This document shows, in pieces, positions 1 to 64,000 of a DNA stretch of 64,000 nt. Below the pieces are notes generated by a model that had not been told where the DNA came from, made no database searches, and was given only the letters and a program-made list of their open reading frames with translations. Positions within the stretch are counted from its first letter, which is position 1. Each line of letters starts with the position of its first letter. Made by a program: the position numbers and the translations under genes. Origin of the DNA: Halorubrum sp. 48-1-W. GTDB lineage: Archaea; Halobacteriota; Halobacteria; Halobacteriales; Haloferacaceae. The stretch lies in the NCBI RefSeq assembly GCF_003287355.1, contig NZ_QMIM01000001.1:186001-250000 (forward strand), read 5' to 3'.

Positions 1-759
1 GAGCGGCTGGAGGGGCGGGTCGCCGTCGTCCGACGGGACGAGTCGGATGAATCGGACGAGGGCGGTGAGGCGGCCGAAACCGCGGACGGCGACACGACTC
101 TCGCGATCGCCCCCGACGGTTCCTGGACGGGCCGTGGGACCGTCGACGGCTTCGACGCGCTCCTCGACGGCCTCGCGCCCGACCACGACTACCTCGTCGC
201 GGTCGGCTACGCCCGGCTTCGGGTTCCGACCGTCCTCCTCGGGGCCGACGCGGAGCCGGAGGACACTCCCGGGGACGTCATCGCTCGCGGGGACGTCCCT
301 GCGGACGTCGACGTCGACGGGCTCCTCGAGACGCTCGAGCACGCGGAGCCGTGGATCACCCGCGAGGAGCTCGTCGCACGCGTCGAACGGTCGGCCGACG
401 CGGAGCGGTCGGGCGCGATCGCGACGTTCACCGGGCGGGTCCGCGCGCGGGACGCGCCCGACGACGACCGGACGACCCACCTCGCCTTCGAGAAGTACGA
501 GGGCGTCGCCCGCGAGCGCATGGACGCCATCGCCGCGGAGCTGACCGACCGCGAGGGCGTCTTCGAGGTGGCCTTCCACCACCGCACGGGCGTGATCGAG
601 GCGGGCGAGGACATCGTCTTCGTCGTCGTCCTCGCGGGCCACCGTGCGGAGGCGTTTCGGGCCGTCGAGGACGGGATCGACCGGCTCAAAGACGAGGTCC
701 CGATCTTCAAGAAGGAGACAACCGAGTCCGAGGAGTTCTGGCTCCACCAGCGACCGTGA
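1..759 (+). CDS. moaE: Molybdopterin synthase catalytic subunit MoaE with MobB-like N-terminal region (5' partial)
   Basis: The frame is open from base 1, so the start lies outside the window. The last ~135 residues are MoaE, the subunit that transfers sulfur from MoaD thiocarboxylate to precursor Z to make molybdopterin. MoaE signatures are GAIATFTGRVR, a TTHLAFEKYEGVA segment, FHHRTGVIEAGE and the C-terminal DEVPIFKKE with its catalytic lysines. The visible N-terminal part, with an acidic insert and a LAIAPDGSWTGRGTVDGF segment, resembles the C-terminal half of MobB, and the MobB-MoaE fusion is common in haloarchaea. A molybdopterin oxidoreductase at 53 kb is a possible user of the cofactor. 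Confidence 0.9.
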   Translation, partial: ERLEGRVAVVRRDESDESDEGGEAAETADGDTTLAIAPDGSWTGRGTVDGFDALLDGLAPDHDYLVAVGYARLRVPTVLLGADAEPEDTPGDVIARGDVPADVDVDGLLETLEHAEPWITREELVARVERSADAERSGAIATFTGRVRARDAPDDDRTTHLAFEKYEGVARERMDAIAAELTDREGVFEVAFHHRTGVIEAGEDIVFVVVLAGHRAEAFRAVEDGIDRLKDEVPIFKKETTESEEFWLHQRP

Positions 760-807
760 CCCGTTCGCGACCGATCGCCTGCCGCTCGCCCGCGGTTCGG
801 GACCGAT

Positions 808-871
808 CCGCTCGTCTCCCGGGCCGCTCGTCTCCCGGGCCGCTCGTCTCCCGGGCCGCTCGTCTCCCGGG
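808..871. repeat. Four perfect 16-bp tandem repeats
   Basis: Four back-to-back copies of CCGCTCGTCTCCCGGG lie about 50 bp after the moaE stop codon. I see no ORF that needs them. The unit contains CTCCCGGG and could fold weakly. Replication-slippage repeats of this kind recur after several genes in this window. Confidence 0.9.
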
Positions 872-1150
872 CCGATAGCCGCCGATCCCACGCCGTCTCC
901 GACCCGCGCTCGACACGATCGATCCGCCCGCCCGCCACGAAACCAGCAAAAAACCCCGCATAACCCGACGCTACCGGTCGTTCGTCCTCCCGACGGGATG
1001 TACGATAGTTGACCGAATCGAACGGTTTTACTCGCTTTATAAACTGTCTACGCCTGTCTAAAACAATACTAAAACGTGAGCGGATACGTTTCACCGTCCG
1101 CGAGACGCTTGAAAAGAGCTGAAACCCTCTGAACGCCGTCCAACGGTCTC
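872..1150. other. Intergenic region with AT-rich patch, no gene seen
   Basis: Between the 16-bp repeats and the promoter of the next gene there is no convincing ORF. Bases ~1005-1085 are clearly more AT-rich than the surroundings, with TTTATAAAC and AAAACAATACTAAAAC stretches. They could contain an additional promoter or a terminator for moaE. I see no RNA gene. Confidence 0.5.
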
Positions 1151-1151
1151 C

Positions 1152-1160
1152 TCTTTATAA
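1152..1160 (+). promoter_or_regulatory. TATA element of the DUF7123-type gene
   Basis: CTTTATAAC lies about 35 bp before the ATG at 1191. This is the usual position for a haloarchaeal promoter giving a very short 5' leader. Confidence 0.6.
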
Positions 1161-1190
1161 CACCCTCCATCGCCATGGACGGGATGTACC

Positions 1191-1451
1191 ATGAGCGCGA
1201 CTGCGAACCCCTCCACGAACGCGGGCACGACGGACGACCTCTCCAAGGAGGAGCGGCTGAAGCGGTACCTGCTCGACCGCGCCGAAGACGGCGAGATGTA
1301 CTTCAAAGGGAAGTTCATCTCGGACGACGTCGATCTCTCGCCGAAGGAGATCGGCGCGCTGATGGTGAAACTCAGCGAGTCGGCCACCGAGCTCACCGTC
1401 GAAAAGTGGTCGTACACGGGTGCGACCACCTGGCGCGTCGAATCCGCCTGA
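1191..1451 (+). CDS. Small haloarchaeal DUF7123-type protein
   Basis: An 86-residue soluble acidic protein. After a Ser/Thr-rich tail it carries LSKEERLKRYLLDRAEDGEMYFKGKFISDDVDLSPKEIGALM and ends with EKWSYTGATTWRV. From memory this matches the haloarchaea-specific DUF7123 family, with an alternating helix/strand layout suggesting a winged-helix fold. No catalytic residues are visible. The function is unknown; DNA binding would be inference. The ATG at 1191 is preferred because a TATA element lies ~35 bp upstream. It stands alone, followed by a separately promoted protease gene. Confidence 0.8.
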   Translation: MSATANPSTNAGTTDDLSKEERLKRYLLDRAEDGEMYFKGKFISDDVDLSPKEIGALMVKLSESATELTVEKWSYTGATTWRVESA

Positions 1452-1586
1452 TCGGTTCCGACGTCTGTCGACCTGGTGACCGGCTGTCCCGAACCGGACG
1501 CGCTCGCTCGTGCGTCCCCGCTGTCACGGCCTTCCTCTCGCGGTCCGTCCCGTAGTCCGGAGTCCGTCCCGATTCCGGTGACGCGG

Positions 1587-1596
1587 GGTTTATACT
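1587..1596 (+). promoter_or_regulatory. TATA element of the M50 protease gene
   Basis: GGTTTATACT ends 23 bp before the ATG at 1619, a spacing that fits a leaderless transcript. Confidence 0.6.
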
Positions 1597-1618
1597 CGAC
1601 GACGGCCAACGGCCACCG

Positions 1619-2770
1619 ATGCCAGAACGCGAGGACGGGACGCCGTCGGCAACCGTCGACGTCCCCCGTCCCGACCCGCTTCGGACGTTCTTCCGGGTCG
1701 AGGAAGTCCGTCGTGAGGACGGCCGTGTTCGGTACGTGGGCGAGTCCTACATCCCCGAGCGGACGCTCCTCCGGAAGCTCGTCCCGGCGTTCCGCGAGGC
1801 GGGTTACGACGTCGACGTGGAGACGCTCGAGGACGGCCACGTCGTGGTCGCGACCCCGTTCGGTCACGGTCGCGACGGGATCCCGTGGGTGAACGTCGGA
1901 CTCTTCCTCGCGACGGTGCTCTCGACGCTGTTCGTCGGCGCGTATGGCTGGTACTACGTCCCGCTCGCGGAGATCCGCGCGAACCCCCTCTCGATGCTGC
2001 GGGCGTGGCCGTTCACAGCCGCCGTCCTCGGCGTGTTGATGACCCACGAGCTGGGCCACTACGTCGCCGGCCGGTACCACGGAGTCGACGTGTCGTTGCC
2101 GTACGTCATCCCGTTCGTCTTCCCGTTCGGGACGCTCGGCGCGGTGATCCGAATGCGCGGCCGGATGCCCTCCCGGAAGGTGCTCTTCGACGTCGGCGCG
2201 GCCGGGCCCATCGCCGGGCTCGTCGCGACCGTGGTCGTGACCGTGATCGGACTCTCGCTCGACCCGATCCGCGTTCCCGCGGAGGTGGCGGCCGGCTCCG
2301 GGACGGTGATCCGGTTCAACAACCCGCCGCTTTTGGCCCTCATCGCCGACCTGATCGGTCGGCCGACCTCGTACGCGGACCCGACCCGGGCGGTCCACCC
2401 GGTGATCATCGGCGGCTGGGTCGGGATGTTCTTCACCCTCCTGAACCTGCTCCCGGTCGGCCAGCTCGACGGGGGCCACATGGTCCGGGCGATGATCGGA
2501 CCGCGCCAGGAGACGATCGCGTCGCTCGTGCCCGGCGCGCTGTTCGCGATCGCGGCGTACCTCTACTACGGGCGGGGGTTGGGCCTCGACGAGTCGGTCG
2601 GCCTCTGGGCGTTCTGGGGGGTCTTCTCGCTAGTCATCGCCTTCAATGGCCCCGCGACCCCCGACGACGAGGCACGGCTCGACTGGCCACGCGTCGCCGT
2701 CGGCGTGCTCACGTTCGGGGCGGGCGCGCTCTGTTTCCTCCTCGTCCCGATACAGGTCGTGACGGCCTGA
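1619..2770 (+). CDS. Site-2-protease-type membrane metalloprotease (M50)
   Basis: 383 residues. A soluble N-terminal domain (~1-88) is followed by about six membrane segments. The zinc motif HELGHY is at residues 143-148 inside a transmembrane helix, and the third ligand motif LDGGH is at ~283-287, as in M50/S2P intramembrane proteases. Members cut transmembrane segments of regulators such as anti-sigma factors or precursors; the archaeal substrate is unknown. The start is supported by the TATA element just upstream. It is followed 10 bp later by the FkbM-type methyltransferase gene, so the two may be cotranscribed. Confidence 0.9.
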   Translation: MPEREDGTPSATVDVPRPDPLRTFFRVEEVRREDGRVRYVGESYIPERTLLRKLVPAFREAGYDVDVETLEDGHVVVATPFGHGRDGIPWVNVGLFLATVLSTLFVGAYGWYYVPLAEIRANPLSMLRAWPFTAAVLGVLMTHELGHYVAGRYHGVDVSLPYVIPFVFPFGTLGAVIRMRGRMPSRKVLFDVGAAGPIAGLVATVVVTVIGLSLDPIRVPAEVAAGSGTVIRFNNPPLLALIADLIGRPTSYADPTRAVHPVIIGGWVGMFFTLLNLLPVGQLDGGHMVRAMIGPRQETIASLVPGALFAIAAYLYYGRGLGLDESVGLWAFWGVFSLVIAFNGPATPDDEARLDWPRVAVGVLTFGAGALCFLLVPIQVVTA

Positions 2771-2780
2771 GCGGCGGACG

Positions 2781-3560
2781 ATGCTCGACATCCCCACGCG
2801 GATCGAACGGCTCGGCTTCCGGACGTACTACCGGCTCGCGGACCTGACGTACGCCCTCGGGGTCGCCACCCCGAAGCGCACCGTCGCGGGACTCTACTGG
2901 AGCTACGAGCCGACGAACCCCCACGGCGACGACCCCGGACTGGCCGTCCTCGACCGGCTCCCGGACGACGCGACCGTTCTCGACGTCGGCGCGCACGTCG
3001 GCGAGCACGCGATCCCGCTGGTTGCCGGCACCGACCGCCGGGTCGTCGCCTTCGAGCCCAACGGCGAGAGCGCGGACCGCCTGTCCCGGAACGCGGCCCG
3101 GAACGGGCTCGAGGAGCGGATCGACCTCCGGCGGGCGGGCCTCGGCGACGACCACGGGTCGTTGCCGTTCTACCGCTCGACGTTCTCGAAGTGCTCCGCG
3201 TTCGACCGCGAGCGCGCGACCCGCTGGGGCGCGCGGGTCGCCGCCGTCGAGGAGGTCCCCGTGTACCGGCTCGACGGTCTGGTCCGCGGGGTGGACGCCG
3301 ACGGCGACGCGTCCGCTGACGACGACGCGACCGACGGGAACGTTGCCGGCGAGCCGGTCCCGCCGCCGGACGCGGTCAAACTCGACGTCGAGGGCCACGA
3401 GCTCGCGGTGCTCCGGGGCGCGGAGGCGACGATCCGGGCTCACCGGCCGCTTCTCGTCGTCGAGGTCCACGACGGAACCGCCGACGCGCTCCGCCCGTGG
3501 CTCGCCGACCACGGCTACGACGTGGAAACGCGGGGCGACGTCTGGGTCTGTCGGGGATGA
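2781..3560 (+). CDS. FkbM-family SAM-dependent methyltransferase
   Basis: 259 residues. The SAM-binding glycine motif VLDVGAHVGEHA is at ~66-77, followed by the acidic strand end VVAFEPNG and a later KLDVEGHELAVLRGAE segment, which is the FkbM family signature. These enzymes usually O-methylate sugars or polyketides. The N-terminal ~45 residues form a family-typical helical lead. An acidic Asp/Ala-rich insert near residue 175 is probably a halophilic loop. The substrate cannot be read from the sequence. It probably shares a transcript with the upstream protease. Confidence 0.85.
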   Translation: MLDIPTRIERLGFRTYYRLADLTYALGVATPKRTVAGLYWSYEPTNPHGDDPGLAVLDRLPDDATVLDVGAHVGEHAIPLVAGTDRRVVAFEPNGESADRLSRNAARNGLEERIDLRRAGLGDDHGSLPFYRSTFSKCSAFDRERATRWGARVAAVEEVPVYRLDGLVRGVDADGDASADDDATDGNVAGEPVPPPDAVKLDVEGHELAVLRGAEATIRAHRPLLVVEVHDGTADALRPWLADHGYDVETRGDVWVCRG

Positions 3561-3585
3561 CGCTCCCGCACGACGACGCGGTCCG

Positions 3586-5262
3586 TCACTCCTCGCGCCG
3601 GTCCCGCATCCCCTGTCTGGTGAACTGCGGGTTCCCCGGGAGCGTCCGTCGCTTCCTGCGGAACGACCGGTACAACGCGACCGCGAGCGGGGCCGCGAGC
3701 AGGAGGACGACCGCCGCGATCCGCCACTCATCGGCGAACGAGTAGAGGATCGTCGCGGAGAGGACGCCGACCGCGAGCAGCACGGAGTAGGCGATCCGCA
3801 TCGCCAGTTTGTCCAGTACCCGGGACTCGTCCTGGATCGTGACGTCCACGTGGAGGTCCCCGCGGTTCGTCCGGTCGAGGAACGCGTCGACCTTCGGCGG
3901 GACGGTGAAAAGCGACTCCGTCGTCCGCTGGAGCTGTCTGCCGGCGTCCTCGGCGATCTCGCGGGCGGTCTGTTCGTAGTATCCCTCAGCCTCGAGGTAG
4001 TCGGTCGCGGTCGCGATGAAGTCGAACTCGGGGTCGAGGGTGACACAGACCCCCTCGACGACGGTGGCGACCCGGAGGACCAACGCGAGGTTGCGGGGGA
4101 GCCGCAGCGGGAACTCGTAGATGGTCGATTCCACCTGCTCGATGATCTGGTTGACGCGGTACTGTTCGATCTCCTCGCCGCGGGCGTCGGCGATCGCGAG
4201 CTCCATCACCTCGCCCATCACGTCACGGTCGACCTCCGGCGAGAGCGTCCCCATCGAGATCAGGGTATCGAGGATCGCGTCGGTGTCCTGTCTGGCGACC
4301 GCGACGTAGAACTCGACGATCTTCTCCTGGACGAACGGGTCGACCCGCCCGGACATCCCGAAGTCGTAGAATATCACCGCGCCCTCGCCGTCGACCGCGA
4401 GGTTCCCCGGGTGCGGGTCGGCGTGGAACACGCCGTCGGCGATGATCATCTGGAGGTACACCTCCTGGAGCGTCTTCGCGATCGCGGTCCGGTCGAGCCC
4501 CGCGGCGTCGAGCTCGTCGACCCGGCTGATCTTCGTCCCGCCGATGTACTCCATCGTGAGCACGCGCGGGCCCGAGGCAGCCTCGTAGACGTCAGGGATC
4601 CGGATCCGGTCGTCGCCCGCGAAGTTCGCTTTGATCTCCTCGAGCATCTCCCGCTCGCGCCGGTAATCCATCTCCTCGCGGATCGTCTTCGCGAACTCGT
4701 CGGAGAGGTTCTCGATCGAGAACGCCCGGCCGCCCCCGATGAACCGCTTGACGATCGGGAGCGACCAGCGGATCGCCCGGAGGTCGGCCTCGACGAGCTC
4801 CTCGATCCCGGGACGACGAACCTTCACGGCCACGTCCTCGCCCTCGTACCGCGCGGTGTACACCTGCCCGAGGCTGGCCCCGCTTATCGACTCCGTGTCG
4901 AAGTCGTCGAACGTCTCCTCCACGGGGCCGAGTTCGTCTTCCAACACCGGCTTCGACTCCGTCCAATCGGCGGGCGGCACGTCGTCCTGGAGGCCCTCAA
5001 GTACGTCGATGTAGGCGGGTGGGAGGACGTCCGGGCGCGTCGACAGCAGCTGGCCGAGCTTGATGAACGTCGGCCCGAGCGTGAGCAGGATGTCGAGCAG
5101 GGCGTCCGCGCGCTCGCGTTGGGTGGCCGTGTCGACTTCGCGGCCCCGACCGAACAGCAGGAACCGTTTCCGGTCCCGCCAGTAGGCGAGGATCAGCGGA
5201 GAGAACTGCCGAACCACGACGAGAAAGCGCCAGTAGGCGCGGAGGTTGACCAGCGTGACCAC
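3586..5262 (-). CDS. AarF/ABC1/UbiB-family atypical protein kinase
   Basis: 558 residues. It carries the UbiB/ABC1 hallmarks: the KxGQ helix (KLGQLLSTRPDVLPP, ~80-94), the glycine/alanine-rich loop ISGASLGQVY, the lysine in VAVKVRRPG, the catalytic loop FHADPHPGNL and the metal-binding YDFGMSGR. Two hydrophobic helices near the C-terminus anchor it in the membrane. Family members are ATPases/kinases linked to quinone or isoprenoid lipid metabolism. Its start is 3 bp from the stop of the upstream Hsp20-like gene, so the two are almost certainly one transcript. Confidence 0.92.
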   Translation of the reverse strand: MVTLVNLRAYWRFLVVVRQFSPLILAYWRDRKRFLLFGRGREVDTATQRERADALLDILLTLGPTFIKLGQLLSTRPDVLPPAYIDVLEGLQDDVPPADWTESKPVLEDELGPVEETFDDFDTESISGASLGQVYTARYEGEDVAVKVRRPGIEELVEADLRAIRWSLPIVKRFIGGGRAFSIENLSDEFAKTIREEMDYRREREMLEEIKANFAGDDRIRIPDVYEAASGPRVLTMEYIGGTKISRVDELDAAGLDRTAIAKTLQEVYLQMIIADGVFHADPHPGNLAVDGEGAVIFYDFGMSGRVDPFVQEKIVEFYVAVARQDTDAILDTLISMGTLSPEVDRDVMGEVMELAIADARGEEIEQYRVNQIIEQVESTIYEFPLRLPRNLALVLRVATVVEGVCVTLDPEFDFIATATDYLEAEGYYEQTAREIAEDAGRQLQRTTESLFTVPPKVDAFLDRTNRGDLHVDVTIQDESRVLDKLAMRIAYSVLLAVGVLSATILYSFADEWRIAAVVLLLAAPLAVALYRSFRRKRRTLPGNPQFTRQGMRDRREE

Positions 5263-5265
5263 CCG

Positions 5266-5697
5266 TCAGGCGCCGTCGGACCCGTCCTCGTCCGTTCCCG
5301 TCTCTCCCCCGTCAGTCGTCGGTCCGTCGCCGCCGCCGTCGTCGCTTCCCTCGACCGGGATACGGCGGGAGTCGGCGTCGGAGCGCTTCGGCAGGGTCAC
5401 CTCGAGGACGCCGCGGTCCATCTCCGCGTCGGCGTCGTCGCCGTCGGCGTCCGGCGGTAGCGGGAGTTCGGCGTCGAGGAACAGCGGCCGGTCCTCCCGG
5501 ACGTAGCGGAACCCCTCCGGCGTCGACTTCTCCCGCCGGGCCTCGATGACGATCCGACCGTCCTCGAAGAGCACCTCCGTGGTCCCCGCGGTCGCACCGG
5601 GGAGGTCGACGAGCAGGACGTACCCGTCGTCGGATTCGAGCAGGTCCGCAAACACCGCGTCCGGGAGGTCCCGAAGCGCGTCGCGTAGCGCTGACAT
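5266..5697 (-). CDS. Hsp20/alpha-crystallin-like protein
   Basis: 143 residues. A compact crystallin-like beta domain (residues ~20-105) includes GYVLLVDLPGA, VLFEDGRIVIEARRE, ELPLPPDAD and the core motif RGVLEVTLPKR. It ends in an Asp/Gly/Thr-rich low-complexity tail. The I-x-I-like motif is weak (RRIPV). It heads a two-gene unit with the UbiB kinase, which suggests a membrane- or quinone-related role rather than only a heat-shock one. It is one of three Hsp20-like genes in the window. Confidence 0.8.
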   Translation of the reverse strand: MSALRDALRDLPDAVFADLLESDDGYVLLVDLPGATAGTTEVLFEDGRIVIEARREKSTPEGFRYVREDRPLFLDAELPLPPDADGDDADAEMDRGVLEVTLPKRSDADSRRIPVEGSDDGGGDGPTTDGGETGTDEDGSDGA

Positions 5698-5742
5698 GAA
5701 TCATCGTACGGTCGCCCCGGCGAAAAACCTGTGGTACCCAGC

Positions 5743-5808
5743 TCCCCCGGTCGTCGCCCCCGGTTCCCCCGGTCGTCGTCCCCGGTTCCCCCGGTCGTCG
5801 CCGCCGGG
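5743..5808. repeat. Three 22-bp tandem repeats
   Basis: Three copies of a 22-bp unit beginning TCCCCCGGTCGTCG occupy the space between the convergent-side end of the hydrolase gene and the Hsp20-UbiB promoter. The third copy is slightly diverged. No ORF uses them. Confidence 0.85.
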
Positions 5809-5845
5809 CGGACGGAGCGAGCCGGCTGCGAGCGTGACCCGCGGG

Positions 5846-6637
5846 TCAGCCGAGTCGGTCCAGGAACCCCGCGACGGTCGACCCGAAGCCGTCGGGCGTC
5901 TCGAGCATCGCGAGGTGGGCGGCGTCGTCGACCGCGGCGTACTCGCCGTTCGGGATCCGGTCGGCCAGGAACTTGTGGTACGCCGGCGGCGTGAGCGTGT
6001 CACGTTCGCCGACGACCGCCAGCGTCGGAACGCTCACCTCCCCGAGCCGATCGCGCACGTCGAACCGGTGACAGGTGAGGAAGTCGCGTTCGGTCACCGC
6101 CCTCCCGCAGTCGGCCATCGTCGCTCGCGACCGCTCGAGGACCCGGGGAGTCGCGTCGTGAAACAGTCGGTCGGGTTCGTGTACCAGCGAGACCGCCCGG
6201 TCGAAGTCGGTCGCGAGCGCGGCCAACAGCTCCCTTCCCACCGTGAGCTTCGCGCCCGTGCCCGCGAGGACGAGTCCGTCGAGCGCGAGGTCGCGTTCGA
6301 GCGCGACCCACAGGGCGACGGCCCCACCGAGCGAGTTGCCACAGAGGACGTCCGCGTCGGTCGCCTCCGCGACGGCGACGACGTCGTCGGCGTAGGCGTC
6401 GAGCGTCGCCGGGCCCGCGGGCGTCGCCACGTCGTCGCTCTCCCCGTGCCCGGAGAGGTCGAGCGCGACGACCGGAAACCGGTCGCGCAGCCGGGCCTGC
6501 GCCGTCCAGATACCGGCGTTCCCGCCGCTCCCGTGGACGAAACAGACTGTCGGCCCGTCGCCCCCGCGGTCGAATCGGTGGTAGGCGGTGTCGCGGCCGT
6601 GGTGGGCGACCCGGCTCACGTCTCTGACCCGATCCAT
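5846..6637 (-). CDS. Alpha/beta-fold hydrolase
   Basis: 263 residues. It has the oxyanion-hole motif VHGSGGNAG (~34-42), the strand/loop LDLSGHGESD, the nucleophile elbow GNSLGGA, the acid-bearing VGERDTLTP and a late histidine in DDAAHLAMLE. The order Ser-Asp-His is that of MhpC/BioH-type esterases and lipases. The substrate is unknown. The gene stands alone and faces away from the cdc48 unit across a shared ~190-bp intergenic region. Confidence 0.88.
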   Translation of the reverse strand: MDRVRDVSRVAHHGRDTAYHRFDRGGDGPTVCFVHGSGGNAGIWTAQARLRDRFPVVALDLSGHGESDDVATPAGPATLDAYADDVVAVAEATDADVLCGNSLGGAVALWVALERDLALDGLVLAGTGAKLTVGRELLAALATDFDRAVSLVHEPDRLFHDATPRVLERSRATMADCGRAVTERDFLTCHRFDVRDRLGEVSVPTLAVVGERDTLTPPAYHKFLADRIPNGEYAAVDDAAHLAMLETPDGFGSTVAGFLDRLG

Positions 6638-6793
6638 GTCCGGCCCTCACACGCGAGCGAGGTTAAAACGGGGCACCCGGAGGCGGACTACCACGGCGAA
6701 GCGGGCCCCGCCGGAGGCGTCGGTAGCGGTCCGAACCGCAATACTACCGGTCGATGGCTGATATTCTCACGTCCTGCGATTTTACCCGATTGA

Positions 6794-6802
6794 TTTAAAT
6801 AC
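6794..6802 (+). promoter_or_regulatory. TATA element of the Hsp20-like/cdc48 operon
   Basis: TTTAAATAC lies 24 bp before the ATG at 6827, so the transcript is probably leaderless. Confidence 0.65.
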
Positions 6803-6810
6803 TTTCGCGC

Positions 6811-6825
6811 CTAACTTGTAGTTAG
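6811..6825. promoter_or_regulatory. 15-bp perfect palindrome at the transcription start of the cdc48 operon
   Basis: CTAACT-TGT-AGTTAG, with 6-bp perfect arms, sits between the TATA element and the ATG at 6827. Its position over the expected initiation site is that of an operator at which a dimeric repressor would block initiation. Confidence 0.5.
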
Positions 6826-6826
6826 G

Positions 6827-7078
6827 ATGACTCCCAAACAGACCCGATCGGTCGGCGACGGTTCGGTGTTTCGCCGGTACGAGTACGATGACGGGTGGGT
6901 CGTCGCCGCCGACGTCGGCGTCGACGACGAGGCGATCAGCGTCGACACCGTCGGCGACACGGCGATCGTCGTGATCGAAGGCGACGGCGAGCCGGCCGAA
7001 TCGGAGTTCGAACTGCCCGGAACCGCCGAGCGCGTCTCGGTGACGAACGGCGTGCTGACGATCGAGGGCGACCGATGA
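6827..7078 (+). CDS. Small Hsp20-like haloarchaeal protein (DUF7127-like) upstream of cdc48
   Basis: 83 residues, all predicted beta strand. The C-terminal [23 protein letters not shown] matches the end of the alpha-crystallin fold seen in Hsp20 and the gas-vesicle protein GvpH. From memory this family (DUF7127) typically precedes cdc48 in haloarchaea. The stop codon overlaps the ATG of cdc48 (ATGA), indicating translational coupling, so a chaperone or adaptor role with the Cdc48 unfoldase is a reasonable inference. No ATPase motifs are present. Confidence 0.78.
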
Positions 7079-9348
7079 ACCTCACCGTCAAGCCGCTGAA
7101 ACAGAAGGACGCCGGCCGCCGGCTCGCGGCGATAGACCGCGTCGCAGCCGAGGAGCTCGGGCTCTCCGGTGGCGACTTCATCCGTGTCGAGGGCTCCGAG
7201 GGGGCCGCGATCGCCCGCGTCTGGCCCGGCTACCCCGAGGACGACGGTACCGGCGTGGTCCGGATCGACGGGAAGCTCCGCCAGGAAGCCAGCGTCGGCA
7301 TCGACGACCGCGTGACGGTAGAGCAGGTCGACGTCGAGCCCGCGGACCGGATCACCATCGCGTTGCCCCAGCGGCTCGGGATCCGCGGCAACATCGACGC
7401 GCTGATCCGCCGCGAGCTCGGCGGCCAGCCCGTCACCGAGGGCCAGAACGTCCGGCTCCCGCTCGGCTTCGGCTTCATGGGCGGGCAGTCGCAGGCGGTC
7501 CCGCTGAAGGTCGCGGGGACCGCGCCGTCGGGGACCGTCGTGGTCACCGACTCGACGGAGATCGAGATCTCCGAGAAGCCCGCCGAGGAGATCGTCGGCG
7601 GCGCGGGCGCGTCCGAGGGCGCGGCCGCCGACGGCTCGCCCGACGTCACCTACGAGGACATCGGCGGGCTCGACGACGAGCTCGAGCAGGTCCGCGAGAT
7701 GATCGAACTGCCGATGCGCCACCCCGAGCTGTTCAAGCGGCTCGGCATCGACCCGCCGAAGGGCGTCCTGCTTCACGGCCCGCCGGGGACCGGCAAGACC
7801 CTGATCGCGAAGGCGGTCGCCAACGAGATCGACGCGAACTTCCACACGATCTCCGGTCCGGAGATCATGTCGAAGTACTACGGCGAGAGCGAAGAGCAGC
7901 TCCGTGACGTGTTCGAGGAGGCCACCGAGGAGGCCCCCGCGATCGTGTTCATGGACGAGCTCGACTCGATCGCGCCCAAACGCGAGGAGGCCGGCGGCGA
8001 CGTCGAACGGCGCGTCGTGGCCCAGCTGCTCAGCCTGATGGACGGGCTCGAGGAGCGCGGCGAGGTCGTCGTGATCGGCGCGACCAACCGCGTCGACGCG
8101 ATCGACCCCGCGCTCCGGCGCGGCGGCCGGTTCGACCGCGAGATCGAGGTCGGCGTCCCCGACCGCGACGGCCGCAAGGAGATCCTCCAGGTCCACACGC
8201 GGAACATGCCGCTGGCCGAGGGGATCGACCTCGACGAGTACGCCGAGAACACCCACGGCTTCGTCGGCGCGGACCTCGAGTCGCTGGCGAAGGAGTCGGC
8301 GATGCACGCGCTTCGCCGGATCCGCCCGCAGCTCGACCTCGAAAGCGACGAGATCGACGCGGACGTGTTGAACTCGATCCAGGTCACCGAGAACGACTTC
8401 AAGCAGGCCATAAAGGGCATCGAGCCCTCCGCGCTCCGGGAGGTCTTCGTCGAGGTGCCGGACGTCACCTGGGGTGACGTCGGCGGGCTCGGGGAGACCA
8501 AAGAGCGGCTCCGCGAGACGATCCAGTGGCCGCTCGAGTACCCCGAGGTGTTCGACCAGCTCGACATGGCCGCCGCGAAGGGCGTCCTGATGTACGGCCC
8601 GCCGGGCACGGGGAAGACCCTGCTCGCGAAGGCGGTCGCCAACGAGAGCGAGTCCAACTTCATCTCGATCAAGGGGCCCGAGCTGCTGAACAAGTTCGTG
8701 GGCGAGTCCGAGAAGGGCGTCCGCGAGGTGTTCAGCAAGGCCCGCGAGAACGCGCCCACGATCGTGTTCTTCGACGAGATCGACTCGATCGCGACCGAGC
8801 GCGGCAAGAACTCCGGCGACTCCGGCGTCGGCGAGCGCGTCGTCTCCCAGCTGTTGACGGAGCTCGACGGGCTCGAGTCGCTGGAGGACGTCGTCGTCAT
8901 CGCGACGACGAACCGCCCGGACCTCATCGACTCGGCGCTACTCCGGCCCGGTCGGCTCGACCGGCACGTTCACGTGCCCGTTCCGGACGAGGACGCGCGC
9001 CGGAAGATCCTCGAGGTCCACACCCGCGAGAAGCCGCTCGCGGACGACGTCGACCTCGACGCGATCGCGCGCAAGACCGAGGGCTACGTCGGCGCGGACC
9101 TCGAGGCGGTGGCCCGCGAGGCGTCGATGAACGCCTCCCGGGAGTTCATCGCCAGCGTCCCGCGCGAGGAGGTCGGCGAGTCCGTCGGCAACGTCCGCGT
9201 CACGATGGCCCACTTCGAGGACGCCCTGGACGGGGTGAACCCGAGCGTCACCCCGGAGACCCGCGAGCGCTACGCGGAGATCGAAAAGCAGTTCCAGCGC
9301 GCGGAGGTCGACGACCCCGCGGAAGCCGAGTTCGGCGCGTTCCAGTAG
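7075..9348 (+). CDS. cdc48: Cdc48/p97-type AAA+ ATPase (VAT)
   Basis: 757 residues. The N-domain (~1-190: double-psi barrel then beta-clam) binds adaptors. AAA module D1 has Walker A GPPGTGKT at 235-242 and Walker [13 protein letters not shown]2 has Walker A at 508-515 and Walker [12 protein letters not shown]. Both modules have arginine-finger segments. It forms hexamers that unfold proteins and, in archaea, feeds the proteasome. The start at 7075 gives the ATGA overlap with the preceding gene and the family length; an upstream in-frame arginine-rich extension is an artefact. Confidence 0.97.
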
Positions 9349-9380
9349 GTCGTCCGCGACCCACGCCTCGACCGTCCTTT

Positions 9381-9620
9381 TCAGATCACGCCCGCCGTCG
9401 ACAGCAGGAAGAAGACGGCGACGACGACGATCCCGATCGTGACGAGCCGCCACGCGAGCTTCAGGACGAACTTCCCGAGCACTATCACGACTGCGATGGC
9501 CACCAGCGCGACGAGCAGCTGTCCCATCGGGCTGGCGAGGATCCCGGCCTGAAGCGGTAGCGACGTCGCGGTCACAGCGAGCGGAACAGTCATGTCCGGG
9601 AGCACGACGACCCTGGGCAT
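9381..9620 (-). CDS. Small two-helix membrane protein
   Basis: 79 residues from the ATG at 9620. Helix 1 (MGQLLVALVAIAVVIVLG) and helix 2 (LVTIGIVVVAVFFLLSTAG) are separated by a basic KFVLKLAWR turn. A TATA-like AAATATAT on this strand at ~9652-9660 is ~35 bp upstream of 9620, which favours this start; an internal ATG at 9593 would give 70 residues. No enzymatic motif and no recognised family. The gene lies tail-to-tail with cdc48. Confidence 0.7.
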   Translation of the reverse strand: MPRVVVLPDMTVPLAVTATSLPLQAGILASPMGQLLVALVAIAVVIVLGKFVLKLAWRLVTIGIVVVAVFFLLSTAGVI

Positions 9621-9660
9621 AAGCTTGGGGGCCGAGGTCCGGCGATCCGTCGATATATTT

Positions 9661-10043
9661 GATTTGTGATAAATATTGTGACGGACGTCTCCACCTCGTC
9701 GTCGGCTGGGCGACCACGAACGCGACCTCGTCCCGTTTCGGGAGAGACGTTCCCACCGATCGACCCCCCTTCTGTTCGAATGCGAACCTCTCCACGTACC
9801 CCGGTTTCTTCGGCTCCTGACCAGTTTCACTCCGGTCTGGCTATCCTTATGTGTCCGGACCCCGTGGCTTTCCGACGTACCCGATTTCGGGGTCAGACGA
9901 ACGGCACGGACGGTTACATAACGAATCGCACATATAGATGCCGATCGGGTCCACACATCCGAACGTACAAGGGCCCGCCTCGCCAGTACACCAACACTAC
10001 AGATGATCCATATCCCACGCCGACCGATCGAGGTGACCGTCGA
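9661..10043. other. Long leader/regulatory region upstream of nrdJ
   Basis: About 380 bp without a convincing gene. The nrdJ frame stays open through it, but the translation is rich in Arg, Pro, Thr and Ser and unlike haloarchaeal protein. Two loosely similar AT-rich motifs, CACATATAGATG (~9929-9940) and ACACTACAGATG (~10003-10014), recall NrdR boxes but fall well short of the consensus. Several weak TATA-like elements are present; I cannot choose between them. Confidence 0.4.
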
Positions 10044-13000
10044 ATGAGCAGCGACGGTGTCTCCGCGGACGAACTCGAACTGCCGATCAAACGAACCACG
10101 GGCGAGACGATGGAGGAGCGGCTCACGGCCAACGCCTACCACAACATCCTCCCCGCCCGCTACCTCCGGAAGGACGCGAACGGGGAGCCGGCGGAGAAAC
10201 AGGAGGAACTGTTCGACCGCGTCGCGCGCAACGTCGCGCTCGCGGAGGCGGTCTTCGAGGCGGAAAAGCGGGACGTCGAGATATCCGTGACGCCCGACCA
10301 GCTCAAGCCCGACCACCCGCGCCGGGACGAACTCGCCGAGGAGGTCTTCGGTGCGGGCGTCTCCGTCGACGACGAGGCGGAGACGGCGCTTTCGGCACAC
10401 AACGTCAACAAGTTCGCGTACGACACGATCGTCCCCGAGCTCCCGGCCGAGGTCCGCGACCACGTCGAGGAGACCGCGGCGACGTTCCGGGAGGGAATGG
10501 AGTCGCTCTCGTTCATGCCGAACTCGCCCACCCTGATGAACGCGGGCGACGAGCTCCAACAGCTCTCGGCGTGTTTCGTCGACTCCCCCGACGACGACAT
10601 CACGGACATCCATCAGACCGCCAAGGAGGCCGCGGAGGTCTTTCAGTGTCTGACCGCGGACGCGACCGTCCGCGTCGAAGGGAAGGGCCTCGTCTCGGTC
10701 GCGGACGTCGAACCCGGCGACGCGATCACCCAACGCGACGGCGACGGTCATCGATCCCGGACGGTCGAGGAGACCCACGCCTACGACGACGCCCCGACGA
10801 TGACGTTGCGGACCGAGGGCGGCCTCTCCGTGCGCGGGACGCCGAACCACCGGCTGCTCGTTGACGGCGAGTGGGCGCGACTCGACGAGGTCGAGGCCGG
10901 GAACGCGGTCTCGATCCGGCTCGGATGGCTCCCCGAAACGACCGAAGACGCGGTTGAACTGGAGACCGTCGAGGCGGGTCCCCGGTGGGCTTCCGGCCGG
11001 ACCGTCTCCAACGACGCCGTCGCGGAGCTACACGCGGCGGGCCTCAGTGACTACGCGATCGCCGAGCAGCTCGACTCCTCCCCGTCGACCGTCCAGCGCC
11101 GTCGCGCCGACGAGCTCGACCTCCCGGCGAACGGGCCCGGCGGTCGACCCGCGGGTCGAAGCTTCGAGGCGGATCGGCTCCACGAACTTCACGAGCGAGG
11201 ACACACCGACGCGGAGATCGCCGCGGAGCTCGGCGTCCACCAGACGACCGTTCGGAACGCCCGGGCGGCCGAATCGTTATCGGCAAACGGGCGGGCAGCG
11301 AAGTCCGTCACCCAACCCGAGACGCTCTCGACCGATCTGGCGGAGCTGCTCGGTCTCTGGATCGGCGACGGTTCGATCCACGAGGACGGGATCCGGTTCC
11401 ACGTCGCCCGCGAGGAGACGCTCGAACGCGTCGACCGGCTCTCGCGTGACCTCTTCGATACCGGCGCGGACTGGACGTGGAGCGACGGTTGTTATGAAGC
11501 CGTCATCCACAGCCACGAGATCAAGCGGTTCTGGCTCCGCAACTTCGGCGACGCCAAGCCCTCCTCGGCGGAGGCCACGGTTCCCGAGGCGGTCCGCGAA
11601 GCCGACCGCGACCGCGTGTACGCGTTCGTTCGCGGACTCTTCTCGGCCGACGGGACGCTCTCGAAGGACCGCTATCCTCGGCTCTACAGCGCCTCCGAGG
11701 AGCTCATCGACGGCGTTCACCAGTTGCTCCTGGGCGTCGGGATCCCCGCCACGAAGTGGGAGTGGGAGAACGACGACCGCGACTACTACACCGTCGCGCC
11801 GACGGATGCGGCCGGGCTGACGCGGTACGCGGAGCACGTCGGGTTCATCGACGAACGCGGCGAGACGATGGTGGACGCGATCGCCGGGGCGGACCTCGAG
11901 GAAACGACCTGCGGCGACGTCGACGGGAGCGAGTGGACCCAGGAGGTCGTCGCGGTCGAGGAGTCCCCCCCGGCGACGGTCTACGACGTCACGGTCGCGA
12001 AGGACCACGAGTACGTCGCCAACGGCGTCGTCTCGCACAACAGCGGCGGCGGCATGGGGTACGCCTTCTGGCAACTCCGCCCCTACGGCGACGCGGTCGG
12101 CTCCACCGGCGGGATCGCCTCCGGGCCGATCACGTTCATGCGCACCTTCGACCAGATGTGTGAGACGATCGCACAGGGCGGCGCGCGCCGGGGGGCCCAG
12201 ATGGGCGTCATGCGCGTCTCGCACCCCGACGTCATCCAGTTCATCCACTCGAAGAACAAGGACGTCTCGCTGGCTCACTCCCTGCGGCTGAACGACCCCG
12301 ACGACTTCACGCACAACTCCTTCGCGGACGCCTTGGAGGAGGCCCGCGAACTCATCGACGACGAGGGGCGCGTCCCCGAACACCTCCGGAACGCGGTGGA
12401 GGGGCACCTCTCGAACTTCAACATCAGCGTCGGCGTCACCGACGACTTCATGGAGGCGCTGTACGCGGGCGAGGAGTTCACCTTCACCAACCCGCGCACG
12501 GGGGAGCCCCACGTCGCCACCCCGGAGACGAAGGAGATCTACGACATGTTCGGCCTCGGCGAGTACGTCGAGGTCGGCGAGGTCCTCTCGATCCCGGCAC
12601 AGGAGCTCTGGGACGACATGATCGAGGGCGCCCACGAGAACGGCGAACCGGGCGTCATCTATCTCGAGCGCGTGAACAAGGAACATTCGTTCGACGTAGA
12701 GGAAAATCCAAGCCATAGAATACTCGCAACAAATCCCTGCGGCGAGCAGCCGCTCGAGGAGTACGAGGCGTGTAACCTCGGACACATCAACCTCTCGACG
12801 CTGGCCTCGCTCGACGCGCCGGACTGGCGGGTCTGGAGCGCGGAACACGCCGACGAGTACGACTCCCACGAGGCGGCGGTCGACGCCTTCCTCGAGGAGG
12901 CGATCGACTTCGCGGAGTTCGACGAGCGGATCGCGTACGGCACCCGCTTTTTGGAGAACGTCGTCACGATGTCGGACTTCCCGGTCGAGAAGATCGAACA

Positions 13001-14624
13001 GAAGGTCCGCGACATGCGGAAGATCGGGCTCGGAATCATGGGGCTCGCCCAGCTGTACATCCAGCTCGGCGTCCGGTACGGCTCCGAGGAGGGCAACGAG
13101 ATCGCCCGACAGCTGATGACCCACATCAACCACGAGTCGAAGTCGACCTCCCACGAGCTCGCCGAGGAGCGTGGCGTCTTCAACGACTGGGCCGACTCGA
13201 AGTACGCGACCCCGACCGAGCACCGCGAGTGGTTCGAACACCACACCGGCCTCGACGCCGACGAGTGGGCGGACGGGTATCCGATCCGCAACCACAACAC
13301 GACGACCATCGCGCCGACGGGCACCACGTCGATGATCGGCAACACCACCGGCGGCTGTGAGCCCATCTACAACGTCGCGTTCTACAAGAACGTCTCCGAC
13401 GACGTCCAGGGCGACGAGATGCTCGTCGAGTTCGACGACTACTTCCTGCGGACGCTGGAGGCGAACGACGTCGACGTCGACGCCGTCAAACGCGAGGCCC
13501 AAGAACAGATGGCCGAAAACGAGTTCGACGGCGTCGAGGGGCTGGAGACCGTCCCGGACGCGATCGGCGAGCTGTTCGTCGTCACCGGCGACCTCTCGGG
13601 CATCGAACACGCCGCGGTCCAGTGTGCGTGTCAGGAGGGCGTCGATTCGGCCATCTCGAAGACGTGTAACTTCCCGAACGACGCCACCGCCGCCGACATG
13701 GAGGAGGTGTACCGCTACATCTACGACCACGGCGGGAAGGGCGTCACCGTCTACCGCGACGGCACCCGCTCGAAGCAGGTGCTCACGACGCGCGCGAAGA
13801 ACACGGAGTTCGCGGACGAGGCGGAGGCCGCGGAGACGATCGTCGAGCAGATCCGCGAGGTGTTCGGCGGCCTGGAGGCGTTCCTCGACAACGAGGACGT
13901 CCAGACGGCCGTCGACACGGAGATATCGGCGCTCCTCGAGTCCGCGGACCGTCCGCAGGTCGACTACACGGAGACCCGGCCCCGCCCGGACTCGCTGTCG
14001 GGCGTGACCCAGCGCGTCGAGACCGGCTACGGCAAGCTGTACGTCACCATCAACGAGGACGAGGACGGCCGGCCGTTCGAGCTGTTCGCGAACATCGGCC
14101 ACTCCGGCGGCTACACCAACTCCTTCACGGAGGCGCTCGCGAAGGTCATCTCGACCGCGCTGCGTTCGGGCGTCGACCCCGAGGAGATCGTCGACGAGCT
14201 ACAGGGCACCCGGAGCCCGAAGGTCGCCTGGGACAAGGGCGAGCAGATCCAGTCCATTCCGGACGCGATCGGCACCGCGCTCCGCCGCTACCTCGACGAC
14301 GAGATCGACAAGGGGATCCCCCAACAGCAGAGCCTCGACGACGTCGAGGGCGGCACGTCGAACAACGACGCGACGACGGATGCCCCTCCGAGCCAGACCG
14401 ACGGCGGCGCGGTCGACGCCGGTAGTTCGACCGAACCGCCGGTCGATGCCGGACCGTCGGCCGAATCACCGGTCGACGCCGGTCCTGGCGGAGACGACAG
14501 CGACGTCACACAGGACCTCATCGCGGCCGGCGAGTCCCCCGAGTGCCCCGAGTGCGGCGGGATGAACCTGTACTTCTCGGAGGGCTGTAAGACGTGCGAG
14601 TCGTGCGGCTGGTCGGAGTGTTAG
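10044..14624 (+). CDS. nrdJ: Adenosylcobalamin-dependent ribonucleotide reductase with intein
   Basis: 1526 codons: a ~1061-residue enzyme interrupted by a 465-residue intein. It reduces ribonucleotides to deoxyribonucleotides by a B12-generated thiyl radical. Visible parts are an N-terminal ATP-cone-like/helical lead, the substrate-site segment FMPNSPTLMNAG with downstream cysteine QQLSACF, GGGMGYAFWQLRP after the intein, the radical-site motif NPCGEQ, the phosphate loop TIAPTGTTSMIGNTTGG, a TSCPD-type domain (GYGKLYVTINED) and a C-terminal zinc-ribbon-like tail CPECGG...CKTCESCGWSEC. ATG 10044 was chosen because it begins the family-typical GETMEERLTANAYHN region. The stretch 12681-12734 has foreign codon use (see findings). 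Confidence 0.95.
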   Translation: MSSDGVSADELELPIKRTTGETMEERLTANAYHNILPARYLRKDANGEPAEKQEELFDRVARNVALAEAVFEAEKRDVEISVTPDQLKPDHPRRDELAEEVFGAGVSVDDEAETALSAHNVNKFAYDTIVPELPAEVRDHVEETAATFREGMESLSFMPNSPTLMNAGDELQQLSACFVDSPDDDITDIHQTAKEAAEVFQCLTADATVRVEGKGLVSVADVEPGDAITQRDGDGHRSRTVEETHAYDDAPTMTLRTEGGLSVRGTPNHRLLVDGEWARLDEVEAGNAVSIRLGWLPETTEDAVELETVEAGPRWASGRTVSNDAVAELHAAGLSDYAIAEQLDSSPSTVQRRRADELDLPANGPGGRPAGRSFEADRLHELHERGHTDAEIAAELGVHQTTVRNARAAESLSANGRAAKSVTQPETLSTDLAELLGLWIGDGSIHEDGIRFHVAREETLERVDRLSRDLFDTGADWTWSDGCYEAVIHSHEIKRFWLRNFGDAKPSSAEATVPEAVREADRDRVYAFVRGLFSADGTLSKDRYPRLYSASEELIDGVHQLLLGVGIPATKWEWENDDRDYYTVAPTDAAGLTRYAEHVGFIDERGETMVDAIAGADLEETTCGDVDGSEWTQEVVAVEESPPATVYDVTVAKDHEYVANGVVSHNSGGGMGYAFWQLRPYGDAVGSTGGIASGPITFMRTFDQMCETIAQGGARRGAQMGVMRVSHPDVIQFIHSKNKDVSLAHSLRLNDPDDFTHNSFADALEEARELIDDEGRVPEHLRNAVEGHLSNFNISVGVTDDFMEALYAGEEFTFTNPRTGEPHVATPETKEIYDMFGLGEYVEVGEVLSIPAQELWDDMIEGAHENGEPGVIYLERVNKEHSFDVEENPSHRILATNPCGEQPLEEYEACNLGHINLSTLASLDAPDWRVWSAEHADEYDSHEAAVDAFLEEAIDFAEFDERIAYGTRFLENVVTMSDFPVEKIEQKVRDMRKIGLGIMGLAQLYIQLGVRYGSEEGNEIARQLMTHINHESKSTSHELAEERGVFNDWADSKYATPTEHREWFEHHTGLDADEWADGYPIRNHNTTTIAPTGTTSMIGNTTGGCEPIYNVAFYKNVSDDVQGDEMLVEFDDYFLRTLEANDVDVDAVKREAQEQMAENEFDGVEGLETVPDAIGELFVVTGDLSGIEHAAVQCACQEGVDSAISKTCNFPNDATAADMEEVYRYIYDHGGKGVTVYRDGTRSKQVLTTRAKNTEFADEAEAAETIVEQIREVFGGLEAFLDNEDVQTAVDTEISALLESADRPQVDYTETRPRPDSLSGVTQRVETGYGKLYVTINEDEDGRPFELFANIGHSGGYTNSFTEALAKVISTALRSGVDPEEIVDELQGTRSPKVAWDKGEQIQSIPDAIGTALRRYLDDEIDKGIPQQQSLDDVEGGTSNNDATTDAPPSQTDGGAVDAGSSTEPPVDAGPSAESPVDAGPGGDDSDVTQDLIAAGESPECPECGGMNLYFSEGCKTCESCGWSEC
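10647..12041 (+). mobile_element. Intein with LAGLIDADG homing endonuclease in nrdJ
   Basis: Codons 202-666. It begins with Cys (CLTADATVRV) directly after EVFQ and ends VVSHN before Ser-Gly-Gly-Gly, the canonical Cys1 / His-Asn / Ser+1 splicing residues. Block B is GTPNHR. Two LAGLIDADG helices, LAELLGLWIGDGS and AFVRGLFSADGT, define the homing endonuclease. Between the splicing and endonuclease domains are two helix-turn-helix segments (intein residues ~122-155 and ~173-207: LSDYAIAEQLDSSPSTVQRR and HTDAEIAAELGVHQTTVRN). GC and codon use match the host gene, so it is not a very recent arrival. All splicing residues are present and it should be active. Confidence 0.95.
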
Positions 14625-14886
14625 CGGCCTCGCGGTCGGACCGCTAGCAGTCCTTCGGTGCGGTTTTCTCTTCGTGTTCGGTTCCGAGAGCGACAGCGAC
14701 CGAGCGCCGGGGGAGCCTCGGCCGTCGTCAGCTCGCCCGGGTATTCCAGAGCCCACTCCTGTCGACCGGTTCTCGCCTGCGACGTGGACGTGGCTGGTCG
14801 GTGTCGACGGCCTCGGGGTCACGCCCGTGGCATTCGCCTTGCCGACCCGTGAAAATACGGCGTGTACGGAAACGGTTGCGGGCGCC
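14625..14886. other. Intergenic, no gene seen
   Basis: About 260 bp between the nrdJ stop and the tail of the leftward acidic/glycine-rich gene. GGTTTTCTCTTC just after nrdJ may be its termination region. I see no ORF with haloarchaeal composition and no RNA fold. Confidence 0.4.
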
Positions 14887-15360
14887 TCAGTCGTCCTCGA
14901 GCGCCTGCGCGATACGCTGGAGCTGGCGGGTCGCGTCGCGGACCTCGTCGCGGAGCTGGCGGACCTCTCGAACGAGCTCCTCGTTGCCGACGGACTCGCC
15001 GCTCTCCTCGCCGTGACCGCCGGGGCCGCCGCCCATGCCCGGCGGGCCGCCCGCGCCGCCGGGGCCGCCGCCCATCATGCCGGACATCATCTGCGCGAAG
15101 GGATTGCCGCCACCACCGCCGCCCATGCCCGGCGGGCCGCCCGCACCGCCCATCATCTCTTCGGGGTCGGGTCGGTCGCCCTCCTCGCGCTCCTGCTCGC
15201 GTCGCTCGCGGATCTCCTCGACCCGCTCCCGGAAGGACTTCTCCTCGTCGTCGGATCCGTTCTCGGTTTCCTCGGATCCGTTCTCGGTTTCCTCGGATCC
15301 GTTCTCGGCTTCCTCGGTTCCCGTCGAGTCGTCCGGCTCCGTCGTCTCGTCGTCGGTCAT
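14887..15360 (-). CDS. Acidic, Gly/Met-rich protein with coiled coil
   Basis: 157 residues in three parts. The N-terminus is a repeated EETENGS tract encoded by three 21-bp DNA repeats (~15248-15310). The middle is a charged helix SFRERVEEIRERREQE followed by a Gly/Met/Pro-rich segment with two GGPPGMGGG-type blocks. The C-terminus is a predicted coiled coil ELVREVRQLRDEVRDATRQL. No catalytic motif and no recognised family. The layout (disordered acid, glycine-rich, coiled coil) suggests an assembly or scaffold protein, but that is inference. Confidence 0.7.
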   Translation of the reverse strand: MTDDETTEPDDSTGTEEAENGSEETENGSEETENGSDDEEKSFRERVEEIRERREQEREEGDRPDPEEMMGGAGGPPGMGGGGGGNPFAQMMSGMMGGGPGGAGGPPGMGGGPGGHGEESGESVGNEELVREVRQLRDEVRDATRQLQRIAQALEDD

Positions 15361-15442
15361 ACGCCCGGATTCGGTGGCCCGTCCGAAAAGGGTTGTTGCT
15401 CCGGGCTCGACCGGGTGGATATAAGCGAGGCCCGGGCTCGGC

Positions 15443-15598
15443 TCACGCCCGGACGGGCATCCGGCAGTTCGGGCACTCGGTCGTCCCGGCGTCCCGCCCG
15501 ATCGCCGGCACGTGGTCACCGCAGTTCGGACACCGGACCCGGGTGCGCGCGTACTCGGTGCTCGACCGAACTCGGGACTCGTCGCCGTCGTCGCTCAT
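15443..15598 (-). CDS. 51-residue zinc-ribbon protein
   Basis: The protein begins MSDDGDESRVRS and has two CPNC knuckles (CPNCGDH and CPNCRMP) 16 residues apart, enough to bind one zinc. A strong TATA element CTATATATTG on this strand at ~15621-15630 places the transcription start at or next to the ATG, so the transcript is leaderless and the start is well supported. Haloarchaea encode many such short zinc-finger proteins, some acting as regulators. The specific role is unknown. Confidence 0.75.
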   Translation of the reverse strand: MSDDGDESRVRSSTEYARTRVRCPNCGDHVPAIGRDAGTTECPNCRMPVRA

Positions 15599-15620
15599 AT
15601 GTGACAGATATTCACTCACA

Positions 15621-15630
15621 CAATATATAG
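15621..15630 (-). promoter_or_regulatory. TATA element of the zinc-ribbon gene
   Basis: CTATATATTG on the minus strand is ~25 bp before the ATG at 15598. A second TATA-like block, ATATATAC, lies at ~15639-15646, making this the most AT-rich short region nearby. Confidence 0.6.
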
Positions 15631-15745
15631 CTTCAGTATATATTCCCTAAAACACCGAATACGCCGGGTTCGACGTGGATGTGAAGGGCGGGTGCGACCG
15701 GCCCCGCTCGGTCGCGACCGATATCGCTCGACCGTGACCGACCCC

Positions 15746-16720
15746 TCAGTCGTGTCCGGAGACCGGGACCGGCTCGTAGGGCCCCTCGAGCCACTCGAGA
15801 TCGGAGTCGGAGAGGTCGACGTCGAGCGCCTCCACCGCGTCCTCGAGGTGTTCGATGCTGGAGGTGCCGACGATCGGCGCGTCGACCGGGTCCTTGTGGA
15901 ACTGCCAGGCGAGCGCGATCTGTGCCATCTTCACGCCCTTCTCGTCGGCGAGCTCCTCGACGCGTTCGTTGACCGCGGGGCCGCCGCCCTCGCGGTAGGG
16001 GTGTTCGTACATGTGTTCCTCCGTCCGGCCACGAAGCGTCGCGTCGATCTCCTCGTCGGGTCGGGTGAGGTAGCCGCGGGCGAGCGGGCTCCAAGGTATC
16101 ACGCCGATCCCCTCCTTCTCACACAGCGGGAGCATCTCGCGTTCCTCCTCGCGGTAGACGAGGTTGTAGTGGTTCTGCATCGTGGCGAACCGGTCGAACC
16201 CGAGCCGGTCGCTCGCGTACAGCGCCTCGGCGAACTCGTGGGCCCACATCGAGGAGGCCCCGACGTAGCGGGTCTTCCCGCGGCGGACCGCGTCGTCGAG
16301 GGCGGCGAGCGTCCCCTCGATCGGCGTCTCCGGGTCGAGCCGGTGGATCTGATAGAGGTCGACGGTCTCCATCCCGAGTCGGTCGAGGCTGTGCTCCAGT
16401 TCCTGCTCTATCGCCTTCCGGGAGAGGCCGCCGGAGTTGGGGTTCGACTCGTCCATCTGGAAGTAGCCCTTCGTGGCGACGACGGCCTCCTCGCGGTGGC
16501 CCTCCAGCGCCTCCCCGAGGACCCGCTCCGACTCGCCGTTCGAGTACATGTTGGCGGTGTCGAAGAAGTTGATCCCGAGTTCGAGCGCGCGCTCGACGAG
16601 CGCCTTGCCCTCCTCCTCGCCGAGCACCCAATCGCGCCAGTTCGGGTCGCCGAAGCTCATACAGCCGAGACAGATCTTCGAGACGGTCATGCCCGTGTTC
16701 CCGAGCGTCGTGTACTCCAT
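15746..16720 (-). CDS. Aldo/keto reductase
   Basis: 324 residues, a TIM-barrel NAD(P)H oxidoreductase. The catalytic tetrad is visible: Asp and Tyr in NFFDTANMYSNGESE, Lys in VVATKG and His in YQIHRLD. The coenzyme segment IVGTSSIEHLEDAV is near the C-terminus. It resembles the YajO/Tas subgroup acting on small aldehydes. The start at 16720 (MEYTTLGNTG) fits the family; an upstream in-frame ATG at 16747 adds nine atypical residues. It is a single gene. Confidence 0.93.
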   Translation of the reverse strand: MEYTTLGNTGMTVSKICLGCMSFGDPNWRDWVLGEEEGKALVERALELGINFFDTANMYSNGESERVLGEALEGHREEAVVATKGYFQMDESNPNSGGLSRKAIEQELEHSLDRLGMETVDLYQIHRLDPETPIEGTLAALDDAVRRGKTRYVGASSMWAHEFAEALYASDRLGFDRFATMQNHYNLVYREEEREMLPLCEKEGIGVIPWSPLARGYLTRPDEEIDATLRGRTEEHMYEHPYREGGGPAVNERVEELADEKGVKMAQIALAWQFHKDPVDAPIVGTSSIEHLEDAVEALDVDLSDSDLEWLEGPYEPVPVSGHD

Positions 16721-16831
16721 GGGACGGCCGTGGGCGGCCGCGAGCAAAAGTCTTCGTGAGGGGTCGCCGTCGGCGTTCGTGGGGAGTCGCCGTCGGCGTT
16801 CGTGGATGCCCGTCCCGGCGCGTCCGCCGTG

Positions 16832-17029
16832 CTAGTCGTTCCGGAACGACGCGGTGTACACGAGGAACGCGCCGGTGAGAATGACGAACGCGAGAAACGT
16901 CACGAGCGCGAGCACGTTCGCGACGGGCGCGAGCGGGTCGAGGAAGGGCTGGCCGGTCGAATCGAGCACGAGGACGGCCAGAAGGGCGGCGATGAGTCCG
17001 AGAAGCCAGTTCGTGAGGATCTCGTCCAT
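16832..17029 (-). CDS. Small two-helix membrane protein
   Basis: 65 residues with two hydrophobic helices (LLGLIAALLAVLVLDS and NVLALVTFLAFVILTGAFLVY) and charged ends. It is divergent from the photolyase gene and could be regulated with it, though the sequence shows no shared operator. No family recognised and no catalytic residues. Confidence 0.65.
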   Translation of the reverse strand: MDEILTNWLLGLIAALLAVLVLDSTGQPFLDPLAPVANVLALVTFLAFVILTGAFLVYTASFRND

Positions 17030-17177
17030 ACCCGTCCCTCGTCGACACCGGATAAAAAGGCGGGTGGTCGGCTCCCGGGAGACGGCCGTTCGTCGCCCTC
17101 GAACCGTCGTCGTTGCCTCCCTCGGACTGTCGTCGCCTCCCCGCGAACCTTTGTCGCTCGCTCCCGTGCGATCGGTC

Positions 17178-18827
17178 GTGAGCGACACGACCCTGTGGTT
17201 GCTCGGCGACCAGCTCAACCCCGACCTCGACGCGCTCGAGACGGCCGAAGAGGTCCTCCTGATCGAAGCGACCGACTTCGCGGCGCGTCGACGCTACCAC
17301 GCGCACAAGCTCACGCTGGTCTTTTCGGCGATGCGGCACTTCCGCGACGAGCTCCGGGACCGGGGACACGACGTGACGTATCTCACGGCCGGATCCTTCG
17401 GCGACGGGGTCGGAGAGTTCCTCGACGGCCGGCCGGACGCGAGCATCCAACTCATGAGACCCGCGAGTCACGGAGCCGGCGAGCGGCTCCGTGCGATCGT
17501 CGAGGACCGGGGCGGCTCGCTGGAACTCCGCGAGAACGAGCTGTTCTGGACGACCCCCGCTGCGTGGCGCGACTGGGCGGGCGAACCGGACGAGGGGGAT
17601 CCCGGCAGCCGAACCTACCGCCAGGAGGACTGGTACCGCCACGTCCGCCGGGAGACGGGGGTCCTGATGGACGGCGACGAGCCCCTCGGCGGCGAGTGGA
17701 ACTACGACGACCTGAACCGCGAGACGCCGCCGGACGACTGGAGTCCGCCCGACCGGGTGCGGTTCGAGCCGGACGCGCTCACCCGCGAAACCCACGCGTG
17801 GGTTCGCGACCGGTTCGACACGTGGGGTAACGACTCGCTCGAGACGTTCGCGTGGCCGGTGACCCGGACGGAGGCGTTCGCGGCGCTCGAGGACTTCGTC
17901 TCCCACCGGCTGCCGGCGTTCGGGCGGTATCAGGACGCCATGGTCGACGAGGAGCCGTTCCTCGCCCACTCGTTGCTCTCGCCCGCGATCAACCTCGGGC
18001 TCCTCGATCCCCGCGAACCCGTCCGGGCGGTCGAGGCGGCCTACGCCGACCGTGGCGTCGATCCCGGTACGTTCGAGCCGGACGCCGACCCGACGGGATC
18101 GGCGACCCTGGACGCGTTTGCGACCGACGATAAGAGGATGGACGAAGAACCGACCGACGACGAGGAGCTTTCGCCGGTGCCGCTCAACGCCGCGGAGGGG
18201 TTCGTCCGACAGGTGCTCGGTTGGCGGGAGTTCGTCCGTCACGTCTATCGCGAGGCGATGCCGGAGCTCGCGGACGCGAACCGACTCGGTCAGGAACGGT
18301 CGCTGCCCCCGCTCTACTGGGACGGCGAAACCGACATGCGGTGTCTCTCGGAGGCGGTCGGTCACGTCCGCGAGTACGGCTACGCCCACCACATCGAGCG
18401 GCTGATGGTGCTCTCGAACTTCGCGCTGATCTACGGCGTCGACCCCGACGCGCTCAACGAGTGGTTCCACCTCGGGTTCGTCGACGCGTACCACTGGGTG
18501 ACGACGCCGAACGTCGTCGCCATGGGCTCGTTCGGCACCGACGTCCTCTCCTCGAAGCCGTACGCCTCCTCGGGGAACTACGTGAACCGGATGAGCGACC
18601 ACTGCGGCTCGTGTCCGTACGCCGTCTCCCGAACGACCGGCGACGGCGCCTGCCCGCTCAACGCGCTCTACTGGGACTTCCTGAAAGAACACGAAGACGA
18701 ACTGCGCGCCACCGGACGCATGGGGCTGATGTACTCGCACGTCGACGGCAAGGACGACGAGGAGTGGGAGACGATCCGGGAGCGTGCGGCCCGCGTCCGC
18801 GAACTGGCCGCCGCCGGTGAGTTGTGA
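17178..18827 (+). CDS. Fe-S cryptochrome/photolyase (FeS-BCP family)
   Basis: 549 residues from GTG 17178. The N-terminal part (TLWLLGDQLNPDLDAL) is the Rossmann-like antenna domain of the deoxyribodipyrimidine photolyase-related family. The C-terminal FAD domain contains HHIERLMVLSNFALIYGVDP and YHWVTTPNVVAMG. Cysteines at 389, 476, 479 and 492 have the spacing expected for the [4Fe-4S] site of PhrB-type (6-4) photolyases, including HCGSCPY and ACPLNALYW. It probably repairs UV (6-4) lesions. GTG 17166 is an alternative start. Light-dependent repair fits a sun-exposed brine organism. Confidence 0.9.
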   Translation: MSDTTLWLLGDQLNPDLDALETAEEVLLIEATDFAARRRYHAHKLTLVFSAMRHFRDELRDRGHDVTYLTAGSFGDGVGEFLDGRPDASIQLMRPASHGAGERLRAIVEDRGGSLELRENELFWTTPAAWRDWAGEPDEGDPGSRTYRQEDWYRHVRRETGVLMDGDEPLGGEWNYDDLNRETPPDDWSPPDRVRFEPDALTRETHAWVRDRFDTWGNDSLETFAWPVTRTEAFAALEDFVSHRLPAFGRYQDAMVDEEPFLAHSLLSPAINLGLLDPREPVRAVEAAYADRGVDPGTFEPDADPTGSATLDAFATDDKRMDEEPTDDEELSPVPLNAAEGFVRQVLGWREFVRHVYREAMPELADANRLGQERSLPPLYWDGETDMRCLSEAVGHVREYGYAHHIERLMVLSNFALIYGVDPDALNEWFHLGFVDAYHWVTTPNVVAMGSFGTDVLSSKPYASSGNYVNRMSDHCGSCPYAVSRTTGDGACPLNALYWDFLKEHEDELRATGRMGLMYSHVDGKDDEEWETIRERAARVRELAAAGEL

Positions 18828-18863
18828 CCGTTCCGGTCGGGAAGGCCCGTCGCGTGCGCCGCC

Positions 18864-19115
18864 CTACTCCGCTCGAGCGCCGGCGAGCGCGCGGACCCGG
18901 GGGAGCACCTGCTCGTAGCCGAGCGCGACGACGCCGACGTACAGCGCGACGAGCCCCATCGCGAGCGCCCAGAGCCCGAGCACGAGCTCGCCGCCCGCGA
19001 GGCCGGCGACGCCGACGCGTTCGAGTTCGATGCCGATGATCGACGCGACGGCCGACCCGGCGACGAGCGCGAGCAGTTCGAACAGTTCGACCGCGAACTC
19101 CGGGATCCGTGCCAT
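18864..19115 (-). CDS. Small membrane protein
   Basis: 83 residues. It has an amphipathic lead (MARIPEFAVELFELL) and two long hydrophobic stretches (LALVAGSAVASIIGIEL and ELVLGLWALAMGLVALYVGVVALGY), with a basic C-terminal end. The start at 19115 was chosen because the upstream extension is Arg/Gly-rich and atypical. No recognised family. It lies in a run of small leftward membrane genes, tail-to-tail with the photolyase gene. Confidence 0.65.
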   Translation of the reverse strand: MARIPEFAVELFELLALVAGSAVASIIGIELERVGVAGLAGGELVLGLWALAMGLVALYVGVVALGYEQVLPRVRALAGARAE

Positions 19116-19236
19116 ACCGAAGCGGCGGTGACGACCGTGTATAGCCCTTTCGGCCGCACGATCACCCACTCCTCCCGGCGTCGGGCATCCACCGGCGTCC
19201 CGATCGCGGACGTTCCACCTCACGCCTCCGACGTCG

Positions 19237-19416
19237 TCACTTCAGGCCGAACGTCCGCATCGTCGACTCCGCGACGCCCTTCGCGATCAGCGCGAGGCCG
19301 GCGACGAGGAGCATCAACCCGCCGCCGATCACGGGGTCACGAAGCGTCACGACCGTGACCGCCAGGAACACGACGACGACACCCGCGATCCCCTCCAGTC
19401 CGAGCGTGTCTCGCAT
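19237..19416 (-). CDS. 59-residue membrane protein (DUF7470-like)
   Basis: It begins MRDTLGLEGIAG and has two hydrophobic helices (AGVVVVFLAVTVVTL and GGGLMLLVAGLALIAKG) and a short basic tail. The layout recalls a small haloarchaeal membrane family I remember as DUF7470; the match is by appearance only. It is divergent from the aIF1A gene, with ~100 bp between the starts. Confidence 0.6.
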   Translation of the reverse strand: MRDTLGLEGIAGVVVVFLAVTVVTLRDPVIGGGLMLLVAGLALIAKGVAESTMRTFGLK

Positions 19417-19479
19417 GTCCGTATCTCCGTTCGCCGCCCGTTAACTCGGTCGGTTCGAAAGCGTCGCCGCGGAGAGTGG

Positions 19480-19489
19480 GGCTTTTATC
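19480..19489 (+). promoter_or_regulatory. TATA element of the aIF1A gene
   Basis: GGCTTTTATC lies 27-37 bp before the ATG at 19517, giving an almost leaderless transcript. Confidence 0.6.
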
Positions 19490-19516
19490 GGGTGGGCCAC
19501 GTATCACCGGACACGC

Positions 19517-19807
19517 ATGACCGACGGAGACGGCCAGGGCCGGCGCGACCTCCGGATGCCCGACGACGACGAGGTGTTCGCGGAGGTCGTCGAGATGCTC
19601 GGTGCCAACCGCGTGAAGGTACGCTGTGCGGACGGGAAGGAACGGACGGCCCGGATCCCGGGGCGAATGCAAAAACGCGTCTGGATCCGCGAGGACGACA
19701 TCGTCCTCGTCGAGCCGTGGGACTGGCAGGACGAGAAGGCCGACATCTCCTGGCGCTACGAGAAGAACGAGGCCGAACAGCTCCGCGAGGAGGGTCACCT
19801 CCAGTGA
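19517..19807 (+). CDS. eif1A: Translation initiation factor aIF1A
   Basis: 96 residues, the family length. The OB fold is evident: [25 protein letters not shown], then [26 protein letters not shown] and [10 protein letters not shown]. aIF1A binds the A site of the 30S subunit and supports start-codon selection and subunit joining. The downstream ligase gene begins ~37 bp after its stop, so cotranscription is possible. Confidence 0.97.
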
Positions 19808-19844
19808 GCGCTGTCGTCGCCGACGACTGCCGGTAACCGGAGCC

Positions 19845-20738
19845 GTGAGCGACCACGTTCGACTCGCGATGACGACCGCTGCGGAGACGTACGAGCGCGT
19901 CCGTGAACCGCTCGCCGAGCGCGGGATCGACGTCGACCACGTCCGCGCGAAGGAGCGGGCGTTCCGGCTCGACGGGGCGGACGACGACACGGAGGTGGGT
20001 GCGGAGGGATTCGACGTCGGGTTCGTCTACCCGTCGCGTCTCATGGAGGGGGCGGTCCTCGACCGTCGGCTGTCGGTTCCGTGGGTGAACGGCCGGGACG
20101 CGGTCGTGACCTCCCGGAACAAGGCGGGGGTGCTCGCCGTGCTCGGGGACGCCGGCCTCCCGGTCCCCCGGACGACGCTGGTCTCGAACCCGGTCGAGGA
20201 GTCGGTCGTCGTCGAGGCAGTCGCGGAGTTCGCGTTCCCGGTCGTCGTCAAACCGAACTCGGCCACCCGCGGCGTCGGCGTCGCGAAGGCGACCGACCTC
20301 GACTCGCTTTTGGGGGTCGTCGACTACCTGAACCTCGTTCACGACTACCGTGCGACCGGCGACAAGTCGTACCTGATCCAGGAGTTCCTCCCGGACGCCC
20401 GCGACTACCGCGCGATGGTCGTCGACGGCGCGTACGCCGGCGCGGTCCGGCGCGAGCTCCCGGTCGACGCGCTCGCAGCCGGCCGCTGGAAGCACAACGT
20501 TCACCGCGGCGCGGACGCACGGGGGATCGAACTCGGGCGGGAGGGTCGCGAACTGGTCGAGCGGGCGGCGACGGCGCTCGGGATCGACTACCTCGGCGTC
20601 GACCTGCTCGAAACCGACGACGGGTTCGTCCTCAACGAGACGAACGCCCGGCCGACGGTCGACACGGCGACGAAGTACGAGCCGGACTTCTACGACCGGC
20701 TGGTGGGGTTGATCCGGCGGGTCGCGGAGAACGGGTAG
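19845..20738 (+). CDS. RimK-like ATP-grasp ligase
   Basis: 297 residues. ATP-grasp motifs are FPVVVKPNSATRGVGVAKA, SYLIQEFLPDARDYRAMVV, the lysine-rich GRWKHNVHRGA and the metal-binding VLNETNARP. RimK-family enzymes join a carboxylate to an amine, for example glutamate to ribosomal protein, lysine carrier protein or coenzyme F420. GTG 19845 is preferred over ATG 19869 because it keeps the first beta strand (HVRLAMTT). The substrate cannot be deduced. The upstream neighbour aIF1A hints at, but does not prove, a translation link. Confidence 0.85.
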   Translation: MSDHVRLAMTTAAETYERVREPLAERGIDVDHVRAKERAFRLDGADDDTEVGAEGFDVGFVYPSRLMEGAVLDRRLSVPWVNGRDAVVTSRNKAGVLAVLGDAGLPVPRTTLVSNPVEESVVVEAVAEFAFPVVVKPNSATRGVGVAKATDLDSLLGVVDYLNLVHDYRATGDKSYLIQEFLPDARDYRAMVVDGAYAGAVRRELPVDALAAGRWKHNVHRGADARGIELGREGRELVERAATALGIDYLGVDLLETDDGFVLNETNARPTVDTATKYEPDFYDRLVGLIRRVAENG

Positions 20739-20767
20739 ATCCGGTCGGCGGGCGGTACGAACTCCCG

Positions 20768-21145
20768 CTAGACGACGTCGATCGAGGCGGCGTCGTCGTC
20801 GCGGTCGAACTCGACCTCGAGCACGCCGTTGTTGAACGTCGCGTCGCCGGAGTACTCGTCGACCGGGGCCGGGAGCTCGACGGTTTCGTCGTACTCGCGC
20901 CGATCGGAGGCCGCCGAGATGGTGAGCGACTCGCCATCACACTGTAAGGAGAGCTCCTCCTTCGAGACGGCGGGGAGGTCGGCGACGACCCGAACGGACT
21001 CCTCGGTCGCGTACGCGTCGACGTGCGTCTCCGACCCGAAGCCGGCGTCGTCGGTCCCGCGCCCGCTTCCGGCCATCTCGTTCATCATCCGTTCGATCTC
21101 CTCGAAGAAGTCGCCGAACGGATCGTCGCGGTCGTCTCTGTCCAT
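20768..21145 (-). CDS. Small heat-shock protein Hsp20
   Basis: 125 residues. The N-terminal arm DPFGDFFEEIERMMNEMAG is typical of archaeal Hsp20. The crystallin domain includes VDAYATEESVRVVADLPAVSKEELSLQCDG and FNNGVLEVEFDRD. A TATA-like GCTTATCGG at ~21169-21177 lies ~28 bp upstream of the ATG at 21145. The expected role is ATP-independent holding of unfolding proteins. It is divergent from gap. Confidence 0.9.
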   Translation of the reverse strand: MDRDDRDDPFGDFFEEIERMMNEMAGSGRGTDDAGFGSETHVDAYATEESVRVVADLPAVSKEELSLQCDGESLTISAASDRREYDETVELPAPVDEYSGDATFNNGVLEVEFDRDDDAASIDVV

Positions 21146-21252
21146 ATCTCGTGTGAGGACCGACTCTCCGATAAGCCTTCTGTCGGTCGGCGGATGTTCG
21201 AGGATCGACCGTGAGAGACCCGCTCCGTCGGCGACTCGCACGACTCGGGCGG

Positions 21253-21262
21253 ATTTAAGTAT
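21253..21262 (+). promoter_or_regulatory. TATA element of gap
   Basis: ATTTAAGTAT lies 22-31 bp before the gap ATG. Confidence 0.6.
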
Positions 21263-21283
21263 CTGCGCACACCTTTTTCATAT

Positions 21284-22336
21284 ATGAGTAAATCGCATCT
21301 GTCCGCTGGCGACGAGGTACCCGACGAGGAGGTCGTTCGTGTCGGGCTGAACGGGTTCGGCCGGATCGGCCGAAACGTCCTCCGCGCGGTCCTGGAGGAT
21401 CCCCGGATCGAACTCGTCGGCATCAACGACGTGATGGAGTTCGAGGACATGGGCTACCTCGCCAAGTACGACACCGTCATGGGGCGGCTCGACGGGATCG
21501 AACTCGTCGACGACGAGCTGGTCGTCGACGGCACGTCGGTCCCGCTTTTCAACGTCCAGGACCCCGCGGACCTCCCGTGGGACGACCTCGACGTCGACGT
21601 CGCGCTCGAGTGTACCGGGATCTTCCGCACGAAGGAGGACGCGAGCGCGCACCTCACGGCGGGGGCCGACACCGTCGTCATCTCCGCGCCGCCCAAGGGC
21701 GAGGAGCCGGTCAAACAGCTCGTCTACGGCGTCAACCACGACGAGTACGACGGCGAGGGCGTGGTCTCGAACGCCTCCTGTACCACCAACTCCATCACCC
21801 CCGTCGCGAAGGTGCTCGACGCGGAGTTCGGCATCGAGGCCGGCACCCTCACCACCGTTCACGCCTACACCGGCTCGCAGGCGCTCATCGACGGCCCGAA
21901 GGCGAAGACGCGCCGCGGTCGCGCCGCCGCCGAGAACATCGTCCCGACCTCCACGGGCGCGGCCGGCGCGGCCCAGAAGGTCCTCCCGCAACTCGACGGG
22001 AAGATAGACGGGATGGCGATCCGCGTTCCCGTTCCGACGGGCTCGATCACGGAGTTCGTCGTCGACCTCGAGGAGAACGTCACGGCGGAGGCCGTCAACG
22101 ACGCCTTCCGCACTGCCGCCGACGACGGGCCGCTCGCGGGCGTGCTCGGGTACACCGACGACGAGATCGTCTCCAGCGACATCACCGGCCTCCCCTTCTC
22201 GAGTTACGTCGACCTCCAGTCGACGAACGTCATCGCCGACGGTAGCCTGCTCAAGGTCCTCACGTGGTACGACAACGAGTACGGCTTCTCCTGTCGGATG
22301 CTCGATATGGCTGTACACGTTCACGCCGAGTCGTAA
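21284..22336 (+). CDS. gap: Glyceraldehyde-3-phosphate dehydrogenase (type I)
   Basis: 350 residues. The Rossmann motif GLNGFGRIGRNVLRA is at ~21-35. The active-site Cys166 lies in SNASCTTNSITPV, with the partner histidine in TVHAYTGSQ. The phosphate-site and C-terminal signatures (WYDNEYGFSCRMLDM) are bacterial type I, as usual in haloarchaea. It interconverts glyceraldehyde-3-phosphate and 1,3-bisphosphoglycerate, working with the adjacent pgk 60 bp downstream in glycolysis and gluconeogenesis. The ~15-residue N-terminal tail before the first strand is longer than in bacterial forms. Confidence 0.97.
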   Translation: MSKSHLSAGDEVPDEEVVRVGLNGFGRIGRNVLRAVLEDPRIELVGINDVMEFEDMGYLAKYDTVMGRLDGIELVDDELVVDGTSVPLFNVQDPADLPWDDLDVDVALECTGIFRTKEDASAHLTAGADTVVISAPPKGEEPVKQLVYGVNHDEYDGEGVVSNASCTTNSITPVAKVLDAEFGIEAGTLTTVHAYTGSQALIDGPKAKTRRGRAAAENIVPTSTGAAGAAQKVLPQLDGKIDGMAIRVPVPTGSITEFVVDLEENVTAEAVNDAFRTAADDGPLAGVLGYTDDEIVSSDITGLPFSSYVDLQSTNVIADGSLLKVLTWYDNEYGFSCRMLDMAVHVHAES

Positions 22337-22396
22337 CCGGGTCGACCCCGGAAGTGACAACCGTCGCCGACACACACCGACACACCAGTCTCACTC

Positions 22397-23635
22397 ATGT
22401 CATCCCCATCCACGACGACGTTCCAGACCATCGACGACCTGCCGGCCGACTCCCGCGTTCTCGTCCGTCTCGACCTGAACTCGCCGATCGAGGACGGCGA
22501 GCCGCAGGACAACCGCCGGTTCGAGCGACACGCGCGCACGGTCCGCGAGCTCGCCGACGCCGGCCACCGCGTCGTGCTCATGGCCCATCAGGGCCGCCCC
22601 GGCCGCGACGACTTCACGTCGCTTTCGGGCCACGCCACGATCCTCGCCGACCACGTCGGCCGCGACGTCGCGTTCGTCGCCGACACCTACGGCGAGGAGG
22701 CGCTCGAAGCGATCGACGCGCTCGAGGCGGGCGAGGTGCTCCTCTTAGAGAACACCCGGATGTGCGAGGAGGAACTGCCGGAGGAGCCGCCCGCGGACAA
22801 GGCAGTGACCGAGTTCGTCCGGACGCTCGCGCCGCGCTTCGACGCGTACGTCAACGACGCCTACTCGGCGGCCCACCGGAAACACGCCTCGCTCGTCGGC
22901 TTCCCGCTCGCGTTGCCCGCCTACGCCGGCCGCGTGATGGAAACGGAGTACGAGGCGAACACCGCCATCGCCCGCAAGGAGTTCGACGGCCCCGTCACGA
23001 TGGTCGTCGGCGGGACGAAGGCCACCGACGTGATCGGCGTGATGGACGCCCTGGGGGACCGCGTCGACCGGTTCCTGCTCGGCGGCGTCGCCGGCGAACT
23101 CTTCTTGCGCGCTGCGGGCCACCCGGTCGGCCACGACCTCGAGGGGATGGACCTCTTCGACGAGCAGTGGGAGGCGAACCACGGGACGGTCGAGTCGGTC
23201 CTCGCGGAGCGCGGCGACGCCATCCACCTCGCGAGCGACCTCGCCTACGAAGGCGACGACGGCGACCGCGCCGAGGTCTCGGTCGCGGAGATCGACGAGA
23301 AGACGGACGCCTACCTCGACGTGGGTTCGGCGACGGTCGACGCGTACGAACCGCTCGTCCGCGAGTCCGACGCGGTGTTCGTGAAGGGCGCACTCGGCGT
23401 CTTCGAGGACGAGCGGTTCGCCGACGGCACCGTCGGCGTCCTCGAAGCCATCGCCGAGACCGACTGTTTCTCGGTCGTCGGCGGCGGCGACACCTCCCGC
23501 GCGATCGGCATGTACGGACTGGACGAGGCGGACTTCTCGCACGTCTCCATCGCCGGCGGGGCGTACATCCGTGCGCTCACCGGCGAGCCGTTGCCCGCGA
23601 TCGAACTGCTCCGGAAGGCCGACGACGGCGCGTAG
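22397..23635 (+). CDS. pgk: Phosphoglycerate kinase
   Basis: 412 residues. The N-lobe has VLVRLDLNSPIEDG and RRFERHARTV; the substrate loop is LMAHQGRPG. The NAYSAAHRKHASLVGFP segment and the C-lobe nucleotide site (FVKGALGVFEDERFADGT, then VVGGGDTSRAIG) follow. It transfers phosphate between 1,3-bisphosphoglycerate and ADP. Separated by 60 bp from gap, it probably forms an operon with it. No irregularities. Confidence 0.96.
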   Translation: MSSPSTTTFQTIDDLPADSRVLVRLDLNSPIEDGEPQDNRRFERHARTVRELADAGHRVVLMAHQGRPGRDDFTSLSGHATILADHVGRDVAFVADTYGEEALEAIDALEAGEVLLLENTRMCEEELPEEPPADKAVTEFVRTLAPRFDAYVNDAYSAAHRKHASLVGFPLALPAYAGRVMETEYEANTAIARKEFDGPVTMVVGGTKATDVIGVMDALGDRVDRFLLGGVAGELFLRAAGHPVGHDLEGMDLFDEQWEANHGTVESVLAERGDAIHLASDLAYEGDDGDRAEVSVAEIDEKTDAYLDVGSATVDAYEPLVRESDAVFVKGALGVFEDERFADGTVGVLEAIAETDCFSVVGGGDTSRAIGMYGLDEADFSHVSIAGGAYIRALTGEPLPAIELLRKADDGA

Positions 23636-23673
23636 CCGGCTCCTGTCAGTCACCGACCGACCGTTGCCGCCGC

Positions 23674-24093
23674 TCAGTCGTCGCCGGGCGCGAAACTCGC
23701 CGAGCCGCCGCCTGCGGCGTCAGCCGGCCCCGTCACCGAGTAATAGAACATGATCAGCATCGAGACGATCAACGCGCCGCCCCAGAGGAACCCGGTCGGC
23801 ATGAGGAACGTCAGCCCGAACCCCTCGCCGAGCCAGACGATCCCGGGGATACCCCACTGGCCCGCGACGAAGAGCCCGGTCACGGCGGTCCGCACGTTTC
23901 CGGTCACGCCGAGCGCGGGGACGGCGAATCCCATCACGATAGCGAGGATGGAGAGCACCCCGAGGTGGGCGTGTCCACCGATCATCCACGGCGGGACGAC
24001 GTTTCCGCCGGCGACGATCACGAACTGGTGTAACCCGACGGCCATCATGACTGCCAATCCGAGGAATCCGGATCCTTTCAGCGCGCGTGTCAT
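23674..24093 (-). CDS. Four-helix membrane protein with GGHAHLGV motif
   Basis: 139 residues with about four transmembrane helices and a soluble Ala/Gly/Asp tail. Helix 1 carries the histidine of VGLHQFVIVAGG; helix 2 begins with GGHAHLGVLSILAIVMGFAVPAL. The pair of helix-embedded histidines and the HAHLG segment recall the heme-binding helices of the heme-copper oxidase/NorB family, so a small heme or metal membrane protein is possible. This is inference. A TATA-like TTTATGAA at ~24123-24130 supports the start. Confidence 0.75.
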   Translation of the reverse strand: MTRALKGSGFLGLAVMMAVGLHQFVIVAGGNVVPPWMIGGHAHLGVLSILAIVMGFAVPALGVTGNVRTAVTGLFVAGQWGIPGIVWLGEGFGLTFLMPTGFLWGGALIVSMLIMFYYSVTGPADAAGGGSASFAPGDD

Positions 24094-24207
24094 GGATTCG
24101 TCAGCATCGATCCGCTGAACATTTCATAAATCTTTTCTTACAAGAACGGGTTTCCGTGACTCGCCCCGTACCGGATCGTCTCACCCCGGTCCGCTTCGCC
24201 TGCCTCT

Positions 24208-24255
24208 CCCTTCCCCCTGTCCGCGTTGTCTCCCTTCCCCCTGTCCGCGTTGTCT
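24208..24255. repeat. Two 24-bp tandem repeats upstream of the M20 gene
   Basis: Two perfect copies of a 24-bp pyrimidine-rich unit (CCCTTCCCCCTGTCCGCGTT plus GTCT) lie ~70 bp before the amidohydrolase start. They could modulate its promoter or be neutral slippage. Confidence 0.8.
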
Positions 24256-24326
24256 CCCTCGTCACCCCCGAGGCGTGTTTCTCCGTTTACTCAACGCTTT
24301 TTCCGCTCGGCCTGGAGGGGACGGGT

Positions 24327-25601
24327 ATGGAGCCACTGACGACGTTCGCCGACAGTTCGCTTTCCGAGATCCGCCGCGACCTCCACCGACACGCGGAGGC
24401 CGGCTGGAAGGAGTTCCGAACCTCGGCCCTGCTCGCGGCCGAACTCGAGGAACTCGGCTACGAGGTGTTCCTCGGCGAGGAGACGGTCGATCCCGACTCG
24501 CGGATGGGCGTTCCCCCGTCCGACGAAGTCGCCGCCGCCCGCGAACGCGCACGCGAAGAGGGCGCACCCGAGGAGTACCTCGACCGGATGGGCGACATCA
24601 CGGGCGTGATCGCGACCCGGACGTTCGGCGACGGGCCGACGATCGGGCTACGCACCGACATCGACGCGCTGGAGCGCCAGGAGGCGATGGACGACGACCA
24701 CCGACCGGCCGCCGAGGGGTTCGCGAGCGTCCATCCGGGTGAGATGCACGCCTGCGGCCACGACGCCCACGCCGCGACGGGACTCGGCGTGGCCCGCGCG
24801 TTCGCCGAGGGCGGATTCGACGGCACGCTGAAGCTGTTCTTCCAGTCGGCCGAGGAAGGCGGCCGCGGCGGCAAGCCGATGGCCGAGTCCGGCCACCTCG
24901 ACGACGTCGACCACCTGCTCGCGGTCCACGTCGGGCTGGACGAGCCCGTCGGTACGGTCGTCTCGAGCTACGACGGGCCGCTCTCGAACGCCAAACTCGA
25001 CGTCACGTTCTCGGGCGCGCCGGCCCACGCCGGCGGCCAGCCGCACGCGGGGCGCAACGCCCTTCAGGCGGCGACGGCGGCGATCGGCAACCTCTACGGC
25101 ATCGCCAGACACGGTGACGGCGCGACGCGGATCAACGTCGGACGGGTCACCGCCGACAACGCCCAGAACGTCATCTGCGAGGAGGCGACGATGCGCGTCG
25201 AGGTCCGCGGCGAGACGCACGACCTCAACGAGTACATGCTCGGCCGGGCCCGGGACGTGGTCGACGGCGCGGCGACGATGCACGACGTCGAGTACGAGAC
25301 CGGACTGTACGGCAAGACGACGACCTTCGAGAACGACGACGCGGTGGTCGAGGTCGTCGAGGCGGCCGCGACCGCGACCGACGGGGTCGAGTCGGTGATA
25401 GCGAAGGAGTTCGGCGGCAGCGAGGACGCCTCCTACCTGATCCGGCGCGTCCAGGAACGCGGCGGGACGGCGACGTACCTCGGTGTCGGCGGGGGTAACC
25501 CGGACGGCCACCACACGGCGTACTTCGACGTCGACGAGGCGTGTATCGACCTCGGGGTCGACGTGATCACGGACGCGATCCGACGTCTCGCGGAGAACTA
25601 G
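24327..25601 (+). CDS. M20-family amidohydrolase
   Basis: 424 residues. Metal-site elements include RRDLHRHAEAGWKEFRTS, GLRTDIDALE, MHACGHDAHAATGLG, FFQSAEEGGRGG and a late histidine in GGNPDGHHTAYFDVDE. This is the IAA-amino-acid hydrolase/AbgB-type layout with a bi-metal centre. A ~45-residue acidic insert around residues 50-95 (DPDSRMGVPPSDEVAAARER) is unusual for the family. The likely reaction is hydrolysis of an N-acyl amino acid or amide. ATG 24327 is chosen as the start of the family match. Confidence 0.9.
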   Translation: MEPLTTFADSSLSEIRRDLHRHAEAGWKEFRTSALLAAELEELGYEVFLGEETVDPDSRMGVPPSDEVAAARERAREEGAPEEYLDRMGDITGVIATRTFGDGPTIGLRTDIDALERQEAMDDDHRPAAEGFASVHPGEMHACGHDAHAATGLGVARAFAEGGFDGTLKLFFQSAEEGGRGGKPMAESGHLDDVDHLLAVHVGLDEPVGTVVSSYDGPLSNAKLDVTFSGAPAHAGGQPHAGRNALQAATAAIGNLYGIARHGDGATRINVGRVTADNAQNVICEEATMRVEVRGETHDLNEYMLGRARDVVDGAATMHDVEYETGLYGKTTTFENDDAVVEVVEAAATATDGVESVIAKEFGGSEDASYLIRRVQERGGTATYLGVGGGNPDGHHTAYFDVDEACIDLGVDVITDAIRRLAEN

Positions 25602-25617
25602 GCGCGTTCGCGCGGAC

Positions 25618-26079
25618 CTACTCCTCGGTGAGGTCGAGTTCGAACTGCTTGTTCTCGGTGACCGCGTTGAGCACGACGCTGGTGTTCGACTCGCGGATGT
25701 CGGCGTCGGTGAGGATCTCCTTGATCTGGTCGTTCATCCCGTCCGTGTCGGCGAACTTCCCGATCGCGATCACGTCGTAGTCGCCCGTGACCTCGTAGAC
25801 GCTTATCATCTGCTTCTCCTGGCGGAGCTTCTCGGTGACCTCCGGGAGCGCGCTTCCCTCCACCTTCAGTTGGAGGATAGCCGTCACGTCGAAGCCGAGC
25901 TTGTCGTAGTCGACGATCGGGCTGTACCCGCGGATGACCTCCTCGTCTTCGAGGTCGCGGAGGTGATTGGAGACGGTCGTCACGGAGACGTCGAGTTCGT
26001 CGCCGAGGCTGCGAAGGCTGGCGCGACCGTTTCCGAGAAGCGAGTTCACGAGTTTGGCGTCGAGGTTTTCGTACGTCAT
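25618..26079 (-). CDS. lrp: Lrp/AsnC-family transcriptional regulator
   Basis: 153 residues. The N-terminal winged HTH ([38 protein letters not shown]) is followed by an AsnC/RAM ligand domain ([23 protein letters not shown]). It is divergent from glnA across ~125 bp, the same arrangement for which Lrp has been linked to glutamine synthetase control in haloarchaea. The likely effector is an amino acid such as glutamine. Confidence 0.92.
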
Positions 26080-26165
26080 TAGGTTCGATCACGGTTTGGG
26101 GGGTTTAGAATTTTACGAACGTCCACTACTCACCGGGACTCGGCGGTTCATGCGTCAAGCGACAA

Positions 26166-26175
26166 GGCCTTTATA
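26166..26175 (+). promoter_or_regulatory. TATA element of glnA
   Basis: CCTTTATACT lies 31-40 bp before the glnA ATG. The lrp/glnA intergenic region of ~125 bp would hold the Lrp sites. Confidence 0.6.
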
Positions 26176-26205
26176 CTGGCAGATAACGAGGTAACTGTCC
26201 AAAAC

Positions 26206-27573
26206 ATGACCGGCGACCACGCGAAACCGGACGGCGGCCTCACGGCCGAAGAACAGGCGGTACTCGACGAGATCGACGAGGAGAACGTCGACTTCCTGCG
26301 GTTACAGTTCACCGACATCCTCGGCGTCGTCAAGAACGTCTCCGTACCGGCCCACCAGGCCGAGAAGGCGTTCACCGAGGGTATCTACTTCGACGGCTCC
26401 TCGATCGAGGGGTTCGTCCGCATCCAGGAGTCGGACATGCGGCTCGTTCCCGACCCCGAGACGTTCGCGGTGCTCCCGTGGCGCAGCGGCGAGGACGGCT
26501 CGGCCGCCGCCCGGATCATCTGTGACATCGTCGACACCGACGGCGAACCGTTCGCCGGCGGCCCGCGTCAGGTGCTCAAAAGCGTCCTCGAGAAGGCCGA
26601 CGACATGGGATACTCCGTCTCCATCGGTCCGGAGCCGGAGTTCTTCCTGTTCAAGACCGACGACGAGGGGAACGCGACGACGATCCCCCACGACAACGGC
26701 GGCTACTTCGATCTCGCGCCCAAGGACCTCGCGAGCGACGTCCGCAAGGAGATCATCTTCACGCTAGAGGAGATGGGCTTCGAGATCGAGGCCTCACACC
26801 ACGAGGTCGCCGAGGGCCAACACGAGATCAACTTCAAGTACGCCGACGCGCTCACCACCGCGGACAACATCGCGACGTTCCGTGCGGTCGTCCGCGCGGT
26901 CGCCGCCCAACACGACCTGCACGCGACGTTCATGCCCAAGCCGATCGCCGAGATCAACGGCTCGGGGATGCACAGCCACATCTCGCTCTTCGACGAGGAC
27001 GGCAACGCCTTCGCCGACGACGACGACGAGTTCAACCTGAGCGAGACGGCCTACCAGTTCATGGGCGGCGTCTTGGAGCACGCGCCGGCGTTCACGGCCG
27101 TCACGAACCCGACCGTGAACTCCTACAAGCGGCTGGTGCCCGGCTACGAGGCGCCGATCTACGTCGCGTGGTCCGACACGAACCGCTCGGCGCTGGTCCG
27201 CGTCCCCGACGCCGCGGGCGTCTCCGCCCGCTTCGAGGTCCGTAGCCCCGACCCGTCGTGTAACCCCTATCTCGGGATGGCGTCGCTCATCGCCGCCGGT
27301 CTTCACGGGATCGAGACCGAAGCCGACCCCGGCGACCCGGTCCGCGAGGACATCTACGAGTTCGACGAGACCAAACGCCAGGAGTACGGCATCGACACGC
27401 TTCCGCCGAACCTCGGCGCGGCCGTCGAGGCGCTCGAGGCCGACGAGGTCATTCAGGACGCGCTCGGTCCGCACGTCTCCGAGAAGTTCCCGGAGGCCAA
27501 ATCTCAGGAGTTCAGCGAGTACCTCACCCAGGTCTCCCAGTGGGAGGAGGACCGCTACCTCGAGACGTTCTGA
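26206..27573 (+). CDS. glnA: Glutamine synthetase
   Basis: 455 residues. The N-terminal beta-grasp is followed by the catalytic barrel with [27 protein letters not shown], the ATP site [20 protein letters not shown] and NRSALVRVP. The tyrosine-adenylylation loop of bacterial GSI-beta is not evident, consistent with an archaeal GSI-alpha-like enzyme. It makes glutamine from glutamate, ammonia and ATP. Divergent lrp probably regulates it. A T-run follows its stop codon. Confidence 0.97.
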
Positions 27574-27598
27574 GGCCGCCGCAGGCTCGACTTCTCCG

Positions 27599-27604
27599 TT
27601 TTTT
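27599..27604 (+). terminator. T-run terminator after glnA
   Basis: Six consecutive T residues (CCGTTTTTTCACC) occur ~25 bp after the glnA stop in a GC-rich context, the pattern of archaeal intrinsic termination. Confidence 0.55.
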
Positions 27605-27690
27605 CACCGCGTCAGCGGTGCGTCCGTCCCAGCCGAAGACCCGTCGACGGCGCGTCCGTCTCACCCGAAGGTCCGGAGCAGGCCGAGGAT

Positions 27691-28677
27691 CTACCCGAGG
27701 CCTTCGGAGAGCGACCGGTCCGGGAGCGCCGGTAGCGCGACGACGGCGACGACCGCGACGGTCGTCGCGACGAGGGTGACGACCAACGAGTCGGCGAGCG
27801 CGTACGCGCCGACCCAGAGTGCGCCCGTGACCGCGAGCGCCGGGACCGCGACCCGGACGGGGACCGCGGGCTCGTCGCCGTCGACGACCCGCCAGCCGAC
27901 CGCGCCGCCGACGCCGGTCGCGATCCCGATCCCGGCTTCGACGACCTCGCCCGTGTGGCCGCCCGCCGCGGCGACCCCGGCGGCCGCGACCGACACGACC
28001 GCCGCGAGCAGGAACGCCGGCGTGGGGTCGAGGCCGGCTCCGTCGGGGTCGGGAGGACCGGCGGGGGCGGATTCGAACCCCCGGACCCGCGGGTCCCCCG
28101 AGATCCACAGGGCGACGCAGACGACGCCCCCGCCGACGAGGAGGCCGGCGACGACGTCGACGAGGTAGTGGACCTCGATGACGACCCGCGAGGCGGCCAC
28201 CGCGACCGCGACGCCCCCGCCCGCGAGCAGCCGCCGCCTCGCGGTCCAGACCCGGTCGTACAACAGCGCGAGCGCGCCGTACGCCGCCGCCGCACCCGTC
28301 GCGTGCCCGCTCGGGAAGCCGAAGCCGTCCGAGAGCACCTGCGCCTCGTACCACGCCGACAACAGCCCGGGGAGCCAGGTCGGCACGTCCGCCGGGCCCA
28401 TCGCGCCCGGCGGACGGGGGACCGCGAACCACGCCTTCCCGAGCGCGACCGCCGCGTACGCGCAGGTGACGGCCGCGATCGCGACCGCGCCGGATCGACG
28501 TGGCGCGGTCGCGAAGCGGTCGCTCGCGAACCAGTAGGCGACCGCGAGGCCGGCGAACAGGAACCACGGGTCAGCGAGGTGGGTGACGGCCGCGAAGACG
28601 ACGACGACGAACTCGGGGAGCGCGTCGACGACGCCGGTCTCGCCGACCCCACGATCCGCGGAGACGATCCCGGTCAC
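27691..28677 (-). CDS. PAP2-family membrane phosphatase
   Basis: 328 residues with about eight or more membrane helices. The three phosphatase motifs are present: KAWFAVPRPPG (motif 1), PSGHATG (motif 2, with the catalytic histidine) and SRVVIEVHYLVDVVAG (motif 3). The C-terminal third is extra hydrophobic sequence beyond the PAP2 core. The likely substrate is a polyprenyl or phospholipid phosphate. Its start is 8 bp from the stop of the upstream YihY-type gene, suggesting an operon. Confidence 0.9.
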   Translation of the reverse strand: MTGIVSADRGVGETGVVDALPEFVVVVFAAVTHLADPWFLFAGLAVAYWFASDRFATAPRRSGAVAIAAVTCAYAAVALGKAWFAVPRPPGAMGPADVPTWLPGLLSAWYEAQVLSDGFGFPSGHATGAAAAYGALALLYDRVWTARRRLLAGGGVAVAVAASRVVIEVHYLVDVVAGLLVGGGVVCVALWISGDPRVRGFESAPAGPPDPDGAGLDPTPAFLLAAVVSVAAAGVAAAGGHTGEVVEAGIGIATGVGGAVGWRVVDGDEPAVPVRVAVPALAVTGALWVGAYALADSLVVTLVATTVAVVAVVALPALPDRSLSEGLG

Positions 28678-28684
28678 GGCTCGG

Positions 28685-30046
28685 TCAGTCGTCCCCGCGG
28701 TTCCGGGCGTACTCGAGCGCCTTCCCCGGCGTCTCGATCAGGTTGAGACCGATTCCGACGACGATGAAGACGGTGTACAGCCCCAGCGTCGACAACCCGA
28801 GGACGACCATCGCGGCGATCGCGTAGATCCCGTCGAGGAACGTGAACGCGCCGAGCGTCAGCACCGTCCCGTACAGCAGGACGAGGTACGGCCCCCAGCC
28901 GCGGGCGTGGCCGCGCCGCATCCGTGAACGGACGTAGCGTTTCAGCTCCGACTCCAGTTTCGGCTTGTCGACCGTGCGCTCCTCGACGTCGGTCTCGAAC
29001 GCCTCGAGGCGCGCTCGGAGCCGATCGACCTCCTCCTCGAGGGCGGCGACGTCCGGCGCCCCGCGGGGACGCTCCCCGTCGTCCCGGGCGCCACGGGACC
29101 CGTCTCCGGGGGGACGTTTCGTGCCGCCGTCGCCCCCGCCGCGATCCGCCTCTCCGTTCATATCCGTGCGTCGACCGCGGCCGTGTTGTAACTGCCGGTC
29201 CGCGCTCCCGTCGGGAGTCGAGCCGACGGGCGGATCCTCGGCCGAACCGGCAGTCGAACCGTCGACCGAACCGGTTGCCAGCGTCGCGTTGATGACGGCC
29301 CCGACGATCACGACGATCGCGGCGACGTACAGCCACGTGACGAGGAGGAGGATCCCGCCGACGACGCCGTACACCTGATACTGCCCGGCGGTCGCGGCGT
29401 ACGCCTGGAAGCCGGCCTGGAGGACGGTCCAACCGACGGCGGCGAAGACCGCACCGGGAAGCGCCTCGCGGAGCGGTATCTCGGGGTCCGGAAGCAGCAT
29501 GTACATCGGCAGGAAGACGACGGTGAGCACCACCGGCAACGCGAGGACGCTCGCGGACGCCAGGAGGGGGACGTCGACGGCGGCGGCGACCGCCCCGACG
29601 ACGAGCATGGCCGCGATCCCGGCCCCGATCCCGATCACGACCGACCCCGCCTCGGTCAGTTGGTCGAGGAAGGTCACCCGCCCTTCGGTCCCGTACACCT
29701 CGACGAAGGCGGTGTCGAGCCCGCGAAACACCTTCAGCGTCGACCAGAGCAGGACGACGACCCCCAGAAGGCTCGCGCCCGCCCGTCCCCGTGCGGACGC
29801 GACGGCCTCGCCGATCGCCTCCTCGCCCGCGGGCGTCAGGAATCCGCTCACGGACTCGAGCAGTTCCGTCGCGAGGGCGTCCCCGAAGACGGTGGTGGCG
29901 ACCACGAGGAGCAACAACAGCGCCGGGACGAGCGAGACGAACGCGTAGTACGCGACGCCGGCCGCCAGGAACGTCACCTGCTGGTCCCGCGCCGTATCGA
30001 AGACGAGCCGAGCCCTGGCGAGCCCGGATGACGGGTGTCGGGTCAC
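28685..30046 (-). CDS. YihY/BrkB-family membrane protein fused to a coiled-coil/two-helix domain
   Basis: 453 residues from GTG 30046. The first ~270 form the six-helix YihY module (VTFLAAGVAYYAFVSLVPALLLL, LLWSTLKVFRGLDTAF, and a VLLVTWLYVAAIVVIVGAVIN end). A disordered Gly/Asp/Arg linker leads to a coiled coil (AALEEEVDRLRARLEAFETD) and two more helices (FLDGIYAIAAMVVLGL and TLGLYTVFIVVGIGLNL). The usual YihY length is ~280. The linker contains rare codons (TTA, CAA) and an internal ATG at 29161, so these may be two genes joined by loss of a stop. Confidence 0.85.
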   Translation of the reverse strand: MTRHPSSGLARARLVFDTARDQQVTFLAAGVAYYAFVSLVPALLLLLVVATTVFGDALATELLESVSGFLTPAGEEAIGEAVASARGRAGASLLGVVVLLWSTLKVFRGLDTAFVEVYGTEGRVTFLDQLTEAGSVVIGIGAGIAAMLVVGAVAAAVDVPLLASASVLALPVVLTVVFLPMYMLLPDPEIPLREALPGAVFAAVGWTVLQAGFQAYAATAGQYQVYGVVGGILLLVTWLYVAAIVVIVGAVINATLATGSVDGSTAGSAEDPPVGSTPDGSADRQLQHGRGRRTDMNGEADRGGGDGGTKRPPGDGSRGARDDGERPRGAPDVAALEEEVDRLRARLEAFETDVEERTVDKPKLESELKRYVRSRMRRGHARGWGPYLVLLYGTVLTLGAFTFLDGIYAIAAMVVLGLSTLGLYTVFIVVGIGLNLIETPGKALEYARNRGDD

Positions 30047-30090
30047 ACGGATCCGTTCGGCTGACGGCGACAAAAACGCGCGGGGTAAGC

Positions 30091-31218
30091 CTACGCTTCG
30101 TCCCCGAGCACGACCTCGCGCATCTCCGGGATCGACGCCGTGGTCTTGACGGCGGTCCCGCGGTAGTGGGCGCGGCTCGCCTCGTAGCCCGCCCCCCGGA
30201 GCCGGTCGACGAACTCGTCCATGCCGATCGCCGGCTCGCCCCACTCCTTGTACAGCCGGTGTTGGTCGTAGTGGGTCGGCGTGTCGAGCTCGCGCGCGAC
30301 GGTTCCGAGGAGCTTCCGCGCGCGCTTCGCCTCGCCCATGTCGTCGGTGACGTGCTCGCGAACGGACCGGGCGAAGTCGGCGTCGGCGACGGCCCCGAGC
30401 CAGAGCGGTCCCGCCGTCAACACGCGGTCGCCCCCACAGGTCGGACAGGCGTCGACCGGGTCCGCGATGGGCCCGTACGTCGGCTCCCGCCAGAGACAGT
30501 CCTCGCAGTTGTCGACGTATCCCAGTTCGCCGATGGCGTCGTCGGCTGCGCGCGCGCCGGACTCGAGCTCGAGGTACGTCCGCGCGTAGTGCCGCGAGAC
30601 GTGCGAGACGATCGGGCGGGCGGCCTTGTCGTAGCGCGCGGCGGTTCGGACCAGCGCGGAGATCAGCGTCCGGAGCCCCATCTCCGGGTGGTAGTCGGTG
30701 TTTCGCGGCACCGCCCCGTACTTGCGGATCCCGCTCTTCAGGTGGGCGCCACAGAGCGGTGCGGTGTCGGTGGCGGTGACACAGACGAGGTTCCGCGCGT
30801 TCGCGAACGCCGGGTCGGCGAAGGGGATCGGCGTGCCGTACGGGTCCAGATCGACCACGTCGAAGGGCCCGTCGTCGTACAACAGCGCGTTGACGTTGCG
30901 GTGGACGACTTCACCGTCGAGGCCGTTGTCGGCGAGGTTCCGCTCGGCCAGTTCCACCGCCTCGGGGTCGACGTCGGCACACGTCACGTCGTATCCCTCC
31001 GCTGCGGCCCGGACGCCCCGGATCCCCGAGGCGGCCATCGCGTCGAGGTACGTCTCCGCGCGTGGATCGCGCTCGCGGTAGGCGCGCAGGGTCGCGACGG
31101 TGACGTCCCGGTTCAGCTCCTGTGTGGGGTTGAAGAAGACGCCGCCGCCGGTCCCCTCGCTCGCGCCGTCGCGGGCCTCGGGGACGCTGACCGTGAGCCC
31201 GCCCTCCTCGATGTCCAT
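30091..31218 (-). CDS. trm1: tRNA (guanine-26) N2,N2-dimethyltransferase Trm1
   Basis: 375 residues. The N-terminal [18 protein letters not shown], the SAM motif [29 protein letters not shown] and [13 protein letters not shown] are Trm1 signatures. A zinc site CEDCLW...CPTCGG sits in the C-terminal domain. It dimethylates G26 of tRNAs. ATG 31218 is chosen for family length (~375); the open frame upstream is an artefact. It is divergent from the candidate endonuclease gene and marks the edge of the accessory island. Confidence 0.95.
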
Positions 31219-31348
31219 ACCCCGGCTTCGTCGATACGGGACAAAAGGGCCGCGCTCCGGGGGCGACGGGACGGAGCGACGCGGCGTAGCGGCGAGCGTC
31301 GTGACCGAACCGAAGCCGTAAGACGCCGCGGCGACTCGACGGGTACAC

Positions 31349-32158
31349 ATGCCACGGAGCCCCGAACGACTCGGGAAGGCCCACGAGAAGTCGACGCGCG
31401 ACGTGCTCAACGGGGACGACCCGCAACCCGACACCGAGGCCCAGCTCGCGTACCTCGACGACGACCAGCGCGAACGGGTGCGGATCGGGGCCCGCGAGGC
31501 CGCGCGGTTCGTCCGCGAACACACGCCCTTCGCGATCGAGCGCGCGATCGAAGAGGGAGACGCCCGGAAGACGGACCCGACCGACGACGTCGACGTCGTG
31601 GTCCACGGCGAGGGGCGGACCAAGGGGTACTCGCTGAAGCTCACCTCGAGCACCGCGATCAACGTCCGGAACACCCTCGCGTCGAAGGTCGCGGAGGACG
31701 TCTTCGGGAAGGACGTCTCCGTGCTGTTGACTCCCGAGGAGTTCGCGACCTACGAGCGGGTGACGCGGGAGTTCGTCGCCGAGGAGTGCGGCGGCTCCGA
31801 CATGGCGGCCGCGATGACGCCCGTCTTCGCCGAGAAGTTCCGCGCGTTCCGCGACGCCGACGAGGCGACGCTCCGGGAGCGCCTCCTCGAGCACGTGCGG
31901 CTGGACGCGAACGTGGTCGCGTGTAAGGTGACGGCTGCCGGCAACTTCCACGGGTTCGCCTCGATGGAGCGGGCCCCGCTCCGGAAGTTCCAAGAGGAGA
32001 CCGGCGAGCTGTCGATCTACACCACGGAGTCGAACGACACCTCGATCTTCTTCGACGTGGACGACGAGGCGGCGTTCCGGATCGACATGTACGGCCAGTA
32101 CAGCGGGAGCACCCGAAAACCCCGGATCAAGACGGTGTACCGCGTGACGTTCGGGTAG
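31349..32158 (+). CDS. Candidate type II restriction endonuclease
   Basis: 269 residues. I recognise no family with certainty. A PD-(D/E)XK-like core is possible in [23 protein letters not shown], where an acidic strand precedes an S-L-K strand, followed by [18 protein letters not shown]; this is reminiscent of the S-x-K variant nucleases such as HaeIII. The C-terminal region ([15 protein letters not shown]) is basic for a haloarchaeon, as expected of a DNA-binding protein. It lies tail-to-tail with a cytosine-5 methyltransferase, 79 bp apart, which is the main evidence for the role. Confidence 0.6.
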
Positions 32159-32211
32159 CCCGCGGGACGCGAATCCCGGAGGGGGCCGTCCCGGACGGGG
32201 CCATCCCGGAA

Positions 32212-32255
32212 CGACTCAGGCGGTGTCGGTGAGCGACTCAGACGATGTCGGTGAG
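32212..32255. repeat. 22-bp near-duplicate at the 3' end of the methyltransferase gene
   Basis: Two 22-bp units beginning CGACTCAG overlap the stop-codon end of the methyltransferase gene, differing at two positions. One repeats the last codons of the gene beyond its stop. Confidence 0.7.
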
Positions 32256-33383
32256 CGACTGCTGTTCGTACACGTCGGGGTCGACGCGGGGGGCCTCGCG
32301 GATTTCGGGGTAGTACTCGCGGAACCGCTCGGCCAGCTGTTCGGCCAGCCCGACCGGGACCGCGTTGCCGATCTGTTTCATCACGTCCGTCTTGGTCCCC
32401 TCGAACGCGAACCCGTCGGGGAACGTCTGGAGGCGGGCCATCTCGCGGGGGGTGAGATAGCGGTCCTCCGTCGGGTGGATGAACTCGTTGGTGCTCACCG
32501 TCAGCGACGGCTCGTCGGGGTGGAGCCGACGGAGGTACGTCCCGTACCGCTTGACGATCTCCGGCTCGTGTGGACAGCTGTCCGTGTCCGCACAGCCACA
32601 CCGGTACTTCTTCGTCTTCAGCCTGTCCGGGAGGTCGCGGTAGTAGCCGCCCGGCGGGACGTGCCGGATCCGCTCGAGCGTCTTCTCCCGTGTATCGGCG
32701 TACGTCATGTTCGGCAGGTCGTCGCTCAGGCCCGCGAGCGCCTCGCCCGCCGTCCGCCAGCTTCCCTCCGCTGGCGTCGTCGGCTCCGGGAAGCGGATCG
32801 GGACGTCCCGGTTCGTCCCGACGAAGAAGATCCGTCGACGCTTCTGTGGGACGCCGTACCGTTCCGCCTCGAGGACCCGGTACTCGCAGTCGTACCCTTC
32901 GGTCTCGAACTGCCGGACGATCAGGTCTTTGACGTACCGGTCGTCGCTCGTCTGCCTGTTTATCAGGTCCCGGACGTTCTCCATCAAGACGAGTTGGGGG
33001 TCGAGGACGGTGACCATCCGCAGGAACTCCTCGAAGAGCGTGTTGCGGCGGTCCTTCTCCATCTCGTCGAGCTCGATCCGCTCGTTGTTGAGGCGGCTGA
33101 AGCCCTGACACGGCGGGCCGCCGATCACGACGTCGACGTCATCGACAGCGTGACCCGTCTCCCGGACCGCCTCGTGGACGTCCTCGGCGGAGAGTTCGCG
33201 GACGTCCTCCTCGAGGAACCGGACGTCCGGTCGATTCCGTCGGTACGTCGCGGCGGCCGGCTCCCACTGGTCGCTCGCGAGGACCACGTCGAAGCCGGCC
33301 CGCTCGAACCCCAGGTCGAGCCCGCCACAGCCGGAGAAGAAGCTGGCGACGACCGGCCCGTCCGCGCTCTCGTCAGTACCCAT
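32238..33383 (-). CDS. DNA (cytosine-5-)-methyltransferase
   Basis: 381 residues from ATG 33383 (GTG 33392 is an alternative). C5-methyltransferase motifs occur in order: I FFSGCGGLDLGFERAG (~14-29), IV GGPPCQGFS with nucleophile Cys92, VI ENVRDL, VIII QKRRRIFFVG, IX near the target region and X QIGNAVP. A CGCADTDSCPHEPE segment in the target-recognition region has three cysteines and may be structural. It modifies an unknown site and would protect DNA from the adjacent candidate endonuclease. Confidence 0.95.
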   Translation of the reverse strand: MGTDESADGPVVASFFSGCGGLDLGFERAGFDVVLASDQWEPAAATYRRNRPDVRFLEEDVRELSAEDVHEAVRETGHAVDDVDVVIGGPPCQGFSRLNNERIELDEMEKDRRNTLFEEFLRMVTVLDPQLVLMENVRDLINRQTSDDRYVKDLIVRQFETEGYDCEYRVLEAERYGVPQKRRRIFFVGTNRDVPIRFPEPTTPAEGSWRTAGEALAGLSDDLPNMTYADTREKTLERIRHVPPGGYYRDLPDRLKTKKYRCGCADTDSCPHEPEIVKRYGTYLRRLHPDEPSLTVSTNEFIHPTEDRYLTPREMARLQTFPDGFAFEGTKTDVMKQIGNAVPVGLAEQLAERFREYYPEIREAPRVDPDVYEQQSLTDIV

Positions 33384-33511
33384 CGCCGTCACCCCGGAGC
33401 GACGCGCGATCGTGTCGTCGGTTCATCTACCCACCGTTCGGCGCCTGCGGATAAAAAACGCCCAGCTTTCGCGTTTCACGCTCGGGGCCACTCGACGACG
33501 GGGACCGCCCC

Positions 33512-33643
33512 ACCCCACCGGTTCCGCTGTTACCGGACGTCTCTCGGGGGTACGCTCGCGCACACCCACCCCACCGGTTCCGCTGTTACCGGACGTCTCT
33601 CGGGGGCATGCTCGCGCACACCCACCCCACCGGTTCCGCTGTT
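33512..33643. repeat. 56-bp tandem repeats (2.4 copies) with conserved CCCACCCCACCGGTTCC core
   Basis: Three cores, each containing ACCCCACCGGTTCCGCTGTT, are spaced exactly 56 bp apart at ~33512, ~33568 and ~33624; the intervening spacer (ACCGGACGTCTCTCGGGGG and onward) is also repeated. The copies at 33561-33587 and 33617-33643 are identical over 27 bp. The same 27-bp core recurs inverted at 34007-34033 with one mismatch, on the other side of an orc1/cdc6 remnant. Confidence 0.9.
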
Positions 33644-33961
33644 CGAACGGGGCGACGAATCTTGCTGGAGTGCGACGGAGACGCGGACGGCTACGGGACG
33701 TGGCGACACGAACGCGGTGAAACGCCGGCTCGGACGCGTGACGTCGTCGATACGTATCGGACCGTGGCTCACTCGGAAGGCGTGAGTCCGGTCTCGGAGC
33801 GTTCGGTCCGTGACTATCTGGGCGAGCTGGCACAGTTGGGAATCACGGGATCAACGGAACACAATCGGGGGAAAGTCGGCGGAAAGTACAACGAGCATCG
33901 ATTGGAACAGTCCGTTTCGGCTGTCCGGAGCGGGCTATCGACGTTGCTGGAGTCCGCGTGA
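33644..33961 (+). pseudogene. Orc1/Cdc6 C-terminal winged-helix remnant
   Basis: The translated segment GETPARTRDVVDTYRTVAHS, followed by GVSPVSERSVRDYLGELAQ and EHNRGKVGGKYNEHRLE, is the C-terminal winged-helix domain of archaeal Orc1/Cdc6 origin-binding proteins. The AAA+ domain (about 300 residues) is missing; instead the frame runs into the 56-bp repeats. The only in-frame start (ATG 33608) lies within a repeat and gives 117 residues with a non-native N-terminus. It could still encode a small DNA-binding protein, but decay of a full orc gene is more likely. Confidence 0.75.
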
Positions 33962-34290
33962 ATCCAGCCTCCTTCGTCGCGCCGGTGGCGGTGGTACCCC
34001 CGTGCTAACAGCGGAACCAGTGGGGTGGGTGTGTCGCGTCCCTGCGCGATCGAAGGCCGGCGCGTCGACGGTGGGTATCTCGAAGACCGGGATCGGGGCG
34101 AGGAGTCGCCTCGGAGGCGGATGAGACGGCGGAAACGCCGGCTGGAGACCGAGAGAAGGCGTCGGGGCTACCGTCGAGATACGCCCGGACGTGTCACGTG
34201 GCCCTAAAATCCGCGTTGAGGCGGAGTCCACCATCAACGACAGTTGCGTGTCAACCACGAAGGACGCGTCACCAACGACCACACGATCGC
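33962..34290. other. Intergenic part of the island, with inverted repeat core at 34007-34033
   Basis: No convincing gene. It contains the inverted copy of the 27-bp repeat core (AACAGCGGAACC.GTGGGGTG type, one mismatch to the forward copies). The rest is mid-GC sequence with a possible promoter-like CCCTAAAATCC near 34201-34211. Confidence 0.6.
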
Positions 34291-35334
34291 TCAGATCGGG
34301 TCCGAGTCGGTGAGTATTTCGACGAGAGCGGGGCCGTCGTGTGCGATGGCGTCTTCGAGCGCCCCGTCGAGGTCGTCCGGGTCGTCGACGAGGACCCCGT
34401 GTCCGCCACAGTTCTCCGCGAACGCAGCGAACTCCGGGTTGACGAGGTCGGTCTGCCAGACGTCCCACCCGCCCGTCCGTTGCTCTTTGCTGATCTTCCC
34501 GAGTTCGTCGTCGTTGAGCAGGACGTGCGTGACGTCCATGCCGTATTTCACCGCCGTCGTGAACTCGCTCATGTACTGGCCGAACCCGCCGTCGCTGGAC
34601 ACCGAGACGACCTTCCGGCCGGCGAACCGCGACGCGGGTTCCTGTGTGGCCGCCAACGCCCCGAGCGTCGCCGGGAACGCGAAGCCGATCGAACCGAGAT
34701 AGCCGGACATGAGTACGGACTGGCGTTCCGGTTCGAAGTATCGGCCGAACGCGCAGGTGTTGTTCCCGACGTCGACGGGAACGATGGCGTCGTCGGGAAC
34801 GATCCGCGTCATCGCCTCGAACGCGGTGGCATAGTTGACGCCGCGTTCGGGCCTCGTGGCCCGCCGAGTCGCCTCCTCGTCACGGCGAGCCCGAGGTTCG
34901 AGTGGCCGACGATCCCCAGACCTGTCGGACCCCCCAGTTGACCAGCGTCTCGGCGACGACGTCCGCAACGCTTCGCTCGTGGGGCGCTTCCGCGGGAAAC
35001 CCGACGTAGACGCCGTCCTCGAGTTCCTCGACCGGAAACGTCCGAACACAGTCGTCGTGCGGGCCGGGAGTCTCGCCGGTCAGGGGGTCGAAGTCCCACC
35101 CGTGCCACGGACACCGTAGGGATCCCGTCTCGATCGATCCCTCGCCGAGCGGGCCGCCCTGGCGGGGACACTCGTGTCGAGGGCGGCATAGTCGCCATCG
35201 TAGTGGGTCACTGCGGCGGTCGTGTCGCCACAGCTCACGGCCGTGACTCGGCTCTCCGGTAGTTCATCGGGAGAAAGCGCTTTGTACCACGTGATCTCGT
35301 CCTGCGGCGTGTTCGGGGACGCGTTACCGGTCAC
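34291..35334 (-). pseudogene. Decayed Rieske-TPP (pyruvate-oxidase-like) enzyme
   Basis: Three frames must be joined. From ATG 35334, DEITWYKALSPDELPESRV leads into a Rieske domain. A 1-nt loss near 35172 shifts to a frame reading CPRQGGPLGEG and CPWHGWDFDPLTG, where the first CxH ligand has become Arg. A second shift near 34914 enters the TPP N-domain (GIVGHSNLGLA). The central ~350 residues are then missing, and the sequence resumes at GVNYATAFEAM with the C-terminal TPP domain (SSDGGFGQYMSEF, LLNDDELGKISKEQ). Rieske-TPP fusions occur in haloarchaea; this copy is inactive. Confidence 0.85.
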
Positions 35335-35367
35335 GTTCCGGGGACGGGTGCTGAATCGTGTTCCATC

Positions 35368-35673
35368 TTAGAGTTCGACGTCCGACGCGCCGTCGACGTC
35401 GAAACGCGTGACGTTCGGCTCCCCGGCGAGCAGGTCCGGTAGTGCCGCTTCGAGCTCACCAACGTGGTCGGTCTCCGTGTGGGCTGTGAACGTTGCTGTA
35501 TCGTCGTACTGCTCGGTGAAGCGAAACAGGTTGGGATCGTCGATATCGGTCGCGATATCGTACTCGATGACGCCGTCCTCCGCCCGCGACTGCTCGGCGA
35601 CCTCTCGCATCAGATCGACTGCTTCGTCGTGCCGGTCCGGGTCTATCGGGAACTCCGCGTGAATTACGATCAT
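35368..35673 (-). CDS. ABM-domain (antibiotic biosynthesis monooxygenase-like) protein
   Basis: 101 residues, a single ferredoxin-like ABM domain: MIVIHAEFPIDPDRHDEAVD, EDGVIEYDIATD, FRFTEQYDDTATFTAHTETD. These dimeric proteins include quinol monooxygenases and heme-degrading enzymes; the substrate is unknown. A TATA-like GTTATATCTC at ~35697-35706 is ~28 bp upstream of ATG 35673, so it is probably expressed even though its neighbours are decayed. Confidence 0.85.
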   Translation of the reverse strand: MIVIHAEFPIDPDRHDEAVDLMREVAEQSRAEDGVIEYDIATDIDDPNLFRFTEQYDDTATFTAHTETDHVGELEAALPDLLAGEPNVTRFDVDGASDVEL

Positions 35674-35785
35674 GCTACGGCATACCGACGTTCCATCGAG
35701 ATATAACGGTACTGAGGGTGTGTGCTGGTCGTACCCAAGGGTGGGTATGCTCCGATCCGATCGTCCGTTACGGAGAATCGAAGAG

Positions 35786-35820
35786 AAAGCCTCGCGCTTC
35801 AGCGCGGGGAGGATGTCAAT
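35786..35820 (+). ncRNA. Orphan IS200/IS605 (TnpB) right-end / omega-RNA-like hairpin
   Basis: AAGCCTCGCGCTTCAGCGCG followed by GGGAGGATGTCAA closely matches, from memory, the 3' end of haloarchaeal IS1341-type tnpB units. There the hairpin C(G/A)CGC-TTCA-GCGCG, then GGGAGGATGTCA, forms the end of the TnpB guide (omega) RNA and the element's right terminus. No tnpB or tnpA is found upstream, only decayed genes. The bases directly after it (GAACATAGCGGTGAATTAG) would be the guide. Confidence 0.6.
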
Positions 35821-35826
35821 GAACAT

Positions 35827-35971
35827 AGCGGTGAATTAGTCCCGATATGCTTTGTCGTCTGATCTGCTCAAATCAAGAGATCCGGTAAAGCCTCAGTAGA
35901 GAACTTCAAATTAGCCTATTTTAAAATAGTCTATTCGGAAGTATTATTCACCGTCACGATGGAGTGGGTGT
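35827..35971. promoter_or_regulatory. AT-rich promoter region with 14-bp palindrome upstream of the DUF234 ATPase
   Basis: CTATTTTAAAATAG at 35916-35929 is a perfect 14-bp palindrome that also contains a TATA-like core, ~43 bp before ATG 35972. It could be both promoter and autoregulatory operator. Confidence 0.5.
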
Positions 35972-37354
35972 ATGAACCAATTCGTGAATCGAGACGACGA
36001 ACTCTCTCGGCTACGTGGATGCTACGAATCCGACGACGCAGAGATGGTCGTGGTATTCGGTCGGCGACGCCTCGGGAAGACACAGCTCGTCCGGCACTCG
36101 CTTTCCGACCGTGACGACGCAGTCGTCTATCAGGCGACGGAGACCACTTCCCAGATACAACGTGACGAGTTCGTCGATGTCGCCTCCGAGAACTTCCCCG
36201 GGATCACACAGATCAAACAGAACTGGGAAGCGCTGCTCGGGTATCTGGGGGATCAGGACGGAATCGTGGTTCTGGACGAATTCCCCTACCTCATCGACGC
36301 CGACGAGAGTCTCCCGTCCGTGGTTCAGCGACTGTGGGACCAACGGCTCCAGAACACTTCGGGAACGCTGGTTCTGGTCGGCTCGTCGATCAGTATGATG
36401 GAAGAAGCGACGCTTCTCGGAAACAGTCCCTTGTATGGCCGGTTCACGGAGCGGCTTGATCTTCGGCCTCTCAGTTTCGCCGCTGCACAGGCGTTCGTTC
36501 CGGACGAGTATTCGCCTGAAGAGCGGATTGTCACGTGGGGTATCTTCGGTGGCGTCCCGTACTATCTCGATGGCGTCGATCTCGGACGAGACCTGGGAAC
36601 GGTTCTCACCGAGGAAATCCTCTCCCAGAAGGGATATCTCCATAACGAGCCGGAGTACGTACTCCGCACCGAACTCACAGGCCCGAACCGATACTTTGCG
36701 ATCCTCACCGCCATCGCCGCGGGAAAGACGACGTCGAACGAGATCGCTCAAGCGATAGGAATCGATGGGAAGCAGATATCGACGTACACACAGAAGTTGG
36801 AGCGTCTGCGGCTCATCGAGCGGGAGGTCCCGATCACTGAAGAGAAGGCAAAGTCACGTCGGGGACGCTATCGAATCCTCGATCCCCTGTTCCGGTTCTG
36901 GTTCCGATTCGTTTACGGCAAGGAAGATCGATACGAACGACTCGGAGAGAATGCCTACGACGCGGTCATTGAGCCAGAACTTCCAGATTTCGTGAGTCAC
37001 GAGTTCGAGAGACTTTGCCAAGACGCACTCCCGGGCCTCTATCCCGCAGAGACGTTCCTCGATATCGGTCGGTGGTGGTACAAGGAACATGAGGTTGACG
37101 TCGTCGGCTTCACCACGCACGGGACGATGGTCGTGGGGGAATGCAAGTTCACGAACGCACCGCTTGACTACGGAGCCCTCGCTTCTCTCGAAGACCACGC
37201 CGCCGGGATACGCTGGACGCCGGACGGCGATGAGAGGAACACTGAGTACGCCTTATTCACCCGGAATGGTGCGACACAGTCCGTTCAGGAAGCTGTGTCC
37301 GAGCGCGATGACGTACGACTGTTTGAGCTCGGAGATATTACGGAGCACGCGTAA
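35972..37354 (+). CDS. DUF234-family ATP-binding protein (archaeal STAND-like ATPase)
   Basis: 460 residues. Walker A GRRRLGKT is at 30-37; Walker B VVLDEFPYL is at ~99-107; a GSSISMMEE sensor segment follows. A winged helix (TTSNEIAQAIGIDGKQISTYTQKLERL) precedes the C-terminal DUF234 domain, which contains a PD-(D/E)XK-like EVDVVGF...MVVGECKF core. The family is widespread in archaea and often tied to mobile or defence regions, but its function is not established. Codon use and GC are clearly lower than in the flanking genes, a sign of transfer. Confidence 0.88.
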   Translation: MNQFVNRDDELSRLRGCYESDDAEMVVVFGRRRLGKTQLVRHSLSDRDDAVVYQATETTSQIQRDEFVDVASENFPGITQIKQNWEALLGYLGDQDGIVVLDEFPYLIDADESLPSVVQRLWDQRLQNTSGTLVLVGSSISMMEEATLLGNSPLYGRFTERLDLRPLSFAAAQAFVPDEYSPEERIVTWGIFGGVPYYLDGVDLGRDLGTVLTEEILSQKGYLHNEPEYVLRTELTGPNRYFAILTAIAAGKTTSNEIAQAIGIDGKQISTYTQKLERLRLIEREVPITEEKAKSRRGRYRILDPLFRFWFRFVYGKEDRYERLGENAYDAVIEPELPDFVSHEFERLCQDALPGLYPAETFLDIGRWWYKEHEVDVVGFTTHGTMVVGECKFTNAPLDYGALASLEDHAAGIRWTPDGDERNTEYALFTRNGATQSVQEAVSERDDVRLFELGDITEHA

Positions 37355-37632
37355 GGGCACTATCAAACGTCACGACGGCGAGAGGCTCGAAAGCCGCTGC
37401 TCAGAATCGAACTAATCGCAGAACAGGCTAAGCGATCTTGGATAAAACAGCGTAAGAACGCTTAGAACGCCCGTTTGCGTTCTAGAACCGTTCTCACTCG
37501 TTGCCGAACATCTGGCGCATGAGTAGTTAGCTGTGTTTAATTTATGAACACAATATGAGATAGGCCGAGAAGATCGTAATCCGGTGCGTATCGGGATGGT
37601 TCAGGTCTTTGCGCGCGGGTCCATTGTCGTTA
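37355..37632. other. AT-rich non-coding stretch with att-like repeat and hairpin
   Basis: No gene. It contains an 8-bp-arm inverted repeat (TAGAACGC / GCGTTCTA, 37463-37484), then the 25-bp copy of the secY 3' end at 37496-37520, then AT-rich sequence including GTTTAATTTATGAACAC. Composition differs strongly from the ribosomal operon beyond 38.4 kb. Confidence 0.7.
37496..37520. repeat. 25-bp direct repeat, copy A (att-like)
   Basis: It begins ACTCGTTGCCGAACATCTGG and is identical over 25 bp to 38458-38482, the 3' end of secY (codons MRQMFGNE on the minus strand). Identity stops abruptly on both sides. Together the two copies bracket vapBC. Confidence 0.9.
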
Positions 37633-37741
37633 TTGTCTGTCATTGATCTGGAACACCTCGTTCCGGAAGCGCTCCAGATGGCCTTCGAGATCGGTAAACT
37701 CGATTCCGGTCACGTCCTTCGCGTGCCGGTGATGTCCCCAT
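37633..37741 (-). pseudogene. Coding-looking C-terminal fragment next to vapC
   Basis: On the minus strand, one frame reads EWGHHRHAKDVTGIEF, then TDLEGHLERFRNEVFQINDRQ and a stop at ~37633. It begins inside the vapC 3' end in a different frame and has no start codon. The protein-like composition suggests the tail of a lost gene fused onto the cassette, or chance. I do not recognise the family. Confidence 0.35.
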
Positions 37742-38143
37742 TCACTCGTCCTCGTCGAGCAATTGTTGAGGGAGCTCCGCACCGTGCTCGACCAATTCGG
37801 AATCAAACGAGACGAGGGTTGCGTCGGCAGCGTCGGTTGCCGAAAGGATCATCGCGTCCATGGGGTACAACAGCGTTTCCGATTGGAGGCGGTTCGCCGC
37901 CATCATATCGGAGGCGTCAGGAAAAGTCACGGTCATACGAGAGGTAACTCGGTTCTCGATGGCATCGATTCGCTCCCGTTCGAACCGTTTCTTTTTGCTC
38001 AGAACACTCCGTAGTTCCATGAGGCTGAGAACCGAAACGAGTGGATCATCAACTCGATCAAGCAGTTCGATTGCTTCATGGGACCGATCGGTATCCCGAG
38101 TAACTGTTGCGACGAGAACGTTCGTGTCGAGGAGTACCCTCAT
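37742..38143 (-). CDS. vapC: VapC-type PIN-domain toxin
   Basis: 133 residues. PIN-domain acidic residues are in place: Asp6 in VLLDTN, Glu43 in SLMELRSVLS, Asp96 in YPMDAMILS and Asp114 in LVSFDSELVEHG. PIN toxins are Mg-dependent RNases, usually cutting tRNA or rRNA. The ATG overlaps the stop of the upstream antitoxin gene (ATGA). The pair lies between two 25-bp direct repeats. Confidence 0.9.
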   Translation of the reverse strand: MRVLLDTNVLVATVTRDTDRSHEAIELLDRVDDPLVSVLSLMELRSVLSKKKRFERERIDAIENRVTSRMTVTFPDASDMMAANRLQSETLLYPMDAMILSATDAADATLVSFDSELVEHGAELPQQLLDEDE

Positions 38144-38292
38144 AACCGTTCGCGGACGTCACGAACGGCTTCGACGGAGTCAACCTCGACGTCGAGTCCC
38201 AGCTCTGAGAGTGCCTGTCCGAGCGGGACCGTCTCGTCATCATCGGGGTCAGAGGAAACGAACTCCTCGAAGTCGTCCGAAGTGAGACTCAT
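38140..38292 (-). CDS. vapB: VapB-type antitoxin
   Basis: 50 residues beginning MSLTSDDFEEFVSSDPDDD and ending EAVRDVRERL. It is very acidic, the right size for an antitoxin, and overlaps vapC by the ATGA junction, which is the main evidence. The N-terminal DNA-binding fold expected of VapB is not obvious, so this is a member of the short haloarchaeal antitoxins that precede PIN genes rather than a classical AbrB or RHH type. Confidence 0.75.
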   Translation of the reverse strand: MSLTSDDFEEFVSSDPDDDETVPLGQALSELGLDVEVDSVEAVRDVRERL

Positions 38293-38423
38293 ACTTGACT
38301 TTGCCCACCAACTCGCAAAAGACTACTGGTGGTCTCGTTGTCCGTGGTGATTTGGTGCTACTCGAATGTACGCCGACCACCCCCAGATGGGAGACAACTG
38401 AGGAGGGAGCAGTCGCTCAGGGT

Positions 38424-38431
38424 CGAAAAAG
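38424..38431 (-). terminator. Possible T-run terminator after secY
   Basis: On the minus strand CTTTTTC occurs ~28 bp after the secY stop. It may end the long ribosomal operon. Confidence 0.35.
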
Positions 38432-38455
38432 AATGTAAAGGAGCGTCGATGTTCG

Positions 38456-39934
38456 TTACTCGTTGCCGAACATCTGGCGCATCATCGGATGCATCTCCAT
38501 GAGTTGCTCTTCGGCGATCTCCTCGTACAGCTTGTACGTGATCGAGACCGCGAGCAGCAGCCCGGTTCCGGAGACCTGCCCGATGGTGCCGAGTAAGTTC
38601 GCCATCACGGCGAGTAGCCCGACGAGCGCCCCGCCGATGACGGTCACCTGCGGGATGTACCGCTCCATCACCTTCTCTACGACCTGCGGGTTCCGCCGGA
38701 ACCCGGGGATCTGCATCCCCGAGTTCTGGATCTGCTTCGCCGTCGCCTCCGGCCCCATGCCGGTGGTCTCGACCCAGAAGATCGCGAAGATCGCCCCGCC
38801 GACGACCATGAACGTGAGGTCGATGGCGAGCCGAACGGCGATCATCCACGGCTCGACCGACGCCGGGATCTCCCCGAGGAACCACATCCACTCGGTCCGC
38901 GACTGGATCGGGTTCAGGTAGTAGAACAGCCCGGAGAGGGGTTGTCCCTGGTCGCTGTAGGTCCCGAGCCACGCGGGCATCCCCGCCCACTGCGAGGAGA
39001 GGATCTGCCCGAGGAACTGGATGTTCGCCTGGAGCGCGCGGACGAGGATCATCGGCAGGACGGAGGCGTAGATGAGCTTCACCGGGAATCGCCCCCGAGC
39101 ACCCTTCACGCGGGCGTGTGACAGCGGGATCTCGACGCGGACCGACTCCGCGTACACGACGATCCCGAAGATGAACACCGTCGTGAAGAGCGCCAGCACG
39201 TTTCCGGGCTCGAAAAGCAGGTTCTGGAGCCCCTCTGCCGTGAACGGGGACAGCGAGACGGGGACGTCACCGAAGACGATCCCGTACCAGCTCGCGAAGA
39301 AGCCGGGCGCGCCGAGCGCCGAGAAGCTGAAGAAGCCCCCGACGATCTGCTGGCTCACGGCGGCGATGATGAACAGCCCCACGCCGGAGCCGACGCCCCA
39401 CTTGCTCACGATCTCGTCCATGAACAGGATGAGGAGGCCGCCGACGAAGATCTGCGCGAAGATCAACACCTCGACGCCGAACTCGCCGATCCCGAGCGCC
39501 TGTCCGACGGCCTGGTCGGCTGGAAGGAACTCGCCGGTGAACACCATCGGAGCGGCCGTGAGCGCGGTGACGATGATCACGAGCAGCTTCTGGAGGCCCT
39601 GATAGAGGACCTGATCGCGCGGGTCGTCCGTGTCGAGCCCGAGCAGGTTCGCGCCGCCGAGCAGCTGTAAGACGATCGACGCCGTGACGATCGGACCGAT
39701 ACCGACCTGTAACAGCGAGCCCGACTCCCCGGCCAACACGGAGCGGAACTGTCCGAAGAAGTCGCTCCCCTGTTCGGCTGCCAGGCCGAACGGGTTGATG
39801 TTGGTCAAAAAGAAGTAGACGAGCAGGATCCCCGCCGTCCACATGAGCTTGCGCCGGAACGGGACGTGGCCCGTGGGCCGCTCCACGACGGGCATCCGCG
39901 AGAGCACCGGTTCGGCGACCTCCTTCCAACTCAT
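38456..39934 (-). CDS. secY: Preprotein translocase subunit SecY
   Basis: 492 residues with ten membrane helices, the channel-forming Sec61-alpha homologue. The N-terminal region VERPTGHVPFRRKLMWTAGILLVYFFLTNINPFGL and the plug-region LLQVGIGPIVTASIVLQLLGGANLL are diagnostic. The last codons (MRQMFGNE) form the downstream copy of the 25-bp direct repeat. It closes the ribosomal operon, 2 bp after L15. The adenylate kinase gene that often follows secY in haloarchaea is absent, replaced by the vapBC cassette. Confidence 0.97.
   Translation of the reverse strand: MSWKEVAEPVLSRMPVVERPTGHVPFRRKLMWTAGILLVYFFLTNINPFGLAAEQGSDFFGQFRSVLAGESGSLLQVGIGPIVTASIVLQLLGGANLLGLDTDDPRDQVLYQGLQKLLVIIVTALTAAPMVFTGEFLPADQAVGQALGIGEFGVEVLIFAQIFVGGLLILFMDEIVSKWGVGSGVGLFIIAAVSQQIVGGFFSFSALGAPGFFASWYGIVFGDVPVSLSPFTAEGLQNLLFEPGNVLALFTTVFIFGIVVYAESVRVEIPLSHARVKGARGRFPVKLIYASVLPMILVRALQANIQFLGQILSSQWAGMPAWLGTYSDQGQPLSGLFYYLNPIQSRTEWMWFLGEIPASVEPWMIAVRLAIDLTFMVVGGAIFAIFWVETTGMGPEATAKQIQNSGMQIPGFRRNPQVVEKVMERYIPQVTVIGGALVGLLAVMANLLGTIGQVSGTGLLLAVSITYKLYEEIAEEQLMEMHPMMRQMFGNE
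38458..38482. repeat. 25-bp direct repeat, copy B (within secY)
   Basis: Second copy of the repeat at 37496-37520, here forming the coding end of secY up to the first base of its stop codon. It would be the original chromosomal target if the cassette integrated site-specifically. Confidence 0.9.
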
Positions 39935-39936
39935 CG

Positions 39937-40434
39937 TTACGCCTCGTCAGTCTCGTCGTCCGAAGTGTTTTCCGATCCGTCCGACGCCTCCTCGGCGCGC
40001 TCGGAGAGCGTCGCCTCGCCGCCGGCGGACTCGATCCCCTCGACCGCGCCGGCCGTGAACGCGTCGGCGGTGACGTGAAGCTCGCGACGGACCTGTCCGC
40101 CGCCGAGCACTTTTACCACGTCGGCGTCGTGGCCGTCCTCGACGACGTCGCGGGCGTCGACGACGTACGCGCCGCCCTCCTCCTCGGCGAGGCCCTCCGC
40201 GACGTACAGCGCCGCGTCCTCGTCGAGCTTCTGGGCTTTGACCTCGAGGACCTCCGTCTTGGAGTCCGCGGGGCGCTTGAAGCCGTGTTTGCCGAGCGGC
40301 CCGTAGTTGTGGTACTCGTGTTTCGACCGGCCGGCCGCGCCGCGACCGCCGCGGTGACCGGCACCACGCCGGTTCTTGTGCGTACCGCCGCCGTGCGTCC
40401 GGGAACCGCGCTGTCTGCGCTTCTTGTCGGTCAT
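39937..40434 (-). CDS. rpl15: Ribosomal protein uL15
   Basis: 165 residues. The basic Gly/Arg-rich N-terminus (THGGGTHKNRRGAGHRGGRGAAGRS) and the GPLGKHGFKRP segment are typical of archaeal L15. The C-terminus is acidic, with VVKVLGGGQVRRELHVTADAF. It belongs to the large subunit. Its start overlaps the stop of L30 by the ATGA pattern. Confidence 0.96.
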   Translation of the reverse strand: MTDKKRRQRGSRTHGGGTHKNRRGAGHRGGRGAAGRSKHEYHNYGPLGKHGFKRPADSKTEVLEVKAQKLDEDAALYVAEGLAEEEGGAYVVDARDVVEDGHDADVVKVLGGGQVRRELHVTADAFTAGAVEGIESAGGEATLSERAEEASDGSENTSDDETDEA

Positions 40435-40895
40435 CGCATCGCCTCCAGGAGCGCGTCGATATCCTCGGTGGAGTGGCGACCGAGCTCACCGCCCTCCACG
40501 ATGGGGTGTTTGATGCCGTCGTGACCGCCACGCGGGGCGTGAAGCCGGAGCGTCGGGGAGAGACCCTGCTCGCGCAGCGTCGTCTCCTCGGCGACGATGG
40601 CGTCCGCCAGCCCTGCCACGTCGTCGTAGTCGGTGTGTTCCGCGACCCACTCGTCGTCGACGTCGGCGTCGCCCTCGAGGGGCTCGCCGCGCCGCTCGAT
40701 CGTGGCTGTCACCGTCTCGACGCTCGGCTCGCCGAACGCGACGAGGTCGTTCACCTTCGTGATCATGCCGCGGTAGGAGTCGGTCTCCGGAACGAACGTC
40801 GCGTGGTTGACGCGCCCGACGTTCAGCATGTCGAGCGTGTCGAGGACGCCCTCGTTCACGTTGACCTCCCCGCGGAGCTGAACGATCGCCTGCAT
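40431..40895 (-). CDS. rpl30: Ribosomal protein uL30
   Basis: 154 residues from ATG 40895; the ATG at 40898, one codon earlier, overlaps the S5 stop as ATGA and is equally possible. Family signatures are [31 protein letters not shown] and YRGMITKVNDLVAFG. The archaeal form carries a C-terminal extension (PTLRLHAPRGGHDGIKHP). A GAGG-type ribosome-binding site precedes it. Confidence 0.95.
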   Translation of the reverse strand: MQAIVQLRGEVNVNEGVLDTLDMLNVGRVNHATFVPETDSYRGMITKVNDLVAFGEPSVETVTATIERRGEPLEGDADVDDEWVAEHTDYDDVAGLADAIVAEETTLREQGLSPTLRLHAPRGGHDGIKHPIVEGGELGRHSTEDIDALLEAMR

Positions 40896-41539
40896 CATCG
40901 ACCCTCCTCGTAGTGGACCTGCCGCGCGTGCTGGGGCGTGCGGGACTGCGCCGCGTTCTCCAGGGCGTTGAACGTCGCCTTCGCGAGGTTGACGGTCGTC
41001 CGGGTGTTGCCGTCGGAGCTCGTCCAGGCGTCCTCGACGCCGGCGAGCTCGAGGATGTTCCGTACCGTCTCCGCGGCGGCCAGCCCGAGCCCCTGCGGGG
41101 CGGGCTTGATCTCCACGGTCACGGAGCCGGCCTTCCCCGTCGCCGTCCGGGTCAGCGAGTTCGTCCCGCCGGGCTGGTCCTCCCAGGAGCCGGAGCCGCG
41201 GTCGACCGCGATAATGTTCAGCTTCGCGACGTCGATCGCCTTCTGGATCGCGCCGCCGACCTGGTCGTCCCGCGCCTGCGCGTAGCCGAGGTAGCCGTCG
41301 CGGTTGCCCACCGCCACGACACACCGGAACTTCACGCGCCGGCCGGAGTCGGTCATGCGCTGGACCATGTTGATGTCCAGCACCTCGTCTTCGAGCCCCG
41401 GGAGGAGCTGGTCGACGATCTCGGCCTCCTTCAGCGGGAGCCCGGAGTCGAGCGCCTGTTCCATCGACGTGATGTCGCCGTCCTGTACCTTGCGGCCGAG
41501 CCGCGTTCGCGGTTCCCAGCCGTCGTTGTGTCTACTCAT
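40895..41539 (-). CDS. rps5: Ribosomal protein uS5
   Basis: 214 residues. The double-stranded-RNA-binding and S5 signatures are [43 protein letters not shown] and [23 protein letters not shown]. It sits in the 30S decoding-fidelity region. It overlaps the L18 end by 8 bp. Confidence 0.96.
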
Positions 41540-42089
41540 GGTCCTCCTGTAGCTCGTCGAGCACGGTGTCGAAGTGCTCGGGTAACTCGCTGGCGTCGAA
41601 CGCCCCCGAATACAGCGGCTCGTCGAGCTGCTCGGCGTACGCGGCGATGTGCTCGCCTCGCGTGCGCGACCAGTCGGCCAGCACGTCGTCGTTGTGGGGG
41701 ATCTCGAGGCCCGCGTCGATCGCTCCTTCCTGTACCGCGAACGTCTTGTTGCCGGGCGTCGCCGTGTTGAGCCCGATGTCGAGCACGGCCTCCTCGAGGC
41801 CTGCCTCGACCGCGCGAGCGCCCGCGAGGTACCCCGTGAGGTACGCGCTGGGGAGGTTGCCCGTGGGGGCGTCCCAGCCGTACTCAGCGAGGTCCTCGCT
41901 GGAGGCGGCCGCGTGGGTCTCGTCGCCGTCGGGTCCGGGGGTAACCAGCTGCGCCCTGACGTGAGCGTTGCTCACCCGGGCGACCAGGCGAGGCTTGCCC
42001 GATTTCAGCAGGCGCAACCTCTGATGGTAATCCGTCCGGACCTCTCTGCGGCGCCGCATCGGCACCTTGTATCGTGGTCCTGTCGCCAT
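41532..42089 (-). CDS. rpl18: Ribosomal protein uL18
   Basis: 185 residues. It begins [40 protein letters not shown], the archaeal/eukaryotic L5-type 5S-rRNA-binding region. [18 protein letters not shown] is the second signature. The ATG overlaps the L19e stop by one base. Confidence 0.95.
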
Positions 42090-42550
42090 TAGTCCGTCAC
42101 CTCGTAGCCGTACTGCGTCCGGATGTACGCCTCCAGACGGGCGACGTCCTCGAACTCGCCGCCGCTCGCTTTGTTGTAAAGCGCGCGGTACTCCGACGAG
42201 TCGAGGACGTCCTCTTCGTCACGCAGTTCCTTCAGGCGGGCCCGCTGTGCGCGGATGCGCGCCTTCCAGTCGTCTTTCGTGTTCTGCCGCGCGCCGGAGC
42301 GACCCTTGCGGGAACCGGCACCCGTCTTGTGGCCGTACGAGCGCTTCTCGGCGCGCTCTCGGGCGCGACCGCGGGAGTTCGTCTTCGCGTCCTTCGCGCG
42401 GATCGTGCCCTGGTCGATGAGTTCGCGAACGTCCTCGCGGGTGATCGCGTCCTCGATCTCCTCCTGGGCGTCGGGGTCGAGCCAGACGCGGCCCTTGCCG
42501 ACGTCGAGTTCGTCCGCTGCCAGCCGTTTCTGGGCTTTCAGGTCACTCAT
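42089..42550 (-). CDS. rpl19e: Ribosomal protein eL19
   Basis: 153 residues. [23 protein letters not shown] is the N-terminal signature; [18 protein letters not shown] is the rRNA-contact segment; a C-terminal helix follows. It is an archaeal/eukaryotic-specific large-subunit protein and overlaps L32e by 8 bp. Confidence 0.96.
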
Positions 42551-43253
42551 CGTCCACCTCTACCTCGACGTAGGTCGGGTTCAACACGCGGATATCGCGC
42601 TCCTCCGCCTCGTCCTCTATCAGTTCGCGCTTGCGACCGCCGACCTTCGAGGCGATCCGCACCGCCTGCGTGTCGCCGTCGACGCCCTCGAGGTCGTCCG
42701 TGTTGTGGACACGGACCTCCTCGAAGCCGCTCGGGTGGAGGTCACGCGACGCCGTCGGCGAACGGAACCCCGCCTCGACGACGGGGCCCTTCGCCTTCAT
42801 ACGTCTGCGTTGCTTGGAGAGCCCGCCGCGCGGCTTGCGCCACGACGTCGGGATCCGCTTCTTCTTGTGGTAGTCCTGCCGGTTGAACTGGGGTTTCCCC
42901 TCGCGGTGCTTCTGTGCGAGCGCGCGAGCGGTCTCCTCGTCCAGCTCCGGCGTCTTGTCCGCGTGGCCGCGGGGACGAAGCTCCGTCTCGACGTCCTCGG
43001 AGTCGGCCTCCTCCGCTTCGGCCTCCTCCTCGTCGGTCTCGTCTTCGATCTCCGCTTCGGCCTCCTCGTCGACCTCCAGCCCGCCGACGTCGGCTTTGAT
43101 ACGCGCAGCGAGCGCGTTGCCGACGCCGTCGACCTCGGAGAGCTCCGACTGGGAGGCGGCCTTCACGTCCTCTACCGTCTCGTAGCCGGCCTCCCGAAGC
43201 GCGTCCGCCTTCGAGGGACCGACGCCGCTGATGTCTTCGAGTTCCTCGGCCAT
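42543..43253 (-). CDS. rpl32e: Ribosomal protein eL32 with helix-hairpin-helix N-terminal extension
   Basis: 236 residues. The C-terminal ~130 are L32e ([37 protein letters not shown]-like segments). The N-terminal ~55 form a double helix-hairpin-helix resembling a Rad51/topoisomerase HhH ([36 protein letters not shown]), joined by an acidic Glu/Asp linker. This extension is known in haloarchaea. ATG 43253, 1 bp after the L6 stop, is preferred over 43262. Confidence 0.94.
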
Positions 43254-43254
43254 G

Positions 43255-43788
43255 TCAGGCACCTCCGGTCGGCTTCTCGACGATGTACACGCCGTCCTGG
43301 AAGACGCGCGTGTCCTTGTCGGTCACCTTCGTCAGTTGTTCGATGTCGGCGGCGGTCTGCCCGACGGCCTCCTTGTCGGAGCCCGAGAGCGTGACCGTCT
43401 CGCCGTCTACCTGTACGTCCGTGTCCCCGCGGATCGGGGTGCGTCGCTGCGCCTTCTCGCCGAGGAAGTTCTCGATGACGACCTCGTCGCCGTCCACGCT
43501 GACCTGCATCGGGAAGTGGGCGTAGTACACTTCCATCGTGTACTCCCATCCCTCGGTCACGCCGTGGATCATGTTGGAGACGTGGCTCTCGAAGGTGCCG
43601 ACCGTGGCGTTCGTCTTCGCGTCCTCGTTCTCCGTGGCGATGGCGACCGCACCGTCTTCGACCGACACGTCGACGTCGGGGTACCAGAGGCGTCGCGTGA
43701 CGCTCCCGTTTGGCCCCTCGACGATGAGTTCGAGGTGGTCGGTCTCGGCGGAGACGTCGTCCGGGATCTCGATTTCGACTCTGTTCAT
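43255..43788 (-). CDS. rpl6: Ribosomal protein uL6
   Basis: 177 residues, two repeated L6 folds. The N-terminal [31 protein letters not shown] and the C-terminal [14 protein letters not shown] plus [22 protein letters not shown] are archaeal L6. It binds near the sarcin-ricin loop. It is separated from S8 by 2 bp. Confidence 0.96.
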
Positions 43789-43790
43789 TG

Positions 43791-44183
43791 TTAGTATACG
43801 TATGCGATCACTTGGCCACCGATGCCCTCCTCGCGGGCCTCGTAGTGGCTCATGACGCCGTGGCTCGTCGTGACGATGAGCGTCCCGTAGTCACGGGCGG
43901 GGAGGTATCGCTTCTCCCACTTCTCGAAGTCGTCCGCGCCCGCCGAGTAGCGGGGCTTGACGGCGCCACATTCGTTGATCGCGCCTTTCAGTTCGACCTC
44001 GAACTTCCCGGCTTTCCCGTCGTCGACGTACTCGAAGCCGTCGACGTACCCGCGGTCGTAGAGGACCTCGAGGACGGAGCCGATGATGTTCGAAGCGGGC
44101 TCTACCGTGTACGACAGGTGGCCAACGCTCTCGGCGTTGTCCACGCCTGCGAGTGCGTTGGCGAATGGATCGTTTCCCGTCAT
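43791..44183 (-). CDS. rps8: Ribosomal protein uS8
   Basis: 130 residues. It starts [19 protein letters not shown] and ends [27 protein letters not shown], the S8 consensus for the 16S rRNA helix 21 binder. ATG 44183 fits the family length and lies 2 bp from the S14 stop. Confidence 0.96.
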
Positions 44184-44185
44184 GA

Positions 44186-44359
44186 TCAGCTGTACTTCTC
44201 GAATCCCATGTCTCGGGCGACCTCGCGGAAGCACTGCCGGCAGAGGTTGATGTCGTACTTGCCGACTAACCCCTGCTCGCGGCCGCACCGCCGGCACTCG
44301 TGCTGCTGGCCGGTGCGTTTCGCCGCGTGCTCGCCCGTCTCGTTGTTCGCTTCGCTCAT
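44186..44359 (-). CDS. rps14: Ribosomal protein uS14 (zinc-binding)
   Basis: 57 residues. The zinc site is [12 protein letters not shown]...[17 protein letters not shown], a four-cysteine ribbon typical of archaeal S14/eukaryotic S29. It overlaps the end of L5 by 4 bp (ATGA-type junction). Confidence 0.96.
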
Positions 44360-44880
44360 TCCGTTACCTCGACGTCGAAGTGCGTTTCGAGGAACGCGAT
44401 GGCGTCCTCGGCGGTCATCCGGTGGCGCGACGGGATCGAGCGGGTCACCTTGTCGCGCTTGGCGACGCGGTAGCCCGGTCGGACGATGGTCGTCGTCACG
44501 TCGAGCCCGTAAATACCGATGTTCGGGTCGTACTCCTGGCTCGGGAAGTCGGTGTGGTCTTCGACCCCGAAGCTCAGGTTCCCCGTGTCGTCGAACTGTC
44601 GGGCCGAAACCTCGACCAGTCCGAGCGCCGTCTCGAGGAACTCGTGGGCGTCGTCGCCGCGTAGCGTCACCTTGACGCCGATCGGGTCGCCCTTGCGGAT
44701 GCCGAACTCGCCGACGGTGCGTTTCGCGGTCGTCCGAACCGACCGCTGGCCGGTGATCTCCTCGATGATGTCCTCGGCGTCCGCGAGCGGCTCGCCGCCC
44801 TGGCCGACGCCCATGTGGACGACGACCTTCTCGAGGTACGGCTCGCGCATCTCGTGGGACGCGCTCTCGGCGTCACTCAT
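44356..44880 (-). CDS. rpl5: Ribosomal protein uL5
   Basis: 174 residues. [21 protein letters not shown], the 5S-contact region [33 protein letters not shown] and [21 protein letters not shown] are L5 signatures. ATG 44880 gives an 8-base overlap with the S4e stop; ATG 44889 is a less likely alternative. Confidence 0.96.
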
Positions 44881-45712
44881 CGGTCTCACCCGCCTCGTCG
44901 GCGTCGTCTCCGGTTGCCTCGTCTACGTCGTCGGCCGCGTCGTCTACGTCGTCGGCGTCGTCTCCGGTTGCCTCGTCTACGTCGTCGGCCGCGTCGTCGG
45001 CGTCCGACTCGTCCGCGTCGTCGTCGGTGAAGTTCTCGTCGATGACGACCACGTACTCCTCGACCGTCTCGTAGCGGTCCTCGCCGTCGCCGACGACGAC
45101 CGTGTTGGAGCCGGAACCGAGCGTGACGTCGATCGTCTCGATCTCGCCGATCCGACCGGCGTGCTGGCCGGCGATGGCGGTGACGAGCGCGCCCTCCTCG
45201 TACTCGAAGTGGGCGACGACCTCCTTGGACTCGTTGTCGACGACGACGGAGTCCTTGGTGTCGTACTCGGTGCCCGCGTCCACGCGGACGTTCGTCCCGT
45301 CGTGGAGCGTCAACTGGACGTCCCCGCCGGGGACGACCGTCTTGTTCGTCACCTTCCCGAGCCGGCTTCCCGCGGACTCCTCGTCGACGGGCGTCAGCGC
45401 GAGCCGACCCCCCTCGTCGGGGAACACGCGGAAGAACTCCCCGCGGACGGGGAACGCCAGGATGTCGAACATCCCGATCGGCCGCTGTTCGTCCGACACC
45501 GCGTCCCCGTTCACGAGGACCGAGTCGTTGTTCAGCGCGTAGCGCGCCTCCTTCGTCGAGTCGACGTAGCCGAGTACGTCCCGCAGCAGGACGACGAGCG
45601 GGACGCCAGCCTCGCCGTGGGGGCCTGCGCCGGCCTTCACGGTGAACGTCTGGGTCTTCCGCTCGACCGGCCAGGAGTTCGGTACCGCCAGTCGTTTCTG
45701 ATGTCGCGTCAT
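44873..45712 (-). CDS. rps4e: Ribosomal protein eS4 with repetitive acidic tail
   Basis: 279 residues. It has the S4e N-terminal segment ([19 protein letters not shown]), the S4-like RNA-binding region and a KOW-type segment ([15 protein letters not shown]). After residue ~235 comes a tail made only of Asp, Ala, Val, Glu, Thr and Gly, encoded by two 54-bp DNA repeats (about 44900-45000). Normal S4e ends before this, at ~235-240. The tail is a lineage-specific acidic extension, probably grown by slippage. Confidence 0.94.
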
Positions 45713-46065
45713 TCGTTCTCCTCCTGGAGCCGCGCCTCTCGGCGGTCGTCCGAGAGGTCCAGCTCCGTCACGCGGACGTTGCTCGCCGGGATCGGGCGGG
45801 GAGCAGCCTCCCCGTCCGCTCGCTCGACGGTGACCTCCTCGACGGTGATCCGCTCGGCGGAGAGGTCCACCGAGAGGACCTCGCCCTCGGTGCCCGCGGC
45901 GTCGCCGCGGAGCACCTCGACGGTGTCGCCCGCGTTGACGCGGACGTTCCGCCGGCCGTACTCCTCGCGAAGCTCGGGCGTGAGCGGGGATCGGACCTTC
46001 CGTTGTCGCTCGTGAAGCGACGCGGTCTCCGACTGTTTTCGTTGTTTGCGTGGCTGTTTCGTCAT
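45709..46065 (-). CDS. rpl24: Ribosomal protein uL24
   Basis: 118 residues. [43 protein letters not shown] is the archaeal N-terminal extension before the KOW motif [21 protein letters not shown]. It is an assembly-initiator protein near the exit tunnel. It overlaps S4e by ATGA. Confidence 0.96.
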
Positions 46066-46067
46066 GG

Positions 46068-46466
46068 TTACACGATCATCGTCGCGGTGGACGCGATGCT
46101 CCCGTAGCGCTCCGCGACCTCGCGGGCGACGGGCCCTTTGATCTCCGTGCCCCGCGGCTCGTCGAGGTCGTCGATGATCACGGCCGCGTTGTCCTCGAAC
46201 CGGACACGCGTGCCGTCGGGACGGCGGATCGGCTTGCGCTGGCGGACGACGACCGCCTCCAGCACCTGCCGCCGCATCTCGGGCGTCCCCTTCGTGACCG
46301 AGACGGTCACCTTGTCGCCGATACCTGCCTTCGGGTGGCGGTTCTTCGTGCCGGAGTAGCCGGCGACGGAGATCACCTTCAGCTCGCGCGCGCCGGTGTT
46401 GTCGGCACACGTGATGAGGGAGCCCTTCGAGAGCCCCTGCGTGACGTCGGCCTTGAGCGCCTCCAT
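46068..46466 (-). CDS. rpl14: Ribosomal protein uL14
   Basis: 132 residues. [54 protein letters not shown] and [11 protein letters not shown] are L14 signatures. ATG 46466 overlaps the S17 stop; GTG 46469 would add one residue. It sits at the subunit interface. Confidence 0.96.
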
Positions 46467-46810
46467 CACTGATCACCCGACAGGTTCTCGACGACGACGT
46501 GGGACTTCGTCTTCGAGAGCGGTCGCGTCTCCGCGATCGTCACTTCGTCACCGACCTCGAGCGAGTCGAGCACGCCCGGCACGTGTGCCGGGATGCGCGA
46601 CCGACGCTTCATGTACCGATCGTATTTCGGTACGAACACGTCGTACTCTCGCTCGACGATGACGGTCTTTTCCATATCCGTCGACACGACCGTCCCCTCT
46701 CGGAGCTGGCCGCGGACGGGAAGCTGCCCGTAGAACGGGCACTTCTCGTAGTCGTAATCCTCCGGGTCGTCTGGTTCCGGAGGCATGGGTACGTCGATTC
46801 CTATCGCCAT
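46466..46810 (-). CDS. rps17: Ribosomal protein uS17
   Basis: 114 residues. The N-terminal archaeal extension ([37 protein letters not shown]) is followed by the OB fold ([39 protein letters not shown] and [15 protein letters not shown]). It overlaps the end of the RNase P gene by 10 bp. Confidence 0.96.
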
Positions 46811-47259
46811 TGTGAGACACCTCGTTCGGTGCGTTCGGCGGGCCGGTCCCGCAACTGCGTGCCATCCACCGTTACGTAGACCGCGTCTTTGCACTCGCCT
46901 CGCCGGCTCGCCGGACCCGCGTCGTCGCCGTCGACGACGCGTGTGGACCCGGACGGGCCGGACTGACGGGGGCGGACCCCCGCAGTATCCGACCCGAGTT
47001 GGGACGCGGACCCCGACGACTGGCCGTCGTCGGCGGCTTCATCTGTGCGTGCGGTCGCCGTCTCGACGACCGCGAACTCGAAGGTCGTGCCCGATTTGGG
47101 CACCCGCTTGTCCCCCGACCCGGTCCGCACCACGAGGGTGCGTTCCGTCTCGAACAGCACCCGACCGGCGATCCCGACGTGGGCGTCGCTGTCGGCGTCG
47201 GCCGCCCGAACCGGGAGGCCGACGAGTTCGTGCCGTGTGAGCGTTTCGGGGGTGATCAT
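46801..47259 (-). CDS. rnp1: RNase P protein component 1 (Rpp29/Pop4)
   Basis: 152 residues. The Rpp29 fold is visible in [60 protein letters not shown] and in the C-terminal [19 protein letters not shown]. Between them is a ~45-residue acidic Ser/Gly/Asp-rich insert that breaks the barrel and is atypical. It assists the RNase P RNA in tRNA 5' maturation. Its place between L29 and S17 is the conserved archaeal order. Confidence 0.93.
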
Positions 47260-47266
47260 CGTTCGG

Positions 47267-47479
47267 TTACTCGTCGTCGAAGTCGCCTTCTTCGGCCTGG
47301 ATCGTCTTGATCCGGGCGATCGTCTTCTTCAGCTCGTTCATCCGGCCGGGGCTCTCCGGCATCCCGCCGGCCGCCTGCTGTGCCTTCGTGTTGAGCAGCT
47401 CGGTCTCGAGCTCCTCGAGTTCGACCTCCCGCTCCGCTGCGGTCATGTCGCGGATCTCGTCGGTGTAGAGGATGGCCAT
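47267..47479 (-). CDS. rpl29: Ribosomal protein uL29
   Basis: 70 residues: [39 protein letters not shown], a helical hairpin typical of L29, then [13 protein letters not shown]. It lies near the exit tunnel and the SRP docking site. It starts 1 bp from the S3 stop. Confidence 0.96.
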
Positions 47480-47480
47480 G

Positions 47481-48428
47481 TTACTCGTCCTCCTCGGCCT
47501 CTTCGTCGGCCGCTTCCATCTCGGCGACCAGGTCGGCCGCCTCCGATTCGATCTCCTCGTCGAGCTCGTCGAGGTCGTCCGGCTCGCCGTCGACGTCGCC
47601 CGTCTCGACCGGCTCCTCCGCCGGGGCGTCGGTCGCCTCCGTGGCGGTCTCGCCCGTCTCCTCGACGACCTCCTTGACGATCTCCTCGTCGATGACGTCC
47701 GCCGGGTCGTCGTCCGGGACGTCGACGTCGTCGTCGGCCCCGGCCTCCGGGACCTCCTCGGGCTCGTCCTCCAAGAGCGCCTCGACGCCCTCGTCGGCAG
47801 TCGCGTCGGCCTGGTCGACCTCGGGGACCTCGGCGTCCTCGCGGACGTCGAAGTCGTCCGGCAGCTTCGCACCCGGCGGGATGATCTTGACGTTGACCCC
47901 GATGGTGCCGAGCTTCATCACGGCGACGCCCTTGCCGTGGTCGACGACCTCCTGGGCCGGCTCGCCGTTGTGTTTGATGTAGCCGCGGTTGAACTTCTCG
48001 ACGCGCGAGCGGGCGCCCGTGACCTTCCCGGAGAGGACGATCTCGGCACCGAGCGCGCCGGCGTCCATGATCCGGTCGATCGTGGTGTGGCCCGCCTTCC
48101 GGAAGTACCAGCCGCGCTCCAACGCGTTCGCGAGCCGGTCCGCGACGATCTGGGCGTTCAGGTCGGGCTCGTCGACCTCCTGAACGTCGATCTGCGGGTC
48201 GTCCATGTCGAATCGGTCCTCGAGCTCGGAGGTGATCTTGCGGATGTTCTTCCCGCCCTTCCCGATCACCATGCCGGGCTTCTCCGCTTTCAGGACGATC
48301 TGCGTGCCCATCGGCGTCTTGGCGACGTCCATGCCGCCGTAGCCGGCTCGGCCGAGCTCGTCCGCGAAGAACTCGTTGATCTGTGAACGGCGAAGGCCGT
48401 CCTCGATGAATTGGTGTTCGTCTGCCAT
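47481..48428 (-). CDS. rps3: Ribosomal protein uS3 with long acidic tail
   Basis: 315 residues. The KH domain ([29 protein letters not shown]) and S3 C-domain ([46 protein letters not shown]) fill ~210 residues. The remaining ~105 residues are an acidic, Asp/Glu/Ala/Val-rich tail, longer than the usual haloarchaeal extension. S3 lines the mRNA entry channel. Confidence 0.95.
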
Positions 48429-48892
48429 TAGTTCTCAGCCTCCGGCTCCTCGATGATCAGTTCGACGTCCGCGAGCGTGGTGTTCCACTGGGTCGCCCCC
48501 GCCGCGCGCGGGTTCCGCCCCGGTCGCTCCCCGACCTTGTGGGGGGCGACGTGTTTGATCACCATCCCGTCGCCGTCGAACCCCTGTTCGTCGGCGTTGT
48601 GTTTGACGTTCTCGAGGAGTTTGAGGAAGTCCTTGGCGGCCTTCGCCGGGTACCGCCCCGCGTCCCAGCCGTCGATGTCCGACCGGTGGCCCGCGCCGGC
48701 GCTGTGCTGGCGCATCGGCACCGACGTCTCCTCGTCGATGACCTCCTGGAGATACGCCTCGGCGTCGGCGACCGTCTCGCCTTTGATCTCCCGGGAGATC
48801 TCTTTGCTGTCCTTCACGCTGATGGGCCGGTCGCGGAGCATCCCCTTGGCGGTGGTCTCCGGGTCGGCCTCGACGCTGTAGTTGATTCCCAT
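48428..48892 (-). CDS. rpl22: Ribosomal protein uL22
   Basis: 154 residues. [36 protein letters not shown], the tunnel beta-hairpin region ([34 protein letters not shown]) and [14 protein letters not shown] are archaeal L22. The single-base overlap with S3 indicates tight coupling. Confidence 0.96.
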
Positions 48893-48895
48893 GGA

Positions 48896-49321
48896 TTACT
48901 TGAGGGGCACGAACTTCGAGGACCGGGTCGCGCCGATGCCGGCCTGGCCGTGTTCGACGGTGCTTCGAGTCTGGTGGAACTCGCCCAGGTAGTGGCCGAT
49001 CATCTCGGGTTCGACCTGGACGCGCTCGAAGCTGTGTCCGTTGTACACGGAAAACGTGACGCCGACGAACTCCGGCAGGATCGGCATGTCGCGCAGATGC
49101 GTCCGGATCGGGTCGTCGGCGGTCGTCTCCGCGTCGCGGCTTCGAGCCTTCTCGAGGAGCTTCTCCTTCTCGACGCTCAGGCCTCGGGTGATACTTCGCC
49201 GCTGTCGTGCGGGGAGCAGTTCCGCGACGTCCTCTACGTCCATCTCCTGCAGCTCGTCGAGCGAGTGACCGCGGTAGGCGAACTCTTCGCCCTCGCGGCC
49301 GGTACGGTATTCGGAACTCAT
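48896..49321 (-). CDS. rps19: Ribosomal protein uS19
   Basis: 141 residues. [36 protein letters not shown] is the archaeal N-terminal extension; [42 protein letters not shown] is the S19 core that contacts tRNA in the 30S head. Confidence 0.96.
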
Positions 49322-50040
49322 TTGTTGCTACCTCGTCCGGTTCGTTTGGATGCGATGTCCCCGACCTTGCGTCCCGGCGGGGCGTCCCGCGAGACGGACT
49401 TCGGCTGCCCGGGGTGTTGGCGACCGCCCCCGCCGAAGGGGTGGTCGACGGCGTTCATCGCGACGCCGCGAACGCGCGGGTACTTCGTCCCGCGCGCCCG
49501 CATCTTGTGGTACTTGTTGCCGGCCTTGACGAAGGGTTTCTCCGTCCGCCCGCCGCCCGCGACCACACCGATCGTGGCGCGACACTGCGGGTCGAGCCGT
49601 TTCACTTCCCCGCTCGGAAGCTGGACGACCGCGACGTCGCGGTCGTGGGTGAGAAGCGTCGCCGAGACACCCGAGGCGCGGGCGAACTTCCCGCCGTCGC
49701 CGCGGTTGCTCTCGACGTTACACACGGGGACCCCCTCGGGGATCTCCGCGAGCGGGAGCGTGTTCCCGGGTTTGATCTCCGCCGAGACGCCGACCTGGAT
49801 CGTCTCGCCCACGCGCACGCCCTCCGGCGCGAGCACGAGCCGCCGGTCGTCGTCGTCGAACTCGACCTCCGCGAGCGGCGCGGAACGCGCCGGGTCGTGT
49901 TCGATCCCGACGATCTCGCCGGTGATCAGGTCCGTATCTTCGAGCGTCTTGTGCGACAGCTCCGCCTTGTAGCGGTGGGAGGGGGCCCGGAACGTGGGGC
50001 CGCCGCGTCCTCGCCGCTGTCCTTGAATTCGTCGTCCCAT
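49318..50040 (-). CDS. rpl2: Ribosomal protein uL2
   Basis: 240 residues. [24 protein letters not shown], the SH3-like segments, [38 protein letters not shown] and the basic tail are L2 signatures, including the histidine near the peptidyl-transferase centre. It overlaps S19 by 4 bp. Confidence 0.97.
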
Positions 50041-50042
50041 CG

Positions 50043-50297
50043 TCAGAACACCCCGATCCGGGAGGCGATCTCGGTCGCGTCGTCCTCCTCGGAGAGCGTG
50101 ACCGTCGCCTTCTTTTTGCCCTTCGGCGTCACCTGCGTGTTCACGTCGACGACGCGTACGTCGTATCGCTCGGCGATCTCGTCGCGGATCGCCGGCTTGG
50201 TCGCGTCGATGTCGACGACGAACAGCAGCTTGTTCTTGAAGTCCATCTCGTTCATCGCCTGCTCGGTCACGAGCGGGTGTTCGATGAGCGAACTCAT
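50043..50297 (-). CDS. rpl23: Ribosomal protein uL23
   Basis: 84 residues. MSSLIEHPLVTEQAMNEMDFKNKLLFVVDIDATKPAIRDEIAERYDVRVVDVNTQVTPKGKKKATV is L23, the exit-tunnel docking protein for SRP and chaperones. ATG 50297 gives an ATGA overlap with the L4 stop. Confidence 0.96.
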   Translation of the reverse strand: MSSLIEHPLVTEQAMNEMDFKNKLLFVVDIDATKPAIRDEIAERYDVRVVDVNTQVTPKGKKKATVTLSEEDDATEIASRIGVF

Positions 50298-51040
50298 CGG
50301 TCGGCCACCTCCTCGATCGCCGACTCGGTCCACAGCGTGAGCCGACCCGGGTGCGCCCCGGGCGCGAGGTCCTCCGCGTTGACCTCGCCGGCGGTCGCGA
50401 CGTCGACGCCCGCGAGGTTGCGGGCGGCACGCGACGGCTCCTCGCTCGTCACGACGAGCACGGACTTCGGCTGGCGGTACTTGCGGCCGCGGGTCTTCCC
50501 GCGACCCGCGCGGACGGAGCGACCCTCCTCGGCGCGCTCGACGTCGGCGTCGACGCCGACGGCCTCGAGCACGCTCAGGGCCTCCTGGGTCTTCTGCAGC
50601 TCCTCGAACTCGTCGCTCACCACGAGCGGGAGGTCGAGGTCGTCGTCGAAGGCGTGACCGCGCTCGGCGACGAGTTCGGTGTCGGCGGTGGCCGCGATGG
50701 CCGAGCGAACCGCGAGCTGGCGCTCCTTGTCGTTCAGTTTCTTCGTCTGGTCCTTCGCTGCCTTCGGGGGGTGCGCTCGCCGTCCCGACACCGCTTGCGG
50801 GACGCGGCGGGCGACGTTCTCGGAGCGCGGGACGTGAGCGAGCCCACGGCCGGAGCCGAACGACTCCGCGGGGGTTCGCAGTCCGGCGAACTCGTCGGCC
50901 CCGTAGGCCTGTTTCCGGTTAGCCTGTGCGGCGCTGACCGCCCGACCGATGAGGTCCGGTCGGAACGCGGTCTCGAAGATCGCCGGCAGCTCGACGCTGC
51001 CCGCGTCCCCGCCGTCCAGGTCGTGTACTGTTGCGTTCAT
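50294..51040 (-). CDS. rpl4: Ribosomal protein uL4
   Basis: 248 residues. ATVHDLDGGDAGSVELPAIFETAFRPDLIGRAV, the tunnel loop (SFGSGRGLAHVPRSENVARRVPQAVSGRRAHPPKA) and VVTSEEPSRAARNLAGVDVATAGEVNAEDLAPGA are archaeal L4. It begins 3 bp after the L3 stop. Confidence 0.96.
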   Translation of the reverse strand: MNATVHDLDGGDAGSVELPAIFETAFRPDLIGRAVSAAQANRKQAYGADEFAGLRTPAESFGSGRGLAHVPRSENVARRVPQAVSGRRAHPPKAAKDQTKKLNDKERQLAVRSAIAATADTELVAERGHAFDDDLDLPLVVSDEFEELQKTQEALSVLEAVGVDADVERAEEGRSVRAGRGKTRGRKYRQPKSVLVVTSEEPSRAARNLAGVDVATAGEVNAEDLAPGAHPGRLTLWTESAIEEVADR

Positions 51041-51043
51041 TGG

Positions 51044-52060
51044 TTATCCCTGGTTGGATGCGGTGGATACGTACCGGACCTCGGGGTCGAGGCGCGGCTG
51101 GTCGTTCGGCCGGATGGCCGGGCGGAACCGAAGCAGGCGCTGGTCCGGCCCCGGCAGCGAGCCCTTGATGAGCGCGTACTCGCCGTCGACCTCGCCGTAG
51201 TTGACGAAACCGCCGTCGACGGAGGCGTCGTCGCCCTCGCCGAAGTCGATGAGGCGCTTGTTGAGCTCGGTGCGCTGGTGGTAGCCGGTCTGGCCCTGCT
51301 GGGGAACGGTGGAGCGCACGCGGGAGGGGTTCCACGGACCGAGGTTGCCGATCCGACGCCGCCATCCCTGGCGGGCGTGTTTGCCCTTCCGCTTTTGAAC
51401 GCCCCAGCGCTTGACGGGACCCTGCGTCCCCTTCCCCTTCGTGACGCCGGAGACGTCGGTGTACTGTCCGGCGCGGAAGACGTCGCCGAACTCGTGGACA
51501 CCGCCGTCGCCGACGAGTTCGAGCGCGAAGTCGGCGCGCTCCTCCAAGGAGCCGCCGCCGACGCGCGTCTCCATCACGTCGGGCTTCTTCTTCGGCACGT
51601 TCGCGAGCTCCGAGGGGGTGGTGTGGGTGATGACGCGGATCTCGTCGGCAACGTCCTCCTCGAGCAGCCGCTCGAGTTCCGCCTCGTCCTCCTCGAAGGT
51701 GTCCTCCGCCGGGAGGTCGAGCGCACGATCGAGCTCCTCGTGGAACTCGGTGGCCCAGACCTCGGCGACCGGCTTCTGTCCGTACGGCGTCTCCTCGTAG
51801 GCTCGCACGGCGACGGCGTGCATCGGCGGCGTCTCCACCACCGTGACGGGGACGGACTCCTCCATCCCCTCACGCGGCGAGTTCGCCTCGTCGTTGACCA
51901 TCATGACGTGGGTCATCCCGGCCTTGTAGCCGGCGAAGCCCTGTAGCGCGGGCGCCCCGTCGTCGTCTGGCCACGAGCGAATGCGCGGTACCTCGCTGTC
52001 CGCGCGGGTGCGTGGGCCGTAGCCCAGCGAGCCTTTTCGTGGTCGGCTTGGTTGTGGCAT
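51044..52060 (-). CDS. rpl3: Ribosomal protein uL3
   Basis: 338 residues. MPQPSRPRKGSLGYGPRTRA, FAGYKAGMTHVMMVND, the GVTKGKGTQGPVKRWGVQKRKGKHARQGWRRRIGNLGPWNP core and a C-terminal LPGPDQRLLRFRPAIR are archaeal/eukaryotic L3. It is the first ribosomal gene of the operon, after the SPOUT methylase. Confidence 0.97.
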   Translation of the reverse strand: MPQPSRPRKGSLGYGPRTRADSEVPRIRSWPDDDGAPALQGFAGYKAGMTHVMMVNDEANSPREGMEESVPVTVVETPPMHAVAVRAYEETPYGQKPVAEVWATEFHEELDRALDLPAEDTFEEDEAELERLLEEDVADEIRVITHTTPSELANVPKKKPDVMETRVGGGSLEERADFALELVGDGGVHEFGDVFRAGQYTDVSGVTKGKGTQGPVKRWGVQKRKGKHARQGWRRRIGNLGPWNPSRVRSTVPQQGQTGYHQRTELNKRLIDFGEGDDASVDGGFVNYGEVDGEYALIKGSLPGPDQRLLRFRPAIRPNDQPRLDPEVRYVSTASNQG

Positions 52061-52064
52061 GTGT

Positions 52065-52931
52065 TTACTCCGTGAGTGTGAGCGAGCCGAGGGTCGCGAA
52101 CAGAGCCTCCTCCGTTCGGACTACCCCGCTGCCCTGTGCCGGGATCGTGTTCAGCCAGAGGTCGAACCCCGGATCGGGTTCGACTCGGCGGCCGTCGGCG
52201 ACGGCCGCCCGAACGTCCTCGGGTGAGCACCCGAGCATCTCCGGAAGCCCCCGCTCCGGCGCGCCGAAGGCGACGGTGTATCCGCCGGCCTCCCGCGCGT
52301 CGGCGACGATGCCGTCGAGCCGCGAGACGGAGAGTTCCTCCCCGTGTCGCGACGTGGCGACGGCGAGTCCGCCGCCGGCGAGCGCTTCCGACAGGTCCGC
52401 TTCCACGACCTGGAAGCCCGCCTCGGGCTTCCCGGTGATGCGGGCGCGGACCGGTTCTCTCGAAGAGACCCTGATGGTGACGCGCTCTCCTCGCTCGACC
52501 TCCGTTCCGGAGGGCACGAGCAGGGAGATCGGGTGTTCCCCCAGCGGGGAATTGACCCGGACGCGGCCTTCAGGTCCGACCTCGGTCACGAGTCCCTGTG
52601 TTGTCGACTCGTCCCCGTTCGGGGGCGAGCCGGTCCGCCACGGCACGCGTAGCGGCGGTAGCACGCCGACGTACCGGAGCTCGTCGCGTTCGCCCCAGAG
52701 GTCCTTTCGGAGCTCCGGTGGCGTCGCGGCGTACCCCAGCACGGCACGGACGTACTCGCCGCCCCGGCCTCGTTCGCCCTCCCTGTCGGGGAAGACGACG
52801 AGCCGGTCCGCCCGGAACACCGCCGCCGCGCGGGCGACGTAGCCGAGTTTGCGAGTCGCCTCGCGATCGTCCTCGGCTTCCCGGACGACCGAGGACGGGA
52901 CACAGATCGTGAGCCCGTCTTCGGTACGCAT
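52065..52931 (-). CDS. SPOUT-family RNA methyltransferase (COG2106-type)
   Basis: 288 residues. TICVPSSVVREAEDDREATRKLGYVARAAAVFRADRLVVFPD opens a trefoil-knot domain, interrupted by an OB-like insert (EVGPEGRVRVNSPLGEHPISLLVPSGTEV). The C-terminal knot region has YTVAFGAPERGLPEM and LWLNTIPAQGSGVVRTEEALFATLGSL. The family includes the SPOUT1/CENP-32 type, probable rRNA uridine methyltransferases. It heads the ribosomal operon; a T-rich TTTTAG ~35 bp upstream may be its TATA element. Confidence 0.9.
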   Translation of the reverse strand: MRTEDGLTICVPSSVVREAEDDREATRKLGYVARAAAVFRADRLVVFPDREGERGRGGEYVRAVLGYAATPPELRKDLWGERDELRYVGVLPPLRVPWRTGSPPNGDESTTQGLVTEVGPEGRVRVNSPLGEHPISLLVPSGTEVERGERVTIRVSSREPVRARITGKPEAGFQVVEADLSEALAGGGLAVATSRHGEELSVSRLDGIVADAREAGGYTVAFGAPERGLPEMLGCSPEDVRAAVADGRRVEPDPGFDLWLNTIPAQGSGVVRTEEALFATLGSLTLTE

Positions 52932-53046
52932 CGTGGCGAGACTGTACCCGTGATTCCCGACGACGGACTAAAAGGGTAGCGGTCCGGTTTCGGGGCTGTG
53001 GGGCGTTCACACGGGGCTATCCGGACGATACGGGGTGACCGACGGC

Positions 53047-54168
53047 CTAGTCGAAACCGCTCACTAGCGTGACGACCCACTGTGCCGGGTCGCGCTCGGC
53101 GCGGACCTCGATCCGGGTCACCCACTTCACCCACTGGAACCCCCGGCGGCCCGGCGCGACGAGGCGCGCGGGCCCGCCGTGGCCGTGCGCCAGCCGGTCG
53201 CCACCGACGTGGGTCGCGATCAGGGCGTCCTCCGCCTCCGCGACGGGCAGGGTCCACCGATATCCCGTGACGGAGACGAACCGGACGTACGCCCCCCGGG
53301 CGCTTCGGTCGTCGCTCGCCCCGTCGTCGCCCCGCTCCACTCCGCCTGCCGCCTCGAGCAGGTCGCCCACCCGGATCCCGCCCCACTCCTGGACCGTGTA
53401 CCAGCCGCTCGTACAGTCGAGCAGCGCCGAAGTCTCGTCATTGCCGGCGAGTTCGTCCGCGTCGAACTCCCGCGGCGCCGCGACGAGCCCGGTCACCGAG
53501 AGCCGGTAGTTCGTCCGGTCGATCGGGTCCGGGTCGTCGGCGACCCACGAGGTCACCGGGAAGGCGCCGTTCCCCTCACCCTCCCGCGGCTGTGACCCCG
53601 TGAATCGCCGGTCCGCGCCGGGCGTCGAGAGCAGTGCGTTCGCCCCCTGCTGGAGACGGTAGCCGATCGCGCCCGCGATCAACAGGAGCCCGTACTGGAC
53701 CGCGGTCCTCCGTTCCTCGAAGTCGACGCGGCGCGGCGGTCGGAACCGCGTCACAGCGTGGGACGCGACCAGCGGGACGAGGAGCAGGCCGAAGCCGACG
53801 TGGACCGACAACAGCGTCCAGTAGGAGACCCGGACGTCGACGCCGACCACCCAGAGCGCTCCGGTCGCTATCGTCCCGACCGTTGCGACGAGCGTCAGGA
53901 CCGACAGCGCGGTCGAGCGTCGCCACAGCCTCCGATCGAGCAGTCGGTGTCGCACCCGGGCCAGCTTCCAGCCCAGCAGGACGACGATCGCGAGCCCGAG
54001 CGACCGGTGGAGCCAGAAGACCGGCCAGCCGTCGGGCGTCCCGACCGTGAACGAGACGAGCCCGGTGGCCGCCTCCGCGAGGACGACGACGAGGAGCGAC
54101 CAGTCGACCACCCGTGGCGGCGGCTCGAGCCGGCCGAGGCTCCGCCGGATCGTGCCACGAATCCGCAT
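53047..54168 (-). CDS. Membrane-anchored molybdopterin-dependent oxidoreductase
   Basis: 373 residues. The first ~190 hold four helices of a cytochrome-b561-like module with spaced histidines (FWLHRSLGLAIVVLLGWKLARVRHRLL, LSVHVGFGLLLVPLVASHAVTRF). The rest is a sulfite-oxidase/YedY-type molybdopterin domain with the Mo-ligating cysteine in LLDCTSGWYTVQEWGGIRVGDLLE and a GGPARLVAPGRRGFQWVKWVTRIEV end. Electrons would pass from substrate through Mo and heme to the membrane. ATG 54168 is chosen as the start of the membrane module; an upstream Arg-rich extension is unlikely. Confidence 0.88.
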   Translation of the reverse strand: MRIRGTIRRSLGRLEPPPRVVDWSLLVVVLAEAATGLVSFTVGTPDGWPVFWLHRSLGLAIVVLLGWKLARVRHRLLDRRLWRRSTALSVLTLVATVGTIATGALWVVGVDVRVSYWTLLSVHVGFGLLLVPLVASHAVTRFRPPRRVDFEERRTAVQYGLLLIAGAIGYRLQQGANALLSTPGADRRFTGSQPREGEGNGAFPVTSWVADDPDPIDRTNYRLSVTGLVAAPREFDADELAGNDETSALLDCTSGWYTVQEWGGIRVGDLLEAAGGVERGDDGASDDRSARGAYVRFVSVTGYRWTLPVAEAEDALIATHVGGDRLAHGHGGPARLVAPGRRGFQWVKWVTRIEVRAERDPAQWVVTLVSGFD

Positions 54169-54319
54169 GATGCGCCTTCGGGGACGAACACACATGAGGG
54201 TTACCGGGGCGCCGTCTCGGCGCGGTCGTCTCGCGCGCTCGAACGACACTCGATGACGGGATCGAGTCCGTGGCTTACACAATACCTATCAACCCCCGTC
54301 CCGTCCGTCCCGAGACGCG

Positions 54320-54463
54320 ATGCTCGTTTCAACGAGAATGAACGATCTCGCGGTAGCGTGGTCCCCACCCGACGGCGTTTCGGTCCCCGCCGCTGACGAC
54401 CTCCACCACCTCGACCGGAGTGCCCCGTTCCCCGGTCTGGCTTTCAAGAACGGTCACCGATGA
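54320..54463 (+). CDS. Possible 47-residue coupled small ORF
   Basis: It begins MLVSTRMNDLAVAWSPPDG and ends LAFKNGHR, with its stop overlapping the ATG of the HTH gene at 54460 (ATGA). A TATA-like CTTACACAATA at ~54273-54283 lies ~40 bp upstream of 54320. Composition is acceptable but has no family match; the internal ATG at 54338 gives 41 residues. The start-stop overlap is the main support. Confidence 0.45.
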   Translation: MLVSTRMNDLAVAWSPPDGVSVPAADDLHHLDRSAPFPGLAFKNGHR

Positions 54464-54801
54464 CGCTCGAGCAACTCTCCCCGCAGCCGGGCGATCCGGA
54501 CGTCGAGCGGGAGCGACGGACGGTCCCGCTCGATCGGTCCAACGGGCTCTTCGAGGTGCTCGCCTCGGAGACCGCCCACGAGGTGATCGCCGTCGTCCGC
54601 GAATCGCCGTCGACGCCCTCCGAGATCGCCGACGAGCTCGACGTCTCGCTTCAGGCGGTCACGTATCACCTACGCCGTCTCCAGCGCGTCGACCTCCTCA
54701 CGTCCGTCGGTGTCCGGTACTCGAAGAAGGGCAGAGAGATGAGCCTGTACGGCCTCTCGACGGAGTCGGTGACGGTCACTTTGACGGAGCCGCGAATGTG
54801 A
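54460..54801 (+). CDS. ArsR-like winged-helix transcriptional regulator
   Basis: 113 residues. A helix-turn-helix of the ArsR/HTH_20 type is seen in LFEVLASETAHEVIAVVRESPSTPSEIADELDVSLQAVTYHLRRLQRVDLL, followed by a wing (SVGVRYSKKGREMSLYGLS). No metal-binding cysteines. It lies just before tRNA-Gly, tail to the divergent molybdopterin oxidoreductase gene, and may regulate that neighbour. Confidence 0.88.
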   Translation: MTLEQLSPQPGDPDVERERRTVPLDRSNGLFEVLASETAHEVIAVVRESPSTPSEIADELDVSLQAVTYHLRRLQRVDLLTSVGVRYSKKGREMSLYGLSTESVTVTLTEPRM

Positions 54802-54844
54802 CAGACTTAAGTGTCTCACCGACGCAGTGTCGATCGCGAAGCAC

Positions 54845-54915
54845 GCACCGGTAGTGTAGTGGTATCACGCAACCTTGCCATGGTTGCAACCCGAGTTCAA
54901 ATCTCGGCCGGTGCA
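54845..54915 (+). tRNA. tRNA-Gly (GCC)
   Basis: 71 nt. Acceptor GCACCGG pairs with CCGGTGC, discriminator A. The D arm contains GTAGTGTAGTGGTATCAC, the anticodon stem is CAACC/GGTTG with loop TTGCCAT (anticodon GCC), and the T arm is CCGAG-TTCAAAT-CTCGG. No CCA is encoded. Its 3' half is repeated several times in the next 300 bp. Confidence 0.95.
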
Positions 54916-55200
54916 TTTTGCGAACGAAGTGAGCGAAATGTACCGAGAGTTTGAACGCTATCAGTCGCGCGGAGCGAACGGAGTGAGCGCACGTCTGATT
55001 CCGAGTTCAAATCTCGGCCGGTGTACTTTCTCGCTGCGCTCGAAGATCCACCGGCCTGACTCCCGCTCGCGGTTCCACCGCTCGCGATCGAGGTGTTCGC
55101 TCGGCTCACACCTCGCCTCACTCGCGGGAGTCTCGGCCGGCGCATTTTGCGAACGGAGTGAGCGAGCACGTCAGATTCCGAGTTCAAATCTCGGCGGCCC
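54916..55200. repeat. Array of tRNA-Gly 3'-end fragments (att-like scar)
   Basis: After the tRNA, the T-arm/acceptor sequence CCGAGTTCAAATCTCGGCCG recurs at 55001-55023 and as CCGAGTTCAAATCTCGG at 55178-55194; a degraded GAGTCTCGGCCGGCGCATTT copy starts at ~55128. Between them TTTGCGAACG(A/G)AGTGAGCG occurs after two copies. None has a 5' half, so these are not further tRNAs. They resemble successive attachment-site duplications. Confidence 0.85.
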
Positions 55201-55204
55201 GGGG

Positions 55205-55430
55205 TCACTCCGCGTCGCCGAGATCGACCGGCCGGCCGGTCCCGAACGACTCGTAGACGCCGGCGAGCGCGTGCATGTCGGCGAGGGCGTGTTCGCCGTC
55301 CGGGTGGAACGGCTCGTCCGCGAGCAACTGGTGGCCGAAGTAGGCGAACTCCTCTTCATTCTGGTGGACCTGGTCGACCTCGCCGTCGACGCGAGCCCCG
55401 TCGCGGACGACCGCGAACCCACGGTCGTCC
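55205..55430 (-). pseudogene. C-terminal stub of a Gfo/Idh/MocA-family dehydrogenase
   Basis: On the minus strand, about 75 codons read DRGFAVVRDGARVDGEVDQ, then NEEEFAYFGHQLLADEPFHP, DGEHALADMHALAGVYESFG and RPVDLGDAE before a TGA at 55205-55207. This is the end of a sugar-type Gfo/Idh/MocA oxidoreductase. The NAD-binding domain and start are absent; upstream lies a tandem repeat and the redoxin gene. The stub ends directly beside the last tRNA-Gly fragment. Confidence 0.75.
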
Positions 55431-55441
55431 CTCCGCCGCCG

Positions 55442-55501
55442 CTCTCACCGCGGACCGTCGTCTCTCACCACGGGCCGTCGTCTCTCACCACGGGCCGTCG
55501 T
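55442..55501. repeat. Three 20-bp tandem repeats over the redoxin stop codon
   Basis: Three copies of CTCTCACC(A/G)CGG(G/A)CCGTCGT. The last copy encodes the final residues and stop of the redoxin gene, so the gene end has been duplicated twice downstream of the stop. Confidence 0.85.
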
Positions 55502-56012
55502 AGTTCACCCGCGGCCGGTCGACGGCGACCCCGAGGTCGCGGAGCGTCGCGGTCGCGTTCTGGACGGGCGAGGGGGCCGGTCGGTCGAGCGCGTCCGTCG
55601 TCGCCTCCGCGAACCGGACGGTCCAGTCCCCGTCGATCACGACCGTCGCACGGCGCGGAATATGCGAGTGGCCCTCCCACGACTCCGCGATCAGGTCGTA
55701 GGAGTCGGCGACCCCGCCGTGGAAGTCCGCGACGACCGGGAACGGGAGGTCGAAGCGGTCGACGTACGCGAACCCCGAATACAGCGAATCGCCGGTGAGC
55801 GCGACGACGGCCAGGTCGTCCCGGTCGTGCCAGCCGGCGTCACGGACCGCGGCGAACGCCGCCGTGCTCGTCGGGACGAAGTTCGCCGGCGCGAACGTCA
55901 GGACGACCGCGCGGTGCGCCTCCACGAGCCGGTACAGCGCGATCTCGGTCGCCCTCCCGTCCACGACGGCCGGTGCGGCGAAGTCCGGTGCGGTGACGCC
56001 GGTGTCGATCAT
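55485..56012 (-). CDS. Redoxin-like protein lacking the peroxidatic cysteine
   Basis: 175 residues. Peroxiredoxin (AhpC/TSA) topology: GVTAPDFAAPAVVDGRATEIALYRLVEAHRAVVLTFAPANFVPTSTAAF, then DLAVVALTGDSLYSGFAYVDRFDLPFPVVADFHGGVADSYDL and RRATVVIDGDWTVRFAE. The motif that normally reads P-x-x-[ST]-x-x-C has Thr-Ser-Thr and no cysteine at all, so peroxidase activity is unlikely. It overlaps the carboxylase gene start-to-stop (ATGA) and is probably cotranscribed with it. Confidence 0.85.
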   Translation of the reverse strand: MIDTGVTAPDFAAPAVVDGRATEIALYRLVEAHRAVVLTFAPANFVPTSTAAFAAVRDAGWHDRDDLAVVALTGDSLYSGFAYVDRFDLPFPVVADFHGGVADSYDLIAESWEGHSHIPRRATVVIDGDWTVRFAEATTDALDRPAPSPVQNATATLRDLGVAVDRPRVNYDGPW

Positions 56013-57844
56013 AGCACGGTCCCGTGTTTCTTCTCGGGCAGGTCCTTCCGGACGTCCGCGTAGAACGCGAACCGCGCCGCCAACTCCTCGCGTAGCGTGG
56101 AGGGGGGAACGATCTCGTCGATGACGACCTCGCTCGCCATCCGGTGGACGTCTATCTCCTCGCGGTACTCCTCGCGGAGGCGCTTCTCCTCTGCGGCCCG
56201 CTCGTCGGGGTCGTCGATCTCGGCGAGCTTCCGGGCGTAGACCGCGTTGATCGCGGCCTCCGGACCCATGATCGCGATCTCGCCGGAGGGGAGCCCGATG
56301 ACGCTCTCGGGGTCGTAGGCCGGCCCGCCCATCGCGTAGATGCCCGCGCCGTACGCCTTCCGCACGACGACGGTCTGTTTCGGGACCGTCGCGGAGGAGG
56401 TCGCGTAGATCAGCTTCTTCCCCTTCTCTAAGATCCCGTCCCGCTCCACCTGGCTCCCGGCCATGAACCCGGGCGTGTCACAGAGGTAGAGCAGGGGGAC
56501 CTCGTAGGCGTCGCAGGTCCAGACGAACTCCGCGGCCTTCTCGGCGGCGTCCGGAAATATGGCACCCGACCGCTCCGTCGGCTGGTTGGCGATCACGCCG
56601 ACGGGCCGGCCGTCGATCCGGCAGAACGCGGTGACGACCTCGGGGCCGTACCCCGCCTTCAGCTCGAAGACCGACTCCGCGTCCGCGATCCGGTCGAGGA
56701 GGTCGCGCACGTCGTACGGGCGAGTCGGCGACTGCGGGATCAGCCCGTCGATCCCCTCCGGCGAGTACTTCGGCGGCTTCGACCCCGCTCGCGGCGGCTT
56801 CTCGCCGGCCCGGTCCGGGAGGTACCCGATGAGGTCGGCGACGAGGTCGCGGGCGTGTTCCTCGTCCTCGGCGACGAGGTCCGCGGAGCCCGACTCCTCG
56901 GCGTGGACCCGCGGGCCGCCCAACGCCTCCAGGTCTATCTCCTCGCCGGTGACCATTTCAACCATCCGCGGGGAGGCGATCGCCATCGCGGACATCCCCT
57001 CGACCATCACGGTGAAGTCGGCGAAGACGGGGGTGTAGGCCGCCCCGGCGATACAGGGGCCGTAGAGCACGCAGATCTGTGGAACCGCCCCCGAGAGCAT
57101 CGAGTGGTTGTAGTAGTACTTCCCGATCCCCTCGCGGTTGGCGAAGAAGCCGGACTGCTGGTCGATCCGCCCGCCGGAGGAGTCCATCAGGTAGAGCACG
57201 GGGTTGCCCGTCTTCAGCGCGCGCTGTTGCATCCGGAGGAACTTCTCGACGCCCTTCGCTGCCATCGACCCCGCCTTCACGGTGAAGTCGTTCGCCATGT
57301 AGTGGACGTCGCGCCCCTCGAACGTGGCCGCGCCCGTCAGCAGGCCGTCCGCGGGGAGGCGGTCGGCGTCGTCGTCTCCCTCGCCGTCCTCGCCGTCGTC
57401 TCCCTCGCCGTCCCCGCCCCGCCCGGGCGCGTTCGGGTGCCAGTCGTCGAAGCCAGCGAACGTCCCGTCCTCGAAGCGGATCCCGGCCGGGTCGCCGTCG
57501 GACGCGCCCGCGTCGCCTGCGCTGTGGGTTCCTCCCTCACTGCCGAACCAGAGATCGAGCCGGTCGCGGACGAACAGCTTTCCCTGTTCGGCGAGCCGTT
57601 CGCGATACTTCGCCGGGCCGCCCTCGCGGAGGTCCTCGATCTCCGCCCACAGGTCGCGCTCGCGGTCGGTGGGACCGAGGTCGTCCGCGAGCGGGTAGGC
57701 CGTCTCCGGCGGGTCGGCTCGCGCCGCGGGCGCGTCGCCGTCCCCGACGTGGACGTCGACGGCGACGCCGAGGTGTGCTGCGAGCGACCTGGCGATCGCC
57801 TCGGCCTCCTCCGGGGTCGCCGTCGACTCGACGTGGACCTTCAT
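56009..57844 (-). CDS. Acyl-CoA carboxylase carboxyltransferase subunit
   Basis: 611 residues. The crotonase-like carboxyltransferase fold shows YMANDFTVKAGSMAAKGVEKFLRMQ, YLMDSSGGRIDQQSGFFANREGIG, YGPCIAGAAYTPVFADFTVMVEG and the C-terminal LCDTPGFMAGSQVERDGILEKGKKLIYATSSATVPKQTVVVRKAYGAGIYAM. The usual length is ~515. The extra N-terminal ~100 residues include a biotin/PCC-like helical region and an acidic Gly/Asp-rich insert (~150-185). It transfers CO2 from biotin to propionyl- or acetyl-CoA; the biotin carboxylase partner is elsewhere. Confidence 0.93.
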   Translation of the reverse strand: MKVHVESTATPEEAEAIARSLAAHLGVAVDVHVGDGDAPAARADPPETAYPLADDLGPTDRERDLWAEIEDLREGGPAKYRERLAEQGKLFVRDRLDLWFGSEGGTHSAGDAGASDGDPAGIRFEDGTFAGFDDWHPNAPGRGGDGEGDDGEDGEGDDDADRLPADGLLTGAATFEGRDVHYMANDFTVKAGSMAAKGVEKFLRMQQRALKTGNPVLYLMDSSGGRIDQQSGFFANREGIGKYYYNHSMLSGAVPQICVLYGPCIAGAAYTPVFADFTVMVEGMSAMAIASPRMVEMVTGEEIDLEALGGPRVHAEESGSADLVAEDEEHARDLVADLIGYLPDRAGEKPPRAGSKPPKYSPEGIDGLIPQSPTRPYDVRDLLDRIADAESVFELKAGYGPEVVTAFCRIDGRPVGVIANQPTERSGAIFPDAAEKAAEFVWTCDAYEVPLLYLCDTPGFMAGSQVERDGILEKGKKLIYATSSATVPKQTVVVRKAYGAGIYAMGGPAYDPESVIGLPSGEIAIMGPEAAINAVYARKLAEIDDPDERAAEEKRLREEYREEIDVHRMASEVVIDEIVPPSTLREELAARFAFYADVRKDLPEKKHGTVL

Positions 57845-57957
57845 GGTGGCGGGACTCCCGGACGCGGCAAAACTGTTTGCCACGGGGGAGACCCGATCCG
57901 CGCGTCGTCGCCCCCGCTTGGCAATCCTTAAGCCGGCGACACGGCTACCCCGCCGCA

Positions 57958-58677
57958 ATGAGAGTCGTCGTTTCCATCGGCGGGAGCGTGCTCGCGCCGG
58001 AGCTCGACCCCGAACGCGTCGCCGCCTACGCGGACGCGATCGAGCGGCTGACGGCGGAGGACTGTGCGATCGGCGTCGTCGTCGGCGGCGGCGGGGTCGC
58101 CCGCGAGTACATCACGACCGCGCGGGACCTCGGCGGCGACGAGGTCGAACTCGACGAGCTCGGGATCGGCACCACGCGGCTCAACGCCCGCCTCCTCATC
58201 GCCGCGCTCGGCGAGACGGCCGCGCCCGCGCCGGCGACGGGGTACGACGAGGCTGCGGCCGCGTTCCGCCGGGGCGAGGTGCCCGTGATGGGCGGGGTGA
58301 CGCCCGGCCAGACGACCGACGCGGTCGCGGTCGCGCTCGCGGAGTCGGTCGGCGCCGACCTGCTCGTGTTCGCGACGAGCGCCGACGGCGTCTACGACGT
58401 CGACCCGAACCGCCACGACGACGCGACCCGCTTCGAGTCGCTCTCGCCCGCGGAGCTGGTCGACGTGGTGCTCCCGATGAGCCGGGACGCCGGCTCCTCC
58501 GCCCCCGTCGACCTCCTCGCAGCGAAGCTGATCGATCGCGCCGGGATCCACGCCGTCGTCCTCGACGGGATCGACCCCGACGCCGTCGTCGACGCGGTCC
58601 TCCGCGGCGACCACACGGGGACGAACGTGCTCCCCGAGGGAAGCAGCGAGCCAGCGAGGTGGACGGGGCAGCGATGA
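57958..58677 (+). CDS. pyrH: UMP kinase (archaeal type)
   Basis: 239 residues of the amino-acid kinase fold. MRVVVSIGGSVLAPELD, VVGGGGVAREYITTARDLG, PVMGGVTPGQTTDAVAVALAE and VFATSADGVYDVDPN are PyrH signatures. It phosphorylates UMP to UDP. A TATA-like ATCCTTAAG at ~57923-57931 lies ~30 bp upstream of ATG 57958. The stop overlaps the ATG of lysS. Confidence 0.95.
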   Translation: MRVVVSIGGSVLAPELDPERVAAYADAIERLTAEDCAIGVVVGGGGVAREYITTARDLGGDEVELDELGIGTTRLNARLLIAALGETAAPAPATGYDEAAAAFRRGEVPVMGGVTPGQTTDAVAVALAESVGADLLVFATSADGVYDVDPNRHDDATRFESLSPAELVDVVLPMSRDAGSSAPVDLLAAKLIDRAGIHAVVLDGIDPDAVVDAVLRGDHTGTNVLPEGSSEPARWTGQR

Positions 58678-60455
58678 CGGACGACGCCCCCGCGGGCGGC
58701 TCCGGCGGCGACGACTCCTCACGACGTGACGACCCTTCACGACGTGACGATTCCCCGCACATCCTCTCGGCACGGGCGGAACCCGACGACGCCGATCGGG
58801 ACGATACCGACGGCTTCCACGCCTTCTGGGCGGACGTCGTCGCCGACGCGATCGAGGCGCGCGACCCCGACGACCCGATCGTGATCAAGGGCGGTGTCTC
58901 CCCGTCGGGGGTCGCCCACGTCGGCAACGTCAACGAGGTCATGCGCGGCTACTTCGTCGCCGAGGTGCTCCGCGACCGCGGCCACGAGGTCCGACAGCTG
59001 TTCACCTCCGACGACAAGGACCCGCTCCGGAAGCTCCCGCGAAAGCTGGCGAACGCCGACGGCGAGATCGTCGGGCTCGGCGACGTGGACGCGGGCGCGC
59101 TCGGCCGCAACCTCGGGAAGCCGTACACGTCCATCCCCGACCCCTTCGGGGAGCGAGAGTCGTACGCTGCGCACTTCGCCGCCCTCCTCACAGCGGACGC
59201 CGAGCGGCTCGGCGTCCCCGTCGAGATGGTCTCGAACACCGAGCTGTACGCGGACGGGAGCTTCGACGACGCGGTCCGGACCGTCCTCTCCGACCTCGCG
59301 GGCGTCCGCGAGACCCTCGGGACGTACCAGGACAAGGTCGACGACGAGTACGTCCCGTTCAACCCCGTCTGTGCGGAGTGCGGGAAGATCACCGAGACGG
59401 TGACCGCGGTCGACCTGGAGGCGGGGACGGTCGAGTACGCCTGTACGGACCTCGAGGTCGGCGACGACGTCATCGAGGGGTGCGGCCACGAGGGGACCGC
59501 CACGTTCCGGGAGGGAAAGCTGCCGTGGCGGCTGGAGTGGCCCGCCCAGTGGGACGTCCTCGACGTCGACTTCGAGCCGTTCGGCAAGGACCACGCCGAG
59601 GGCTCGTGGCCCTCCGGCGTCGACCTCGCGCGGAACGTGTTCGGGATCGAGCCGCCGGTGCCGATGGTGTACGAGTGGTTCACGCTCGGCGGCGAGGCGC
59701 TCTCCTCGTCGGCGGGCAACGTCGTCACGGTGCCCGAGCTGCTCGAATATCTCGAACCCGAGGTGGTGCGGTACTTCTTCGCGCTCCACCCGAAGAAGGC
59801 GCGCGACCTCGACCTCGAACGGATCGACCTGCTCGTCGACCGCTTCGACCGCTTCGAGCGGGCCTACTTCGGCGAGGTCGACGACGAGGAGCTGACCCGG
59901 TTCGCCGAGCGCGCGTACCCGTTCGTGATGGGCTGGGGCTCCGAGGGTCGGCCGGTCGGCGCCGACCGTCCCGCGGACGCCGACCCCGCGGACCGCGTCC
60001 GGTTCCCGTACACCTTCGCCGCCGTCCTCGGCATGGTCGACGACCCCGACCTGCGCGAGCAGCTCGCGCGCGACGAGGGTCACGTCGACGACGACACCCC
60101 CGAGTGGGCGGTTCGAGAGGCGCTCTCCCGCGTGGAGCGCGCTCGGACGTGGGCGGAGCGAACCGACAACGAGTACAACTACCGGCTCCAGACCGACCTC
60201 CCGGACGTGGCGTTCGACGACGACGTCGCGTCAGCGCTCGACGACCTCGCGGACTTCGTCGCCGAGGGCCACGACGGGGAGGCGATCCAGGCCGAGATGT
60301 ACGAGACCGCCCGCGATCACGGGATCGAGGTCGCCGACTTCTTCGAGGCAGGGTACCGCCTCTTCTTCGATCAACCCCAGGGTCCACGGCTCGGCGAGTT
60401 CCTCGGCGAGTTGGAACGCGAGTTCGTCGTCGCCAGGCTCCGACGGGGGGCGTAA
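58674..60455 (+). CDS. lysS: Lysyl-tRNA synthetase, class I
   Basis: 593 residues. Class I motifs are SPSGVAHVGNVNEVMRG (the HIGH variant HVGN) and GEALSSSAGNVVTV (the KMSKS position). Zinc-binding cysteines occur in PVCAECGK and EYACTDLEVG...GCGHEG. A C-terminal helical anticodon domain follows. The first ~50 residues (DDAPAGGSGGDDSSRRDD and onward) are an acidic tail before the catalytic FHAFWADVVADAIEA. It charges tRNA-Lys; class I LysRS is the archaeal form. Translational coupling to pyrH by ATGA. Confidence 0.97.
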   Translation: MTDDAPAGGSGGDDSSRRDDPSRRDDSPHILSARAEPDDADRDDTDGFHAFWADVVADAIEARDPDDPIVIKGGVSPSGVAHVGNVNEVMRGYFVAEVLRDRGHEVRQLFTSDDKDPLRKLPRKLANADGEIVGLGDVDAGALGRNLGKPYTSIPDPFGERESYAAHFAALLTADAERLGVPVEMVSNTELYADGSFDDAVRTVLSDLAGVRETLGTYQDKVDDEYVPFNPVCAECGKITETVTAVDLEAGTVEYACTDLEVGDDVIEGCGHEGTATFREGKLPWRLEWPAQWDVLDVDFEPFGKDHAEGSWPSGVDLARNVFGIEPPVPMVYEWFTLGGEALSSSAGNVVTVPELLEYLEPEVVRYFFALHPKKARDLDLERIDLLVDRFDRFERAYFGEVDDEELTRFAERAYPFVMGWGSEGRPVGADRPADADPADRVRFPYTFAAVLGMVDDPDLREQLARDEGHVDDDTPEWAVREALSRVERARTWAERTDNEYNYRLQTDLPDVAFDDDVASALDDLADFVAEGHDGEAIQAEMYETARDHGIEVADFFEAGYRLFFDQPQGPRLGEFLGELEREFVVARLRRGA

Positions 60456-60710
60456 ATGCCCGAGGACCGATCGCTCGACGACTTCGCGTCGAGCGGGACC
60501 GATACGGAGGACCCGGACGTCGAGACGGGCTCGGATAGCGACTCCGCCGGTGGAGCGGCTACCGAGGGAGATCTCGCCGACGTCGAGCCCGCCGAGTCCA
60601 CGTCGACGTGGACGGCGGACGGCACTGCCTGTGACCGCTGTGGCGCCACGGTCACGCGGCGCTGGCGCGACGGCGCCGACCTCGTCTGTCCCGAGTGTGC
60701 CGAGTGGTGA
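60456..60710 (+). CDS. Small CxxC zinc-finger protein after lysS (DUF7573-like)
   Basis: 84 residues. The first ~55 are acidic and Ser/Thr-rich (disordered); the last ~28 hold a four-cysteine zinc ribbon, TACDRCGATVTRRWRDGADLVCPECAEW. From memory it matches a haloarchaeal family (DUF7573) usually found beside lysS. The ATG directly follows the lysS stop, so it is cotranscribed with lysS. Zinc binding is likely; the partner is unknown. Confidence 0.8.
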   Translation: MPEDRSLDDFASSGTDTEDPDVETGSDSDSAGGAATEGDLADVEPAESTSTWTADGTACDRCGATVTRRWRDGADLVCPECAEW

Positions 60711-60864
60711 CCGGATTCGATGTCGGCCCCCGGGATCCGCGATCGGGAACACGGGCGCTCGGTCTGCCGTTCTCCCGTTCCGTTCCACCACCGTGAACAC
60801 TTAATACACGCCGGATCGAGCCGTTAGTTACGGACGATCTACGCTGGGGTTAAGAGATATATAA

Positions 60865-61776
60865 ATGAAATCAGATCCGGATCGGCTGTTCGATCGGTCG
60901 CCCCGCGCCGTCGCGGGTCTGTATCTCCTCTTCGGCGCCACGTGTGTGATCCTCTCCGACCTCGCGATCGGGACGGCGTTCGCCTCCACGGACCCGTTCT
61001 CGTCCGTTCGAATCGTGAGCGGTCTGGCGCTCGTCGGAGCGTCCTCGGCGTTCCTGTACGTGGCCGTGAGACACCACTCCCGTCGGGCCGTTACCGCCCG
61101 CGGGGAACTGGAGACGTCGAACCAGCAGCTCCAGGTGTTGAGTCGCGTGTTCAGACACAACGTTCGGAACGACCTCAACGTCGTTCAGGGATACGCCGAC
61201 CTGCTCGAGCGGCGGCTGGACGACGAGCGCAGCCGCGAGTGTCTGGAGACGATCCGCGAAACCACGGAGGACATGGTCGAGATAAGCGAGAAGCTCCGAG
61301 TGATCGAGGACGCCTCCACGGGACCCGTCGAGGAGCGTGTCGACCTCACGACCGTCGTCCACGAGGCCGTCGAGGAGCTGGACGACGAGCGGACGGACGC
61401 GGAGTTCTCGCTCGATCTCCCGGATCGCGCGTGGATACACGCGGACGAGTCGGTGATCTACCCCGTCCGGGAGGTGCTCGAGAACGCGATCGCCCACAAC
61501 GACGACCCGGGTCGACGGGTCCTCGCGCGCGTCGAAACGAACGGGACGACGACCCGCCTCGAGGTCCAGGACAACGGGCCCGGGATCCCCGAAGGCGAGC
61601 GGGCGGTGCTGCGGGCCGAAGAGGAGACGCCCCTCTCACACGCCAGTAGCATCGGGCTGTGGCTCGTCAAGTGGATGTGCGAACTTCAGGAGGGCACCGT
61701 CCACTTCGACGCTACCGAGGACGGAACGACCGTGTTGCTCCGGTTCCGATCGACGGACCGACCGCCGGATCGATGA
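60865..61776 (+). CDS. Membrane sensor histidine kinase
   Basis: 303 residues. Two N-terminal helices (AVAGLYLLFGATCVILSDLAIGTAF and IVSGLALVGASSAFLYVAVRH) are followed by the phosphoacceptor His in FRHNVRNDLNVVQGYADLLE, the N box VREVLENAIAHNDDPG, the G1 DNGPGIP and a late G box SIGLWLVKWMCELQEGTV. There is no PAS or GAF domain, so the extracellular part is very short. No response regulator is adjacent. The typical haloarchaeal HisKA-like sequence is intact. Confidence 0.93.
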   Translation: MKSDPDRLFDRSPRAVAGLYLLFGATCVILSDLAIGTAFASTDPFSSVRIVSGLALVGASSAFLYVAVRHHSRRAVTARGELETSNQQLQVLSRVFRHNVRNDLNVVQGYADLLERRLDDERSRECLETIRETTEDMVEISEKLRVIEDASTGPVEERVDLTTVVHEAVEELDDERTDAEFSLDLPDRAWIHADESVIYPVREVLENAIAHNDDPGRRVLARVETNGTTTRLEVQDNGPGIPEGERAVLRAEEETPLSHASSIGLWLVKWMCELQEGTVHFDATEDGTTVLLRFRSTDRPPDR

Positions 61777-61784
61777 GCCCGAAC

Positions 61785-61919
61785 TCACTCGAGTTCGGTG
61801 ATCGTGACCGCGTACACCGCCCCGCAGTTGCCGCACTCGACGTGAACCCCCCGGCTCGTCTGTCCTCGAGTGAACTCCGAGATCTCCTCGGAGCACGAGC
61901 ACTCGAACTGGACTTTCAT
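61785..61919 (-). CDS. 44-residue CxC/CxxC zinc-type protein
   Basis: It begins MKVQFECSCSEEISEF and ends ECGNCGAVYAVTITELE: a CxC pair and a CxxC knuckle that could bind one metal. A TATA block with a perfect palindrome (61939-61955) lies just upstream of ATG 61919 and supports the start. I recognise no family. Confidence 0.7.
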   Translation of the reverse strand: MKVQFECSCSEEISEFTRGQTSRGVHVECGNCGAVYAVTITELE

Positions 61920-61938
61920 CACTCCGGATAGGTACCGT

Positions 61939-61955
61939 CCGTATTTAAAATACGG
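61939..61955. promoter_or_regulatory. 17-bp palindrome over the promoter of the 44-residue zinc-type gene
   Basis: CCGTATTT-A-AAATACGG has 8-bp perfect arms and contains the TATA-like TATTTAAAATA. It is ~20 bp upstream of ATG 61919 on the minus strand. A repressor bound here would exclude the basal factors. Confidence 0.55.
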
Positions 61956-62033
61956 TGATCCGGTTCTCCGTCGTGATATTCGGGTCCCGGAACCCGGCGC
62001 GTTTCGGGCCTCCCGGGAGTTCGCAACGCCCGC

Positions 62034-63296
62034 CTACGCGAGCCTTTCGATGTTCTCGACGACGGCGTCGGCGAACTCGCTCGTGGCGAGTTTCTCGCCC
62101 CCCTCGATCTGGCGGTGGAGGTCGTAGGTGACCTTCCCGGCGGAGATGGTCTCCTCGACGGCGTCGCGCACGAGGTCGGCGGCGTCAGACCAGCCGAGGT
62201 ACTCCAGCATCTCGCGACCGGAGAGGATCATCGCGGTCGGGTTGACCTTGTCCTCGCCGGCGTACTTGGGTGCGGAGCCGTGGACGGGCTCGGCGAGCGC
62301 GCGACCGTGGCCGTAGTTGACGCCGGGTGCGATCCCCAGCCCGCCGATCTGTGCGCCGGCGGCGTCGGACATATAGTCGCCGTTGAGGTTCATCGTCGCG
62401 ATGACGGAGTATTCGCCCGTGCGAGTGAGGAGCTGCTGGAGCATGTTGTCGGCGATGCGGTCCTTCACGAGGATCGTCCCCTCGGGCTGCTCGCCGTCGT
62501 ACTCGTCCCACAGCTCGTCCTCGGTGATGAACTCGTCGCCGTACTCCTCCTCGAGGAGTTCGTAGCCCCAGTCGCGGAACTGGGCCTCGGTGAACTTCAT
62601 GATGTTGCCCTTGTGGACGAGCGTGACGGAGTCACGGTCGTTCGCGAGCGCGTAGTCGAACGCCTCGCGGATGAGCCGTTTGGAGGCGAACTCGGAGATC
62701 GGCTTCACGCCGATCCCGATGGGACCGTCGTGGAGCACGTCCTCGACGCCCATGTCGTCTTCGAGGAACTCCCTGACCTGCTCGACCTCGTCGGTGCCGG
62801 CCTCCCACTCGATGCCGGCGTACACGTCCTCGGTGTTCTCCCGGAAGGTGATCATGTCCATCGCCTCGGGGTTCTTCACGGGCGAGGGAACGCCCTCGAG
62901 GTGGTAGGTGGGTCGCACGTTCGCGTACAGGTCGAGCGTCTGCCGGAGCGCGACGTTCAGCGAGCGGAAGCCGGAGCCGACCGGCGTCGTCATCGGGCCC
63001 TTGATCGCGACGCGGAACTCGCGGATCGCGTCGACGGTGTCGTCGGGGAGGTTCTCGCCGTACTTCTCGCGGGCGCTCTCGCCGCCGTACACGCGCATCC
63101 AGGCGATGGAGCGGCCGGTCGCCTCCGCGGCGGCGTCGAGCACCTGCTGGGCAGCCGGGCCGACGTCGGTTCCGATGCCGTCCCCGTGGAGGATCGGGAC
63201 GATCGGGTTCTCGGGGACGTTCAGTTCGCCCGTCTCCTCGTCGGCGAGCGTGATCCGTTCCCCGTCGTCGGGGACGTCGACCTTGTCGTAGCTCAT
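62034..63296 (-). CDS. icd: Isocitrate dehydrogenase (NADP-type)
   Basis: 420 residues. ILHGDGIGTDVGPAAQQVLDAA, the substrate loop GPMTTPVGSGFRSLNVALRQTLDLYANVRP, FRENTEDVYAGIEWE, TLVHKGNIMKFTEAQFRDWGYE and the metal/nucleotide site LNGDYMSDAAGAQIGGLGIAPG plus AEPVHGSAPKYAG define icd. It converts isocitrate to 2-oxoglutarate, supplying NADPH and the carbon skeleton that GlnA products draw on. ATG 63296 fits the family; the upstream open frame is an artefact. Confidence 0.96.
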   Translation of the reverse strand: MSYDKVDVPDDGERITLADEETGELNVPENPIVPILHGDGIGTDVGPAAQQVLDAAAEATGRSIAWMRVYGGESAREKYGENLPDDTVDAIREFRVAIKGPMTTPVGSGFRSLNVALRQTLDLYANVRPTYHLEGVPSPVKNPEAMDMITFRENTEDVYAGIEWEAGTDEVEQVREFLEDDMGVEDVLHDGPIGIGVKPISEFASKRLIREAFDYALANDRDSVTLVHKGNIMKFTEAQFRDWGYELLEEEYGDEFITEDELWDEYDGEQPEGTILVKDRIADNMLQQLLTRTGEYSVIATMNLNGDYMSDAAGAQIGGLGIAPGVNYGHGRALAEPVHGSAPKYAGEDKVNPTAMILSGREMLEYLGWSDAADLVRDAVEETISAGKVTYDLHRQIEGGEKLATSEFADAVVENIERLA

Positions 63297-63394
63297 AACG
63301 GTCGTGGTTTCTCGCACCCCCGTAAAGTGCCTGCCGCTTTCCGAGTGCGGCGGGGCGGCCGGAGCGCCGGCTGGACGGCGTCGCTCGGTCGGGG

Positions 63395-64000
63395 TCACCC
63401 CGACAGCACCCGAACGTCGTGTTTCCGCACCCACCGATACCGACGACCACCCCACACGAACGTCCGACGCGCGAACGCGTACGCCATCAACCCGGGCATC
63501 GCGACCGCGGCCGGGGTCGCGAGCAGGAACGTCGGCCGCCGGAGCCCGGCCCACGCGTACGTCGCCCCGGAGAGCAGGGTCACGAACCCGGCCGCGGCGA
63601 CAGGCACTGCGAGACACAGCGTCGCGAACGTAACCGCGAGCGCGACGTTGACCGCGCTCGACCGGGGCGCGTGGTACCGGACGATCCACAGGAAGCGCAC
63701 GAGCCGCTCCAGCGAGGCGCGGATCGACCCCCCCGCGGGCACGACCCGCGTCCGTTTCACCGGCGTCACCTCGAGGTGTTCCGAGAGGGTCCCGTCGTCG
63801 CTGACGGCCCGTTCGAGGTCCGCACGGAAGGCGGACTCGTCGAGGTCGTCACGCTCGAAGACGACCGCGCCGCCCCACGCGATCCCGCCGGCGGCGATCG
63901 CGAGGGTCCCCCCGATGAGGTAGGCGGGCTCGAGGAGGACGCCGAGCGGATCGCGGCCGACGAAGACAGGCAGCTCCGTCGTCGGCCCCTGCCGTTCGTA
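63395..64000 (-). CDS. Family 2 glycosyltransferase, membrane-anchored (5' partial)
   Basis: The gene runs off the right edge; about 201 C-terminal codons are present (64000 down to the stop at 63395). AWGGAVVFERDDLD, an FRADLERAVSDDGTLSEHL segment and VVPAGGSIRASLERLVRFLWIVRYHAPRSSAV match the C-terminal half of haloarchaeal GT2 enzymes, followed by membrane helices (ALAVTFATLCLAVPVAAAGFVTLL and a second pair). It probably adds sugars to lipid or glycan on the cytoplasmic face. Confidence 0.75.
   Translation of the reverse strand, partial: YERQGPTTELPVFVGRDPLGVLLEPAYLIGGTLAIAAGGIAWGGAVVFERDDLDESAFRADLERAVSDDGTLSEHLEVTPVKRTRVVPAGGSIRASLERLVRFLWIVRYHAPRSSAVNVALAVTFATLCLAVPVAAAGFVTLLSGATYAWAGLRRPTFLLATPAAVAMPGLMAYAFARRTFVWGGRRYRWVRKHDVRVLSG

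Follow-up and report, generated by a model that had tools for sequence, protein, structure and literature searches.

When two copies of the last 25 bp of secY bracket a small toxin-antitoxin cassette, as is the case in Halorubrum sp. 48-1-W, the question arises whether the 3′ end of secY serves as an attachment site for mobile DNA and, if so, what kind of element the cassette is. The region analyzed here, hereafter called the window, is a stretch of 64,000 nucleotides (contig NZ_QMIM01000001.1, positions 186,001 to 250,000) from a genome assembly of 3.58 Mb in 69 contigs.

The 25-bp repeat, ACTCGTTGCCGAACATCTGGCGCAT, is present in two identical copies in the same orientation, 962 bp apart (Table 1). 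Read along secY, the outer copy gives ATGCGCCAGATGTTCGGCAACGAGTGA, that is, the eight codons for MRQMFGNE again and in frame, and the difference between the two tails is limited to the stop codon, TAA in secY versus TGA in the displaced tail. No third copy was found in the window at up to three mismatches, 100 shuffled sequences gave no match to the repeat, and no match to the secY tail on the opposite strand was found at up to seven mismatches in 916 kb of collected sequence, consisting mostly of secY regions. The first-pass annotation, made from the sequence alone, had claimed the identical recurrence of the last 25 bp of secY at this distance, and the claim holds. It had also stated that a fragment of a secY paralogue with extended homology would refute integration; the similarity between the copies breaks off precisely at the repeat ends, and the outer copy is therefore not a paralogue. 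An element integrated at the 3′ end of a gene is expected to be flanked by direct repeats, one copy of which finishes the target gene, and this criterion is met. The two tails equal each other and the secY variant of this genome exactly, so that the crossover point cannot be read from them.

Table 1. Features at the secY locus (window numbering; strand left empty where none is assigned).
Feature	Position	Strand	Remarks
Cytosine methyltransferase gene	32238..33392	-	in H. halodurans (G014), separated from the secY tail by 189 bp
IS-like hairpin end	35790..35816		abuts truncated mini-element B
Mini-element B	35820..37495		left end GAGAACGGTTCTAGAACGC, adjoining the outer copy; truncated on the right behind TATGTTCA (35820)
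ATPase_2/DUF234 gene, 460 aa	35972..37354	+	cargo of mini-element B; PF01637 and PF03008
Outer 25-bp repeat copy	37496..37520	-	displaced former secY 3′ end, stop TGA
Mini-element A right end	37521..37559	-	dyad TGTGTTCATAAATTAAACACAG at 37531-37552
vapC, PIN-domain toxin, 133 aa	37742..38143	-	PF01850, E=5e-15
50-aa acidic ORF, putative antitoxin	38140..38292	-	vapB by position only
Mini-element A left end	38374..38457	-	found also in the large elements of G064 and p163; identity to G064 is 94.5% across 109 bp, counting the tail
secY, 492 aa	38456..39934	-	3′ end very likely the attachment site; one close homologue per genome
Inner 25-bp repeat copy	38458..38482	-	completes secY; codons MRQMFGNE and first stop base

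The DNA between the repeats, which we call mini-element A, comprises 0.96 kb and has a GC content of 54%, versus 68% for the window. The first-pass claim that it contains vapC and vapB holds in part. The toxin gene meets the PIN-domain criterion for a VapBC system (PF01850), while the 50-aa ORF, which lies upstream of vapC with a 4-bp overlap, has no match in Pfam or NCBIfam and does not meet the criterion of a recognizable VapB-type antitoxin. Its role as the partner of vapC is inferred from the overlap and from its conservation, without a family match. A dyad that the earlier annotation had missed lies inside the right end of mini-element A, adjoining the outer copy, and is kept in complete copies of the element. 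The inverted repeat with 8-bp arms that had been reported instead (37463-37470/37477-37484) is real, but it is part of the left end of mini-element B rather than of the cassette. The statement that no integrase is present was also confirmed: no relatives of the three recombinases tested occur within 22 kb of secY on the side where vapBC lies, and the window's own genome yielded no close cognate integrase of either of the secY-linked families described below. The criterion of an integrase inside the element is thus not met by the window element and is met by the large elements at secY, while mini-element A does satisfy one criterion of a CIME, namely that integration and transfer genes are absent and both attachment junctions are kept.

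Comparison of the secY downstream region among relatives, which the first-pass annotation had proposed as a check, provided alleles without the insert. In five genomes (G005, G009, G015, G062, and G075) the secY tail is joined straight to the flank that lies beyond the outer copy in the window (GAACRGTTCTAGAACGYAAACGGGCGTTCT and variants), with one repeat copy at the junction, as the proposed check had required. In Halorubrum halodurans (G014) the secY tail is followed, at the distance given in Table 1, by the dcm (cytosine methyltransferase) gene; the dcm-type gene of the window is 5.1 kb from the secY tail, with about 5 kb of stacked DNA in between. Directly upstream of the methyltransferase gene of the window, positions 33500-33640 are taken up by short tandem repeats, each about 57 bp long (CCCCACCGGTTCCGCTGTTACCGGACGTCTCTCGGGGG...).

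The flank beyond the outer copy (GAGAACGG...) was considered as native chromosome, and this assignment was rejected on the basis of G002 and G005, which reveal it to be the left end of mini-element B. G002 has a complete mini-element B of 1.72 kb, ending in a TGTTCA...TGAACA dyad and another secY tail, and G005 has a counterpart with a decayed terminal tail. The outer flank of the cassette must accordingly be corrected from virgin chromosome to a second mini-element, and the locus is therefore a tandem array. In the window, the cut right end of mini-element B is abutted by a hairpin that we take to be an IS end. An arrangement of the same kind is seen in G019, where the vapBC mini-element is placed behind a 50-kb element, at the displaced tail of the latter. 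Such accretion has been described for CIMEs and ICEs (PMC5704250), and the stacking at the secY site fits this pattern.

Both ends of mini-element A are present in six genomes, namely that of the window and five others of the Halorubrum group (G027, G061, G063, G019, and G070). Aligned from tail to tail, the six copies have in common the left end (CGAACATC or CGGACATC ... CCTGAGYGRC), the 50-aa ORF and vapC (of which the latter is for the most part deleted in G070), and a right end in which the TGTGTTCA dyad is fused to the secY tail. The right-end pattern occurs, at up to three mismatches, in 6 of the 53 genomes of the genus and is always fused to a secY tail; this count takes in G002, where the pattern ends mini-element B, and leaves out the more diverged G070. 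The reversed pattern, used as a control, gave zero matches in the same 53 genomes, in which no both-ended copies at unrelated sites with duplicated local sequence were seen either. Decayed copies of the mini-element are found in G034 and G074. The sequence CGAACATC after the stop codon was rejected as an element-specific feature; similar sequence trails single or displaced tails elsewhere, and it may therefore be captured host sequence.

Horizontal transfer of mini-element A is shown by the comparison with secY. Between the window and G027, the element is 92.9% identical and secY 88.5%. The element tree sets the window, G061, and G027 apart from the others with a support of 0.994, whereas the secY tree groups G027 with G074, G028, and G063. 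This conflict, together with the element being closer than secY, implies that the element was transferred across lineages. In five elements the 50-aa protein is identical despite dS values of up to 0.55, and the dN/dS of vapC is about 0.1-0.3, from which we conclude that the pair is under selection. In two loci (L119 of G070 and L122 of G074) the toxin gene is decayed and the 50-aa partner gene retained, which would be expected if the partner is an antitoxin, a possibility that we put forward only tentatively.

Other elements at the same site, which had also been proposed as a check, were found in relatives, where secY-tail repeats flank elements of 21 kb (G064), 42 kb (G010), 46 kb (G022), 50 kb (G019), 78 kb (G110), and 93 kb (G225). 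The G064 element (L104 and L105; C3:83457-104648), which spans the 21 kb between the secY tail and the displaced tail, contains a CRISPR-Cas locus resembling type I-B, in which a long repeat array accompanies cas-type genes (called by eye from the ORFs, without a CRISPR tool), a 710-aa DUF7845 protein, a 201-aa recombinase (PF00589), and a 427-aa tyrosine recombinase whose gene begins beside the outer tail copy. Its toxin-antitoxin pair matches that of the window at 88% over 597 bp. Since both this pair and the left end match, the data are compatible with either option offered by the first-pass annotation, a minimal element or a relic of a larger island. Remnants of the 5′ end of the 710-aa gene are found at the left side of several mini-elements. 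The right ends of mini-element A and of the G064 element differ, so that a simple deletion is insufficient and recombination between elements must be involved. While the relation to the large element is shown, the deletion history is inferred; internal deletion, combined with such recombination, would be the simplest origin of mini-element A.

A related element, with the left end, the right end, and the 201- and 427-aa recombinases as in G064, is found on plasmid p163 of Halorubrum sp. BOL3-1. At its right junction the tail match stops after GCGCCAGATGT and other sequence follows from there. We infer that this element occupies a secondary site, with a crossover within GCGCCAGATGT; the empty plasmid site was not seen. 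Regarding the cargo of the remaining elements, the 46-kb element of G022 is a tailed provirus encoding portal, major head, and tape-measure proteins, that of G061 carries DISARM DrmA, DrmB, and DrmE, and that of G019 Hma-like proteins. Taken with the CRISPR-Cas locus of G064, this cargo makes the secY site a hotspot of defense islands and proviruses. The phage records gave no match to the junction, and a single tail match in the viral collection (L103) was dismissed as chance; it falls within a gene on an unrelated phage-like contig.

The search for an integrase specific for the secY tail, likewise suggested at first pass, yielded two tyrosine-recombinase families in relatives. In G061, G019, G010, and G076, an RHH-like protein of about 206 aa (assigned by eye) and a 373-aa tyrosine recombinase are encoded directly downstream of secY. 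At E values below 1e-40, the 373-aa family occurs in 9 of 195 genomes across the order, with identities as low as 34%, and all nine members follow closely on secY: in seven, secY is no more than 1.5 kb upstream, and the other two have the secY tail upstream on the same strand, at 0.7 kb (G155, where the integrase is truncated and located next to a transposase gene) and at 4.3 kb (G220). As for the 427-aa recombinase, its four best matches (≥45%) all lie beside displaced tails (G064, p163, G022, and G018), and weaker relatives are located elsewhere. The 201-aa recombinase of G064 was not assigned as a cognate enzyme; it has relatives in 50 of 53 genomes, with no linkage to the secY tail shown. 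The 206-aa RHH-like protein (L107:10071-10691 and relatives) is always located between secY and the 373-aa integrase and has no confident family match; it could conceivably be a recombination directionality factor or a regulator.

In several large elements the secY tail and the displaced tail are not the same. The respective endings are MRQMFGE and MRQMFGNE in G019, MRQMFGD and MRQMFGNE in G010, MRQMFGSE and MRQMFGNE in G022, MRQMFGND and MRQMFGKE in G110, and MRQMFGE and MRQMFGSE in G197, where the two tails are on separate contigs. The displaced tails are in frame and have kept their stop codons, as expected of old secY ends. It is thus very likely that the incoming elements provide, and often alter, the last residues of SecY. 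New SecY ends read E, D, SE, and ND (secY tails L179, L189, L181, and L230), and former ones NE and KE (displaced tails L109, L232, L114, and L231).

The insert-free alleles, the other elements, and the linked integrases support the first-pass inference that the secY 3′ end is an attachment site. We consider it very likely that this site is used by tyrosine recombinases and that the cassette derives from a larger element and is CIME-like, without an integrase of its own, its excision and mobilization being inferred. In the mechanism that we propose, the attP of the element would include its own version of the secY tail. By a crossover within the (M)RQM codons, secY would acquire its final residues, its stop codon, and its 3′ flank from the element, while the old secY end would be pushed to the far side of the insert. 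secY would stay intact because the element brings these parts along. The cassette would have a left end of the G064/p163 type, would have lost the 710-aa DUF7845 gene and other cargo by internal deletion, and would further comprise the two toxin-antitoxin genes and, at its right end, a dyad of the TGTTCA...TGAACA type. As both junctions are kept, excision of the cassette by a cognate recombinase, or its transport together with a neighboring element, would in principle be feasible, although such mobilization, in trans or in cis, is inferred, as is the probable stabilization of the cassette by the toxin-antitoxin pair.

Three other explanations have to be weighed against this one. It is possible that the mini-element is a dead relic, i.e., that a large secY-site element decayed and that copies spread only via homologous recombination of the secY region, without any recombinase acting. 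The lack of an integrase in the mini-element and of a close cognate in the genome, as well as the decaying copies in G034, G070, and G074, speak in favor of this, and haloarchaea are known to recombine readily. However, ends and core are intact in six genomes, the higher identity of the element than of secY between G027 and the window indicates that the flanking secY did not travel along, and the mini-element is found behind large elements in G019 and G061.

The repeat could alternatively be a target-site duplication from transposition of the toxin-antitoxin cassette. The two copies are indeed identical in the window and in G027, each equal to its own secY variant, but one and the same site is used every time, the tails are unequal in the large elements of G019, G010, G110, and G197, unlike a duplicated target, and the linked enzymes are tyrosine recombinases, all of which make this explanation very unlikely. 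A chance repeat or a local duplication of a secY fragment, without any mobile element, has nothing in its favor beyond the missing integrase between the copies. It is all but excluded, since the ends are shared and insert-free alleles exist; in addition, no shuffled sequence matched the repeat, the arrangement recurs in six genomes, and large elements occur at the site in several genera.

The attachment-site reading can be compared with known systems. CIMEs and their tandem accretion were described for streptococcal ICEs and IMEs (PMC5704250); like these, mini-element A has no integration genes, keeps both junctions, and is stacked in tandem at one gene end, but it is archaeal, targets secY, and carries only a toxin-antitoxin pair, and the parent elements at secY include a tailed provirus and defense islands. 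With archaeal tyrosine-recombinase elements and proviruses (reviewed in PMC8371274) the secY-site elements share PF00589 integrases, direct repeats, and a regenerated target gene. The targets listed in that review are mostly tRNA genes and few protein-coding genes (e.g., HMG-CoA reductase for virus BJ1), and secY is not among them. The genomic islands of Halorubrum ezzemoulense (PMC11078007) are similar in their low GC, their integrases and defense genes, and their genus, but the main text does not name secY, and mini-elements at secY are not described. The vapC pair resembles VapBC systems in having a PIN toxin and a small overlapping upstream gene, and differs in that the 50-aa partner has no antitoxin family. 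No paper on secY as an attachment site was found in the literature searched, which excluded supplementary tables (the provirus table of PMC8651126 may hold cases), and the main text of three related papers does not mention integration at secY.

A bolder version of our reading, toward which we lean without being able to press it, is that the end of secY acts as a docking site for haloarchaeal mobile DNA generally, that no fewer than two integrase families (of proviruses and of CRISPR-Cas, DISARM, and Hma islands) make use of it, that integrase-less elements of less than 2 kb are mobilized by these recombinases in trans, and that the insertions rewrite the SecY C-terminus.

The results mean that in several families of haloarchaea an essential, universally conserved gene located by ribosomal-protein genes very likely functions as an attachment site as well. 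The secY 3′ end thereby provides a defined address at which new defense islands and proviruses can be spotted, and the two integrase families with a predictable target could become genetic tools. The mini-elements make trans-mobilization and toxin-antitoxin retention directly testable in archaea that are harmless and kept in the laboratory, and the altered tails would constitute a naturally occurring example of mobile DNA changing the C-terminal end of the protein-export channel.
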